This document shows, in pieces, positions 1 to 50,240 of a stretch of 50,240 nucleotides of DNA (positions within the stretch are counted from its first letter, which is position 1; every line of letters starts with the position of its first letter). The position numbers and the translations under genes are program-made. The stretch spans positions 1 through 50,240 of the forward strand of contig JAJRQV010000003.1 in NCBI GenBank assembly GCA_024280035.1. The letters are read 5' to 3'. The stretch is from Campylobacterales bacterium (GTDB lineage: Bacteria; Campylobacterota; Campylobacteria; Campylobacterales; Sulfurimonadaceae). The notes under the pieces are model-generated. The model saw only the letters and a list, made by a program, of their open reading frames with translations, was not told the origin of the DNA and made no database searches.

Positions 1-20
1 GTTTGAAACTGACAAGCTCC

Positions 21-61
21 ATTAACCATTAACCATTAACCATTAACCATTAACCATTAAC
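21..61. repeat. Heptanucleotide tandem repeat (ATTAACC)x5.9
   Basis: The 7-bp unit ATTAACC is repeated five full times plus six bases without any mismatch. The array lies 5 bp beyond the stop codon of the MFS gene, in its 3' flank on the minus strand. A 7-bp unit would shift frame if translated, but no gene is seen across it. Function unknown. It is too short and spacer-free to be a CRISPR array. Confidence 0.95.
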
Positions 62-66
62 GAAAT

Positions 67-1398
67 CTAAGATACAATCTTAGCTTTTATCTCTTCTTCT
101 TCAATCTCATCTTTTTTGTATTTTACTACTACTAGATTTTCTGTTTCATTAACATACCACTCTGCAATTGCGTCATGCTCAAGAGCTTCTAGTTTTTCCA
201 TATCTATATGTGCCTTATCAAGATAAAGAAAAGAGTTCTTAATTGGATTAGAAAGTTTCACTGCTGTCCATACTAACCATAAAACACCTACACCTGCTAA
301 GATAAGCCCTAGTGTTCCTCTGTCTGAGATATCAAGCATAAGCCCTGCGAAAGTTCCACCTAAGAAGGTCATAAAGTAAGCCGCAGTATTTGAAATACCT
401 AAGGCAGCACCTTTTTGGTGAACCTTTGCATATTTAGAGATAAGTGACTGAACCAAAGGTTCCATCATATTAAAACCAATAAAGAAAGAGATAATACCGG
501 CAATAAACATACCTGAAGATGTTGCAAGACCCATAAGAGCAAAGGCTGCGATAAAAAGAACAATTGAGACTAAAAATATCTGTTTAGCCTTATTATGTTT
601 TTCACCAAAGACTGCTGCTGGTCCCATTGCAATTAAACCAGCAATCATTGCAGGTAGGTATGCCATCCATAACTCAGATTTTTCCCAAGCAAAACCACCC
701 TCATCAAGGCTTGCAGTTAAGATAATAGGAATAAGAACAAAGGCAATTGTCATTAAACCTTTTTGCATGGCATTAATAATAAACATACCTATTAGGTTAG
801 AATCTTTTAAAATATCTGCTGTTTTAATTTTATTATGATAAACATGATGAATACGTGGAGGAGTGGGTACTTTAATAAAAACTAAAATAATAGCTAAAAG
901 AGCAAAAGCAGCCGTAAGCCAAAATAAAGAGGCAACTCCATAAGCAGAACCAAGAACAGGTCCAAGACCCATAGCCAGTGCAAATGAGATAGCAATTGAG
1001 CCACCCATCATTGCCATTGCTTTACCACGAGACTCTTCTGGAACTAAGTCGGCAATCATTGCAGGGATAACTGCACCAATAGCCCCCGCACCTTGTAAGA
1101 AACGACCTAACATTAACATATAAATATCTGTACTCATAGCGGCAACTACTGAGCCTACTAAAAAGATTAACAGCCCAAAAACTAGAGTGGGTTTGCGACC
1201 AATTTTATCTGACATTGTTCCAAATGGAACTTGTAAAATAGCCTGTGTTAACGCGTAACCACCTACAATAATACCTACTAATAAAGCAGTTGAATTTTCC
1301 ATCTCCATTGCATACAAAGAGAGAACAGGAAGTACTAAAAATAGACCTAAAAAACGAAGTGAAAGAATAGCTGAAAGTGACCATATTTTTTTAAACAT
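67..1398 (-). CDS. MFS transporter (drug/metabolite exporter type)
   Basis: A 443-residue major facilitator superfamily permease of the inner membrane. About twelve hydrophobic segments fill residues 5-385. The MFS loop 2-3 signature appears as GTMSDKIGRKPTL near residues 60-72, and a motif-C-like glycine/proline-rich segment (ALAMGLGPVLGSAYG) follows near residue 140. The C-terminal tail of about 55 residues is soluble, charged and ends in a Lys/Glu-rich stretch, longer than in most 12-TM MFS proteins. The ATG start is preceded by AAAGGAATC. The gene is divergent from rdgB. The substrate cannot be told from sequence; export of drugs or metabolites is inferred from resemblance to the DHA1-type branch. 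The stop codon lies next to the ATTAACC repeat. Confidence 0.85.
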   Translation of the reverse strand: MFKKIWSLSAILSLRFLGLFLVLPVLSLYAMEMENSTALLVGIIVGGYALTQAILQVPFGTMSDKIGRKPTLVFGLLIFLVGSVVAAMSTDIYMLMLGRFLQGAGAIGAVIPAMIADLVPEESRGKAMAMMGGSIAISFALAMGLGPVLGSAYGVASLFWLTAAFALLAIILVFIKVPTPPRIHHVYHNKIKTADILKDSNLIGMFIINAMQKGLMTIAFVLIPIILTASLDEGGFAWEKSELWMAYLPAMIAGLIAMGPAAVFGEKHNKAKQIFLVSIVLFIAAFALMGLATSSGMFIAGIISFFIGFNMMEPLVQSLISKYAKVHQKGAALGISNTAAYFMTFLGGTFAGLMLDISDRGTLGLILAGVGVLWLVWTAVKLSNPIKNSFLYLDKAHIDMEKLEALEHDAIAEWYVNETENLVVVKYKKDEIEEEEIKAKIVS

Positions 1399-1526
1399 GT
1401 AAAGATTCCTTTAAATATTACTTACTCATTATAAAATATTAGCTTTACTAAGGTTTTGTATGAGATATTCTATTACGATAGAATTACGGAATTATAATGA
1501 AACTTTTTTAAGTTAAAGATATCTTC

Positions 1527-1558
1527 TTAAAGTAAGCAAATTGCTTTGCTTACTTTAA
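1527..1558. promoter_or_regulatory. Perfect 14-bp inverted repeat upstream of rdgB
   Basis: Two perfect 14-bp arms (TTAAAGTAAGCAAA and its complement) flank a TTGC loop in the divergent MFS/rdgB intergenic region. A possible -10 box TACAAT lies at 1569-1574, ten bases downstream, so the dyad covers the expected -35 region. That placement fits an operator. If transcribed from further upstream it would form a strong RNA hairpin, but there is no adequate T-run for a terminator (it is followed by AGGAG). Confidence 0.6.
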
Positions 1559-1591
1559 AGGAGTAAAATACAATATATAGGGATACCAATA

Positions 1592-2203
1592 ATGAAACTA
1601 ATATTAGCAACGGGAAATAAGGGTAAGGTTAGAGAAATTACTGCGATGTATAAGGATTTTGAAGTGATTCCATACAATAATATTATTGAGGCTTTTGAAA
1701 TTATAGAAGATAAACCTGATTTTAAAGGGAATACTTTGATTAAAGCTCGAACAGTTTATGAAGCTCTTGGTGATGAAGCAGCGATAGTGTTTTCAGATGA
1801 TAGTGGGATTAGTGTAGAGGTCTTAAATGGTGAACCTGGTGTTTTTTCTGCCCGTTATGGTGGTCCTGAAGCAAGTGATAAAGATAATTTACATAAGTTA
1901 ATGGATGAGGTAAAGAAAAAAGGTTTTAGCACGTCACCCGCATTTTATACAGCAGCCATTGCTATTGTCTGTAAAGAGGGTGAATTTACAACACACGGTT
2001 GGATGTACGGAGATGTAATTGTAGAACCTAGAGGAGATGGGGGTTTTGGGTATGACCCTTGTTTTGTACCCTTAGGATATGATAAAACATTGAGTGAATT
2101 AGAGGATAAGGTTAAATCTAAACTCTCTCATCGTTCGCAAGCACTTGCAAACGCTAAGCCTGTATTACAAGTAATTAAGGCTAATAGAGAGATAAGAGCG
2201 TAG
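1592..2203 (+). CDS. rdgB: XTP/dITP diphosphatase (RdgB/HAM1 family)
   Basis: A 203-residue nucleoside-triphosphate pyrophosphatase that hydrolyses non-canonical purine nucleotides (XTP, dITP, ITP) to monophosphates and keeps them out of DNA and RNA. The N-terminal substrate-binding motif ATGNKGKVREI (residues 6-16), the FSDDSGISVE motif with the metal-binding aspartates (about 67-76), the GEPGVFSARYGG segment and the C-terminal GFGYDPCF and LSHRSQAL motifs are all present. Length is normal for the family (about 195-205). The gene appears monocistronic and is followed by a terminator-like hairpin at 2217-2239. Confidence 0.95.
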   Translation: MKLILATGNKGKVREITAMYKDFEVIPYNNIIEAFEIIEDKPDFKGNTLIKARTVYEALGDEAAIVFSDDSGISVEVLNGEPGVFSARYGGPEASDKDNLHKLMDEVKKKGFSTSPAFYTAAIAIVCKEGEFTTHGWMYGDVIVEPRGDGGFGYDPCFVPLGYDKTLSELEDKVKSKLSHRSQALANAKPVLQVIKANREIRA

Positions 2204-2216
2204 TTTTACTACTTTT

Positions 2217-2239
2217 AGTCCTCCTTAAAGGACTTTTTT
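2217..2239 (+). terminator. Rho-independent terminator of rdgB
   Basis: Arms AGTCCT and AGGACT (6 bp) enclose a CCTTAA loop and run into six Ts, beginning 13 bases after the rdgB stop codon. Short stem but classic layout. Confidence 0.75.
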
Positions 2240-2410
2240 ACTGAGCGAATAAAAAATTGATTCAAGTGATGCAGACATTCGCTCTAATAAGTTTAATGTT
2301 TTGAGGGACATTTTTTTTCCTTGTGGGTTTTGTTTGAGCTACCCACTAATTTATAAGCAGTTTTTGTTCCAAAATATCACATAACTGTGACTGTTACATT
2401 TCGTTTTTTG

Positions 2411-2470
2411 TCCATAGATTAAGCAAATTAAATTTATTTTTAAATCTGCTACATCCGTTTAATCTGTGGA
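2411..2470. repeat. Imperfect long inverted repeat downstream of uppP
   Basis: The arms at 2411-2422 and 2459-2470 match over 12 bp with one G/T mismatch (TCCATAGATTAA against TTAATCTGTGGA), and inner AGCA/TGCT bases can also pair. It starts 6 bp beyond the uppP stop codon on the minus strand, so it may end or protect that transcript, although no clear U-run follows. The rest of the 2240-2476 gap holds weaker inverted repeats (2243-2250/2277-2284; 2323-2328/2341-2346) and no gene that I can see. Confidence 0.45.
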
Positions 2471-2476
2471 TTTTAT

Positions 2477-3247
2477 CTAGAGCTCAACTCCGAATAATCC
2501 AAAAAGTATACCCGAGGCAATGAGATAGATTCCAAAAGGAGTAAAGTTGTACTTCCCTACAATGGCTAAAAAGCTTTTTACTGCTGCCCAACCCACAATA
2601 AACGAGACAACAAAACCAACAGCTATCATTGAAAATCCATCCATGGAAAGTGTTCCGTACTCTTTTACTAAAGTGTATCCTGAGGCTGCTGTCATGGTTG
2701 GAATAGCAAGCAAAAATGAGAAAGACATAGATGTTTCACGTTTTAAACCTAAGAGCATACCCCCTAAAATAGTAGAACCTGAACGAGAGACTCCGGGAAT
2801 AAGTGAAAGTGCTTGAATAAAACCGATGCTTACAGCTTGTTTATAAGTTACGTTTTCAAGTTCAGCTGTATTATGCCCCCGTTTAGTATAAAGATACTCT
2901 ACAAGTGAAAAGAAAACACCTGTTGCAATCATCCATAAAACAATGCTATTTGATGAAAACATCTCTTCAATTTGATGATGAAAAAGAAAACCAATAGCCC
3001 CTGTTGGGATAAAAGAGGCAATAAGTTTTTTCCAAATATCTAAACTCTGAAACAGTGTATTAGCATAAATAATCATAATTGAGAAGATAGGAGCAATTTG
3101 AATAATAATATTAAAGGCATTCATAAATGAGTCTTGCGGTACACCTAGAATTTGTGAGGTGAGTGCAATATGGGCAGTAGAAGAGACCGGTAAAAACTCG
3201 GTAATACCCTCAACAATACCCAAGATAGTAGCTTCATAAAGTGTCAT
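2477..3247 (-). CDS. uppP: Undecaprenyl-diphosphatase UppP (BacA)
   Basis: A 256-residue polytopic inner-membrane phosphatase that converts undecaprenyl pyrophosphate to the monophosphate, recycling the lipid carrier for peptidoglycan and other envelope polymers; it also gives bacitracin resistance. The two family signatures are intact: EGITEFLPVSSTAH (residues 13-26, with the essential glutamates) and PGVSRSGSTI (about 151-160, with the catalytic arginine near 155). Seven to eight hydrophobic segments are visible. Length is typical (about 255-275). The ATG is preceded by AAGGATAC. It stands alone between rdgB (convergent) and the flotillin remnant (same strand, 90 bp upstream). Confidence 0.95.
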   Translation of the reverse strand: MTLYEATILGIVEGITEFLPVSSTAHIALTSQILGVPQDSFMNAFNIIIQIAPIFSIMIIYANTLFQSLDIWKKLIASFIPTGAIGFLFHHQIEEMFSSNSIVLWMIATGVFFSLVEYLYTKRGHNTAELENVTYKQAVSIGFIQALSLIPGVSRSGSTILGGMLLGLKRETSMSFSFLLAIPTMTAASGYTLVKEYGTLSMDGFSMIAVGFVVSFIVGWAAVKSFLAIVGKYNFTPFGIYLIASGILFGLFGVEL

Positions 3248-3300
3248 TAGTATCCTTATATGTTAGAAATGAAAGGATAACGAAGTAATAGTTAAATTTT

Positions 3301-3326
3301 GGTAAGAACTGTTAGAAGTTCTTGCC
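3301..3326. repeat. Hairpin between uppP and the flotillin remnant
   Basis: Ten-bp arms at 3301-3310 and 3317-3326 (GGTAAGAACT / AGTTCTTGCC, one G/T mismatch) enclose a 6-base loop. It sits just after the original flotillin stop codon on the minus strand and 53 bp before the uppP start. It may be the old flotillin terminator, although the U-run is poor. Confidence 0.45.
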
Positions 3327-3337
3327 AAGGGAGAGTT

Positions 3338-4453
3338 TTAATCTTTTTTACTCTCGTTTGTTGCGTGAAATGGTGCAGTAAAACCAGTAATATCACTTCC
3401 TTTAAGACCAAGTTATGAAAGAAGAGAGTCGACAATAGGGGCTTGAGCCTTGTATTGTAGAGCACTATTGACTAATTGATCGGGAAGGCTACTGCTTCTT
3501 GCACTTAAGTTTTTAGAATCTGAGCTTCCACCACCGTTTGGATGAGTTAAACCATCCACTTGCATGATGTTAATACTTTCGATTTTTTCCATAGGGCGAA
3601 CACTTTGTTCAATGATTTGAGGAAGTTGTTCAATAAGTCGAAGCTTAATTTGCATAGCAATTTGTTCAGGAGATAAAACATTTGAGGCTTGATTAATAGC
3701 TTCTTGACCTTCTGCATCAACCTTATAACGGATTTCTGCCGCGAGAGCTTCAAGTTTTTCAGCCTCAGCTTGACCTTCGGCTGTAATACGATATTTGTCT
3801 GATTCAGCTTGTGCCAGTGTTCTTTGTGCTTCAGCCGTATCTTCAGCAGCTTGTTTCTCTGCTTCAGCGCCTACTTTAATACTAATAGCATCACGTTCTG
3901 CAATTTGTCGTGCTTCAACGAGTTCAATAGTTTTTTGACGCTCAGCCTTCTCTTTTTCTCGTACTGTAATCACTTGCTCTTCAGCTTTTACTGCTTCGGC
4001 TCTTGCTATATCTGCTTGTGCTTGGGCAATAGACTGCTCTTTAGACTTTTCAGCAATAGCAATCTCTCTGTCTTGTTGAGAAAGCTCAATACTTTTCTTT
4101 TTCTCAATATCTTTTTGTGCAATGAGCTGTTCTTTAGCAATTCTATCTTGAGCAACCGCACGTTCAGACGCAATTGTTTTTTGTTTTACATCTTGGTCAG
4201 CTGTAATACGAGAGTTTTCTGCATCGCGTTGTTGAGTAGCTTGTTCAGAAGCAATTTCAGCACTTTGTTGCGCGCGTCTAATAGCAATCTCACGTTCTTG
4301 CTCTAGTTTTGCATACTCTTCTTCTTTTTTAATTTCTAAAGAGTAACGCTCTGTCTCAAGATTTTTACGCTCAATTTCAACATTTGTATCACGTTCAATA
4401 TCATTACGTTTTTTACGACGACTTTCAATCTCCTTGATAAAAGACTCTAACAA
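3338..4453 (-). pseudogene. Flotillin (YqiK-type) remnant, lacking the N-terminal SPFH domain
   Basis: The open frame encodes 346 residues that are almost entirely charged coiled coil rich in Glu, Ala, Gln and Lys. They match the C-terminal half of YqiK-type flotillins, from the start of the helix (EIESRRKKRNDIERDTNVE) to the LPQIIEQSVRPMEKIESI region near the end. A complete protein would carry an N-terminal membrane segment and an SPFH domain of some 200 more residues; here an in-frame TAA occurs two codons before the only usable start (TTG at 4453-4451). At the other end the frame stops at TAA 3415-3413, but 24 further in-frame codons (LGLKGSDITGFT...) follow before a second TAA at 3340-3338, and they look like the natural C-terminus. 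I therefore read the gene as broken at both ends. A short coiled-coil protein could still be made, but membrane scaffolding without the SPFH domain is unlikely. Confidence 0.75.
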
Positions 4454-4516
4454 AATTAATCTGTTTCTTTAAGCTTTCGGTTGTAAAAACTACTTATCAA
4501 GCAGCTTTCATACTGC

Positions 4517-4582
4517 CTATTTTAACTCCGCCGTTGACACTGAAATTAAGCGTCCTACACGTCTAGAAATCGATTCACTCAT
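4517..4582 (-). pseudogene. Probable fragment of a PspA/IM30-like gene next to the flotillin remnant
   Basis: Upstream of the flotillin remnant an ATG preceded by AAAAGAAC opens a frame of 21 codons (MSESISRRVGRLISVS...) and then meets TAG. The first 15 residues resemble, from memory, the N-terminus of the PspA/IM30-like proteins encoded beside YqiK-type flotillins (typically MSES-S-RVGR-ISGS). After that the similarity is lost, and the stretch to 4454 has stops in the frames checked. I infer a deletion that fused the beginning of a pspA-like gene to the middle of the flotillin gene. The resemblance is short, so this is tentative. Confidence 0.4.
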
Positions 4583-4708
4583 AATGTTCTTTTTTGTTTA
4601 TATGTAATATATCATAATATATTTAATATTAAACAATGAAAATAAATTTTAAGTTTATTTATTTTTAAATAGAATTAAATTTTCAATATCTTCTAACTAT
4701 CTTTTAGC

Positions 4709-4714
4709 TATAAT
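4709..4714 (+). promoter_or_regulatory. Likely -10 box for the aminotransferase operon
   Basis: TATAAT preceded by TTTTAGC, 73 bp upstream of the aminotransferase ATG, in an AT-rich region. Campylobacterota sigma-70 promoters typically show this -10 box with a T-rich upstream part and no firm -35 box. Confidence 0.5.
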
Positions 4715-4787
4715 TGCGCCCGTATGTTTACAGAAAAGTTAGTTGTAGCCTTTTTTTAAACATATTGAAACTAAATCAAGGAACGTA

Positions 4788-5903
4788 ATGTTACTTTTTA
4801 CACCCGGACCGACCCCTGTTCCAGAGTCTATTCGTTTAGCAATGGCTGAGCCAACGCTTCACCACAGAACACCAGAATTTGAAGCAATTTTTGAAGAGAC
4901 TCGAAAAGAGCTTTTTAAGCTTTTTAATACAGATGAAGTGATTATGCTTGCCACTAGTGGTACAGGTGCTATGGAAGCAGCCGTGATTAACCTTTGTCAT
5001 ACCACACTTTTAAACATCAATGCCGGTAAATTTGGTGAGCGTTTTGGTAAGATTGCTAAAGCGCATGGACTGGGTTCTGTTGAGCTTAAGTACGAATGGG
5101 ACACCCCTGCATCTGTTGAAGATGTGCTTAAAGCCTTAAAAAAAACCCCTTCTATTGATGCGATTGCAATTCAGATTTCTGAATCTGCTGGGGGGCTTCG
5201 TCATCCTGTTGAAGAGATTGCAAAGGCAGTTAAAGCCGTTCGTCCTGAGATCATGATTATTGCTGATGGAATTACGGCTATTGGGGTTGAGAAGATTGAT
5301 GTTAGTCACCTTGATGCTGTTCTTGCAGGAAGTCAAAAAGCATTAATGCTTCCTCCTGGTCTTGCAATTCTGGGGCTTTCTAATGCTGCCATTGCAAAAG
5401 TGGGAGAGGGTAAAGGTTATTACCTAAACTTAGCTTCTGAGATTAAAAATCAGAAGAAAAACACAACAGCTTATACAGCAGCAACAACCTTAACTATTGG
5501 TTTAGGCGCTATCTTAAAAGAGATTGCTAATGATGGTGGTTTAGAAAAACTTTATACAGAAACAGCCGCACGTGCTGTAGCAACACGTGGAGCACTTGAA
5601 GCAATTGGTCTTCACTCTTATCCTTCATCTCCAGCAAAATCAATGACAACTATTGATGATGAAAATGCTTCTGAGATTCATACTATCTTGAAAAATGATT
5701 ATGAGGTTAATGTTGCGGGTGGGCAAGACCACCTCAAAGGTAAGATTTTTAGAATTAATCAGATGGGGCTTATTAAGATATATGAGTCAGCATGGGTAGT
5801 TAATGCGGTTGAACTTGCCTTGGCAAAACTAGACAGACGTGTGTATGATGGAAGAGCAAATAAGGTTTTTAATGAACTTTATTTTGCTGAAATGGCAAAA
5901 TAA
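4788..5903 (+). CDS. Class V PLP-dependent aminotransferase (alanine/serine-glyoxylate type)
   Basis: A 371-residue fold-type I aminotransferase. It opens with the class V signature FTPGPTPVPESI and the HHRTPEF motif. The phosphate-binding SGTGAMEAA segment lies near residues 57-65, the PLP-ring aspartate in IIADGIT near 160, and the Schiff-base lysine in AGSQKALMLPPG at 184. Relatives are annotated as alanine-glyoxylate or serine-pyruvate aminotransferases, and some Campylobacterota members may act in serine biosynthesis; the sequence alone does not decide the substrate. It is followed at 2 bases by hisZ and then purA, so it is the first gene of a coupled operon. The ATG is preceded by AAGGAACGTA. 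Confidence 0.85.
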   Translation: MLLFTPGPTPVPESIRLAMAEPTLHHRTPEFEAIFEETRKELFKLFNTDEVIMLATSGTGAMEAAVINLCHTTLLNINAGKFGERFGKIAKAHGLGSVELKYEWDTPASVEDVLKALKKTPSIDAIAIQISESAGGLRHPVEEIAKAVKAVRPEIMIIADGITAIGVEKIDVSHLDAVLAGSQKALMLPPGLAILGLSNAAIAKVGEGKGYYLNLASEIKNQKKNTTAYTAATTLTIGLGAILKEIANDGGLEKLYTETAARAVATRGALEAIGLHSYPSSPAKSMTTIDDENASEIHTILKNDYEVNVAGGQDHLKGKIFRINQMGLIKIYESAWVVNAVELALAKLDRRVYDGRANKVFNELYFAEMAK

Positions 5904-5905
5904 TT

Positions 5906-8013
<2,108 letters not shown>

Positions 8014-8211
8014 GAATTATTATGAGGAAAGTGAACGACTTTAAAGGATTAAAGAGATGGAAATAAGTAATTATTTAAAGGCTCTTAATCTCTCCCCTCT
8101 TCACCTCCACCCATTCACACATCTACCCCAAAAGCTACGCCTTTGTGAACTAGCGATGGCGGTTTGCGAAGCAAAAATTCCAAGTTTTACCTTAAAAGAA
8201 AGAAAGAAAAC

Positions 8212-8634
8212 TTGAAAACCCAATACACCTCTTTAGTTCAAATAAAAAAACAGCATCTCGATAAAATGGAACAAGCCGTGAGTTCTTGTCATCAGACTAT
8301 TCATTTAATTAAAACAAAGATAAAAGAGGCTTATAAAGAACTCCACTCTATGCAAGTTCCTCGTGGTGGTGACTTTTCAGTGTTTAGACAGATGCAACTA
8401 TTGAAAAAAAGAGCTCAAGATGAGATAGGTTTCAATAAACATAATTTGACCTTGGCAGAAAATGCCTTAGTAAAAGCAATGCAACAGCTCAAAACTGCTA
8501 ATATTGAACACGAAAAATTTAAATATTTAGAAATAACAGAAATAGAAAAAGTCATTAAAGCCAAAAAAATTCAAGAGGCAAAAGAGCTGGATGAAGTTGC
8601 GGTAATGATGTACAATCGGAGTAATAGTGAATAA
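8212..8634 (+). CDS. FliJ-like coiled-coil protein
   Basis: A protein of about 140 residues, highly charged and predicted coiled coil throughout (LVQIKKQHLDKMEQAV...). Size, composition and position directly before a MotE-like gene suggest the flagellar export chaperone FliJ, which acts at the type III export ATPase; the sequence itself is too low in motifs for certainty. The frame extends upstream to a TTG at 8164, but I prefer the TTG at 8212 because it is preceded by the purine-rich AAGAAAGAAAGAAAA and gives a typical start (MKTQYTSL). The last 8 bases overlap the next gene. Upstream, 8014-8163 contains an imperfect GATTAAAGAG/CTCTTAATC hairpin and no gene. Confidence 0.6.
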   Translation: MKTQYTSLVQIKKQHLDKMEQAVSSCHQTIHLIKTKIKEAYKELHSMQVPRGGDFSVFRQMQLLKKRAQDEIGFNKHNLTLAENALVKAMQQLKTANIEHEKFKYLEITEIEKVIKAKKIQEAKELDEVAVMMYNRSNSE

Positions 8635-9139
8635 AATATTTTTAATTTTAGTTCTAAGTCTTGCACTGTTTGCAAAAAGTGAACTATATGACTGTACTAA
8701 AATCTTTGAAGAACGTAAGGGCGAACTCATTTTAGAATTAGAGCGTATTGATGAACAAGAACAAGCCTTAAATGCTTTAAAAGAAGCGACAACTGAACTT
8801 TTAAATAAAAAAGAGGCAAAACTCTCTGAAAAAGAGACAAAACTAAATGCGCAAGAGGCCGATTTAAAAAAGCGTGAAGAGGTGGTTTCAGCCCAATTAA
8901 AAAAGACTCAAGAACTTTTAAAAGAACTTAAAGAGCAGAAAATGAACAAAATTTCTCAAGTCTACTCAAAAATGAAAGCTCAAGCAGCGGCAGATGTTCT
9001 TAGTAAACTACAAGCCAAAGAAGCTGCAAAAATCTTAACAACATTAAAACCTAAAACATTAGCAAAAATTTTAAGTAAGATGGACACAACAAAAGCTTCT
9101 GAGATGACTGAAGTAATGAGTAATGTTAAGAATAAATAA
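8627..9139 (+). CDS. MotE-like periplasmic chaperone (MgtE N-domain-like)
   Basis: A 170-residue exported protein: a signal peptide (about residues 1-17, FLILVLSLALFAKS), a long Glu/Lys coiled coil (about 30-105), and a C-terminal helical repeat resembling the MgtE intracellular N domain (AAADVLSKLQAKEAAKILTTLKPKTLAKILSKM, about 115-155). This layout matches MotE, a chaperone for the flagellar stator protein MotB in Campylobacterota. The start is GTG at 8627 with GGAG at the right distance, inside the end of the FliJ-like gene. The pair supports a flagellar role, although no other flagellar gene lies nearby. Confidence 0.7.
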   Translation: MNKIFLILVLSLALFAKSELYDCTKIFEERKGELILELERIDEQEQALNALKEATTELLNKKEAKLSEKETKLNAQEADLKKREEVVSAQLKKTQELLKELKEQKMNKISQVYSKMKAQAAADVLSKLQAKEAAKILTTLKPKTLAKILSKMDTTKASEMTEVMSNVKNK

Positions 9140-9188
9140 AATTCCAAGGTGGAGATAACTAAGATGATGAGCAAGATAAAAAAGTAAA

Positions 9189-9695
9189 ATGAGTTTAGGT
9201 CTTATAGATAAACATTTTAGAAAAATCTTACATAAAGAGGAAACAATTCTTGTCTCTGCTGAAATCTCAAACAGTTTTTATTTCACTACGATAACACTCT
9301 ATCTTTTCGCATTTTTACTTCTTTTTGTGGGTTATGAGTATGAGATTGGTGTAATTGGTATGGTTCTTTTACTGCGTACTTTTTACCTGCATCTTAAAGA
9401 GATAAAAGATAAGAAATTTTACCACTGTGTGTTGACAGAAAAACGTATTATTATTCAAAAAGGTCATCTTCATAGAGAAGTTTTTCCCATTGAACTTAAG
9501 GATATTCGTACAATTTATATTAAACCTTTTAATGAAAGATTTAAAAATATACTGGATGTGGGTACCTTAGAAGTCATTACTAATAGTGGGGGTCGTTATG
9601 TTATTAACCATATTAAAAAACCTTATAAATTCCACAGAGAAATTATCTCTGATGTGGTTGATTCTAGTCGATATGAACATCAAAAAAGAGGATAA
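9189..9695 (+). CDS. Membrane protein with bacterial PH domain
   Basis: A 168-residue protein with two adjacent membrane segments (about 28-65) followed by a bacterial PH-like domain (bPH2/YdbS type): HCVLTEKRIIIQKG, then FPIELKDIRTIYI and a DVGTLEVITNSG strand pair. Such proteins are inner-membrane proteins of mostly unknown function. It lies 49 bp after the MotE-like gene and 72 bp before the DUF507 gene. I cannot assign a substrate or partner. Confidence 0.7.
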   Translation: MSLGLIDKHFRKILHKEETILVSAEISNSFYFTTITLYLFAFLLLFVGYEYEIGVIGMVLLLRTFYLHLKEIKDKKFYHCVLTEKRIIIQKGHLHREVFPIELKDIRTIYIKPFNERFKNILDVGTLEVITNSGGRYVINHIKKPYKFHREIISDVVDSSRYEHQKRG

Positions 9696-9767
9696 AAACC
9701 TTTTCTAATCAAATTTTTACCTTACTTTTGGTAGAATCGCATAATTTATAAAATTAAAGGCGCTTCA

Positions 9768-10319
9768 ATGAAGGTAAAACTGCAACACGTTCCCCATATC
9801 GCACAAAAAGTAGCGATTGAGCTTAACAAAAGTGGTATTGTTACAATGACCAAAGGTCTTGAACCCGTTGCAGATGAAGCTAGAAAAATACTAGAAGAGT
9901 CTATTAAACAAGAAGCAGCATTAGAAGAAAAAGTTCATGATATCCTTGATGAAAATGAAGATGCAATGGATGAAAACAATGTAGATGATAGACAGCTTTT
10001 CTTTATGATTAAGAAAAAGATTGCGCCTGAGTTTGGGGTTATCCTTGCTTATGATGAAAGGTTTTCGGATTTATCACACAAAATCTTAGATGAACTGTAT
10101 GAAGAAGATTTGATCCATTATGATATTGAAGAGATTCGTATTAAAAATGTTATTTTTGCTGCAATGACAGGTTTTATTGCTGATAATGATGCAATTGAAG
10201 ATGCGGTGTATGAAAAAATAAAATCCTATAAACGTGAAATTATTCCAGGTACAGATGATTACAACATCTTATTTGAAAAACTTTACAGAGATGAATTATT
10301 AAAAAGGGGAATGGCATAA
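9768..10319 (+). CDS. DUF507 family protein
   Basis: A 183-residue acidic, helical cytoplasmic protein. It matches the DUF507 family, whose members in this phylum are usually encoded directly in front of carA, as here (the carA ATG follows the stop codon immediately). Conserved-looking segments are the N-terminal LQHVPHIAQKVAIEL and the internal DRQLFFMIKKKIAPEFG and DERFSDLSHKILDEL. Two similar halves may exist. Function unknown; the tight linkage to carA may be only transcriptional. Confidence 0.8.
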   Translation: MKVKLQHVPHIAQKVAIELNKSGIVTMTKGLEPVADEARKILEESIKQEAALEEKVHDILDENEDAMDENNVDDRQLFFMIKKKIAPEFGVILAYDERFSDLSHKILDELYEEDLIHYDIEEIRIKNVIFAAMTGFIADNDAIEDAVYEKIKSYKREIIPGTDDYNILFEKLYRDELLKRGMA

Positions 10320-11444
10320 ATGAAAGTTTATATCTATCTTGAAAATGGAACTTATTTAGAGGCAAAGAGTTTTGGGGCGGAAACAACACTTGTTGGTGAA
10401 ATTGTTTTTAATACTTCTTTAACAGGATACCAAGAGATTATTTCTGACCCTTCATATGCTGGGCAGTTTGTGACCTTTACTATGCCAGAAATTGGTAATG
10501 TAGGTGTTAATACTCAAGATATGGAGAGCAAGGGAGCTTTTAGTAAGGGTATTATTGTACGTACGTATCATGAGCGTTATTCAAACTTTAGAGGAGAAGA
10601 TTCTTTAGGTTCGTTCTTAAAAGAGCAGGGTGTAATAGGTATTTGTAATATTGACACACGTTATCTTACGAAGATGGTAAGAGATGAAGGTGCAATGATG
10701 ATGGTTGCATCTACTCTAATATCAGATAAAGATGAACTCAAAAAAATTCTTGAAAGTTCCCCTCGTATTGAAGAGGTGAATTATATTAAAGAGGTCAGTA
10801 CTAAAAAGGTGTATAAACATACTCATGGTACTTATGATGCTGTAAATTTTAAATATAATGATGTACCAGAAGTTAAGGCAAAGATAGCTGCGATTGACTT
10901 TGGTGTTAAACGTAATATCTTAAATGAACTGACTCAAGCAGGAATGGAAGTAGAAGTTCTTCCTAATGATTTTGATGCTGACGTGTTAGTTAAACGTGTA
11001 CATGATGGTGAACTTCATGGTGTGTTTTTATCAAATGGCCCAGGCGATCCTCTTATCCTAAAAAAAGAGCAAGAGTCAGTTAAGAAACTCATTGCTGCAA
11101 AGGTTCCTATGTTTGGAATCTGTTTAGGTCATCAACTGCTTTCAATTTCTCATGGTTATGATACTTATAAATTAAAATTTGGTCATCATGGTGGGAACCA
11201 TCCTGTTAAAAATATAAAAACAGGTATGGTAGAAATTACTGCGCAAAATCATAATTATAATGTTCCTGATAATATTACTGAAATTGCAGAGGTGACACAT
11301 ACGAATCTTTTTGATAATACGATTGAGGGTTTAAACTATAAATCGGGTCATGTTTATTCTGTTCAACATCATCCAGAAGCTAGTCCAGGACCAAAAGAGT
11401 CTGCTTATATCTTTAATGAGTTCCTTTCATTAATGGGCAGATAA
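10320..11444 (+). CDS. carA: Carbamoyl-phosphate synthase small subunit
   Basis: A 374-residue glutamine amidotransferase subunit that hydrolyses glutamine and passes ammonia to CarB for carbamoyl phosphate, feeding arginine and pyrimidine synthesis. The N-terminal CPSase domain (FNTSLTGYQEIISDPSYAGQ) is followed by a class I glutaminase domain with the nucleophile Cys268 in MFGICLGHQLL and the His351/Glu353 pair in HHPEASPGP. Length is normal. The start follows the DUF507 stop codon without a gap. carB is not in this window, as is common in Campylobacterota. Confidence 0.97.
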   Translation: MKVYIYLENGTYLEAKSFGAETTLVGEIVFNTSLTGYQEIISDPSYAGQFVTFTMPEIGNVGVNTQDMESKGAFSKGIIVRTYHERYSNFRGEDSLGSFLKEQGVIGICNIDTRYLTKMVRDEGAMMMVASTLISDKDELKKILESSPRIEEVNYIKEVSTKKVYKHTHGTYDAVNFKYNDVPEVKAKIAAIDFGVKRNILNELTQAGMEVEVLPNDFDADVLVKRVHDGELHGVFLSNGPGDPLILKKEQESVKKLIAAKVPMFGICLGHQLLSISHGYDTYKLKFGHHGGNHPVKNIKTGMVEITAQNHNYNVPDNITEIAEVTHTNLFDNTIEGLNYKSGHVYSVQHHPEASPGPKESAYIFNEFLSLMGR

Positions 11445-11553
11445 AGAGTTAACACTTGTCTAACACTCACAGGTTATACTTTCAACTCAAACATTCTTCA
11501 TTAAGTCTTACTCCCTTAAGGCTTAATAGCTTCACTTATGAAGGACAATTCCA

Positions 11554-12321
11554 ATGAATTTTTATGAGCAGAACTCCTTAGAACTCTTAGCAATTTTAGC
11601 ATTTGGTTTTTTTGGAAGCCTGGGTCACTGTATTGGTATGTGTGGGGGTTTTATTGTTTCTTACACAACAGCAAAGATGGATCCTTCGAGTAAAAAACTT
11701 TCTCAGGCGGCAGGTCACGCTTCTTATAATATTGGTCGTATTACCTCTTATACTATAATGGGTGCTTTATTTGGATATTTTGGTTCTTTATGGGACGCAA
11801 CCCCAATGATGCGTATGATTATGTTCTCATTTGCAGGGATTATGATGATTTTGATGGGAATATCTCTGTCGGGACGTCTTAAGTTCTTATCTTATATAGA
11901 AATACCCATTACAAAAATGGAATGGTTCAAGAAAATCTTCTTTTCTCAACTCAATTCTAAATCTAAACTTAGTTTTTATACCTTAGGCGTTTTGAATGGG
12001 TTTTTTCCTTGTGGACTGGTATATACCATGCTTGTAACTGCAATTGCAACGAAATCTGTCCTTTTAGGTGCTTCGGTTATGTTTCTTTTTGGACTCTCAA
12101 CTATTCCAACACTTTTCTCTTTAGGTTTCTTAGTTGGTTTCATTTCTCAAAATCGTTTTCGTCATATTATGATTGAAGTATCTTCTATTATTATAGTTCT
12201 ATACGGGGGATACACCTTGTATAAGGCATATGCGAACTATGACATTTATTTACATCCAATAGAAAACTCAGGGATGAAATGTGGAACAGGCAAATGTGGG
12301 GTAGGTAAATGTGGGATTTAA
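11554..12321 (+). CDS. TauE/SafE-like (UreH-type) membrane protein with Cys-rich tail
   Basis: A 255-residue integral membrane protein with about six hydrophobic helices. It carries the UreH/DsbD-like motifs GSLGHCIGMCGGF (residues 21-33) and NGFFPCGLVYTML, each with a helix-embedded cysteine, and a short C-terminal tail with the repeat KCGTGKCGVGKCGI. These features suggest metal handling or thiol chemistry. Relatives often lie near cbb3 oxidase or copper genes; here it is immediately upstream of ccoNOQP, so a role in copper supply to the oxidase is a reasonable inference, not shown by sequence. Confidence 0.75.
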   Translation: MNFYEQNSLELLAILAFGFFGSLGHCIGMCGGFIVSYTTAKMDPSSKKLSQAAGHASYNIGRITSYTIMGALFGYFGSLWDATPMMRMIMFSFAGIMMILMGISLSGRLKFLSYIEIPITKMEWFKKIFFSQLNSKSKLSFYTLGVLNGFFPCGLVYTMLVTAIATKSVLLGASVMFLFGLSTIPTLFSLGFLVGFISQNRFRHIMIEVSSIIIVLYGGYTLYKAYANYDIYLHPIENSGMKCGTGKCGVGKCGI

Positions 12322-12386
12322 GTATTTCTTAATCTAATCTAAAAAATTACAATTATATCACTTCTACTTAAATTGTTTAACTTTTA

Positions 12387-12485
12387 AGCTTTCCAAACAT
12401 TTTTTTATGTTAATATACAGACGATTTTAGGTTATCTTAATTTTTTGTCAGAATTTGTCAAATTCTGATGAATGTTTGAAAAGCT
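12387..12485. promoter_or_regulatory. Nested inverted repeats in the ccoN upstream region
   Basis: An outer pair of 15-bp arms at 12387-12401 and 12471-12485 (AGCTTTCCAAACATT against AATGTTTGAAAAGCT, one mismatch) encloses an inner perfect pair of 10-bp arms at 12448-12457 and 12459-12468 (TCAGAATTTG and its complement) separated by one T. The inner dyad is centred about 80 bp before the ccoN ATG. A TAATAT at 12411-12416 could be a -10 box, which would put the inner dyad in the leader RNA. No FNR-type TTGAT-N4-ATCAA site is seen. Confidence 0.55.
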
Positions 12486-12537
12486 CTTGGTAAAGAGTTA
12501 AGTTAGTCTAGTTTTAATTATATAAGGGAGGCTTTTA

Positions 12538-14034
12538 ATGGAGAATCGTCCGTTAGAGTATGATTATACTGTTGCGAAGATGTTTATGTTAACTACAATC
12601 GTCCTTGGTATTGTTGGTATGTTAGTCGGTGTTATTTTAGCATTTGAACTAGCATTTCCATCATTAAATACTGTTTTAGGATCGGGTGTAGCTGAGTATA
12701 CAAACTTCTCTCGTTTACGTCCACTGCACACAGATGCAGTGATTTTTGGATTTACCCTAAGTGGTGTTTTCGCTACATGGTATTATGTAGGTCAACGTGT
12801 ACTTAAGGTTTCTATGGCTGAGTCAAAATTCTTGATGGCAGTAGGTAAGATTCACTTTTACCTTTACATTGTTGGTGTAGCAGCAGTTGTTGTTTCACTT
12901 TTAATGGGTATTACTACATCTAAAGAATATGCTGAGTTTGAGTGGCCAATTGATATCGCAATTGTTATTGTTTGGGTACTTTGGGGTGTTTCAATCTTTG
13001 GTCTTATCGGTATTCGCCGTGAGAAAGCACTCTACATCTCTGTATGGTACTATATTGCTACATTCTTAGGTATTGCTATGCTTTACCTTTTCAACAACAT
13101 GGAAGTGCCTACATATTTTTTTGCTGATGGTGCAGGTCAAGCAGGTATTGGTGCATGGTACCATTCTGTTTCTATGTATGCAGGTACAAATGATGCCTTA
13201 GTTCAATGGTGGTATGGGCATAATGCAGTTGCATTTGGTTTTACTGTGCCTATTGTTGCTATGTCATACTACTTCTTACCAAAAGAGTCGGGTCAAGCAA
13301 TTTATTCATATAAACTCTCTTTACTCTCTTTTTGGTCTTTAATGTTCGTATACCTTTGGGCGGGTGGTCACCACCTTCTGTTCTCAACGGTTCCTGACTG
13401 GATGCAAACAATGGGATCTGTTTTCTCAATTGTTCTGATTCTTCCATCTTGGGGTTCTGCGATTAATATGCTTCTTACTATGAAGGGTGAGTGGAAACAA
13501 GTTGCTGAGTCTCCATTGATTAAGTTCATGATTCTTGCTTCAACTTTCTACATGTTCTCAACTCTTGAAGGTCCAATTCAAGCGATTAAATCGGTTAATG
13601 CAATTGCGCACTTTACTGACTGGATTGTTGGTCACGTGCATGATGGTGTTCTTGGATGGGTTGCCTTTATGATTATGGCATCACTTTTTCATATGGCTCC
13701 TCGTGTATTCAAAAAAGAGATTTATTCTAAATCTTTAATGAATACTCAATTTTGGATTCAAACTCTTGGTGTAATTCTTTACTTCACATCTATGTGGATT
13801 GCAGGTATTACACAAGGTATGATGTGGAGAGCACATGATGCATTTGGTAACTTAACGTACTCATTTGTTGATACTGTTGCTGCACTTCACCCTTACTTCT
13901 TTATTCGTGGTGTTGGTGGAGCTCTTTACTTAATTGGTTTCTTAATGTTCGCATATAACATCTACAAAACTTGGACGGTTGGTCGTCAAGTTGAAGAGCG
14001 CGAATTAACAAATGCTACGCCTATGGCAGCGTAA
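12538..14034 (+). CDS. ccoN: cbb3-type cytochrome c oxidase subunit I (CcoN)
   Basis: The 498-residue catalytic subunit of the high-affinity cbb3 oxidase, carrying low-spin heme b, heme b3 and CuB in the inner membrane. About twelve helices are visible. Candidate metal ligands are the His of RPLHTDAVIFG (heme b), the WYGHNAV segment and GGHHLLFSTVPDW (CuB), and the HVHDGVLGWVAFM helix (heme ligands). Length is typical. The start follows a good AGGGAGG ribosome site. First gene of the operon; terminal electron acceptor enzyme for microaerobic respiration. Confidence 0.97.
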   Translation: MENRPLEYDYTVAKMFMLTTIVLGIVGMLVGVILAFELAFPSLNTVLGSGVAEYTNFSRLRPLHTDAVIFGFTLSGVFATWYYVGQRVLKVSMAESKFLMAVGKIHFYLYIVGVAAVVVSLLMGITTSKEYAEFEWPIDIAIVIVWVLWGVSIFGLIGIRREKALYISVWYYIATFLGIAMLYLFNNMEVPTYFFADGAGQAGIGAWYHSVSMYAGTNDALVQWWYGHNAVAFGFTVPIVAMSYYFLPKESGQAIYSYKLSLLSFWSLMFVYLWAGGHHLLFSTVPDWMQTMGSVFSIVLILPSWGSAINMLLTMKGEWKQVAESPLIKFMILASTFYMFSTLEGPIQAIKSVNAIAHFTDWIVGHVHDGVLGWVAFMIMASLFHMAPRVFKKEIYSKSLMNTQFWIQTLGVILYFTSMWIAGITQGMMWRAHDAFGNLTYSFVDTVAALHPYFFIRGVGGALYLIGFLMFAYNIYKTWTVGRQVEERELTNATPMAA

Positions 14035-14049
14035 GGAAAGGGAGAAAAT

Positions 14050-14757
14050 ATGTTTCATTGGTTAGAAAAACGCCCATTCTTTTTTGCAGTTGGCGTATTC
14101 GTAGTAATCGCGTTTGCAGGTCTTGTAGAGATTCTGCCAAACTTCGCTCAGCAATCTCAGCCTACAGTAGGGACTAAACCTTACTCTACGCTTGAGCTAA
14201 CTGGTCGTCACGTTTATATTAAAAATTCATGTAATGCATGTCACTCACAGTTAATTCGTCCATTTAAGTCTGAAACAGACCGTTATGGCTCGTATTCTAA
14301 GAGTGGTGAGTATGCTTATGATCGTCCATTCTTATGGGGTTCTAAGCGTACGGGTCCAGACTTAATGCGTGTAGGTAACTACCGTACAACTGACTGGCAC
14401 GAAAACCACATGATGGATCCTATCGGTACTGTTCCTGGTTCAGTTATGCCATCGTACCCATGGATGTTTACTAACTTAGCAGATGTTGATACAGCATATG
14501 CTGAGCAGTTAACTATCAAATCAGTATTTAAAGTTCCATACTCTATGGGTGATGAGAAAATTCTTATTCCAATGGAAGATGGAACTTCTGAAACAGTTGA
14601 AATTGCTACAACATTAGCAGGTGCAAATGCAGCTGCTCTTGAAGAAGCAAAATTAATTGTTGCTGATATGAAAAATCAAGATGTAAAAGATATGGTTGCT
14701 GCAGGAAAAATTCCTGAAATCGTAGCTTTAATTGCATATTTAAACAGTCTTAAGTAG
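14050..14757 (+). CDS. ccoO: cbb3-type oxidase mono-heme subunit (CcoO)
   Basis: A 235-residue membrane-anchored monoheme cytochrome c. An N-terminal membrane anchor (about 9-28) precedes the periplasmic domain with the heme motif CNACHSQL (about 58-65). Met ligand candidates occur in the MMDPIGTVPGSVMPSYPW segment that is typical of CcoO/FixO. It passes electrons from CcoP to CcoN. Starts 15 bp after ccoN with GGAAAGGGAGAA as ribosome site. Confidence 0.96.
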   Translation: MFHWLEKRPFFFAVGVFVVIAFAGLVEILPNFAQQSQPTVGTKPYSTLELTGRHVYIKNSCNACHSQLIRPFKSETDRYGSYSKSGEYAYDRPFLWGSKRTGPDLMRVGNYRTTDWHENHMMDPIGTVPGSVMPSYPWMFTNLADVDTAYAEQLTIKSVFKVPYSMGDEKILIPMEDGTSETVEIATTLAGANAAALEEAKLIVADMKNQDVKDMVAAGKIPEIVALIAYLNSLK

Positions 14758-14765
14758 GGTTAAGC

Positions 14766-14987
14766 ATGGATATCGGAACGATTCAAGCCTATGGCTACTT
14801 CTTATTAATAGCAATCTTATCGGTGGGACTGTACCTGTATATTTACCACTTATATACGGCTAAAAAGAAGGGGACACGAGACTACGAAACGTATAGTGAT
14901 ATCGCTTTACATGATGAAATTACCGATATACCGGTAGATGATGGTTCTGAAAATAGAGCAGAACCAGATAATAAGGAGCATAAATGA
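14766..14987 (+). CDS. ccoQ: cbb3-type oxidase small subunit (CcoQ)
   Basis: A 73-residue protein with one membrane segment (about 9-28) followed by a charged cytoplasmic tail, in the position of CcoQ between ccoO and ccoP. CcoQ stabilises the complex. The sequence has no catalytic motif, and identification rests on size, topology and position. Its TGA overlaps the ccoP start (ATGA). Confidence 0.85.
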   Translation: MDIGTIQAYGYFLLIAILSVGLYLYIYHLYTAKKKGTRDYETYSDIALHDEITDIPVDDGSENRAEPDNKEHK

Positions 14988-15910
14988 ATAAGATTTATTT
15001 AGCAGCTATCGTTACTACACTTGCAATGTTAGGTTTTACTTACGTTGCAATGGATATTAAGGGTGGTCTAAATGATGATATCGTTAATCAATTGGCTATT
15101 CTTGGTGCTGTAGTACTAGTTATAGCTACTGTATTTGTCGTGACTAAATACGTTCGTCAAATGCAAACTGATAAAGCGACAGGTGATCTTACAGAAGAGA
15201 ACTGGGATGGAATTGGTGAATATATGAATGAGATGCCATTTGGTTGGTCAGTTATATTTTTACTTACAATAATCTGGGGATTATGGTACTGGACTGCAGG
15301 TTATCCTGTAGCAGCCTATTCACAAATTGGTGAATGGAATGAAGAAGTAGCCGCAAAAAATGCAAGTATTGCACAACGCGCAGCGAACCTAACTCCAAAT
15401 GAGAAATTACACCTTGGTAAGGCTGTATTTAATGTACAGTGTGCACCATGTCATGGTACAAATGGTAAGGGTCAAGAAAATTACCAAACAGGTGATCTTC
15501 GTGCTGAAAATCTTAATAAACGTGCACTTTCTAAGAAGTATGTTGAAAAAGTAATTCGTGAAGGTTCTAACCAACTTGGTTATGCTGGTGGAATGCCTCC
15601 AATGATGCTTCAAGATGATGCAGATATTGATGCAGTTGCTACTTACATTGAAGGCGGAATGAAGGGTGAACAACCTGCTCAGTACGCTGTATGTGGAAGC
15701 TGTCATGGTATGAATGGTGAAGGTATGGACTTTGTTGCTCCATCTTTAACTGCGTACAATGTTGATTTAGTTAAAACACTACTTACATCAGGTACGAAAA
15801 AAGGTGAAATCGGTACAATGCCACGTGAGGCAAAAATACTAACACCTCTACAGATTGAACTGGTTGCAGCCTTTGTTGCAAATGGTCCAGCTACAGAATT
15901 AGAAGAGTAG
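14984..15910 (+). CDS. ccoP: cbb3-type oxidase di-heme subunit (CcoP)
   Basis: A 308-residue diheme cytochrome c. Membrane segments lie near 5-25, 33-52 and about 84-105 (WSVIFLLTIIWGLWYW). The two heme motifs are CAPCHGTNGKG (about residue 155) and CGSCHGMNGEG (about 238), and methionines in GGMPPMM and GTMPREA are the likely sixth ligands. It receives electrons from soluble cytochrome c or from the bc1 complex. The start overlaps the end of ccoQ. Confidence 0.96.
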   Translation: MNKIYLAAIVTTLAMLGFTYVAMDIKGGLNDDIVNQLAILGAVVLVIATVFVVTKYVRQMQTDKATGDLTEENWDGIGEYMNEMPFGWSVIFLLTIIWGLWYWTAGYPVAAYSQIGEWNEEVAAKNASIAQRAANLTPNEKLHLGKAVFNVQCAPCHGTNGKGQENYQTGDLRAENLNKRALSKKYVEKVIREGSNQLGYAGGMPPMMLQDDADIDAVATYIEGGMKGEQPAQYAVCGSCHGMNGEGMDFVAPSLTAYNVDLVKTLLTSGTKKGEIGTMPREAKILTPLQIELVAAFVANGPATELEE

Positions 15911-15920
15911 GGAGAAAATT

Positions 15921-16181
15921 ATGGAAAATAGAAGTATATTCTCACTACACGGGATTACAGGTATGTTGATTGCAACCTTATTACTGATTTCAATTTTAAT
16001 TGGTTTAACAATTTGGGCAATTAATGTTCAACAAGCAAATGCTGGGACGTATTATCAAATTGATAATGCTGATAAGCTGCACTCTTGTACAGCATTTACA
16101 ACAGGTGGCGAAGGTCAACTTAGTATGGCTGAATGTCAAGCAGAAAATAGTAAGCATAGAAAACTTACTTTAGTTAAATAG
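15921..16181 (+). CDS. DUF4006 family membrane protein (cbb3 operon)
   Basis: An 86-residue protein with one membrane helix (about 12-34) and a short periplasmic tail with two cysteines (LHSCTAF and MAECQAE). It matches DUF4006, a small family found after ccoP in Campylobacterota. Role unknown; an accessory or assembly subunit of the cbb3 oxidase is likely from context. GGGAGAA precedes the start, 11 bp after the ccoP stop codon. Confidence 0.8.
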   Translation: MENRSIFSLHGITGMLIATLLLISILIGLTIWAINVQQANAGTYYQIDNADKLHSCTAFTTGGEGQLSMAECQAENSKHRKLTLVK

Positions 16182-16193
16182 AGGAGCCTGATT

Positions 16194-16283
16194 ATGGATA
16201 AAATTCTTACAATTGGTGTGTTTATTATGGCTATGTATACTATATATGCTGTGACAATTGGTAGGCACATGTATATTGGCTAA
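16194..16283 (+). CDS. 29-residue single-TM small protein in the cbb3 operon
   Basis: Between the DUF4006 gene and the next ORF an ATG with a strong GAGGAG ribosome site (spaced 8 bases) opens a 29-codon frame ending in TAA. The product (start MDKILTIGVFIMAMYTIYAV, ending in GRHMYIG) is almost one membrane helix with a short polar end. Its size and place recall the tiny CcoM/CcoH-type subunits of other cbb3 oxidases, but no family is recognised. The start of the next gene lies inside its end, so translation is likely coupled. Easily missed by automatic gene finding. Confidence 0.6.
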   Translation: MDKILTIGVFIMAMYTIYAVTIGRHMYIG

Positions 16284-16935
16284 TCAATTTAGACTGCTGA
16301 TTAAGGGGCTTTTGCTCCTTATTCTTTCACAAACACTTTCCGCAAACTATTTATATAATGATGGGCTTTATGATTTAGCCGCTTTCTCTCAAGCTGACCA
16401 GATTAAACTGCAAAAAGATTATTTTGATAAGGTTGAAGACATTGGAACAGAACTTAAAGAGAAAACAGGAATATCTCTGTATCTTTTAACTACTATGAAA
16501 TTAGAAGATAATCTAAGCATTTCTCAATACGGACAAGACTTTATTAAAAACAGACCTCAGAGTGTTGTTTTGATTTTTTCTCTTTTGGATGTTCAAGTTG
16601 ATATTCAAGTTAATGATGCGTCATTATATAAATACTTTGTAAAAGAAGATATCTTAGCGATGTCACAAATGGGAGGCGGAAGTATTATTCCTCTTTTGCC
16701 TACACGTAAAAAACATATGCGTAATCCAAAATATACGGTTGCAGCACTTTTAAATGGATATGGTGATATTGCAGGGCAGATTGCAAAATCAAAAAAGGTG
16801 ACTTTGAGCTCTTGGGATGGTTCTACGAATCGACCTGTTATCCGTATTATTGAAGGTATTATATTTTTAACAATCTTGTATGGATTGTTCTCATTTTATA
16901 AGGCAAGAAAAAGAAGACTTGCAAAGGATAAATAA
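16276..16935 (+). CDS. TPM-domain-like membrane-anchored protein
   Basis: A protein of about 219 residues with a signal peptide (LLIKGLLLLILSQTLSA), a periplasmic domain (about 25-180) and a C-terminal membrane helix followed by a basic tail (FYKARKRRLAKDK). The domain start (LAAFSQADQIKLQKDYFDKV) and the following KTGISLYLLTTMKL resemble the TPM fold, which has roles in photosystem repair or respiratory complex maintenance elsewhere. I use the TTG at 16276 because it directly precedes the signal peptide and follows the small ORF; an upstream TTG at 16258 is also open. Its place between cbb3 genes and fixH suggests oxidase assembly. Confidence 0.6.
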   Translation: MANQFRLLIKGLLLLILSQTLSANYLYNDGLYDLAAFSQADQIKLQKDYFDKVEDIGTELKEKTGISLYLLTTMKLEDNLSISQYGQDFIKNRPQSVVLIFSLLDVQVDIQVNDASLYKYFVKEDILAMSQMGGGSIIPLLPTRKKHMRNPKYTVAALLNGYGDIAGQIAKSKKVTLSSWDGSTNRPVIRIIEGIIFLTILYGLFSFYKARKRRLAKDK

Positions 16936-17438
16936 TGCAAAATGCAAAACACTGGCCGATTGGTATTACCGCAGCAATCTTAGCAGTTGTAGTTGCTTGT
17001 GGGCTGACAATTTATGTTGTTGTGAAACATGCCCCTGTTGAAGAGTCTAATATTTTCATGCAAGGCTATCATGATACAGATGCTAATTATAATGATATTA
17101 TTGCTGCCAAAAATAGCTTTGATAAGTTGTATACAATTTCATTTAACACGGCTCAGATTAAACAAGAGGGTACTGTTTTAGACTACAGTGTAAAAACCTT
17201 AAAAGGGGACATTGTAAAAAATGCAGAGTTGAATGTGGTGTTAACGCTACCCTATACCTCTAAAGAAGATATTGTATTAGACAAGTCAAACTTTAATGGT
17301 CAAAGTTATACTCTAGCCTCAGTAAAGCTTCCTCATCCGGGAAGATGGAACATAATGGCAAAGGTTACTGTAGGCAATAATTATCGTTTTTATAATCTTC
17401 ATGCCGATACAAGACAGCCAAACACCTTCGAATATTAA
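16935..17438 (+). CDS. FixH/CcoH-like protein
   Basis: A 167-residue protein with an N-terminal membrane anchor (about 9-30, IGITAAILAVVVACGLTIYVVV) and a periplasmic beta-rich domain ending in the FixH-like stretch LPHPGRWNIMAKVTVGNNYRF. FixH/CcoH proteins are needed for assembly of cbb3 oxidase and are linked with copper delivery. The start overlaps the preceding stop codon by one base (TAATG). Last gene of the oxidase operon; an unremarkable TTATGAC/GTCATAA dyad at 17442-17463 follows. Confidence 0.75.
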   Translation: MQNAKHWPIGITAAILAVVVACGLTIYVVVKHAPVEESNIFMQGYHDTDANYNDIIAAKNSFDKLYTISFNTAQIKQEGTVLDYSVKTLKGDIVKNAELNVVLTLPYTSKEDIVLDKSNFNGQSYTLASVKLPHPGRWNIMAKVTVGNNYRFYNLHADTRQPNTFEY

Positions 17439-17489
17439 TACTTATGACTCTAGGTCGTCATAATTAAGGCGTAGCCAAATTCTATGTAG

Positions 17490-17495
17490 TATAAT
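17490..17495 (+). promoter_or_regulatory. Possible -10 box upstream of addB
   Basis: TATAAT preceded by TATGTAG, 66 bp upstream of the addB ATG, in the short gap after fixH. Fits a sigma-70 promoter for addBA. Confidence 0.4.
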
Positions 17496-17561
17496 TTACC
17501 TAAACAAGGGAACTGTTTTACGCTGAGTAAAATGTTTCTTTAGAAAAATACTTAGGTGATT

Positions 17562-19897
17562 ATGCTAACCATTCTTCCTACCTCAAGAGCCATACGCTCA
17601 GTTATCTTAAAAGAACAAAATCATGATAAGTTTTTACCATCTTATATTACTATGTCAGAGTTTCTACAACGTGTTTTAGTAGTTGATAATTATCAGCGTG
17701 TTGATGATGATACACGAACACTTACACTTTTAGAAGCTTCTGATTTTAAAAACTTTGCAAGCTTACAAATAGAAAGAAACTTTTTTACCTTTACCCAAAA
17801 TTCTTCGTATATATTTCGTTTTTTTGAAGAGTTAAGTGGTGAGTTAGTAGACATTAATGAGCTCTCTTTAGCTGATACTTATGGAGACTATGAAGAGCAT
17901 ATAGAAATCTTACAAGAACTCTATTTTCGTTATAAACAATTGTGTGATGAGAAAAAGATTTTAGACCCCATTTTTTTACCTAAGATGTACAGACTTAATG
18001 AGGTTTATATACAATCACAAGAAGAGATTTTACTTGTACTTGAAGGTTATTTAACAAATTTTGAGTTAGAAGTATTGCAAAAATGTGCGCAACTTGTACC
18101 CTTTAAATTACGTTTTTATGCGAACCAATTCAATCTGAAGATGCAAGAGAAATTTGTAGATTTAGGCATTAATTTGGTACCTGATAAAAATCAAATTATT
18201 AATTTAAGTACACTCCGTATTGAAGCATCTAATTTTGTAAAATCTAATGCTATTGTTGAGTGTGAGAGTTTTTCCCAAGGTCTCTTGCAAGTGGCTTTTA
18301 TAAAGCAAAAAGTAAATGCTTTTATAAGTAAAGGAATAGAAGCTGAAAAAATTGCTGTTATCTTACCAAATGAGAATTTTGCTCAACACCTAAAACGTTT
18401 TGATGAGAAATGGAATTTTAACTTTGCTATGGGAGAGAGTTTACAAAGTAGTACGTTTATACTCTCTTTGAGTGCAGTTACTCAATATTTAGATAATCAA
18501 ACAGTACAAAACAGAAGTCGTCTTAATCGTATGGGTATTGAACTCTTAGACGCCTTTTCATCTGTGTATAAACAAGAGATTGAAACTATTGATTTTCGTT
18601 CTTGTTTAGAGATTTTTATCGCTAAAGAATCGAATAAAACAATCTTAAAAATTATAAATGAAGAGCTTTTTTATTTTGAAAAACTTTTGCCTATTTTAGA
18701 AGGAAGTTCTTTTAAGACGGCACTTCATCTTTTTATGAACCGTATTAAAAATAGAAGTCTTGATGATGTTCGAGGTGGAAAGAGTACGGTTATGGGTGTA
18801 CTTGAAACACGTAGTGTAAGTTTTGATGGGGTGATAGTTGTGGACTTTAATGAAGGTACAGTACCTCGTAGAAGTGAGAAAGATCTATTTTTAAATTCGG
18901 CAACAAGAGTTAAGGCAGGGCTTCCTGGAGCAAGTGATAGGCAAGCCCTACAAAAACTCTATTATAATAATTTATTCTTACGCGCAAAAGAGGTTGCTAT
19001 TTCGTATGTAAATTCAGCTGAGGCACTTCCTTCTCGTTTTTTAATGCAGTTAGGTATTGAAACTCATCAGCAATTTGATGAGTTAGATTATTCACAGATT
19101 TTATTTCAAAATCATGTACAGATAAGACGTGAAGAAGAAAAGATTGAATACGATTATGATTTTACTTCACGCACACTATCTGCAACAGGTTTAAAAAGTT
19201 TTCTAACATGTAAACGGAAATATTATCATTACTATATTCAAGGTTTAAAAGAACATGATATTGAGTTAGACCTCCCCAAAGAACATGAAATAGGAAATGC
19301 CTTGCACGACGCTCTAAGAGATGTGTATATGAAAAAGAGTCGTTTCACAGATAAAAGTGAACTGAGTAAGGAGATATCCCTTGCCTTAGAAGAAAATTCT
19401 GCTGATAATATCTTAACTAAGTACCAACATAAGCTCTGAATGCAACAGTTAGAACCATTTATAGATAATGAGATAAAACGCTTTAAAGACACAGAAATAA
19501 GGGCGTGTGAGTTGGAACTGTCTAAAAAGGTTAATGGTATTACAATAGGTGGAAAGATAGATAGACTTGATAATACTGTGGAGGGTTTAGAGGTTTTAGA
19601 TTATAAGTCTGGCTCTTATCCAAAATATAACCCTAAAAGTGTTGAAAAGGCGACAGATTTTCAACTAGAATTTTATTATCTTTTAGCACAAAATGAGGGA
19701 GAGGTTAATGCCTGTGGGTATTATGATCTAAAACAGGGGAGATTATTAATGAAGACCTACTTGAGACAAAACTTGAACTTTTAAAAGAGCATCTTGCAAG
19801 ATTAAAAGAAACAAAACGTTTTAACTTTGAAAAAACAGAAGTCTTAAAAGATTGTCAATTCTGTCCGTATACCTATCTTTGCGGGAGGGAGAAATAA
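17562..19897 (+). pseudogene. addB: AddB-type helicase-nuclease subunit, interrupted by a stop and a frameshift
   Basis: AddB of the AddAB double-strand-break repair complex: an inactive helicase-like region (about 1-500) and a C-terminal PD-(D/E)XK nuclease. The frame is broken twice. A TGA at 19437-19439 interrupts ...KYQHKL before MQQLEPF in the same frame. A one-base loss in a G-run (GGGG at 19736-19739) then shifts the frame: adding one G restores GEIINEDLLETKLELL... to the end at 19897. All motifs survive: the first Fe-S cysteine in SFLTCKRKYYHYY, the nuclease residues GKIDRLDN and LDYKSG, and the cysteines in CQFCPYTYLC. The ATG at 17562 (after AGGTG) is preferred over GTG 17556. The stop overlaps the addA start (TAATG). 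Either recent inactivation or sequence errors; the part after the TGA would be lost if translated as given. Confidence 0.8.
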
Positions 19898-22602
19898 TGT
19901 TTATAGACTTTCATGCTTATGAGGCGAGTGCGGGATCAGGAAAAACCTTCTCTTTAGTTGTTCGTTACTTAAGTCTTCTTTTTTCAGGAGAAAAAGCAGA
20001 TAAAATTTTAGCCTTAACCTTTACCAATAAAGCTGCTAACGAGATGCAAGAGCGGATTATCAATACCTTAATAGATTTAGAAAACAAGGGTGAACTTAAT
20101 GAAATTGCTAAAATCCTTGAGTCCAGTAAAGAGGAGATTCTTTTACAAAGACAAGAGGTTTTACAAGAGCTTTTAAATGCAGAGACTAAGGTAATGACCT
20201 TAGATAAATTTTTTGCAAAAATTCTTAGAAAATTTTCACTTCATGCTGGGCTTATGCCAAACTTTTCTACCTTTGAGTCTCAACATGAACTCAAAGTAAT
20301 GGCAAGATTTTTGACCTTAGTAAAGGTTCAAGGAAAAGAAAAAACCTTAATTTCTCTCTCTCTTTTAGCATCAAAACGATTGACAGGGATTTTCTCTTTG
20401 CTTAATGAATTGTATGCCAAAAAGAATGAGATGAATGCCTTAAGTTTTAAAAGTGAAGACTTTTATGTTCATGAACATATTGTTATGCAAAATATGAAAG
20501 AACTAGAAGCCCTTTTTATGGCAACAGATTTGAATACGAATGCTAAAAAAACAATGCGGGTTGACAATATTGATGCACTGATGAAGAGGTCATGGATAGA
20601 AAAAGATAGTTTGGAATATTGGCAATATAAAAAGTTTTTTCAACCGCGAATGGATGAACTTTTATTTGAGATTAAAGAACATCTATTTTATTACATGAGA
20701 GCAAAAGAGGCGCATTTTTTTCATGAACTTTTTTCCCTTTTAGATATTTATATAGAAGCAAAGATGATGGTAGCAAAAGAGGATGAAGAACTCTCTTTTG
20801 ATGATATTACTTATTTGGTATTTTACCTACTTAAAGAGCGTGTAGACTCTGAGTTTTTATATTTTCGTTTAGATGCAAGAATTAATCATATGTTACTGGA
20901 TGAGTTTCAAGATACTTCTGCAGTACAGTTTGAAATTTTACGTCCCTTGATTGAAGAGATGATTTCAGGAAAAGGTTCAAAAGAACGTTCTTCCCTTTTT
21001 CTTGTGGGTGATGTAAAACAGTCTATTTATCGCTTTCGTGGGGGTAAAAAAGAGCTGTTTTATGCTGTTACTGAGCATTTTGATGTAAAGGTTGATCAAC
21101 TTGAAACGAACTACAGAAGTGAAAAAGAGGTAGTAGAGTTTGTTAATAGAACCTTCCTTGAAAAGATTAAAGGTTATGCCCATCAAAAGGTGAAAGACGG
21201 AGCTACTGAAGGCTATGTTGAAGTGATTTATTCAGAAGAGATTCTAGAAAAAATGTTAGAGCTTGTAAAAAGACTTATTGAACAAGGTGCTGAACTAAAT
21301 GAGATTGCTATTCTTACAGCAACTAATGCTAATGGAGCTTCAGTTCAAGAACTTTTACAAGCCCAAAATATTGATGTAGTGACAGAAACAAATTCAAAAC
21401 TTATCCATCAAAAACCTATTGAAGCCTTGATTGAGTATTTGAAATATTCATACTTTCATAAGGAGATTTATGCCCGAAACTTTTTTTCTTTAATTGGACA
21501 AGAACCTACAAAACTTTATGGCTGTGATGTAGACTCAAGTGATTTAGTATATGAGTTAAAGAAGGTGATTAAGAAGTACAAGATTTATGATAAGGACATG
21601 AATATTTTAAGTTTCTTAGATAAACTCTCACACTACAAAGATATTGAAGCCTTTTTATATGAGTACGAACGTCTTGATGCGAGTTCTGCGCAAAAAGAGC
21701 TTACGGGGGTACGTGTCTTAACTGTACATAAATCAAAAGGTTTAGAATATGAACATGTGATTGTTCTTGACCGATTAAACAAGGCATCTGCGGATAAAAG
21801 CCCAATAATATATGAGTATGATGGGATTCATTTAGAAAATATTTATCTTCGTATGAGTAAACGTACTTCTTTAGATGAAGCCTATAACTTAGCCCTTGAA
21901 AAATAGAAAAAACTTTCTAAAGAAGATGAACTTAATGCTCTTTATGTTGCTTTTACTCGTGCAAAAGAGACCCTATTTATTATTCAAAAAGAGAAAAACT
22001 CTAAATTTGAAGACCTAAATCTTAGTGAAGAGTCTTACGGAAATTTAAAACTAAAAATCAAAAATAAGAAACCAGAAATTAAGTACAAAAAAATGGAGTT
22101 TCAAGAAAGATATTATGGTAGCCAAGATGACCTGCTAAGTGTAGTGGAGAATGAAGATTTAGATTATAAGGCGATTGAGTTTGGACTTGCCTTACATTAT
22201 ACCTTAGAGATGATGGAGACTTTTGAAGAAGAGAAAATTGAACTGGCCGTAAGTAGTACTCAAAATCGGTATGGGGCTGTTCTTGAAGAGAGAGAGTTTA
22301 CAGATATTAAAAATAGAATAGCTAGGTTAATACAAAATACACCGTTCCAAGAACTCTGTTTAGGAAAAATCTATAAAGAAAAAGCTATCTCTTTTGAGCA
22401 AAAATTGCGTTATATTGACCTTCTTATAGAAAAAGAAGATAGCTGGATAATTATTGATTATAAGTCTGCAATGCGGCATACCTCGTCTCATTTAAAACAG
22501 GTAGATTTTTATAAAAAAGCAATTTCTAAAATTACAGGGCAAAAAGTAAGTGCTTATATCGCTTATCTTTTAGAAGATGATATAAAACTTATTGAGGTTT
22601 AA
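19897..22602 (+). pseudogene. addA: AddA-type helicase-nuclease subunit with an in-frame TAG
   Basis: UvrD-like helicase plus nuclease subunit of AddAB (RecBCD-like) for resection at double-strand breaks. Helicase motifs in order: ASAGSGKTFSL (residues 10-20), the AxTFTNKAA motif, LLDEFQDTS, VGDVKQSIYRFRGG, TNYRSEKEV, LTVHKSKGLEYEHVIV and, after the stop, NALYVAFTRAKE. The C-terminal nuclease has YIDLLIEKED and IIDYKSA. A TAG at 21904-21906 (codon 670) ends the first part; the same frame continues to TAA at 22602 with clear homology. The true start is the ATG at 19897 after GGGAGGGAG, not the upstream TTG of the same frame inside addB. A truncated protein would lack helicase motif VI and the nuclease, so it should be inactive unless the TAG is misread or is a sequencing error. 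Confidence 0.8.
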
Positions 22603-22784
22603 GTCTAATCTTTTGATTTCTTGCAAAGTACCTATAGCAGGTATATAATAAGGAATAATGCAATAAATAATAATATGCTATAGTTTGGTATTAGATTAGA
22701 TAAGGCAACAATTAAAATTATATTTACTTATTATTCACCTTAAAACAGTACACTCCGCGAAGTTTTTTTAAAAAAGGGGAAAAA

Positions 22785-24020
22785 ATGAAAAAGAACTTGA
22801 TTACATTAGGTTCTATCTTAATTATGGCAACAAATGCGTATGCTTTAGATAAGGTTAGAATAAGTGGGTATGCAACAGCAGCCGGTGGTTATATATCAGA
22901 CAGAACTGTGGGAGCATCTACTTTTGCTCCAGCACCAGGGCATGATGGTTATACACAAGAAGATATTAAATTTCAACCTGATTCTGTTGCCGGTTTACAA
23001 GTAAGTTCTCGTATTGCAGATAATATGACGGTAACGGTACAACTTGTGGCGCAGTTTGATAATGAGCAGGGTGCAGTTGAATTAGACTGGGCATATATGA
23101 ATTATGAGTTAACAGATGATTTAATTATTCAAGCAGGGCGTTTTGTACCTCAGCTTTTTTTATATTCTAACACAGTAAATGTTGGTTTTACTTATTTATG
23201 GATTACGCCTCCTTCAGAAGTATATGATCAAGCTCCAATGCGATATACAGATGGGGTTAACTTTTTATTAGATCATACCTTTTCAAATGATGTAACGGTT
23301 GAAGCCAGTCTTTATGCTTCAAATGTATCTCAAGATATTAACTTCGCTGGGCAATTGTTCCCTTCTAAGTTTGAAAACTTTGTTGGTGGATCAGCAAGTA
23401 TTAGTAATGAATATATTAAATTACGTGCTGCTTATGTGCAAACAGATATGAGTTCAACTTTAAATGGTGCAACACCTGCTGCTTCTTTCTTAGCAACAGC
23501 AGGTAATTTAACTAACCCTGGATTAGATAATATTGAAGGTATTAAAGCAGACGGTGCTAAAGGAAAATTTAGTACAGTTGGTTTAACAATTGATGCTGCA
23601 GATATTATTGTAGTAGGTGAATATACCGTTCGTAATATTAAAGACAGTATTGTTACAGAAGATACAATCTCATATTATGGAACCTTAGGGTACAGAATAG
23701 GTGATTTTACACCGCATATTACTTACTCAGTACTAGAAACAGATTTTAAAGATTCAAATGAGCCTGTTTTTTTACTTGACCCAATTGCGGGAACATCTAC
23801 TCAAGTAGGAACTGTTGGTGGTATTAGATCATCTATTTCAACAGATACTGAGACTGTAATTGTAGGTTTAAGATATGAGATTAACTCAAAAGCTGCCTTA
23901 AAATTTGAGTATCAAAATATAAATGCATCTCCTCAAGAGATTAATGCTCCAATATTTTTCTCAACACGAGAAGATTCAAGTGCTAATTTATATAAAATTG
24001 CACTTAGTGTAATCTTTTAG
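22785..24020 (+). CDS. Outer-membrane porin-like beta-barrel protein
   Basis: A 411-residue protein with a signal peptide (1-20, ending NAYA) and alternating beta-strand sequence to the end, closing with a terminal strand KIALSVIF that has the C-terminal Phe used for outer-membrane insertion. The ELDWAYMNYELTDDLIIQAGRFVPQ segment is characteristic of Gram-negative porins. The substrate is unknown. It is followed at 9 bp by a small periplasmic binding-like protein, a pairing often met in this phylum. AAAAGGGGA precedes the ATG. The 182-bp upstream region contains inverted repeats (CTATAGCA/TGCTATAG; TCTAATC/GATTAGA) but no gene. Confidence 0.8.
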   Translation: MKKNLITLGSILIMATNAYALDKVRISGYATAAGGYISDRTVGASTFAPAPGHDGYTQEDIKFQPDSVAGLQVSSRIADNMTVTVQLVAQFDNEQGAVELDWAYMNYELTDDLIIQAGRFVPQLFLYSNTVNVGFTYLWITPPSEVYDQAPMRYTDGVNFLLDHTFSNDVTVEASLYASNVSQDINFAGQLFPSKFENFVGGSASISNEYIKLRAAYVQTDMSSTLNGATPAASFLATAGNLTNPGLDNIEGIKADGAKGKFSTVGLTIDAADIIVVGEYTVRNIKDSIVTEDTISYYGTLGYRIGDFTPHITYSVLETDFKDSNEPVFLLDPIAGTSTQVGTVGGIRSSISTDTETVIVGLRYEINSKAALKFEYQNINASPQEINAPIFFSTREDSSANLYKIALSVIF

Positions 24021-24029
24021 GCGGTTGAT

Positions 24030-24437
24030 ATGAAATATATATTATTAAGTTTATTATTTTTAAGCACTCTTTTTGCTGACATTGTTGTTATTGTAAATTC
24101 TGAGTCTAAGGTTGAAACTCTAAATGATGATTATACAAAAATGGTCTTTATGAAAAAAATCAAAAGATTACCAAGCGGTGAGGTTTTAATACCACTTGAC
24201 CATAACTCTGAATCAGAGATTTATAATAATTTTTATATGTCAGTAGCGAATAAAAACAAAAGTAGAATGAGTAAGTATTGGGCTAAGCGTGTCTTTACGG
24301 GCAAGGGTCAAGCTCCAGAAGTGCTTGCTTCTGATGAAGAAGTTATTAGAAGAGTAATGAACAATATCAATAGTGTTGGATATATTAATTCCGAATCTCT
24401 AGTTGATGGAGTTAAGGTTATTTATACGGTTAAATAA
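24030..24437 (+). CDS. Short periplasmic substrate-binding-like (PstS-like) protein
   Basis: A 135-residue exported protein with a signal peptide (MKYILLSLLFLSTLFA). It resembles the short phosphate-ABC-transporter-like substrate-binding proteins (PBP-like domain) that consist of only one lobe: IVVIVNSESKVETLNDDYTKMVFMKKIKRLPSGEVLIPLDH, then a region KSRMSKYWAKRVFTGKGQAPE and a C-terminal segment SVGYINSES. No permease or ATPase is nearby. It probably works with the porin upstream. It ends at a terminator (24441-24460). Confidence 0.7.
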   Translation: MKYILLSLLFLSTLFADIVVIVNSESKVETLNDDYTKMVFMKKIKRLPSGEVLIPLDHNSESEIYNNFYMSVANKNKSRMSKYWAKRVFTGKGQAPEVLASDEEVIRRVMNNINSVGYINSESLVDGVKVIYTVK

Positions 24438-24440
24438 AAT

Positions 24441-24460
24441 CAGGTCTTAGACCTGTTTTT
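24441..24460 (+). terminator. Terminator after the PstS-like gene
   Basis: CAGGTC-TTA-GACCTG followed by TTTTT: a compact 6-bp GC-containing stem and T-run, beginning three bases after the stop codon. Confidence 0.8.
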
Positions 24461-24462
24461 AT

Positions 24463-24508
24463 AATGATATTTAATTTGTAAAACAAGTTTTATAAATTAA
24501 ATATCATT
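24463..24508. repeat. Near-perfect 22-bp inverted repeat
   Basis: Arms 24463-24484 and 24487-24508 are complementary over 22 bp with a single G/T mismatch, separated by only two bases. The element is AT-rich and lies between the porin-operon terminator and the caspase-like gene. It may act as a second, bidirectional transcription stop, an operator, or a small mobile remnant; no target-site duplication is evident. Confidence 0.75.
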
Positions 24509-24548
24509 TCGTTCGAAAATATTTGGGAAGATATTAGGGGTGGGAATT

Positions 24549-26264
24549 GTGAAAATTATAGTGATTTTATGGCTGCTTGTTTTAGGTATTGAGGCTAAGA
24601 ACATTAGCTTAGCGGACATGAAAAAAGAACAAAGAGTTGCTTTTATTATAGAAAATACGGACTATGAAGGGGTGCTTAAGCCTAGGCTAATAGATAAGGT
24701 TAATGGGGTTAAGAAGTTTTTAGACAATAACGGTTTTAATGTTATATATCTAAGAAATGCTAATCGAGCAGAGACTATACGCAGCTTTAGAAGTTTTAAT
24801 GTTAAATTAAAAGAAGGTGGAATTGCTCTTTTTTATTTTAGAGGGCATTGTGTACAGTTGGCCGATAAAAATTACCTTTTACCTATAGATGTTCTTGAAC
24901 ATAAGGATAAAGGTGTTTCAAAAGTACTGACTATAAATGCAGTTTTAGCGGTTATGAATAAGGCAAATAGCCGAATGAATATGCTTATTATTGATAGTGT
25001 AGATAATAAAGAACTTTCAAAAGAACTCCATATCAAAAAAAAAGGATTGGCGAAATTAAGAGTTGAGCCAAACACAGATTTGATAATTTCAAGTAAGGTT
25101 AATTCAGTAAGAAGAAGCAGAAATTTTACCATACAACTTCAAAAAATATTTAGTGAAAAGGGTGTTTCTAATAGAGATGGTTTTACTAAATTTAAAAAAG
25201 AAAACAGCAAAGCTTATGTAAAACTCTCGCAAGAAGAATTTTATTTTAAGCTTCCTTCTAGACTTTTAAGTGCAGAAGATAAACTTTGGAAAAAAAGTTT
25301 AGCCTTGTCTTCACTTGCTTCGTTAAATGAATATCTTCAAAAATATCCTCATGGAAAATATAGATCTCAAGCTAGTAACTCTATTAAAAAGATTAAAACA
25401 AAAAATGCTGAACGTGAGGCTAAATCTAAAGAGATAGCTAAGATAAAGGAAATAGCTGATAAAAAATCTGCTCTTGAAGATGAGATTAAAAAGAAGCTTG
25501 AATTAGAACTTGTAAAAATTAATGAGGCTAAGAAAAAAGAGGATTTAGAAAAACTTCAAAAAGCCAAACAAGAAAAACCAGTTGAAAAGACGATAGTTGA
25601 GGTGAAAACTATTAAAAAACCCAAGATGTATAAACAAGCTTTTTATGTGGAACCTGAAATGGTAAAGCTTATTTCTACCCCAACTCGTAATAGCTTTTTT
25701 ATAGGGAAGTATGAGGTAAGCAATAAAGAATACAAGGCATTTGTCCAAGCAACACAAAATAATAAGAATTATTTAAGATATGATAGACGAGCAGATGAGC
25801 CTGTTGTTAATGTGAGCTTTGAAGAAGCAAAAGAGTATGCTCAGTGGTTAAGTGCGATGAGTGGTAAAAAGTATAATCTTCCAATAGAAGCGCAATGGGA
25901 ATATGCGGCAAGAGCGGGTTCAGATACAAATTATTTTTGGGGAAACAAAGATGTTAGTATGAAAAAAGCATATTGGCTTCAAGGTAGAGCAAATAATGCC
26001 CATTTGTATGCGTGGATGAAAAGTAACTCAGAAAATGAAGTTCATAACATTGGTGAAAAAGAGCAAAACCCGTGGGGATTGTATGATATTTATGGAAATG
26101 TAAGTGAATGGTGCATTAATACAGACAGTAGTGATGGAAAACAAGCTCTTCGTGGAGGGTCTTTTTTATCAGATACTATGGGAATTCGATCACGTTCAAA
26201 GGTGTATAAAGATGAATTATATAAGAGTAAAGATATTGGTTTTAGACTGGTGAAGGAGATATAG
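24549..26264 (+). CDS. Secreted caspase-like (pseudo-enzyme) protein fused to an FGE/SUMF-type domain
   Basis: A protein of about 571 residues: a signal peptide (IILVILW-type hydrophobic stretch, residues 1-16), a peptidase C14 caspase-like domain (about 27-235), a Lys/Glu-rich coiled coil (about 285-350), and a C-terminal formylglycine-generating-enzyme/SUMF1-like domain (about 365-571; FFIGKYEVSNKEYKAF, LPIEAQWEYAARAGS, WGLYDIYGNVSEWC, LRGGSFL). The catalytic His of the caspase is kept in FYFRGHCVQ, but the Cys expected in the DACRN motif is replaced (LIIDSVDNK; Val codon at 24999-25001), so proteolysis is unlikely. I choose the GTG at 24549, which follows AGGGG and starts the signal peptide; the frame also opens with GTG 24540. 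A paralogue follows directly. Role unknown; scaffold or binding functions in the periplasm are possible. Confidence 0.75.
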   Translation: MKIIVILWLLVLGIEAKNISLADMKKEQRVAFIIENTDYEGVLKPRLIDKVNGVKKFLDNNGFNVIYLRNANRAETIRSFRSFNVKLKEGGIALFYFRGHCVQLADKNYLLPIDVLEHKDKGVSKVLTINAVLAVMNKANSRMNMLIIDSVDNKELSKELHIKKKGLAKLRVEPNTDLIISSKVNSVRRSRNFTIQLQKIFSEKGVSNRDGFTKFKKENSKAYVKLSQEEFYFKLPSRLLSAEDKLWKKSLALSSLASLNEYLQKYPHGKYRSQASNSIKKIKTKNAEREAKSKEIAKIKEIADKKSALEDEIKKKLELELVKINEAKKKEDLEKLQKAKQEKPVEKTIVEVKTIKKPKMYKQAFYVEPEMVKLISTPTRNSFFIGKYEVSNKEYKAFVQATQNNKNYLRYDRRADEPVVNVSFEEAKEYAQWLSAMSGKKYNLPIEAQWEYAARAGSDTNYFWGNKDVSMKKAYWLQGRANNAHLYAWMKSNSENEVHNIGEKEQNPWGLYDIYGNVSEWCINTDSSDGKQALRGGSFLSDTMGIRSRSKVYKDELYKSKDIGFRLVKEI

Positions 26265-27892
26265 ATGAGACTGTTTTTAATAGTATGCCTTATGTTTACA
26301 TTTTCTTTAGAAGCACAAATAAGTTTAAAACTTATGCAAAAAGAAAAACGTGTTGCTTTGGTCATAGTAAATGATAAATACCAAGGATTGAAAAAAATAC
26401 GGCTATTTATGGAAAAAATAGTATTAATAAGTTTTTGAAAAGTAGTGGCTTTGAAACAATATATTTAAGAAATGCCAGTAGAACTCAAATGATTAAAGCA
26501 TTACGAAAATTTAGAGATACCTTAACGAAAAAGTCAATTGCCCTATTTTATTATAGTGGGCATAGTATTCAGATTAAGGGTAAAAATTATTTACTACCAA
26601 TAGATACGCTAAATGATTCTAAAGATCCTAGCAAAATGAAAATAGAGTTACAAGCAATCTTAAATGTTATGGAGAGGTTTTCAAGTCGTAAAAACATGGT
26701 TCTAATTGATAACATAGATAACCGAGTGCTAAGAAAAAAATTCGAGGTAAAAGAAATAGGTTTATCAAAAATAAAGGTACCTAAAAATACAGACCTTGTT
26801 GTCACAAATAAGCCAAACTCAATAAGCCTTTACTTAGGTAAAAGTGCTTTATCTACAGGTGTCTCAAATAAAGAGGGTTCTCATAGTTTTAAAAGTATTG
26901 ACCCAAAAGCGTATGTGAAATTATCAAAAAATACATTCTACTTTAGAGTGCCAAACAGTGTAAAAAAAGTTAAGCCAAAAGTATCTAAAGAGGATGTTTT
27001 ATGGGCAAGTACACTAAAAAAGAATACTTTATACGCTTACAAAACTTATCTAGTAGCTTTTCCATTAGGTAAACATATTACTGTAGCAAAAACAAATATA
27101 CAAGGTTTTGAGGCTAAAATTGAGCTTCAAAAGAAAATCGACTTGGCATTAAAAGAAAAGAAGTTACAAGAGTTAAAAAAACAAGAGATAGAGAAACAAC
27201 GTTTACGTACTAAGTTAGAGGCAAAGAAAAAAGAAAACTTATATATTGAGCCTGAAATGGTTAGAGTTTTTCCTGGAAAGTATAAAATGGGGTGTTCTAC
27301 ATGCTCTAACCGTAATGAAAGACCTCTTCATTATGTAAGTATTAAAGATATTTTTTCTATAGGAAAGTATGAGGTCAGTAATGCTGAATATAATAGTTAT
27401 TTACTTTCTATGAAAAAGCAAAAGAGTGATGCTGATAATGAGCTTCCTGTAGTTAATGTTTCTTGGGAAGATGCGAGTGCTTATGCCTTGTGGTTAAGTG
27501 AAAAAACAGGTAAAAAATATACATTACCAACTGAATCTCAATGGGAATATGCCAATAGAGCTGATAGCAAAACAAAATACTATTGTGGAAATCAAGGTTC
27601 AAAATCTGGAGCATATGCCTGGGGAAAAAATAATTCAGGTCTTGTCTTACATAAGATAGGTCAAAAAAAGCCAAATAAATGGGGTATATACGACCTCAGT
27701 GGAAATGTATCTGAATGGTGTATCGATGATTATCGTGCTGACTATACGCAAAAAAGCCATAATAAGCATAATAAGGTTGTTCGTGGAGGCTCCTTTTTAT
27801 CTATTTCAAAGGATTTAAGTGCAAGTCACCGATTTTTTAAACGCGATACTTCAAGGCATCAAGATATAGGTTTTAGATTAGTACAAAACTAA
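26265..27892 (+). pseudogene. Second caspase-like/FGE protein, two frameshifts near the 5' end
   Basis: A paralogue of the preceding gene, starting with ATG directly after its stop codon. The signal peptide (MRLFLIVCLMFTFSLEA) and ISLKLMQ are in one frame, KEKRVALVIVNDKYQGL in a second, and TAIYGKNSINKFLKSSG onward in a third, which stays open to TAA 27892 (485 residues from a TTG at 26435). Each shift is repaired by removing one A from an A6 run (26338-26343 and 26392-26397). The rest is well preserved: LFYYSGHSIQIKGKNYLLPID with the His, LIDNIDNR where the caspase Cys is again missing (Ile codon 26714-26716), and an FGE domain (FSIGKYEVSNAEYNSY, LPTESQWEYANRA, WGIYDLSGNVSEWC, VVRGGSFL). Either a recent pseudogene, homopolymer sequence errors, or slippage-dependent expression. 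Confidence 0.7.
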
Positions 27893-28044
27893 GATACTAA
27901 TTAAAGTGAAGATAAGCTATGTGTTGCCGTACAGAAATAAGATAATATAGTACTTTAAAAGATGATATTAAATGTGTATAAGTCTATATTCCTAAAATAA
28001 AGAATGGATAAGGTAGAATAAAATTATCGCATTTTAGGGATAAC

Positions 28045-30423
28045 ATGTATAAAATTATAGTCTTTGGTATTTTTTTACTTATTGTTTATGCTGGATATAT
28101 ACTGACTAAATTTTCCTCCCCTCCTGATCCAATTAAAATTGTTTTACAAGATAAAAAAATCGAATACAAAGAGGTTCAAAAGGTTTTAGATAAACGTTGT
28201 GTTACCTGTCACTCTTGTTATAACTCTCCTTGTCAGGCTAAGTTTTCTTCTTTTGAAGGTTTAGACAGAGGGGGTTCAAAAGATACGGTTTATGGGACAA
28301 GACTCTTTATCGCAAGTGAACCCTCTAGACTTTTTATTGATGCTAAAACAAGTGAAGCGTGGAGAGATAAAGGTTTTTTTTCTTTAACTTTTAATAATGC
28401 CAAAGAGGGTTATAACAACTCTATATTTGGGCAGATGATTAAGACGATTGATACGAATCAGGTGTATGAAAAAGAGTATGATGCTGAAGCTAAGGATATG
28501 GTCTGTGCAAAAGAGGGTGCAGAGCTTACTCAGTTTCGTAAACAACGTAAACATTCTCAAATGCCATTTGGTTTTCCTCGGCTTAAGGAGAGTGAATACA
28601 ATACGCTTATGCAATGGTTAGCACAAGGAGCAAGTGGTCCAAGTGTTTTAGCCGAGGCATTACTTAAAACACCATGTGCAAAAGCTTATGAAGAGATTAG
28701 GCAATGGGAAGACTTTTTAAATCAAGATGATGCTAAACATGCTATGACAGCGCGGTATCTATATGAGCATTATTTTTTAGCACATATCAATTTTCAAGAA
28801 GACCCTAAGGCGTTTTATTCACTTGTTCGTTCTTCAACACCAGCTCCTTTAAGCGCAGATAGATTAACAACACTTCGTCCTTATGATAAACCTGAGGTAA
28901 AGAAGTTCTATTACCGATTTATTAAAATTCATTCAACTATTGTACATAAGACACATATGCTTGTAAAATTTAATGCGGCTGAGTTAAAACGAATTAATAA
29001 ACTTTTTATAGATGTTGACTGGTTAGAAAAACCTCACCGTATGCCTTATGAAGATAAAACGAAAAGTAATGCTTTTTTGATTTATGCTCAAATTCCTTCT
29101 GTATCTCGATACAAATTTTTACTTGACCATAATGAGTACATTGTTCGTACCTTTATTCGAGGACCAATCTGTAAGGGTAATATCGCTCTCAGTGTTATTC
29201 GCGACCATTTTTGGATTATCTTTCAAAATCCAGAATATGATATAGGTGTAAATTCTCCCGAGTTCTTACACCAACAGTCTCAGAACTTACGTCTTCCTAC
29301 GGAGAGAGGAAGTTCAATGGTTTCGGCTTGGATGTTTGAATCTTTTGGGGAAGATTATCGAAATAAATACCGACGTTATTATGATGCAAAAATGAAAAAA
29401 AATCTGGAGTTTTACCCTGATGGAATGCCTATTGAAAGTATCTGGAAAGGTGAGAAAGCTACTGATGCCCCTGTCTTAACTGCGTACAGACATTTTGATA
29501 GTGGTAGCGTTAGAAAAGGGCTTTTAGGTAAATTGCCTAAGACAATTTGGTTAATTGATTATGCTCTTTTAGAACGTATTTATTATACGCTTGTAGCAGG
29601 GTTTGATGTATATGGAACGGTGTCTCATCAGATGGAAGTACGTTCTTATATGGACTTTTTTCGTTTAGAAGCGGAGTTGAATTATCTCTCTTATCTACCC
29701 AGTAAAGATAGGAACTCCTTACTGGATGAGTATTATCAAGGAGAAGGTGTATTTAAAGAGATTGAGATGAAGGATACGGCAAAAATAAGAGCCCAACATC
29801 AGTTTAAAACGCCTAGGGTGAAACAAGAATTCATGGAATTTTTAGTCAATACTCACTTCTTAAAAGAGACAAATATACATTTTGATACCATCAATTATTT
29901 TAGAATTGGTGAAAGTCCGCCACCTCTACCTGAGTATTACCACAGTAATGCTGACCTTATGCAAGGGCTTCGCTCTTTAACAGCAGAAGGAAATGGTTTT
30001 ATTCAGTTTATGACAGGAGAGGGAGTGAACCTTGCCTTTGTTCGTGTTCGAATGAAAAATACAAAAGATTTAAGAGGAAGTTTTATTGTTAATCGATGGC
30101 ATGATAATGTGAACTCTTATAATAAAGAAGAAAAAACCCTTAATGCTAAAAAAGATACACTTGATATTGTGGAAGGAAGTTTAGGCTCTTATCCAAACGT
30201 CTTTTTTGTAGTAGATGAAGAAGACCTTCCCGACTTTTTTGATATGATTAAAAACTTTAAACCTAATGCTTACTACTGGGCTAAGGCTAAAAAATATGCA
30301 ATTAGTCGTTCGGATAAAAAGTTTTGGGAACATTTTGATTGGTTTCAAGAGCAGTTTAAAAAAGAAAAGCCACTTGAAGCAGGGCTTTATGACTTAAATC
30401 GTTATTATAAACAGACTTGGTAA
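28045..30423 (+). CDS. cti: Fatty acid cis/trans isomerase, copy 1 (membrane-anchored)
   Basis: A 792-residue cytochrome c-type protein of the Cti family, which turns cis-unsaturated membrane fatty acids into trans forms in the periplasm and stiffens the membrane under solvent, heat or osmotic stress. An N-terminal hydrophobic anchor (4-22) precedes a heme-binding motif in DKRCVTCHSCYNSPCQAKF (about 50-67). Further family-like segments are MPFGFPRL, RYLYEHYFLAHI, IRGPICKGNIALSVI, RHFDSGSVRKGLLGKLPKT and VNRWHDNVNS. Length fits the family. A close paralogue follows 22 bp downstream. Upstream -10 candidate TAGAAT near 28014. Confidence 0.88.
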   Translation: MYKIIVFGIFLLIVYAGYILTKFSSPPDPIKIVLQDKKIEYKEVQKVLDKRCVTCHSCYNSPCQAKFSSFEGLDRGGSKDTVYGTRLFIASEPSRLFIDAKTSEAWRDKGFFSLTFNNAKEGYNNSIFGQMIKTIDTNQVYEKEYDAEAKDMVCAKEGAELTQFRKQRKHSQMPFGFPRLKESEYNTLMQWLAQGASGPSVLAEALLKTPCAKAYEEIRQWEDFLNQDDAKHAMTARYLYEHYFLAHINFQEDPKAFYSLVRSSTPAPLSADRLTTLRPYDKPEVKKFYYRFIKIHSTIVHKTHMLVKFNAAELKRINKLFIDVDWLEKPHRMPYEDKTKSNAFLIYAQIPSVSRYKFLLDHNEYIVRTFIRGPICKGNIALSVIRDHFWIIFQNPEYDIGVNSPEFLHQQSQNLRLPTERGSSMVSAWMFESFGEDYRNKYRRYYDAKMKKNLEFYPDGMPIESIWKGEKATDAPVLTAYRHFDSGSVRKGLLGKLPKTIWLIDYALLERIYYTLVAGFDVYGTVSHQMEVRSYMDFFRLEAELNYLSYLPSKDRNSLLDEYYQGEGVFKEIEMKDTAKIRAQHQFKTPRVKQEFMEFLVNTHFLKETNIHFDTINYFRIGESPPPLPEYYHSNADLMQGLRSLTAEGNGFIQFMTGEGVNLAFVRVRMKNTKDLRGSFIVNRWHDNVNSYNKEEKTLNAKKDTLDIVEGSLGSYPNVFFVVDEEDLPDFFDMIKNFKPNAYYWAKAKKYAISRSDKKFWEHFDWFQEQFKKEKPLEAGLYDLNRYYKQTW

Positions 30424-30445
30424 TCCATTAGTGTATAATAATTAA

Positions 30446-32848
30446 ATGAAAATACATCATCTTCTTTTTATCTCTTTTTTGCTTTTTGTAACAGGATGTT
30501 CATATTCTGCTCCTGACCCTATTGAAGTAAAACTCTCTTCTATAAAAGTAAACTACCTTACCGAGATTAAACCTGTTTTAGATAAGCGTTGTGTTGTGTG
30601 CCACTCATGTTATAACTCTCCTTGTCAAGCAAAGTTCAGCTCTTTTGAAGGGATAGACAGAGGTGGAAGTAAGGAAAAAGTTTATTTAGCTGAAAGACTT
30701 TTTGCCCAAGACCCTACACGTCTGTTTGTAGATGCTAAAAGTACGCAAGAGTGGAGAGAGAAAAAGTTTTTTTCTTTAACACAGAATCCTGATACTGCTG
30801 AAATAAAAAAAGATAATGAGGGAATTCATTATGAAGAGTCTATTATGGGGCATATGCTTTATGATAAAAAAGATAATCCTGAGGTGATTGGGGAATATGC
30901 ACCCGAGTATGATGACTTAATCTGCCCTGAGAATTTGGATGAACTGGGTAAATATCAGGATAAACATCCTAATCATGGGATGCCTTATGGTTTTCCTGCA
31001 CTGAGTGAAAAAGAGTATAGTCTGATTATGCAGTGGCTTGCACAAGGAGCACATGGTCCTAATGAAGTGCAGCAAAAAAAATTAATAACACCTTCATTAG
31101 CGGCGCAAAAAGAGATTAGTACCTTAGAATTTTTTTTAAATAAGAGAGATATAAAACATCAACTTACCGCGCGTTATATATATGAACATTATTTTTTAGC
31201 ACATATCTATTTTGATACAGCTCCTAAAGAATTCTTTAACCTTGTTCGTTATCGAACACCTTCGGGTGAAGCAATTGATGTTATCGCAACACGACGACCT
31301 TATGATAATCCACATGAGGATAAATTTTATTATCGATTAGAAAAAATTCATTCAACTATTGTACATAAAACACATATTACCTCTAAATTTGGAGATAAAA
31401 AACTTGCTTTAATTCAAAAACTTTTTATAACTGTGCCTTGGTTACAAAAGCCTCATCTTATGTCATATGAAAAAAAAGATTCGGCAAATCCTTTTATTAC
31501 CTATGCTCAAATTCCGCCTGAGTCACGTTATAGGCTTATGTTAGATGATAGTGAGTATTTTGTACGTACCTTTATTCGTGGACCAGTATGTAAGGGTCAG
31601 ATTGCACTGAATGTTATACATGATCATTTTTGGATTTTTTTTCAAGACCCTCGCTTTGATATAGGGGTACAAAATCCACAGTTTTTAGTGAAACAAGCAA
31701 GCAATTTAGCTATGCCTATTGAAACGGGCAGTGAACAGAGTGTATTTAAAGTTTTTTCAGATAGATATAGAAATAGATACACGCAATATTATATGGCAAA
31801 AATGGATAAAACAGTCACAATGTATCCTAGGGGATTTCCTATTGAAGCGATTTGGAAAGGAGATAATGCTTCTGACTCTCCAGCATTAACCATATATAGA
31901 CATTTTGATTCAGCATCTGTTCATTCTAGTCTTTTAGGGGGATTACCTCGTACAATGTGGGTTATTGATTATGCCCATTTTGAAAGAATATATTATGCCT
32001 TAGTAGCAGGTTTTGATGTTTTTGGTAATGTCTCTCATCAGACAAATATACGTAGATATATGGATTTTTTACGTCTTGAGGGTGAGATTAACTTTCTTCT
32101 TTATATGCCAAAAGAGAAGAGATGGCTTATGTTTAAATCTTGGTATATAGGTGATTATCTAGGAAAAGACATTAATGCAAATGCTCACATAAAAGAAGAT
32201 ATAGGGCATTTTGGAAATAAAATTAAGTATAAATCCGACTTTGTTAAACAAGAGTTTGTAGAGGGTTTAATTGATAAACACTTTTTAAAAAATACTGCCA
32301 TGACACTTGATGAGGTTAATTACTTTAGAAGAGGTGAAACAATACCAAGTTTACCTAAGGTGTATAAGAATGAAGAAGATTTAGAAAGAGGAATACGTGC
32401 ATTAACAGCGCCAGGAACAGGCTTTATTAAACATGTTACCGATCAAGGACTTAATATTATTCATATCCGTGTTATTTTAAATAATACAAAAGAGCTTTTA
32501 GGTACTTTAGTGATTAATCGATGGCATGATAATGTTAATTCTCTGTTTGGAGAAAAAAGTCGTCTTAATTCAAATAAAGATACTCTTGATGTCTTAAAAG
32601 GAAATATTGGTTCGTATCCTAATGTTTTTACTGTTGTTAAAGAAGATGACTTACCTGATTTTTTTGATATGCTTGTTAACTTTAAAGAGACACCTGAATA
32701 TCTACAAAAGATAAAAAAATATGGAATTAGCCGTAATAATAAAGACTTTTGGAAAGAATATGATTGGTTTCAAGAGAAGTTTTATAAAGAAGAACCTTTA
32801 GAATCGGGTCTGTACGATTTAAATCGATATTATAAACAAGCTTGGTAA
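30446..32848 (+). CDS. cti: Fatty acid cis/trans isomerase, copy 2 (lipoprotein)
   Basis: An 800-residue paralogue of the preceding gene, similar over its whole length and ending with the same LYDLNRYYKQ-W. The N-terminus is a lipoprotein signal with lipobox VTGC (Cys near 18), so it is anchored differently from copy 1. The heme site DKRCVVCHSCYNSPCQAKF, MPYGFPAL, RYIYEHYFLAHI, IRGPVCKGQIALNVI, YRHFDSASVHSSLLGGLPRT and VINRWHDNVNS are all intact. No lesion is seen. Most genomes with Cti have one copy; the pair looks like a tandem duplication that has since diverged. Confidence 0.88.
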   Translation: MKIHHLLFISFLLFVTGCSYSAPDPIEVKLSSIKVNYLTEIKPVLDKRCVVCHSCYNSPCQAKFSSFEGIDRGGSKEKVYLAERLFAQDPTRLFVDAKSTQEWREKKFFSLTQNPDTAEIKKDNEGIHYEESIMGHMLYDKKDNPEVIGEYAPEYDDLICPENLDELGKYQDKHPNHGMPYGFPALSEKEYSLIMQWLAQGAHGPNEVQQKKLITPSLAAQKEISTLEFFLNKRDIKHQLTARYIYEHYFLAHIYFDTAPKEFFNLVRYRTPSGEAIDVIATRRPYDNPHEDKFYYRLEKIHSTIVHKTHITSKFGDKKLALIQKLFITVPWLQKPHLMSYEKKDSANPFITYAQIPPESRYRLMLDDSEYFVRTFIRGPVCKGQIALNVIHDHFWIFFQDPRFDIGVQNPQFLVKQASNLAMPIETGSEQSVFKVFSDRYRNRYTQYYMAKMDKTVTMYPRGFPIEAIWKGDNASDSPALTIYRHFDSASVHSSLLGGLPRTMWVIDYAHFERIYYALVAGFDVFGNVSHQTNIRRYMDFLRLEGEINFLLYMPKEKRWLMFKSWYIGDYLGKDINANAHIKEDIGHFGNKIKYKSDFVKQEFVEGLIDKHFLKNTAMTLDEVNYFRRGETIPSLPKVYKNEEDLERGIRALTAPGTGFIKHVTDQGLNIIHIRVILNNTKELLGTLVINRWHDNVNSLFGEKSRLNSNKDTLDVLKGNIGSYPNVFTVVKEDDLPDFFDMLVNFKETPEYLQKIKKYGISRNNKDFWKEYDWFQEKFYKEEPLESGLYDLNRYYKQAW

Positions 32849-32850
32849 AA

Positions 32851-32876
32851 TAGTTTTTAGTTTTTAGTTTTTAGTT
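32851..32876. repeat. Heptanucleotide tandem repeat (TAGTTTT)x3.7
   Basis: Three full copies and five bases of TAGTTTT, without mismatch, between the second cti gene and the ribosome-binding site (GGAG) of the next gene. A change of copy number would change the spacing of any upstream promoter but not a reading frame. Confidence 0.9.
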
Positions 32877-32887
32877 GGAGGTGTGTT

Positions 32888-33484
32888 ATGGAGTTTAAGT
32901 ATGTAGGGGCAATGCCTGTTGTTTCTGAAAAAGGGGTAGGCTTTGATGAAACAAAACCAGATAAATATACCTTTTTAAATGCAACAATAGAACTTTTAGA
33001 AGCACTTAATTATGGAGAAACACAGACAACTAAACATCTTCATAATGTAAGTGCGAGGGAGTATTCAAGCTTAGAGTTGATGGAATTATTACGAAAGTAT
33101 GGTTCTAACTTAGATGAACATATTATAAGCAGTGGGTTAAAAGCAGAGATTTTAGTTAACGATTTAATTCAGCGGGTATATGAAAATAAGATGATTAATG
33201 AAGATGGACGTAAGGCTTGGCTGAATAATATTGAACTTATGAAAGAGTATTATTTCCAGTATGTGATTAATGAGTCTGCTTATAAATGTGCTTTAGAAGC
33301 CTTAGGTCAAGAGATTCATGATGGACGTGTTAAAGAGGTGATTTTTCCTATGTTTAGAAACTATGGTTTAGTTCTGCATGACCTTGATTATATTTTACAA
33401 CATAGAAAACCTCCTATTGATAGTAATTTAACTGTTGAAACGGGAAAAGAAGGTCTTTTTGGTAAACTAACAATATTTCATTGA
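32888..33484 (+). CDS. Conserved-looking protein of unknown function
   Basis: A 198-residue soluble protein that I do not recognise. It has no signal peptide or membrane segment, is mostly helical in character (IELLEALNY, EYSSLELMELLRKYGSNLDEHI, RKAWLNNIELMKEYYFQYVINESAYKCALEAL), and carries a short start MEFKYVGAMPVVSEKGVGFD that might be a beta-hairpin. One cysteine. The ATG follows GGAGGTGTGTT. It lies 39 bp after cti copy 2 and could be transcribed with it, but the heptamer repeat separates them. Confidence 0.7.
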   Translation: MEFKYVGAMPVVSEKGVGFDETKPDKYTFLNATIELLEALNYGETQTTKHLHNVSAREYSSLELMELLRKYGSNLDEHIISSGLKAEILVNDLIQRVYENKMINEDGRKAWLNNIELMKEYYFQYVINESAYKCALEALGQEIHDGRVKEVIFPMFRNYGLVLHDLDYILQHRKPPIDSNLTVETGKEGLFGKLTIFH

Positions 33485-33588
33485 TAGTTTTACCTGTACC
33501 GGTACCAGCGTGATTTTACGGATTGTGCTAGTTTTTAGTCTTACTTGTGTCATATCTTTGTAATTATAGGAACAAGCTTCCTCATAAA

Positions 33589-33627
33589 AAGCTTATAAAA
33601 TACTTAAATTAAGTATATTGTAAGCTT
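33589..33627. promoter_or_regulatory. 19-bp dyad over the rplM promoter -35 region
   Basis: Arms 33589-33607 and 33609-33627 pair over 19 bp with two mismatches around a single A. The dyad ends 7 bp before the likely -10 box (33635-33640), so a protein bound there would interfere with or help RNA polymerase at the ribosomal-protein promoter. The regulator is unknown. Confidence 0.55.
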
Positions 33628-33634
33628 ATCTCAC

Positions 33635-33640
33635 TATACT
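33635..33640 (+). promoter_or_regulatory. Likely -10 box of rplM-rpsI
   Basis: TATACT 60 bp upstream of the rplM ATG, the best -10 candidate in the gap after the unknown gene. Confidence 0.45.
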
Positions 33641-33699
33641 TTCACCACTTATTAAAAGAGCTTATAACTTTTTTATAGAAAATACAAAAAGGAAATTAG

Positions 33700-34122
33700 A
33701 TGAAATTTACTAAAATTGCATCTCCTGAGCAGATTGATCGCAAGTGGATTCTTGTTGACGCTGAAGGGAAAACATTTGGTCGTTTAATCACGGAAGTTGC
33801 TACTAGCCTTCGTGGTAAAGACAAACCTTACTTTACTCCAAACATTGACTGTGGTGATTATGTTGTAATCATTAACGCTTCTAAAGCAAAATTCAATGGT
33901 GCTGGCAAAATTGCTAACAAAGAGTACTTCTCTCACTCAGGTTACTTCGGTTCTACTAAGAGTGTTAAAATGACAGACCTTCTAGAAAATAATCCTGAAA
34001 AACTGTTTAAATTAGCAACTCGTGGTATGTTACCAAAAACTAAACTTGGTGCAGCAATGCTAAAAAAACTTAAAGTGTACAAGGGTGCTGAGCATCCACA
34101 TAGTGCACAACTAGCTAAGTAA
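33700..34122 (+). CDS. rplM: 50S ribosomal protein L13
   Basis: A 140-residue L13 protein of the large ribosomal subunit, complete from the [17 protein letters not shown] start region through [24 protein letters not shown] to the basic [18 protein letters not shown] and the final [10 protein letters not shown]. Length is normal. It is followed at 11 bp by rpsI, the usual pairing. AAAAAGGAAATTAG precedes the ATG. Confidence 0.98.
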
Positions 34123-34133
34123 GGAAATATAAG

Positions 34134-34523
34134 ATGGCAAAAACTTACGCAACGGGTAGAAGAAAAGCTTCTATCGCAAAAGTATGGATGACTCCAGGTA
34201 CGGGAAAAATTGTTATCAATGGTCTTTCTATTGATGCATGGTTAGGTGGACTTGAAGCGAAAAAACTTCGTGTAATGCAACCACTTACTCTAACTAAACA
34301 AGCTGAATCTGTTGATATCATTGCTTCTACTCTTGGTGGCGGTTTCGCTGGTCAAGCAGATGCACTTCGTCACGGTATTTCTAGATGTTTAGTGAAAATG
34401 GATGAAAGCTTCCGTGCTATTCTTAAACCTGAAGGTATGATGACTCGTGATTCACGTGTTGTTGAACGTAAGAAACCAGGTAAGAGAAAAGCACGTCGTT
34501 CTCGTCAATTCTCAAAACGTTAA
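34134..34523 (+). CDS. rpsI: 30S ribosomal protein S9
   Basis: A 129-residue S9 protein of the small subunit: N-terminal [14 protein letters not shown], central [19 protein letters not shown] and the typical basic tail ending [11 protein letters not shown], whose last arginine reaches the ribosomal P site. Co-transcribed with rplM and followed by hairpins at 34533-34547 and 34636-34673. Confidence 0.98.
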
Positions 34524-34532
34524 GAGACTTAT

Positions 34533-34547
34533 TACACGTTTTGTGTA
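34533..34547 (+). terminator. Weak hairpin after rpsI
   Basis: TACAC-GTTTT-GTGTA followed by a T-rich stretch (CTTTTCGTTTTTT), ten bases after the rpsI stop codon. The stem is short; a leaky stop is plausible. Confidence 0.45.
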
Positions 34548-34635
34548 CTTTTCGTTTTTTCAGCAAACGTTAATCCTAGACTTAATTGGATTAATCGTTT
34601 CTTTAGTAAAAGGTTAAGAAACTCTTATCGTTTGT

Positions 34636-34673
34636 ATATCTTCCTTTGGGAAGATATGCTCTCTCTTTTTTTT
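34636..34673 (+). terminator. Strong terminator between rpsI and the ClC gene
   Basis: ATATCTTCC-TTTG-GGAAGATAT (9-bp perfect stem) followed after GCTCTCTC by eight Ts, with further T-runs to 34710. The remaining spacer up to 34770 holds the likely promoter of the ClC gene (TATAAT around 34721) and nothing else. Confidence 0.7.
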
Positions 34674-34770
34674 CTTTTTAAATTTTTTTTTCTTTCTTTT
34701 TAAACTTACTGTAAATTGCGTTATAATTGTGTGCATTACGACAACACCTTCACGAATTTAGGCTTTATTT

Positions 34771-36168
34771 ATGCAAAGACATATTACAGAACAAACTGCA
34801 ATTTTTATTAGTGTTGTCAAATGGGTGTTTCTCTCTTCTTTTATTGGTGTAATTATTGGTGCAGTGATTACCTTATTTCTTAAAATTTTACAATATTCTG
34901 AAGAGTCACAGTCTCTTCTTCCTTTTAAGTATTATTATCTCTTACCCTTTGCTTTAGTGTTAACGGTTTGGATTATTCGAACCTTTGCTCCAACAGCAGA
35001 AGGGCATGGAACGGAAAAAGTGATTGATGCGGTGCATAATGATTATGGAAAGATAGATATTTCAGTTATTCCTGTAAAACTTTTTGCAACAGTATTGACT
35101 ATTTTTGCAGGGGGTTCTGTTGGTAAAGAAGGTCCTGCTGCACAGATTGGAGCAGGGGTCTCTTCTTGGTTGTCGGTGATGTTAAAATTTTCTAAACAAG
35201 ACAGAAAAAAACTGGTAATCTGTGGGATTAGTGCAGGGTTTGCTTCGGTATTTGGAACACCAATTGCAGGAGCTATCTTTGGAGTTGAGGTACTTATTAT
35301 AGGTGTGATTATGTATGATGTTTTATTACCATCATTTATTGCAGGTTTTGCCGCTTTTACTACAGCACAGCTTTTGGGTATTGATTATACCTATTATGAT
35401 TTACATTTTTATCAAAATGTTGTACTTGATTTACCGCTTATTGGAACGGTTGTTTTTGCAGGTTTGTTTTTTGGATTTATTTCTGATATTTTAGTTACAA
35501 GTACAAAAGCTGTGCATACCTTTATTAGTAAACTCTCTTTTCATCCTGATTTAAAAGCATTTGTTGGTGGTATTATTATTGTTGTTCTTGCTCTTATTTT
35601 TGGTGAGGAGTATTTAGGCTTAGGTATTACTACCATAGAAAGTCTTCTCAATCCTGCTCCTTTTTTCTCCCAAGATATTCCTTGGTATGCTTTTTTACTA
35701 AAAATGTTGTTTACTGCTATAACCTTAGGTGCAGGAGGAAGTGGAGGTATTTTAACCCCTGTCTTTTTTATAGGAGCGAGTAGTGGGCATGCTTTTGCAA
35801 GTTTTGTTGATCCTTCCCATATCGCGCTATTTGCGGGGCTTGGGTTTGTAAGTGTTTTAGCAGGTACAACCAACACCCCCATTGCTGCGACAATTATGGC
35901 TGTTGAACTGTTTGGTTTAGATATGGCACATTATGCGGCATTGTCTACAGTAATAAGTTTTTTAATATCAGGGCATAGAAGTGTTTTCCCTTCCCAAATC
36001 CTTGCTATGCGAAAATCAGAAATGATAGAGATAAAGGTAGGAGAAGAGATAGCCAAGACAGAAGCTGCCCTTGAAAATAAAGAACAAGAAAAAATAAACA
36101 GAGTTCGAAATAGGTTACATAAAAAACGTGAAGAGTTAAATAAAAAGAAACGACATAAAAAAGATTAG
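34771..36168 (+). CDS. ClC family chloride channel/transporter
   Basis: A 465-residue ClC-type anion channel or Cl-/H+ antiporter with about ten or more membrane segments, an inner-membrane protein. The family motif usually read G(K/R)EGP is present as GGSVGKEGPAAQIG with the gating glutamate at 120; the later GTPIAGAIFGVEVL and GAGGSGGILTPVFFIGAS motifs are intact. The first selectivity segment is PTAEGHGTEKVIDAV instead of the classical GSGIP. There are no CBS domains; the C-terminal 60 residues form a basic coiled coil (REELNKKKRHKKD). Physiological anion unknown. Confidence 0.9.
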   Translation: MQRHITEQTAIFISVVKWVFLSSFIGVIIGAVITLFLKILQYSEESQSLLPFKYYYLLPFALVLTVWIIRTFAPTAEGHGTEKVIDAVHNDYGKIDISVIPVKLFATVLTIFAGGSVGKEGPAAQIGAGVSSWLSVMLKFSKQDRKKLVICGISAGFASVFGTPIAGAIFGVEVLIIGVIMYDVLLPSFIAGFAAFTTAQLLGIDYTYYDLHFYQNVVLDLPLIGTVVFAGLFFGFISDILVTSTKAVHTFISKLSFHPDLKAFVGGIIIVVLALIFGEEYLGLGITTIESLLNPAPFFSQDIPWYAFLLKMLFTAITLGAGGSGGILTPVFFIGASSGHAFASFVDPSHIALFAGLGFVSVLAGTTNTPIAATIMAVELFGLDMAHYAALSTVISFLISGHRSVFPSQILAMRKSEMIEIKVGEEIAKTEAALENKEQEKINRVRNRLHKKREELNKKKRHKKD

Positions 36169-36180
36169 TAGATGATTCTT

Positions 36181-36202
36181 TTCTACACATTTTCTACACA
36201 TT
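36181..36202. repeat. Tandem 11-bp duplication after the ClC gene
   Basis: TTCTACACATT occurs twice in direct succession 13 bp after the clc stop codon. The rest of the 36203-36409 spacer shows no gene. Confidence 0.8.
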
Positions 36203-36409
36203 AGTTTCTTATAATATATTTAGAAAGAGAGATAATGGTTCTTCCCCTTTCCTTATCTCCTTCTATCCTCCCTAAATACTTAAGATAGTGCTTTTGTCAA
36301 TTCTACTTTAGATAAAAGTCACTTCTTAAAACCTTCTATTCAAAAAATATTAATTAAATTTCAATAGTTATTCAATTTTATTGATTAATAGCCTTTCAGC
36401 GTTATTCGA

Positions 36410-36415
36410 TATACT
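36410..36415 (+). promoter_or_regulatory. Likely -10 box of the OprD-like porin gene
   Basis: TATACT 31 bp upstream of the GTG start, with a T-rich region before it. Its place inside the longer open frame argues for the GTG start at 36447 rather than the frame start at 36381. Confidence 0.5.
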
Positions 36416-36446
36416 AATAAACTTATTTTATAAGCAAAGGAGAATT

Positions 36447-37790
36447 GTGAAAAAAATAATTTTATTAAGTTTAATTCTTATTGCTTCAGCTCAGGCAGCC
36501 AATTCTATATATTCATGGTTTGAAGAGGGCACGCTTAAGGGTAATGTTAAATATTACTATATTGAAACTCAAAAAGATAAGCCTAATGCTGCTAGTACTT
36601 CAGCTCATGCCAATGCTATTGGTGGAAAGTTGTCTTATACTACGGCTAACTGGAATGGTTTTCAAACAGGTGCAACTTTTATGACAACGAACGGTTTTGC
36701 CTTACCTAATGTTGTGGATGCTTCTATTATTGGCAGAGATAATGGTGTGCGTCTTGAAGGCAACCCTAGTGGAGAAATAGCACAAGCTTCTTTTGCTGTT
36801 TTAGGAGAGGCTTTTCTTAGTTACATGTATAAAGACTTTACTGCTTTATATGGTCGATACGTTATTAAAACACCTCTAATTCATGCAAAGGTTGTTCGTT
36901 TACTTCCTTCTTCTGTGCAGGGCGCTTTTGTTGATTATAAGTTAAACAAAGGAAGTGTAGGCGCATCCTATCTTACACACTTTAAACAGCGTACCTCAGA
37001 TAAATTTGTAAATATTGTTAAACATGCCTTAGGTGATAATACAAGAGCTATTACAGGTGATGATAAGGGTGAGGTAGTTGTACTTGATGGTCTCTTTAAG
37101 GGTGATGTTTCTTCCGTAAGGCTTTACAACTATTATGCACAAGATTTTATGAATTCATTTTATATTGATGTGAATTTTAAAAATAAATTAGCTTCAGGCT
37201 GGACTGTTCATGCGGGATATCAATACATTAACCAAAAAAGTATTGGTAATGCAGATAATAATTTAAATAAAGTTGGTTCATTAACCGGAGGACAACGTAT
37301 CTCTTCGAATGCTTTTGGTTTTAAATTTGTAGCAGGGTATGATGAATCAAAATTTAATTTTGATTTTACTAAGGTTTTAGCAGATAGTAATAGACATGAT
37401 TCACTCGTGCTTCCTTGGGACGGGACACCACTGTACAGTAATATGATTACCTCAAATGATCTGTTTCAATCCAATTATGGAAAAGCTTTAAATGCAGACA
37501 GTATTTATATTGGTGGTACAGCAGGGATAAAACTTGCTTATACTCAAAAATATGACTTTACAGGTTTTAAAGGTTTTAAAACAACATTTTCTTATTTGAA
37601 TGCAAGAAACTCTCAGTTTGATAAGAATCAAAGAGACTACAATGCAGTAATTGCTTACGGTATTGGAAATTTCTCTTTAGCCTTAAAAGGGATTTGGGTG
37701 CGTCATAGTACATCACAAGATACAGTGGGTAATATTTCGCAAATTGATAAACTTACCCAATACCGTGTTATTGCGAATCTTAAGTTTTAA
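36447..37790 (+). CDS. OprD-like outer-membrane porin
   Basis: About 447 residues from GTG 36447 (AAAGGAG at 36436-36442): signal peptide KKIILLSLILIASAQAA, then a beta-strand-rich barrel ending in the terminal strand YRVIANLKF with the C-terminal Phe. Segments such as GTLKGNVKYYYIETQKD, WNGFQTGATFMTT and TALYGRYVIKTPLIH match the OprD/outer-membrane porin family of this phylum. Substrate unknown. The frame is open further up to 36381, but that part has no signal-peptide character and contains the presumed promoter. Downstream a hairpin (37804-37841) separates it from the carbonic anhydrase gene. Confidence 0.8.
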   Translation: MKKIILLSLILIASAQAANSIYSWFEEGTLKGNVKYYYIETQKDKPNAASTSAHANAIGGKLSYTTANWNGFQTGATFMTTNGFALPNVVDASIIGRDNGVRLEGNPSGEIAQASFAVLGEAFLSYMYKDFTALYGRYVIKTPLIHAKVVRLLPSSVQGAFVDYKLNKGSVGASYLTHFKQRTSDKFVNIVKHALGDNTRAITGDDKGEVVVLDGLFKGDVSSVRLYNYYAQDFMNSFYIDVNFKNKLASGWTVHAGYQYINQKSIGNADNNLNKVGSLTGGQRISSNAFGFKFVAGYDESKFNFDFTKVLADSNRHDSLVLPWDGTPLYSNMITSNDLFQSNYGKALNADSIYIGGTAGIKLAYTQKYDFTGFKGFKTTFSYLNARNSQFDKNQRDYNAVIAYGIGNFSLALKGIWVRHSTSQDTVGNISQIDKLTQYRVIANLKF

Positions 37791-37803
37791 ATAATAAGGG
37801 TAC

Positions 37804-37841
37804 CTCCTAGCAATTATGAACAGCTTCATGATTTTTAGGAG
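37804..37841 (+). promoter_or_regulatory. Long hairpin in front of the carbonic anhydrase gene
   Basis: A 17-bp stem with two wobble pairs and one mismatch (CTCCTA..AATTATGAA / TTCATGATT..TAGGAG) with a CAGC loop, ending 26 bases before the carbonic anhydrase ATG. No U-run follows, so it is not a standard terminator. It may be a processing or mRNA-stability element, or a leader structure. Confidence 0.55.
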
Positions 37842-37867
37842 TAAAATCATTACAAAGGAATCGATTA

Positions 37868-38599
37868 ATGAAAAAACTAGTATTAACATTGGGTGCAGCA
37901 GCACTTTTATCAGTAACAGCGATGGCTTCAGAGCATAAGGCTCATGAAAAACATTGGGATTATTCACATAACGGTCCAGCCCATTGGGATGAGTTTTCTA
38001 AAACGTGTGGAGTAGGACATCATCAATCTCCAATTAATATTATTCCCGGAAAAACTATTTCAATGAACCATCAATTTGATCTTCATTTATCTGAAGATAT
38101 TCATACTACAGCTAAGGTGATTGATAATGGACATTCTATTAAGGTGACTCCAAAGGTAGGTGGTAAAGTAGAGTTTAATGGTGAAATGTTTCAACTTTTA
38201 CAGTTTCACTTTCATGGGAAATCTGAGCATACTGTAGATGGTAAGCGTTATGATATGGTGGCACATATGGTACATCAAAATCCAAAGACTAAACAATTAG
38301 CCGTTGTAGCAGTTTTCTTTGAAGAGGGAAAAAACAATCCAGTATTAGATAATATATTAAGCAGTATCGGTCAAGAAACACGTGTTGATCCACAAGATTT
38401 ATTACCAACAGATACCGCACACTATTATCACTATATTGGTTCATTGACAACACCTCCTTGTTCTGAAAATGTTCAATGGTACCTTCTTAAGAAACCAGTA
38501 GAAGCATCTAAGGATCAGATTGATGCCTTTAGAAAATATTATGTTGATAATGAACGTCCTGTTCAAGAACTTTATGATAGAAAGATAGAAGTTAACTAA
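37868..38599 (+). CDS. Periplasmic alpha-carbonic anhydrase
   Basis: A 243-residue alpha-class carbonic anhydrase that interconverts CO2 and bicarbonate in the periplasm. Signal peptide 1-20 (ending AMA), then HWDYSHNGPAHW, the QSPINI motif, the zinc ligands in LLQFHFHGKSEHTVDG (two His, then the third in MVAHMVHQ), and LPTDTAHYYHYIGSLTTPPCSENVQWYL with the substrate-pocket threonines. A Cys pair (CGVGHH region and TPPCSE) can form the usual disulfide. Length is normal. AAAGGAATCG precedes the ATG. Fits an organism that fixes CO2 or lives at changing pH. Confidence 0.95.
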   Translation: MKKLVLTLGAAALLSVTAMASEHKAHEKHWDYSHNGPAHWDEFSKTCGVGHHQSPINIIPGKTISMNHQFDLHLSEDIHTTAKVIDNGHSIKVTPKVGGKVEFNGEMFQLLQFHFHGKSEHTVDGKRYDMVAHMVHQNPKTKQLAVVAVFFEEGKNNPVLDNILSSIGQETRVDPQDLLPTDTAHYYHYIGSLTTPPCSENVQWYLLKKPVEASKDQIDAFRKYYVDNERPVQELYDRKIEVN

Positions 38600-38649
38600 A
38601 AAATGTTAATCTCTGCATGGGGCTAATTAAAAAAATAAAAGAGGATAAT

Positions 38650-39219
38650 ATGAAAAAAAAGATTTTGCTTTCAGGCTTTGCTTTGATGATGTGTATATCA
38701 CAGGCAGATGCTCAGTCACATAAATCAGAACTGGCAACACATACAGGTGTTTACCTTGAACCAAAGGTAATTGTAACTATGGGCGAGACAATCTCACACG
38801 GTGATTCAACATTAGATGGAGATACAGGTTATGGTATTGGTTTTGATTTAGGATACTCATTTACTGAGTATTTTGCTCTTGAGATTGATGGAACCTATGT
38901 AGAAGCTGATGTAACAGAAACACTGATAACAGGTGAGCAAGAGACAGATAAGGCATCTTTTTATACGTATGGTGTTAATAGTGTTTTTACCTATCCCGTA
39001 ACAGAGCATTTTATTGTTTTGGGAAAAGTAGGTTATGGGTATGAGCATGAAGATCTTGGTGACTTAGGTATTAAGGGGTCTGAAAATGGTGTTAACTGGG
39101 CAGCAGGTATTGAGTACTCATTTAATCCACATCTAGAGATGTCATTTGAATATGAGGCTGCAGATATAAGAAGTGCACATGGTGATAGTTTACAATTTGG
39201 TTTAATTTATAAGTTTTAA
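38650..39219 (+). CDS. Outer-membrane beta-barrel protein (OmpA/OmpX-like barrel)
   Basis: About 189 residues from the ATG at 38650 (RBS GAGGATA): signal peptide KKKILLSGFALMMCISQADA, then an eight-strand-type barrel (YLEPKVIVTMGE, GYGIGFDLGYSFTEYFALEIDGTYVE, HFIVLGKVGYGYEHEDLG, NGVNWAAGIEYSFNPHLEMSFEYEAADI) ending in LQFGLIYKF with C-terminal Phe. The frame also opens at an ATG 33 bases upstream, but that start has no ribosome site. Function unknown. Follows the carbonic anhydrase gene by 50 bp. Confidence 0.8.
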   Translation: MKKKILLSGFALMMCISQADAQSHKSELATHTGVYLEPKVIVTMGETISHGDSTLDGDTGYGIGFDLGYSFTEYFALEIDGTYVEADVTETLITGEQETDKASFYTYGVNSVFTYPVTEHFIVLGKVGYGYEHEDLGDLGIKGSENGVNWAAGIEYSFNPHLEMSFEYEAADIRSAHGDSLQFGLIYKF

Positions 39220-39307
39220 GAAAAGCTTACTATTTTGAAGAAGTTTATTCTTGTAAACAGTAAGATAAGGCGGTGGTTTCTTTAGAAAAACTCCGCTACA
39301 ATATGAT

Positions 39308-40813
39308 ATGAAAATTCTACTCACTTTTTTATTCTTAATGACAGCAGTTATAGCTTCTACTCTACATTTGAGTACATCAACAAACCCTTCGCGTCTTAAT
39401 CCTCTTTTAGCAACCGACTCAGCAAGTTCTGAGATAGCTGGTTTTATCTTTAATGGTCTTGTAAAATATGATAAATATGGTAAAAAAATTATTGGTGATT
39501 TAGCACAGTCTTATGAGTATAAAAATGATGTAACTCTTGTTTTTCATCTTCGTACTAATGTAAAATGGCATGATGGAGAAGCGTTTACTGCTGATGATGT
39601 TGTTTTTACTTATGACTTAATTCACTCGCCTAAGGTTGTTACCCCTTATACCTCTACTTTTCGTATGGTAAAGTCGGTAAAGGCATTAAACAAATATACG
39701 GTTGAAGTGGTTTATAAAAAACCCTATTTTAAAGCCTTAGAAACATGGATGATGTCAGTTGTACCCAAACATATTCTTGAAGGTGAAGAGAACATTATGG
39801 GCTCGTCTTTTAATAAAAAACCTATAGGTACAGGTCCATACAGATTAACAAAACTTGAATTTTCTAAAAATATTGAATTAACAGCCTTTGAAGAGTATTT
39901 CGAGCATAAGCCTTATATAGAAAAAATATCTTTTCATGTTATAGCTGATCCTACAACACGATTTTTGATGCTGAAGTCAAAACAGATAGATATTGGCTCT
40001 CTTGAGCCAATGCAGTTAGAGCGTCAGGTAAAAAAAAGATTTTTTAAGACTTACCGAAAGATTGAACAAATTTCTCATTCGTATACTTATCTTGGTTTTA
40101 ATCTTAGAAATAAAAAGTTTCAAGATAGCCGAGTGAGAGAAGCACTCTCTTTAGGTATTAACAGACAAGAATTAGTTGACATTCTTTTTTTAGGGCACGG
40201 GCAGATTTGTAAGGGACCTTTTTTACCGGGAGGACCTGCTTTTAATAATGAGGTTCGCGCACCTATGTTAGACCAAAATAAAGCTCGTAGTTTACTTAAA
40301 GAGGCAGGGTATGATAAAAATCATCCTTTTGAATTTGAGATAGTCACCTCAAACTCTTCTGAAGTACGCCCTTATGCTGCACAAATTATTCAGCACCAAC
40401 TTGCAAAAATTGGAGTGAAGGTTAATCTTCGTGTAATGGAGTGGCAAGCTTTTTTAAATATGGTGGTGTTTCCTAGAGAGTTTGATACGGTACTTTTAGG
40501 CTGGTCTCTGTCTTTAAGCCCAGACCCTTATTTGGTCTGGCATTCAGATAATGATAAGCCGGGTGCTTTTAATTTTATTGGATATAAAAATGCAAAAGTA
40601 GATGCTCTTATTAATAAGGCTGAAGGTATAGTAAAAAGAGATAAGTTAGCTCTTGTGCAACAAGAGATATTTAAAAGAGTTGTTGATGATAATGCCTATC
40701 TTTTTTTATATATTCCCAATAGCATTAGTGTTATTGATAAAAAAATAAGCCCAATTGAACCCACGATTAATGGTTTTTGGCATAATCAGATAGAGTGGAG
40801 AATATCTGAGTGA
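39308..40813 (+). CDS. ABC-transporter peptide/solute-binding protein (OppA/DppA family)
   Basis: A 501-residue periplasmic extracellular solute-binding protein of family 5. Signal peptide about 1-16 (TFLFLMTAVIA). Family signature near the N-terminus: LVFHLRTNVKWHDGEAFTADDVVFTYDLI (about 77-105), then KPIGTGPYRL and SPDPYLVWHSD. It delivers peptides, nickel or similar ligands to an ABC permease; no permease genes are near. The ligand cannot be deduced. The ATG lies close to an AACTCCGCTACAATATG promoter-like stretch. No damage seen. Confidence 0.9.
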   Translation: MKILLTFLFLMTAVIASTLHLSTSTNPSRLNPLLATDSASSEIAGFIFNGLVKYDKYGKKIIGDLAQSYEYKNDVTLVFHLRTNVKWHDGEAFTADDVVFTYDLIHSPKVVTPYTSTFRMVKSVKALNKYTVEVVYKKPYFKALETWMMSVVPKHILEGEENIMGSSFNKKPIGTGPYRLTKLEFSKNIELTAFEEYFEHKPYIEKISFHVIADPTTRFLMLKSKQIDIGSLEPMQLERQVKKRFFKTYRKIEQISHSYTYLGFNLRNKKFQDSRVREALSLGINRQELVDILFLGHGQICKGPFLPGGPAFNNEVRAPMLDQNKARSLLKEAGYDKNHPFEFEIVTSNSSEVRPYAAQIIQHQLAKIGVKVNLRVMEWQAFLNMVVFPREFDTVLLGWSLSLSPDPYLVWHSDNDKPGAFNFIGYKNAKVDALINKAEGIVKRDKLALVQQEIFKRVVDDNAYLFLYIPNSISVIDKKISPIEPTINGFWHNQIEWRISE

Positions 40814-40983
40814 TTGGGTGATGTGAGGATGGGGTTATGAGGAAGAGCAAGGGAAAATTAAAATTAAGTAATCCTTGTTTCTTTCTCTTAGGTATTAGTG
40901 AAGCGACCCATTCCCTCTTCTTCTGAAGCAAAACCTCTCATCCCTGTTTGCAAAACAAATATTTTTACAAAGGAAAAAATACA

Positions 40984-41622
40984 GTGACAATACTTTTTGA
41001 CTTAGATGGAACACTTATTGACTCAACAGAAGCTATTTTAGAGAGTTTTCATAACTCTTTTGATGTTTATAAAAAGCCTCACCCTAACGATGAGGAGATA
41101 AAAGCATTAATTGGGCATCCTCTTGATGTGATGTATAAAGATCTTGGAATTGAGCAAGATTTAGTCTGGGATTTTGTCAAAACCTACAAAGAACATTACC
41201 AAATGATACACACAAACAAAACAGTGTTACTAGATTACGCAGTTGATGCAATTCGTGAAGCACAGAAGTTTGCCCGTTTAGGGGTGGTTACGACTAAAAC
41301 AGGCAAGTATTCACGTGAGCTATTACTACATTTTGGTCTTATGGATGCCTTTGAAGTACTTATTGGTAGAGAAGATGTTCAGAAGCCAAAACCACATTCT
41401 GAGCCTATTGATAAGGCTCTAAGTATAATGAAATCTAATAAAAAGAAGTCTTGGATGATTGGCGATACTCGCCTTGACATCGCTTCAGCAGACAATGCTG
41501 GTGTAAAATCAGTAGCGGTACTTTCTGGTTATGATAAGCGTGAACAATTATTAACATTAACTGAACTTATTGAAGAGACAGCTCTTGATGCCGTAAAATA
41601 TATTTCTAAAATTACACAATAA
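40984..41622 (+). CDS. HAD-family phosphatase (phosphoglycolate phosphatase-like)
   Basis: About 212 residues from GTG 40984, which follows AAAGGAAAAA; the frame opens earlier at 40948 but the core motif begins right after the GTG. HAD motifs: ILFDLDGTLIDST (nucleophile and acid aspartates), the threonine of VVTTKTGKYS, and the lysine region EDVQKPKPHSEP with the metal-binding GDTRLDIASADNAG. A cap of type C1 lies between. Closest known activity is phosphoglycolate phosphatase or a related sugar-phosphate phosphatase. The 170-bp gap before it holds no gene. Confidence 0.85.
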   Translation: MTILFDLDGTLIDSTEAILESFHNSFDVYKKPHPNDEEIKALIGHPLDVMYKDLGIEQDLVWDFVKTYKEHYQMIHTNKTVLLDYAVDAIREAQKFARLGVVTTKTGKYSRELLLHFGLMDAFEVLIGREDVQKPKPHSEPIDKALSIMKSNKKKSWMIGDTRLDIASADNAGVKSVAVLSGYDKREQLLTLTELIEETALDAVKYISKITQ

Positions 41623-41759
41623 TAAGCATTTAACGAGGTTTTATAGATATAAAATCTTGTTAAACTCCATTTAAGAGCGACTTCAATAAAATACGAGATA
41701 CATAAAGAAGTCTGAATTAGAATTTATCTATTTGTAGGACTAATATTGAGGGAGATTGC

Positions 41760-42317
41760 ATGTTTGAAATCAGATGGCATAGTCGTGCTGGACAAGGTGC
41801 TGTAACAGGTGCTAAAGGTTTAGCGGAAGTTGTATCTACAACGGGTAAACACGTACAAGCGTTCGCATTTTATGGATCAGCTAAACGTGGAGCAGCGATG
41901 ACTGCATATAACCGCGTGTCTGATAAGCGTATCATTAACCATGAGAAATTCATGAGTCCTGAATACATTCTTATCATTGATCCGGCACTTATTCATACAG
42001 CAGATTTTACTGCACATGAAAAAGAGAATACTAAGTACATCATTACTTCTCACTTGAACAAGGAAGATGTGATTAAATCTCAACCTAAGCTTGAAGGCAA
42101 AGAAGTTTATGTAGTAGATTGTATGTCAATTGCTATGGATACTATTGGAAGAGCTATTCCAAATACACCAATGCTTGGGGCTTTAATGAAAATCTCTGGA
42201 ATGTATGAGATTGATTTCTTTAAAGAGAGCATGATTAACGTACTAAGAAAATTTCCACAAAAAATCATTGACGCGAATATTGATGCAATTCAACGCGCTT
42301 ATGATCAAGTAAACTAA
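41760..42317 (+). CDS. porC: Pyruvate:ferredoxin oxidoreductase gamma subunit
   Basis: A 185-residue gamma subunit of the four-subunit pyruvate:ferredoxin (flavodoxin) oxidoreductase. The signature RWHSRAGQGAVTGAKGLAEV at the N-terminus and YNRVSDKRI with PEYILIIDPALI are typical of this domain, which binds CoA. Together with the next three genes it makes the enzyme that oxidises pyruvate to acetyl-CoA and CO2 or runs in reverse as pyruvate synthase. The ATG follows GAGGGAGATTGC. Confidence 0.95.
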   Translation: MFEIRWHSRAGQGAVTGAKGLAEVVSTTGKHVQAFAFYGSAKRGAAMTAYNRVSDKRIINHEKFMSPEYILIIDPALIHTADFTAHEKENTKYIITSHLNKEDVIKSQPKLEGKEVYVVDCMSIAMDTIGRAIPNTPMLGALMKISGMYEIDFFKESMINVLRKFPQKIIDANIDAIQRAYDQVN

Positions 42318-42326
42318 GGAGAGAAG

Positions 42327-42722
42327 ATGGCAAATAAAGGCTGGGATGAATTTGACGCTGGTGCGATCTTATTCTCATTTAATGACAAAGTAGACAATAT
42401 TGCGACGACTTTAGCTGAAGATCGTCCTTACTCTCCATCAAACTCATTTACTGCAAGTGTAGGTGACTGGAGAATTGAGAAACCGATTTTCAATAAAGAT
42501 TACTGTATTGACTGTCAATTCTGTTGGATTTATTGTCCAGATGTTTCTATTATTGCTAGAGACAAGAAAATGATTGGAATTGATTTTGATCACTGTAAGG
42601 GTTGTGGGATCTGTGTAGAAGTATGTCCTACTAACCCAAAATCACTGCTAATGTTTGATGAACACAAAGATGATGATGAGTGTTTAGCGGGTTGGCCTGA
42701 AAAAGATGAGAAGGAAAAATAA
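42327..42722 (+). CDS. porD: Pyruvate:ferredoxin oxidoreductase delta subunit (2x[4Fe-4S])
   Basis: A 131-residue ferredoxin-like subunit with two [4Fe-4S] motifs: CIDCQFCWIYCPD and CKGCGICVEVCPTNPKS (about 60-105). It conducts electrons from the beta subunit toward ferredoxin or flavodoxin. The N-terminal 50 residues (ending VGDWRIEKPIFNKDYC) are the usual extension. Its stop codon overlaps the porA start (TAATG). Confidence 0.95.
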   Translation: MANKGWDEFDAGAILFSFNDKVDNIATTLAEDRPYSPSNSFTASVGDWRIEKPIFNKDYCIDCQFCWIYCPDVSIIARDKKMIGIDFDHCKGCGICVEVCPTNPKSLLMFDEHKDDDECLAGWPEKDEKEK

Positions 42723-43942
42723 TGGCAGATAAAATGGATTTATTAGACGTAGAGGTTTGGGACGGTAATATGGCCGCATCTCAAGCGATGCGTCAGGCAC
42801 AAATTGATGTTGTTGCTGCTTACCCAATTACACCATCGACTCCTGTGGTTGAAAATTATGCTGGTTTTTTAGCAAATGGTTATATTGATGGTGAGTTTGT
42901 TATGGTTGAATCTGAACATGCTGCTATGTCAGGATGTATCGGTGCCGCCGCTGCAGGTGGACGTGTTGCCACGGCAACCTCTTCACAGGGTTTTGACCTT
43001 ATGGTTGAGACACTTTACCAGGCTTCTGGTATGCGTCTTCCAATTATCCTTAATGTTGTAAATCGTGCACTTGCTGCACCGCTTAATGTTAATGGTGATC
43101 ACTCTGATATGTACCTTGGTCGTGATTCGGGTTGGATTCAATTCAATGCCTACAATGCACAAGATGCTTATGATTTAAACCTGATTGCGTTTAGAGTTGC
43201 AGAAGACCATAAAGTTCGTCTTCCTGCAATGATTCACCAAGATGGTTTCATGACGTCACATACAGCAGAGGGTGTTTTAACACTTTCTGATGATGATGCA
43301 TACAACTTTATTGGTGATTATAAACCAATGAATGCAATGCTTGACTTTGAAAAACCAGCTACATATGGTGTTCAGACTGAAGAAGATTGGCATTTTGAGC
43401 ATAAAGCACGTCAACATAATGATCTTATGACTAAGGTTAATCCTGTTATTCAAGAAGTATTTGATGCTTTTGAAAAAGAGACAGGTCGTAAATTTGACTT
43501 TGTTACTAACCATAACTTAGATGATGCAGATGTTGCTATTGTTGCTATGGGTACAACGGTTGATACAGCAATGTTAGTTGCAGATCAACTTCGTGAAGAA
43601 GGTAAAAAAGTGGGTGTTTTAGGACTACGTGTTATTCGTCCTTTCCCATTTGAGAAACTTGCTGCGGCACTTTCAAATGTAAAAGCAGTATGTTGTATGG
43701 ACCGTTCAGCTCCTGGTGGAACCGTGGGTATGCTTTATAATGAAATATGTGGTGCTATGTATAACTCAGCTAACCATCCTGTAATTACAGGTTATGTATA
43801 TGGTCTTGGTGGTCGTGATATGACAGTTGAATACCTAAAAGGTATCTTTGCTGACGGTGAAGCGAATGCAGCTGCTGGTAAGCCAACAACTCCACTACAA
43901 CAATTTATTGGTGTACGTGGACCGAAACTAAACTTCCTATAA
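42722..43942 (+). CDS. porA: Pyruvate:ferredoxin oxidoreductase alpha subunit
   Basis: A 406-residue alpha subunit with the pyruvate-binding/pyrimidine domain: AAYPITPSTPVVE, FVMVESEHAAMSGCIGAAAAGGRVATATSSQG and LNVNGDHSDMYLGRDSGW. It also carries the transketolase-like C-terminal domain (VAIVAMGTTVDTAMLVAD, GLRVIRPFPFEKLAAAL). Length is normal for the four-subunit type. Fully intact. Confidence 0.96.
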   Translation: MADKMDLLDVEVWDGNMAASQAMRQAQIDVVAAYPITPSTPVVENYAGFLANGYIDGEFVMVESEHAAMSGCIGAAAAGGRVATATSSQGFDLMVETLYQASGMRLPIILNVVNRALAAPLNVNGDHSDMYLGRDSGWIQFNAYNAQDAYDLNLIAFRVAEDHKVRLPAMIHQDGFMTSHTAEGVLTLSDDDAYNFIGDYKPMNAMLDFEKPATYGVQTEEDWHFEHKARQHNDLMTKVNPVIQEVFDAFEKETGRKFDFVTNHNLDDADVAIVAMGTTVDTAMLVADQLREEGKKVGVLGLRVIRPFPFEKLAAALSNVKAVCCMDRSAPGGTVGMLYNEICGAMYNSANHPVITGYVYGLGGRDMTVEYLKGIFADGEANAAAGKPTTPLQQFIGVRGPKLNFL

Positions 43943-43952
43943 GGAGAAGAAA

Positions 43953-44909
43953 ATGAGCGAAATTAAAAAGATTAAAAACTTAAAAGAGTTTTCTACTTCT
44001 GCGGATAGATTTGAAGGTGCAAACCTTTTATGTCCGGGTTGTGCCCACTCTATTATTGTACGTGAAGTACTTAATGCAACAAATGACGATTTAGTCCTTG
44101 CTGCATCTACCGGTTGTCTTGAAGTGTGTACTGCGGTTTACCCTTACACATCTTGGGATGCATCTTGGATTCATATCGGTTTTGAAAATTCTTCAACAGC
44201 AGTTGCGGGTGCAGAAGCGATGTATAACGCACTTAAGCGTAAGGGTCGTTTACCACAACCCGACAGAACACCTAAGTTTGTAGCCTTTGCGGGTGATGGT
44301 GCTTCTTATGATATCGGTTTCCAATGGATTTCGGGTTGTTTTGAACGTGGTCATGATATGATGTATGTTGTTCTTGATAATGAAGTCTATGCAAATACAG
44401 GTGGACAACGTTCATCTTCAACTCCAGTTGGTTCTTCGACTACAACTGCACCTGCTGGTCGTGTATCTTATGGTGAGAAAAAAGAGAAGAAAGACATGAT
44501 GTCAATTATGGCTGCACACCATGCACCATATGTTGCTCAAGTTGCTCCAAATAAGTGGAAAGATATGGTTAAGAAAATCCAAAGAGGTTTTAACACGGTA
44601 GGTCCAGTATTTATTAATGCGGTTTCTCCATGTACAACGGAATGGAAATTCGATCCTGCTGACACAATGATGTTAACAGATCTTTCAACGGACTCTTTAG
44701 TATTCCCTTTATATGAGATTATTGACAACAAAGAACTTAACATTACGTATCGTCCTAAAAATGTTGTTCCTGTTATTGATTATCTTGGTGCTCAAGGGCG
44801 TTTCAAACACCTTTTCAAACCAGAAAATAAACATATTCTTGATGGTTGGCAAAAACGTGTTGATGACAACTGGGACTATCTACAACGCCGCGAAGAAGCA
44901 CGAGTATAA
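43953..44909 (+). CDS. porB: Pyruvate:ferredoxin oxidoreductase beta subunit
   Basis: A 318-residue TPP-binding beta subunit. It has LLCPGCAHSIIVRE, ASTGCLEVC (Fe-S cysteines), the TPP motif FAGDGASYDIGFQWISGCFERGHD and DNEVYANTGGQRSSSTP. Last gene of porCDAB. In this phylum the enzyme commonly works in the reductive TCA cycle; direction cannot be read from sequence. A long terminator-like hairpin follows at 44941-44980. Confidence 0.96.
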   Translation: MSEIKKIKNLKEFSTSADRFEGANLLCPGCAHSIIVREVLNATNDDLVLAASTGCLEVCTAVYPYTSWDASWIHIGFENSSTAVAGAEAMYNALKRKGRLPQPDRTPKFVAFAGDGASYDIGFQWISGCFERGHDMMYVVLDNEVYANTGGQRSSSTPVGSSTTTAPAGRVSYGEKKEKKDMMSIMAAHHAPYVAQVAPNKWKDMVKKIQRGFNTVGPVFINAVSPCTTEWKFDPADTMMLTDLSTDSLVFPLYEIIDNKELNITYRPKNVVPVIDYLGAQGRFKHLFKPENKHILDGWQKRVDDNWDYLQRREEARV

Positions 44910-44940
44910 AACTTTAGCTTCAAGCGCATCTTGCGTAAAA

Positions 44941-44984
44941 GTCTAGCTCTTGGTGTACTAATGTACACCTTCGGCTAGACATTT
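44941..44984 (+). terminator. Two-part hairpin after porB
   Basis: GTCTAGC/GCTAGAC (7 bp) and, inside, GGTGTAC/GTACACC (7 bp) enclosing TAAT, with a symmetric 4-base internal loop, followed by ATTTT. Located 31 bp after the porB stop codon. Most likely ends the por transcript. The remaining spacer to 45134 shows T-rich DNA and no gene. Confidence 0.65.
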
Positions 44985-45134
44985 TCCCCAATCTACACTA
45001 AATCTAAAATTTTATGATTTTATGGATTTATGTTTCTTTCTTTTTTAAACTTAACTTCTTTCTTCTTTTAAATGACTAATTACACTTTAAAGCTAATCTG
45101 CTAATATACCTTAATTAATATACTAAGGAATTAT

Positions 45135-45644
45135 ATGCCATTATTAGATAGTTTTTGTGTTGACCACACTATAATGAAAGCACCTGCTGTTCGTCTTGCT
45201 AAGAAGATGAAAACACCTTCTGGTGATCCGATTACGGTTTATGACCTTCGTTTTTATGAGCCCAATAAAGATATGATGAATGAAACGGGTATTCATACTC
45301 TTGAGCATCTTTTTGCTGGTTTTATTCGTGAGCACTTAAACTCGGATACTACAGAAATTATTGATGTTTCGCCTATGGGTTGTCGTACTGGTTTTTACAT
45401 GAGTACTATTGGTACACCGTCTGAAGAAGAGGTTGCTAAGGCATGGAAAGAGTCTATGCAAGATGTTAAAAAAGTTCAGAAACAGTCTGATATTCCTGAA
45501 CTAAACATTTATCAATGTGGAACATATAAAATGCACTCATTAGAAGATGCAAAAAAGATTGCTGATGATATGTTGGCACAGCCTATAAGTGTTATGGATA
45601 ATGATGCCATTACGCTTGATTTAGCGAAAGTAGACCCAGCATAA
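45135..45644 (+). CDS. luxS: S-ribosylhomocysteine lyase (autoinducer-2 synthesis)
   Basis: A 169-residue LuxS that cleaves S-ribosylhomocysteine to homocysteine and DPD, the precursor of AI-2. The metal ligands HTLEH (His54, His58) and Cys128 in YQCGTYKMH are present, with the catalytic Glu57 and Cys83 ([11 protein letters not shown]). Length is normal. AAGGAATTAT precedes the ATG. Its stop codon overlaps the next gene, suggesting a three-gene operon. Confidence 0.97.
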
Positions 45645-45949
45645 TGTTATTACTTTTACCTATGGATACAGATGAGATTCAAGAGGCCTCTCTTGTTTCT
45701 ATTGCAGATGTAAAAAAATGGGCTCTTCTTAGGGTAGAAGAGGGGCAGGTTGTTGAATACTCTCATTTTGACACGCATGAAGAGATAGAAGAATGGATTG
45801 ACATTGTTGTTGTTGCTAATGATAAAGAGTATGTTTGGCCATTTATGGAAAAGCAGGTTATGGTTCTTGTCGCTTATATGCAAAGATCTGTGGATGATAT
45901 AGTTGAAGCTTATCTGTTTAAAGAGTTAATGGACTTTCCCGACGCCTAA
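45644..45949 (+). CDS. Unknown 101-residue protein coupled to luxS
   Basis: A small acidic protein without signal peptide. The start [34 protein letters not shown] and the following VVEYSHFDTHEEIEEWIDIVVV recall the NifX/NafY-like (dinitrogenase Fe-Mo cofactor) fold, where a beta-alpha sheet binds metal clusters, but I see no conserved ligand set. Overlaps luxS at TAATG and the next gene at TAATG. I do not know its function; a family relative would have to be found by profile search. Confidence 0.65.
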   Translation: MLLLLPMDTDEIQEASLVSIADVKKWALLRVEEGQVVEYSHFDTHEEIEEWIDIVVVANDKEYVWPFMEKQVMVLVAYMQRSVDDIVEAYLFKELMDFPDA

Positions 45950-46440
45950 TGAATAAAGCAACTATAGAGTTCTTAGAACTTATCCATCTTACTCCAGCAA
46001 CACGAGTGTTAGAGATAAGTTCTCATGCTGATGCACTCTCCTTATCTCTTGCCCAACATTTAGAAACTGTGGGAGGTGAATTTCATCTTCAGTTATATCC
46101 AGGTGAACATACTGTTCCCAAGATGAATAATGTTAAATCAGCAGAGGTAAAGGACTTTAACTCTCCTTTTAGAGCGATTGCTAGAGAATATTCGGCAATT
46201 GTTTTGCGTGATGTTTTAGATGCCCATAAGTTTCCAGATAGAATTGTCAAAGCAACATATAAATCACTTCTGAATGCAACAGAACTTATTATTGTTCAAA
46301 AAAAAGGTTCAATGAGCATAGAGGTAATGAAAGAATTTTTAGACTCAAATGAGTTTAGAGCTGCTAATGAAATTGATATTTTTGAAGATTATCATGTGGT
46401 TGTGGGTAAAAAGATGCATATGTGGGGCAATGGGTTATAG
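45949..46440 (+). CDS. Unknown protein, possibly a degenerate methyltransferase fold
   Basis: A 163-residue soluble protein. Its first third (TPATRVLEISSHADALSLSLAQHL) has the position and spacing of SAM-binding motif I but with SSHAD instead of a glycine-rich loop, so SAM binding is doubtful. The following EYSAIVLRDVLDAHKFPDRIVKATYKSLLNATELIIVQKKG resembles methyltransferase motif IV-VI topology. It overlaps the previous gene (TAATG) and ends against the convergent Crp/Fnr gene. Role unknown. Confidence 0.6.
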   Translation: MNKATIEFLELIHLTPATRVLEISSHADALSLSLAQHLETVGGEFHLQLYPGEHTVPKMNNVKSAEVKDFNSPFRAIAREYSAIVLRDVLDAHKFPDRIVKATYKSLLNATELIIVQKKGSMSIEVMKEFLDSNEFRAANEIDIFEDYHVVVGKKMHMWGNGL

Positions 46441-47118
46441 GCTTAGTTTTTCAAACAGTTTAGTAAAATCTTTAATAAATATCTTTTTTCTTTTTACATC
46501 AATCACACCATCTTTTTTTAATGTCTGTAGACTTCTATTAACCACTTTTCTTACTGAACCCACCATAGAAGCAAGCTCTTCGTGACTAAGATTATCTATC
46601 ACTCTTAATTCTGCTTTATCATTTTTAATATAGGTGAATTTTGAAAAAAGATGAAGAACACGCTGAAAAACATCATAAAAAGATAAGCTTAGGGCTAAGT
46701 CTTCCATAGATTTTAATTGATTAGCAAGGTAGATATAAAAAAACTGTCTAAATTTGTTGTCTATTTCAATCATCTCTTTTACATCATCAAGGGGTATTTG
46801 TATCACTTCACTCTCTTCAAGTACTTGTGAAATATGTCTATTTTGAGAACCATCAAGAAGAGAAACTACATCAAACATATCCCCTTGAGAGAGCATATAT
46901 AGGGTCTGCTCTTTTGAACTGTTTAAATCTATTTGAAAAATCTTAACTTTACCACTTAAAATGAAATAAAAATATCTATCTGTATGGGTACTATTTAGAG
47001 GATCTTCTCCTTTTTTAAAAAGTAACTTTTTTTGACTTTTTAAAGCTTGGGGAAGTTTTTGTACCTCTTGTAAAACGAGTTCTTGAGAACTTAAGGCTAC
47101 ATTGTCATCTTTTTGCAT
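46435..47118 (-). CDS. Crp/Fnr family transcriptional regulator
   Basis: A 227-residue regulator: an N-terminal cyclic-nucleotide-like sensor domain (FKKGEDPLNSTHTDRYFYFILSGKVKIFQ, about 35-120) and a C-terminal winged helix (LSHEELASMVGSVRKVVNRSLQTLKKDGVIDVKRKKIFI, about 170-215). The four cysteines of FNR are absent, so it does not hold an oxygen-sensing Fe-S cluster. The effector is unknown. It lies downstream of three sHSP genes on the same strand, 30 bp after the last, with a dyad between them (47129-47155) that could be its operator. Its stop codon overlaps the convergent gene end by 6 bases. Confidence 0.85.
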   Translation of the reverse strand: MQKDDNVALSSQELVLQEVQKLPQALKSQKKLLFKKGEDPLNSTHTDRYFYFILSGKVKIFQIDLNSSKEQTLYMLSQGDMFDVVSLLDGSQNRHISQVLEESEVIQIPLDDVKEMIEIDNKFRQFFYIYLANQLKSMEDLALSLSFYDVFQRVLHLFSKFTYIKNDKAELRVIDNLSHEELASMVGSVRKVVNRSLQTLKKDGVIDVKRKKIFIKDFTKLFEKLSL

Positions 47119-47128
47119 AGTTTATATT

Positions 47129-47155
47129 ACAGTAATTAAATTAAATAATTACTGT
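47129..47155. promoter_or_regulatory. Perfect 10-bp dyad upstream of the Crp/Fnr gene
   Basis: ACAGTAATTA and its complement TAATTACTGT flank a 7-bp spacer; an overlapping small palindrome ATTAC-A-GTAAT sits at 47126-47136. The dyad lies in the 30-bp gap between the membrane sHSP gene and the Crp/Fnr gene and covers the end of the sHSP frame. On the + strand it is followed by seven Ts, so it could also end transcription from the opposite side. Confidence 0.5.
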
Positions 47156-47748
47156 TTTTTTGGTATAACAATCTTTAAGATACCATCCTTATACATATAT
47201 GTCATAGAAATATGGTCTGCATCTTTTGGCAGGGTGAAACTTCTTACAAATTTTTGCACATAACGCTCTTGTCTTATATAGTTTGTATTATTTATATCTT
47301 TGCTCTTTTGTGTACTGGCATTAACACTTAAGATATTATCATTTATTAATATTTTAATATCTTCTTTTTTTGCACCAGGAATACTCAGTTCTAATATGTA
47401 AGTATCTCCATTTTCTTTAAGGTCACTAAGTGGTAAGGTTCCTATATTTTGGTACATGTCTTTAAAAAATGGATCATCTTGAAAAACAGAATTAAATCGC
47501 GCGAAACTCTGTTGCATCTGTTCCTGCATCTTTTGCATCTGATCAAAGGGATCACTTGAACTTGCTTTAAAATTATTAAAAAATTGATTATCAAGAGCGC
47601 CTTTTACACGGCTGCTATCTTGTGCTTTAAGTTCATGTGAACTGCTTATCTCGTTTTTAAAATCATAAAGTAAAAAACTTTGAGTAAGAACGACTATTAT
47701 TAAAAGAGAAATTAAAACATATAAGATATTTAGTCTGTTCTTTTTCAT
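47149..47748 (-). CDS. Membrane-anchored Hsp20-type small heat-shock protein
   Basis: A 199-residue protein with an N-terminal hydrophobic segment (about 9-27, LYVLISLLIIVVLTQSF) followed by a Gln/Met-rich linker and an alpha-crystallin domain (about 105-199: LKENGDTYILELSIPGAKKEDIKILINDNILSVNAS...FTLPKDADHISMTYMYKDGILKIVIPKK). The anchor suggests it protects envelope proteins, on the periplasmic side by topology of the first helix. RBS AAGGAGAG. Last of three consecutive sHSP genes. Confidence 0.8.
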   Translation of the reverse strand: MKKNRLNILYVLISLLIIVVLTQSFLLYDFKNEISSSHELKAQDSSRVKGALDNQFFNNFKASSSDPFDQMQKMQEQMQQSFARFNSVFQDDPFFKDMYQNIGTLPLSDLKENGDTYILELSIPGAKKEDIKILINDNILSVNASTQKSKDINNTNYIRQERYVQKFVRSFTLPKDADHISMTYMYKDGILKIVIPKKQ

Positions 47749-47758
47749 TTTTCTCTCC

Positions 47759-48184
47759 TTATTTTATAGATATTTTTTTCGGTTTGGCTTGTGAAGTTTT
47801 TTCAAGCTCAATACTTAATCTTCCATCATCTAAACTTGCATTAACACGTTTAGTATCAATATTTTCTGGAAGAACAAAACGTCTTTCTAATTTACCGTAA
47901 GAACTTTCACAAATATAATAATCATCACGACTAAGGGTATTGCTATAACTTCTTACTGCACTGACCGATAAGACGCCATCTTCTATATTAATAGAGATAT
48001 CTTCTTTATTTACACCCGGTAGGTCTACTTCAATATAAAAATTACTATTATCTTTTTTGGCTAGATTTGAAAAAGGTAAATGTGAAACTATATTGTCAAA
48101 AGTTTTACTGGCTTTTTCTACAATAAGTTCTGCACCTTTTTCAATTTCATTTCCAATCTCTTTTGCACTTTTTACTAAATCCAT
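47759..48184 (-). CDS. Hsp20/alpha-crystallin small heat-shock protein
   Basis: A 141-residue cytoplasmic sHSP that holds unfolding proteins in a refoldable state. The alpha-crystallin domain covers about 45-135 (FYIEVDLPGVNKEDISINIEDGVLSVSA, FVLPENIDTKRVNASLDDGRLSIELEK); the N-terminal 40 residues form an amphipathic stretch. The C-terminal KKISIK has the I-x-I oligomerisation motif. RBS AAGGAGG; 10 bp after the upstream sHSP gene. Confidence 0.9.
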   Translation of the reverse strand: MDLVKSAKEIGNEIEKGAELIVEKASKTFDNIVSHLPFSNLAKKDNSNFYIEVDLPGVNKEDISINIEDGVLSVSAVRSYSNTLSRDDYYICESSYGKLERRFVLPENIDTKRVNASLDDGRLSIELEKTSQAKPKKISIK

Positions 48185-48194
48185 AACAGCCTCC

Positions 48195-48635
48195 TTATTT
48201 AATTTCTATTTTTTTAATTTTTTGAACTTTTTCTTTTTCAAGTTTAGGAAGTACTACTTCTAAAACACCATTTTTGCTGTTGGCATGAATGTTTTCAACA
48301 TCACAGTTTTCTGGTAAAGTAAATGATCTTGAAAAAGAACCAAAACTACTTTCTACCTTATAATAGTTCTCTTCTTTAATCTCATCTTTTAGATGTCGCT
48401 CTCCCGAGATGACAAGTTTGTTCTCTTCTACATTAATCTCTACATCTTCTTTTTTAATACCAGGAAGATCAACTTCAATGTGATAAGCAAACTCACCTTC
48501 TCTGGTATTGATTGAGGGTGAAAAATCACTTTTGGTATTATTGCTATACTCTTCATCAAGTAGTGAATTAAGAAGGTTCATCCCTCGTCTAAACTCTCTA
48601 ACTTGTTTGTGTGGGTTATATCTAGTAACGAACAT
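48195..48635 (-). CDS. Hsp20/alpha-crystallin small heat-shock protein (first of the operon)
   Basis: A 146-residue sHSP with the alpha-crystallin domain at about 48-140 (FAYHIEVDLPGIKKEDVEINVEENKLVISGERH, FTLPENCDVENIHANSKNGVLEVVLPK) and a C-terminal VQKIKKIEIK with the I-x-I motif. The N-terminus MFVTRYNPHKQVREFRRGMNLL is the common bacterial type. RBS AAGGAG. The 77-bp gap to mnmD is a divergent promoter region with a CTTGAAA box on the minus strand but no matching CCCCAT. Confidence 0.92.
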   Translation of the reverse strand: MFVTRYNPHKQVREFRRGMNLLNSLLDEEYSNNTKSDFSPSINTREGEFAYHIEVDLPGIKKEDVEINVEENKLVISGERHLKDEIKEENYYKVESSFGSFSRSFTLPENCDVENIHANSKNGVLEVVLPKLEKEKVQKIKKIEIK

Positions 48636-48712
48636 ATTGGACTCCTTTATTTGTATTTATGAGAGAATTATTACCAATATTTTCAAGAATTTCTGCCCCT
48701 TAGGTAGCACTA

Positions 48713-49495
48713 ATGTGTTACAATCATAAAAAATTAAACACAGTTGTAAAAATGCCTTTTGATTCTAATAAACATATTTCTGTTCAAAGTGAAGATGGTT
48801 CGTATACTGCTTATTCAAAAGAGTTTAATGAACACTACCACTCTACTAAAGATGGTGCCCTTCATGAGTCTCTTTCAAAACATGTGCTTCCGGCACTTAA
48901 ACATACCCAAAATTTAGATGAAATTTTTATTTTAGATATCTGTTTTGGTTTGGGTTTTAATACACTGGCTACACTTCTTGCACTTAAGGGTAAAAAGAAA
49001 AAAATCACAATTTTATCACCTGAGTTTGATAAAGAACTGATTAAATCTTTAGTCGATTTTAACTATCCACAAGAATTTTATGAATTTCAAAATATTATCA
49101 CTAGATTAAGTCAAACACAAAAATACGAGTCACAATATCTTAATATTTACATTTATTTAGGAGATGCACGCAAGTTTGTACGAGAAACAAACATGCAGTT
49201 TGATATTGTTTATCAAGATGCTTTTTCTCCCTCGTCTAATCCTCTTTTATGGACAGGTGAATATTTTTCAGATATCGCTGCTTTGATGAAACCAAAGGCA
49301 ATATTAACAACATATTCTATCTCTTTACCAACGCGAATTGCCCTATACAAGAATGGTTTGCAGGTTTATTTACATTCAGGCGAGGGTGTTCGTTCTTCAA
49401 CTTTAGCATCAAAAACTGATCTGTCTTATCCAAAGGTTGATGTTGCACATAAGATGAATTGCAACCCTAATGTAAGAGCATTACACGATAAGTAA
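48713..49495 (+). CDS. mnmD: tRNA U34 methyltransferase MnmD (MnmC2-like)
   Basis: A protein of about 247-260 residues of the MnmC methyltransferase-domain type, which completes the mnm5s2U34 modification of tRNAs by SAM-dependent methylation. The SAM-binding loop is IFILDICFGLGFNTLATLLAL and the family motif is VYQDAFSPSSNPLLWTGEYF. No FAD oxidase domain follows, as in stand-alone MnmD. The ATG at 48713 has a weak AGGTAG before it; an ATG at 48752 (MPFDSNKH) is an alternative, because a TACAAT box at 48718-48723 could be the promoter. A terminator follows at 49498-49526. Confidence 0.85.
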   Translation: MCYNHKKLNTVVKMPFDSNKHISVQSEDGSYTAYSKEFNEHYHSTKDGALHESLSKHVLPALKHTQNLDEIFILDICFGLGFNTLATLLALKGKKKKITILSPEFDKELIKSLVDFNYPQEFYEFQNIITRLSQTQKYESQYLNIYIYLGDARKFVRETNMQFDIVYQDAFSPSSNPLLWTGEYFSDIAALMKPKAILTTYSISLPTRIALYKNGLQVYLHSGEGVRSSTLASKTDLSYPKVDVAHKMNCNPNVRALHDK

Positions 49496-49497
49496 AG

Positions 49498-49526
49498 AGA
49501 ATATAGTTCAACTTTATATTCTTTTT
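49498..49526 (+). terminator. Terminator after mnmD
   Basis: AGAATATA and TATATTCT (8 bp) around a 9-base loop, followed by TTTT, three bases after the stop codon. AT-rich stem but good layout. Confidence 0.6.
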
Positions 49527-49643
49527 ATTATATCTCTAGCTTAAGACTGTTAACTAAACGTTAATAATCTGTTAACTGATGGTTAGAATTCTATTTATTA
49601 ATCTTAATTATACTTTCTTCTTAGATTACATAAAGGAGAATAA

Positions 49644-50240
49644 ATGAAATCTATTAAGTTGATATTTAATATATCTTTAAGTTTAGTGCTTAGTGGCCAT
49701 TTAATGTTAGCAAGTGCTGATGATGACCATGATGATCATGATGATAAAAATAAGGTGTCTAAACTCAAAGGGAAACTTCAAGTCGAATCAAAGGTTGAAG
49801 CTTTTTGTGATAATGATGTTTATATTCAAACACAAACGGATAAAGATGATAAGTTCAAGATAGAACTTCCACAAAAAGAGAATTGTCGTCTTGTTATAAC
49901 CAGTTATCCTGATGATTTTTCTAAACAAGTCATTGTACCGATTGCTTTTAAAGATAAGAAAGGCAAAGAAAGTATTGTTTTTGAGATGAAAAAAGATAAA
50001 TACTCTTTAGATCATATTGATGTTCCAACATCTTTATCTGATATTGTTGATATTGAAGGTGATCGTGTAAAAGACACCCCTTATACTATTGATATCGGAG
50101 ATACAGATAAGATAAAGGTAGTTGAGCTAGATAATGACCCTCTTGATAGTGATGGAGATGGGATTGTGAATGCTTATGACAATAATTATACACCACCAAC
50201 ACCAGATCCAACACCAACACCAGATCCAACACCAACACCA
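49644..50240 (+). CDS. Exported acidic protein with calcium-binding-like and Pro-Thr repeats (cut by window end)
   Basis: An ATG after AAAGGAGAATAA opens a frame that is still open at the last base (199 codons). Signal peptide about 1-25 (FNISLSLVLSGHLMLASA), then an Asp/His run (DDDHDDHDDKNK), a beta-rich domain (about 38-130), and near 180 a thrombospondin-type-3-like calcium motif DNDPLDSDGDGIVNAYDNN followed by repeats of PTPDPT. The Pro-Thr repeat looks like a linker to a further domain. Function unknown; secreted or surface protein is likely. Its real end is outside the window. Confidence 0.7.
   Translation, partial: MKSIKLIFNISLSLVLSGHLMLASADDDHDDHDDKNKVSKLKGKLQVESKVEAFCDNDVYIQTQTDKDDKFKIELPQKENCRLVITSYPDDFSKQVIVPIAFKDKKGKESIVFEMKKDKYSLDHIDVPTSLSDIVDIEGDRVKDTPYTIDIGDTDKIKVVELDNDPLDSDGDGIVNAYDNNYTPPTPDPTPTPDPTPTP
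50201..50240 (+). repeat. Tandem repeat coding for PTPDPT linker, running off the window
   Basis: The repeated pattern CCAACACCAGATCCAACA in 18-bp units encodes Pro-Thr-Pro-Asp-Pro-Thr. At least two units are visible before the window ends. In-frame (6 codons), so copy number changes would keep the frame. Confidence 0.7.

Follow-up and report, generated by a model that had tools for sequence, protein, structure and literature searches.

A tandem pair of apparently exported caspase-like/FGE-like fusions without catalytic cysteines in a Campylobacterales bacterium

Two adjacent genes of a Campylobacterales bacterium encode proteins in which a caspase-like domain that has kept its histidine and lost its cysteine is joined to a domain resembling the formylglycine-generating enzyme (FGE). 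What role can such a pair have when proteolysis is gone? We analysed the locus in a window of 50,240 nucleotides, to which all coordinates refer. The window is contig C99 of a genome of 2.5 Mb in 107 contigs, with an estimated completeness of 100%. The other genomes of the same genus appear to be Sulfurimonas sp. MAG313, Arcobacter sp. NORP14, Arcobacter sp. LH_M16 and Campylobacterales bacterium Kmv12.

Both genes lie on the forward strand and abut, the stop codon of copy 1 ending at 26264 and the ATG of copy 2 starting at 26265. Pfam matched both domains in each gene, which bears out the original prediction of two neighbouring same-strand paralogues. For copy 1 the matches were Peptidase_C14 (PF00656, E 2.3e-9, passing the cut-off) and FGE-sulfatase (PF03781, E 5.6e-40), and for copy 2 the E values of the same two families were 2e-8 and 4.4e-46. 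With a C-terminal FGE-sulfatase domain on a p20 protein, both copies are caspase-FGE fusions.

Copy 1 (24549–26264, 571 aa) is predicted to be exported. It starts with GTG, and of this codon and an alternative GTG at 24540 the former is the likelier start, which agrees with the start of the orthologue (locus L035, beginning MKVVLLLVFLLSSVLAKE) when the two N-termini are compared. A signal-peptide-like N-terminus, MKIIVILWLLVLGIEA|KN, occupies 24549–24602, with the boundary placed by eye and a helix at residues 2–14 of the structural model. The caspase p20-like domain follows (residues 20–237, 24606–25259; Pfam, profile and structure matches). After it the model places a helical hairpin (residues 242–265) and a single helix of about 68 residues (272–339), a possible coiled coil (together 25269–25565). 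The FGE-like domain closes the protein (residues 364–571, 25638–26261; Pfam, alignment and structure). The predicted structure had a pLDDT of 84.9, with a caspase fold and an FGE fold besides the long helix.

Copy 2 (26265–27892, forward strand) is a paralogous fusion whose frame is broken in this assembly. The signal peptide and the start of p20 are read in frame 1 from the ATG at 26265 for about 48 codons (26265–26412; profile match 26265–26414). A one-base frame change then occurs at an A-run (26413–26418), and the rest of p20, the helices and the FGE-like domain lie in a downstream open frame (26435–27892) that opens inside p20. A profile search accordingly detected two pieces in different frames. 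The domain order signal peptide, caspase, coiled coil and FGE had been proposed for both proteins; it was confirmed for copy 1, and in copy 2 it is interrupted by the frame break, the open frame 26435–27892 carrying no signal peptide. The MAG313 orthologue of copy 2 (L035:7688–9313, reverse strand) is intact and 542 aa long; its predicted structure, for which the alignment was shallow, was of poor quality (pLDDT 61.7). Judged from the sequence, copy 2 in this genome is either recently broken or mis-sequenced. Programmed frameshifting was rejected, as inspection by eye found no classical slippery heptamer in the right frame.

The GH motif is present in both copies, as FYFRGHCVQ in copy 1 (His100, 24846–24848) and FYYSGHSIQ in copy 2 (His at 26561–26563). 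When aligned to 96 homologues that have both His and Cys, the cysteine position is occupied by Val151 in copy 1 (24999–25001, also placed by the MALT1 alignment) and by Ile in copy 2 (26714–26716), just as the original prediction had it. The same position lacks cysteine in all 22 members of the clade to which the copies belong. GH was kept and Cys was replaced, by Ala, Gly, Ser, Val or Ile, in 17 of 17 relatives from the genus of the window and a second genus; five further members have lost the His as well. The fold itself is a true C14 fold. MALT1 paracaspase is the closest solved caspase both by sequence (clade profile versus MALT1, E 2e-13, with MALT1 DMC aligned to D-S-A of the clade) and by fold (Z 20.9 for the caspase part of the copy 1 model), and the model thus confirmed the caspase relationship suggested earlier. 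MALT1 differs from the window copies in having the Cys and being an active protease. The copies therefore belong to Peptidase C14 by profile and fold and fall outside its active proteases, with the His kept and the Cys gone.

Loss was not limited to the nucleophile. The Cys, the Gly after the His, the Arg after the Cys and the substrate-loop columns 175, 179 and 185 were lost in 17/17 relatives, and each of these positions is 90–100% conserved in the 96 intact homologues. The Asp of the ND motif, present in 100% of active homologues, was Asp in only one of the 17. At the same time, the fold core was invariant, alignment columns E26, R28, A30, N35, Y38, F62, F82, G98, H99, N107, Y108, M136, R142, N144, D149, F231 and F233 being kept in all, and new clade-specific near-invariant positions were observed at columns 56, 66, 185 and 193. 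D149, two positions before the lost Cys, and the ND Asp presumably take the places that two acidic residues occupy in the basic S1 pocket of MALT1; the first was kept and the second lost. So clean a division of conserved positions gives the picture of a fold that was probably kept for something other than cleavage. Some catalysis could in theory remain through another nucleophile, for example the Cys that follows the His of the GH motif in copy 1 (GHC). Of the 22 clade members, 1 has this Cys, and the MAG313 orthologue has Val there. No cysteine of p20 is common to more than 3 of the 22, so that no conserved replacement exists, and the Gly, the Arg and the residues of the substrate loop have also disappeared; we regard residual catalysis as highly improbable.

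A pseudo-caspase may also regulate an active caspase or serve as its decoy, on the model of human FLIP(L), a pseudo-caspase that is paralogous to the caspases initiating apoptosis (PMC7586951). The genome of the window yielded no active C14 protein. All three of its C14 matches lack the Cys, including a third paralogue on contig C75, and this argues against an inhibitor of an active paralogue here. The C14 matches of four other genomes (G001, G003, G004 and G005) were cysteine-less as well. One genome of the same genus (G002) carries an intact DSCFSGG protein; for the pair as a whole we consider a decoy role very unlikely.

Did the two copies lose their cysteine separately, as had been supposed? 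In a tree with the catalytic columns masked and long branches removed, the 22 cysteine-less sequences formed one side of a single branch (SH-aLRT 100). With masked catalytic columns, the cysteine-less set was set apart at 99/99, except for one very long outlier. On this tree the loss has one origin, inherited from one ancestor and common to an older single-copy gene, which contradicts independent loss in the copies. Each window copy has one MAG313 copy as its sister, which dates the duplication to before the split between the two genomes; the grouping of the four pair sequences as one clade had a support of 30. The older single-copy gene is found at an oad/ppa locus (gene names that are our own reading of the sequences) in five genomes of the window's genus and eight of the second genus. 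Its neighbours are a small membrane protein and oxaloacetate decarboxylase subunits, in some genomes with ppa, SLT-like and SNase-like genes. Pair and single copy descend, as far as the tree tells, from one ancestral cysteine-less caspase, and the genus still has the single copy. An isolated Q/S pseudo-variant (L048) fell among active homologues and is a separate loss. It comes from a distant Campylobacterales genome, G035, with at least eight caspase-domain proteins (L043–L048, L051 and L052), several of them with varied C-terminal domains.

Could the pair simply be duplicates without present function that are being lost from this genome? Besides the frame break in copy 2, addA has an in-frame TAG at 21904–21906 where MAG313 has Glu, and addB has an in-frame TGA at 19437–19439 where MAG313 has Trp and a further break at about 19735; both genes are whole in MAG313. 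If real, these breaks would disable AddAB recombination. Assembly noise more typically produces homopolymer slips than nonsense changes, so true decay in this stretch is possible, and the region is perhaps decaying here, which counts against a function of the pair. On the other side, the Nei-Gojobori dN/dS between the window and MAG313 was 0.20 for copy 1 (dN 0.26, dS 1.30) and 0.18 for copy 2 downstream of the break (dN 0.27, dS 1.49), rough figures with dS close to saturation, and about 0.1–0.3 for neighbouring genes where calculable. Judging from these ratios of about 0.2, both copies were under purifying selection like their neighbours. The orthologous pair is intact in MAG313, copy 1 is intact here, and the breaks may be assembly errors. 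Decay is thus an unlikely explanation. The proposal of selection for a non-proteolytic role is strengthened by these values together with the kept fold, its invariant core and the missing conservation of any other p20 cysteine.

The second domain has lost its catalytic residues as well. In a profile alignment to T. curvata FGE, the first catalytic cysteine is replaced by S at GGSFLC and the second falls in a deletion. The domain of copy 2 (27242–27889; Pfam and alignment) reads RGGSFLS, with S in place of the C of the enzymes. In the clade, the FGE-like domains hold a single Cys, in EWC, and window copy 2 has a few non-equivalent ones. Neither copy has the counterparts of Cys336 and Cys341 of human FGE that define the enzyme; the effect of the two cysteines on activity has been reported (PMC4505483). 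An active FGE serving sulfatases was ruled out, since the cysteines are missing and the four sulfatase-fold proteins of the genome contain no CxPxR motif. The FGE-like domain is absent from 10/22 clade members; it is therefore not essential to any clade-wide function, which would reside in the pseudo-caspase part.

In structural comparison, the FGE part of the copy 1 model matched TvpA best (Z 23.9), followed by PorK (Z 21.3) and FGE (Z 21), and PvdO and CarF were also among the nearest. The TvpA match raises the idea that the proteins are targets of a diversity-generating retroelement (DGR). No reverse transcriptase domain was detected in the genome (0 PF00078 matches), and we rejected this idea with hardly any reservation. 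The PorK match points elsewhere. PorK/GldK have an FGE fold that lost both key cysteines and was repurposed, in PorK as a structural hub at the outer membrane (PMC12421860). They differ from the window proteins in having no caspase domain and in having the partner PorN, and the window proteins stay far below the PorK/GldK NCBIfam equivalog cut-off of 350 bits (55 bits for copy 1, 84 bits for copy 2).

Our best reading, to which we give a probability of roughly 55%, is that the pair forms a small transcription unit of exported, probably periplasmic, non-catalytic double pseudo-enzymes with a scaffold or binding role. The periplasmic location is predicted, as is oligomerisation, and binding is inferred. 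The proteins would act without catalysis. The 68-residue helix of the model suggests oligomerisation, and the FGE-like domain may serve as a binding or assembly hub as PorK does in type IX secretion. A protein or peptide may be bound by the pseudo-caspase head, which retains GH and the Asp at the second position ahead of the missing Cys. The two paralogues could then be divergent subunits of one assembly.

A transcription unit of its own is suggested by a terminator-like hairpin with a T tail (24441–24455, forward strand, consensus match), which would part the pair from the upstream genes; three such hairpins were found in the region against 1.3 expected. Upstream lie a porin-like gene (22785–24020) and a gene for a 135-aa secreted protein that has no confident family assignment (24030–24437), the hairpin standing between the latter and copy 1. 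MAG313 likewise has addA, the porin gene and the 135-aa gene ahead of copy 1, and its intact copy 2 orthologue comes directly after copy 1. Downstream of the pair are two tandem fatty acid cis/trans isomerase (CTI) genes (28045–30423 and 30446–32848), each of them intact and of full length according to Pfam.

No conserved partner gene was found when the neighbourhoods of the pair and of the single-copy gene were compared. The upstream porin/135-aa pair adjoins the caspases in only two genomes, and homologues of the 135-aa gene are present in 126/228 genomes of the family. The gene for the small membrane protein that neighbours the single copy is present in 146/147 family genomes. From these distributions, neither gene tracks the caspase, and the oad/ppa site is a stable address rather than evidence of a partner. 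A PADLOC scan gave no match for copy 1, a match at E 0.005 with a generic 'caspase' model for copy 2, and none for the scanned neighbours; an anti-phage caspase system was rejected, having neither PADLOC support nor defence neighbours.

Signalling of stress or death without proteolysis has to be weighed against the scaffold or binding reading. It would resemble SyOC, the Synechocystis pseudo-orthocaspase whose deletion raises oxidative-stress tolerance (PMC7889975), and would tune survival under oxidative or envelope stress. Pseudo-orthocaspases, bacterial p20 homologues without one or both dyad residues, exist in large numbers and form clades (PMC6426788), and both copies fall under this definition. 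The published variants, in the part of that survey available, carry Y/S for His/Cys; in our clade the His stays. The proteins also appear exported, and no stress genes are conserved alongside them. A SyOC-like role is consequently improbable, although not negligible.

How new is the pair? It is a new clade of an already published kind, and the earlier expectation of an undescribed system was not upheld, since no conserved partner or defence association was found and both fusions and pseudo-orthocaspases are in the literature (PMC3501461, PMC6426788). The available part of a 2012 survey counted 33 caspase-FGE fusions among 671 sequences, ranked FGE as the fifth most common partner, marked one Trichodesmium metacaspase-FGE fusion as CH-negative and found the dyad retained in 84% of bacterial sequences (Asplund-Samuelsson et al. 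2012, PMC3501461). The domain pairing of our proteins is identical to that of these fusions, whereas the tandem arrangement, the long helix and the cysteine-less FGE-like domain are not described in that part. In a 2019 survey, 858 of 9,994 bacterial orthocaspases lacked the dyad, and 90% of the pseudo-orthocaspases came from Alphaproteobacteria and Cyanobacteria (Klemencic et al. 2019, PMC6426788). Like these proteins and SyOC (PMC7889975), our clade lacks the intact His-Cys dyad and is presumed non-proteolytic; unlike them, the proteins of the window are apparently exported and come from a Campylobacterales bacterium. The locus thus adds a well-supported pseudo-caspase clade beyond Alphaproteobacteria and Cyanobacteria, with the His kept and a second dead domain attached. 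The single-copy orthologue at its fixed locus offers a handle on the envelope role of a caspase fold once proteolysis is gone.

A second lineage shows a similar arrangement. Unrelated tandem caspase-like ORF pairs were found in four genomes of a sister genus (L231, L233, L234 and L235; genomes G011, G432, G430 and G433). They have signal-peptide-like starts and retain the GH, and the Cys is replaced by Ser (FIDASF/FVDTSF). A relative with an intact DSCFSGG is present in G002 (L230). Exported cysteine-less caspase pairs may have arisen at least twice in the family, which would make a two-subunit envelope assembly on the caspase fold a recurrent solution; we hold this as a tentative and rather doubtful idea. 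Our literature search found no description of a non-proteolytic two-subunit envelope assembly built on this fold.

The genome of the window also has a fourth FGE-like domain, on contig C76 (L201), in a 710-aa open frame where it is joined to a methyltransferase-like region. By eye, this protein resembles 5-histidylcysteine sulfoxide synthase.
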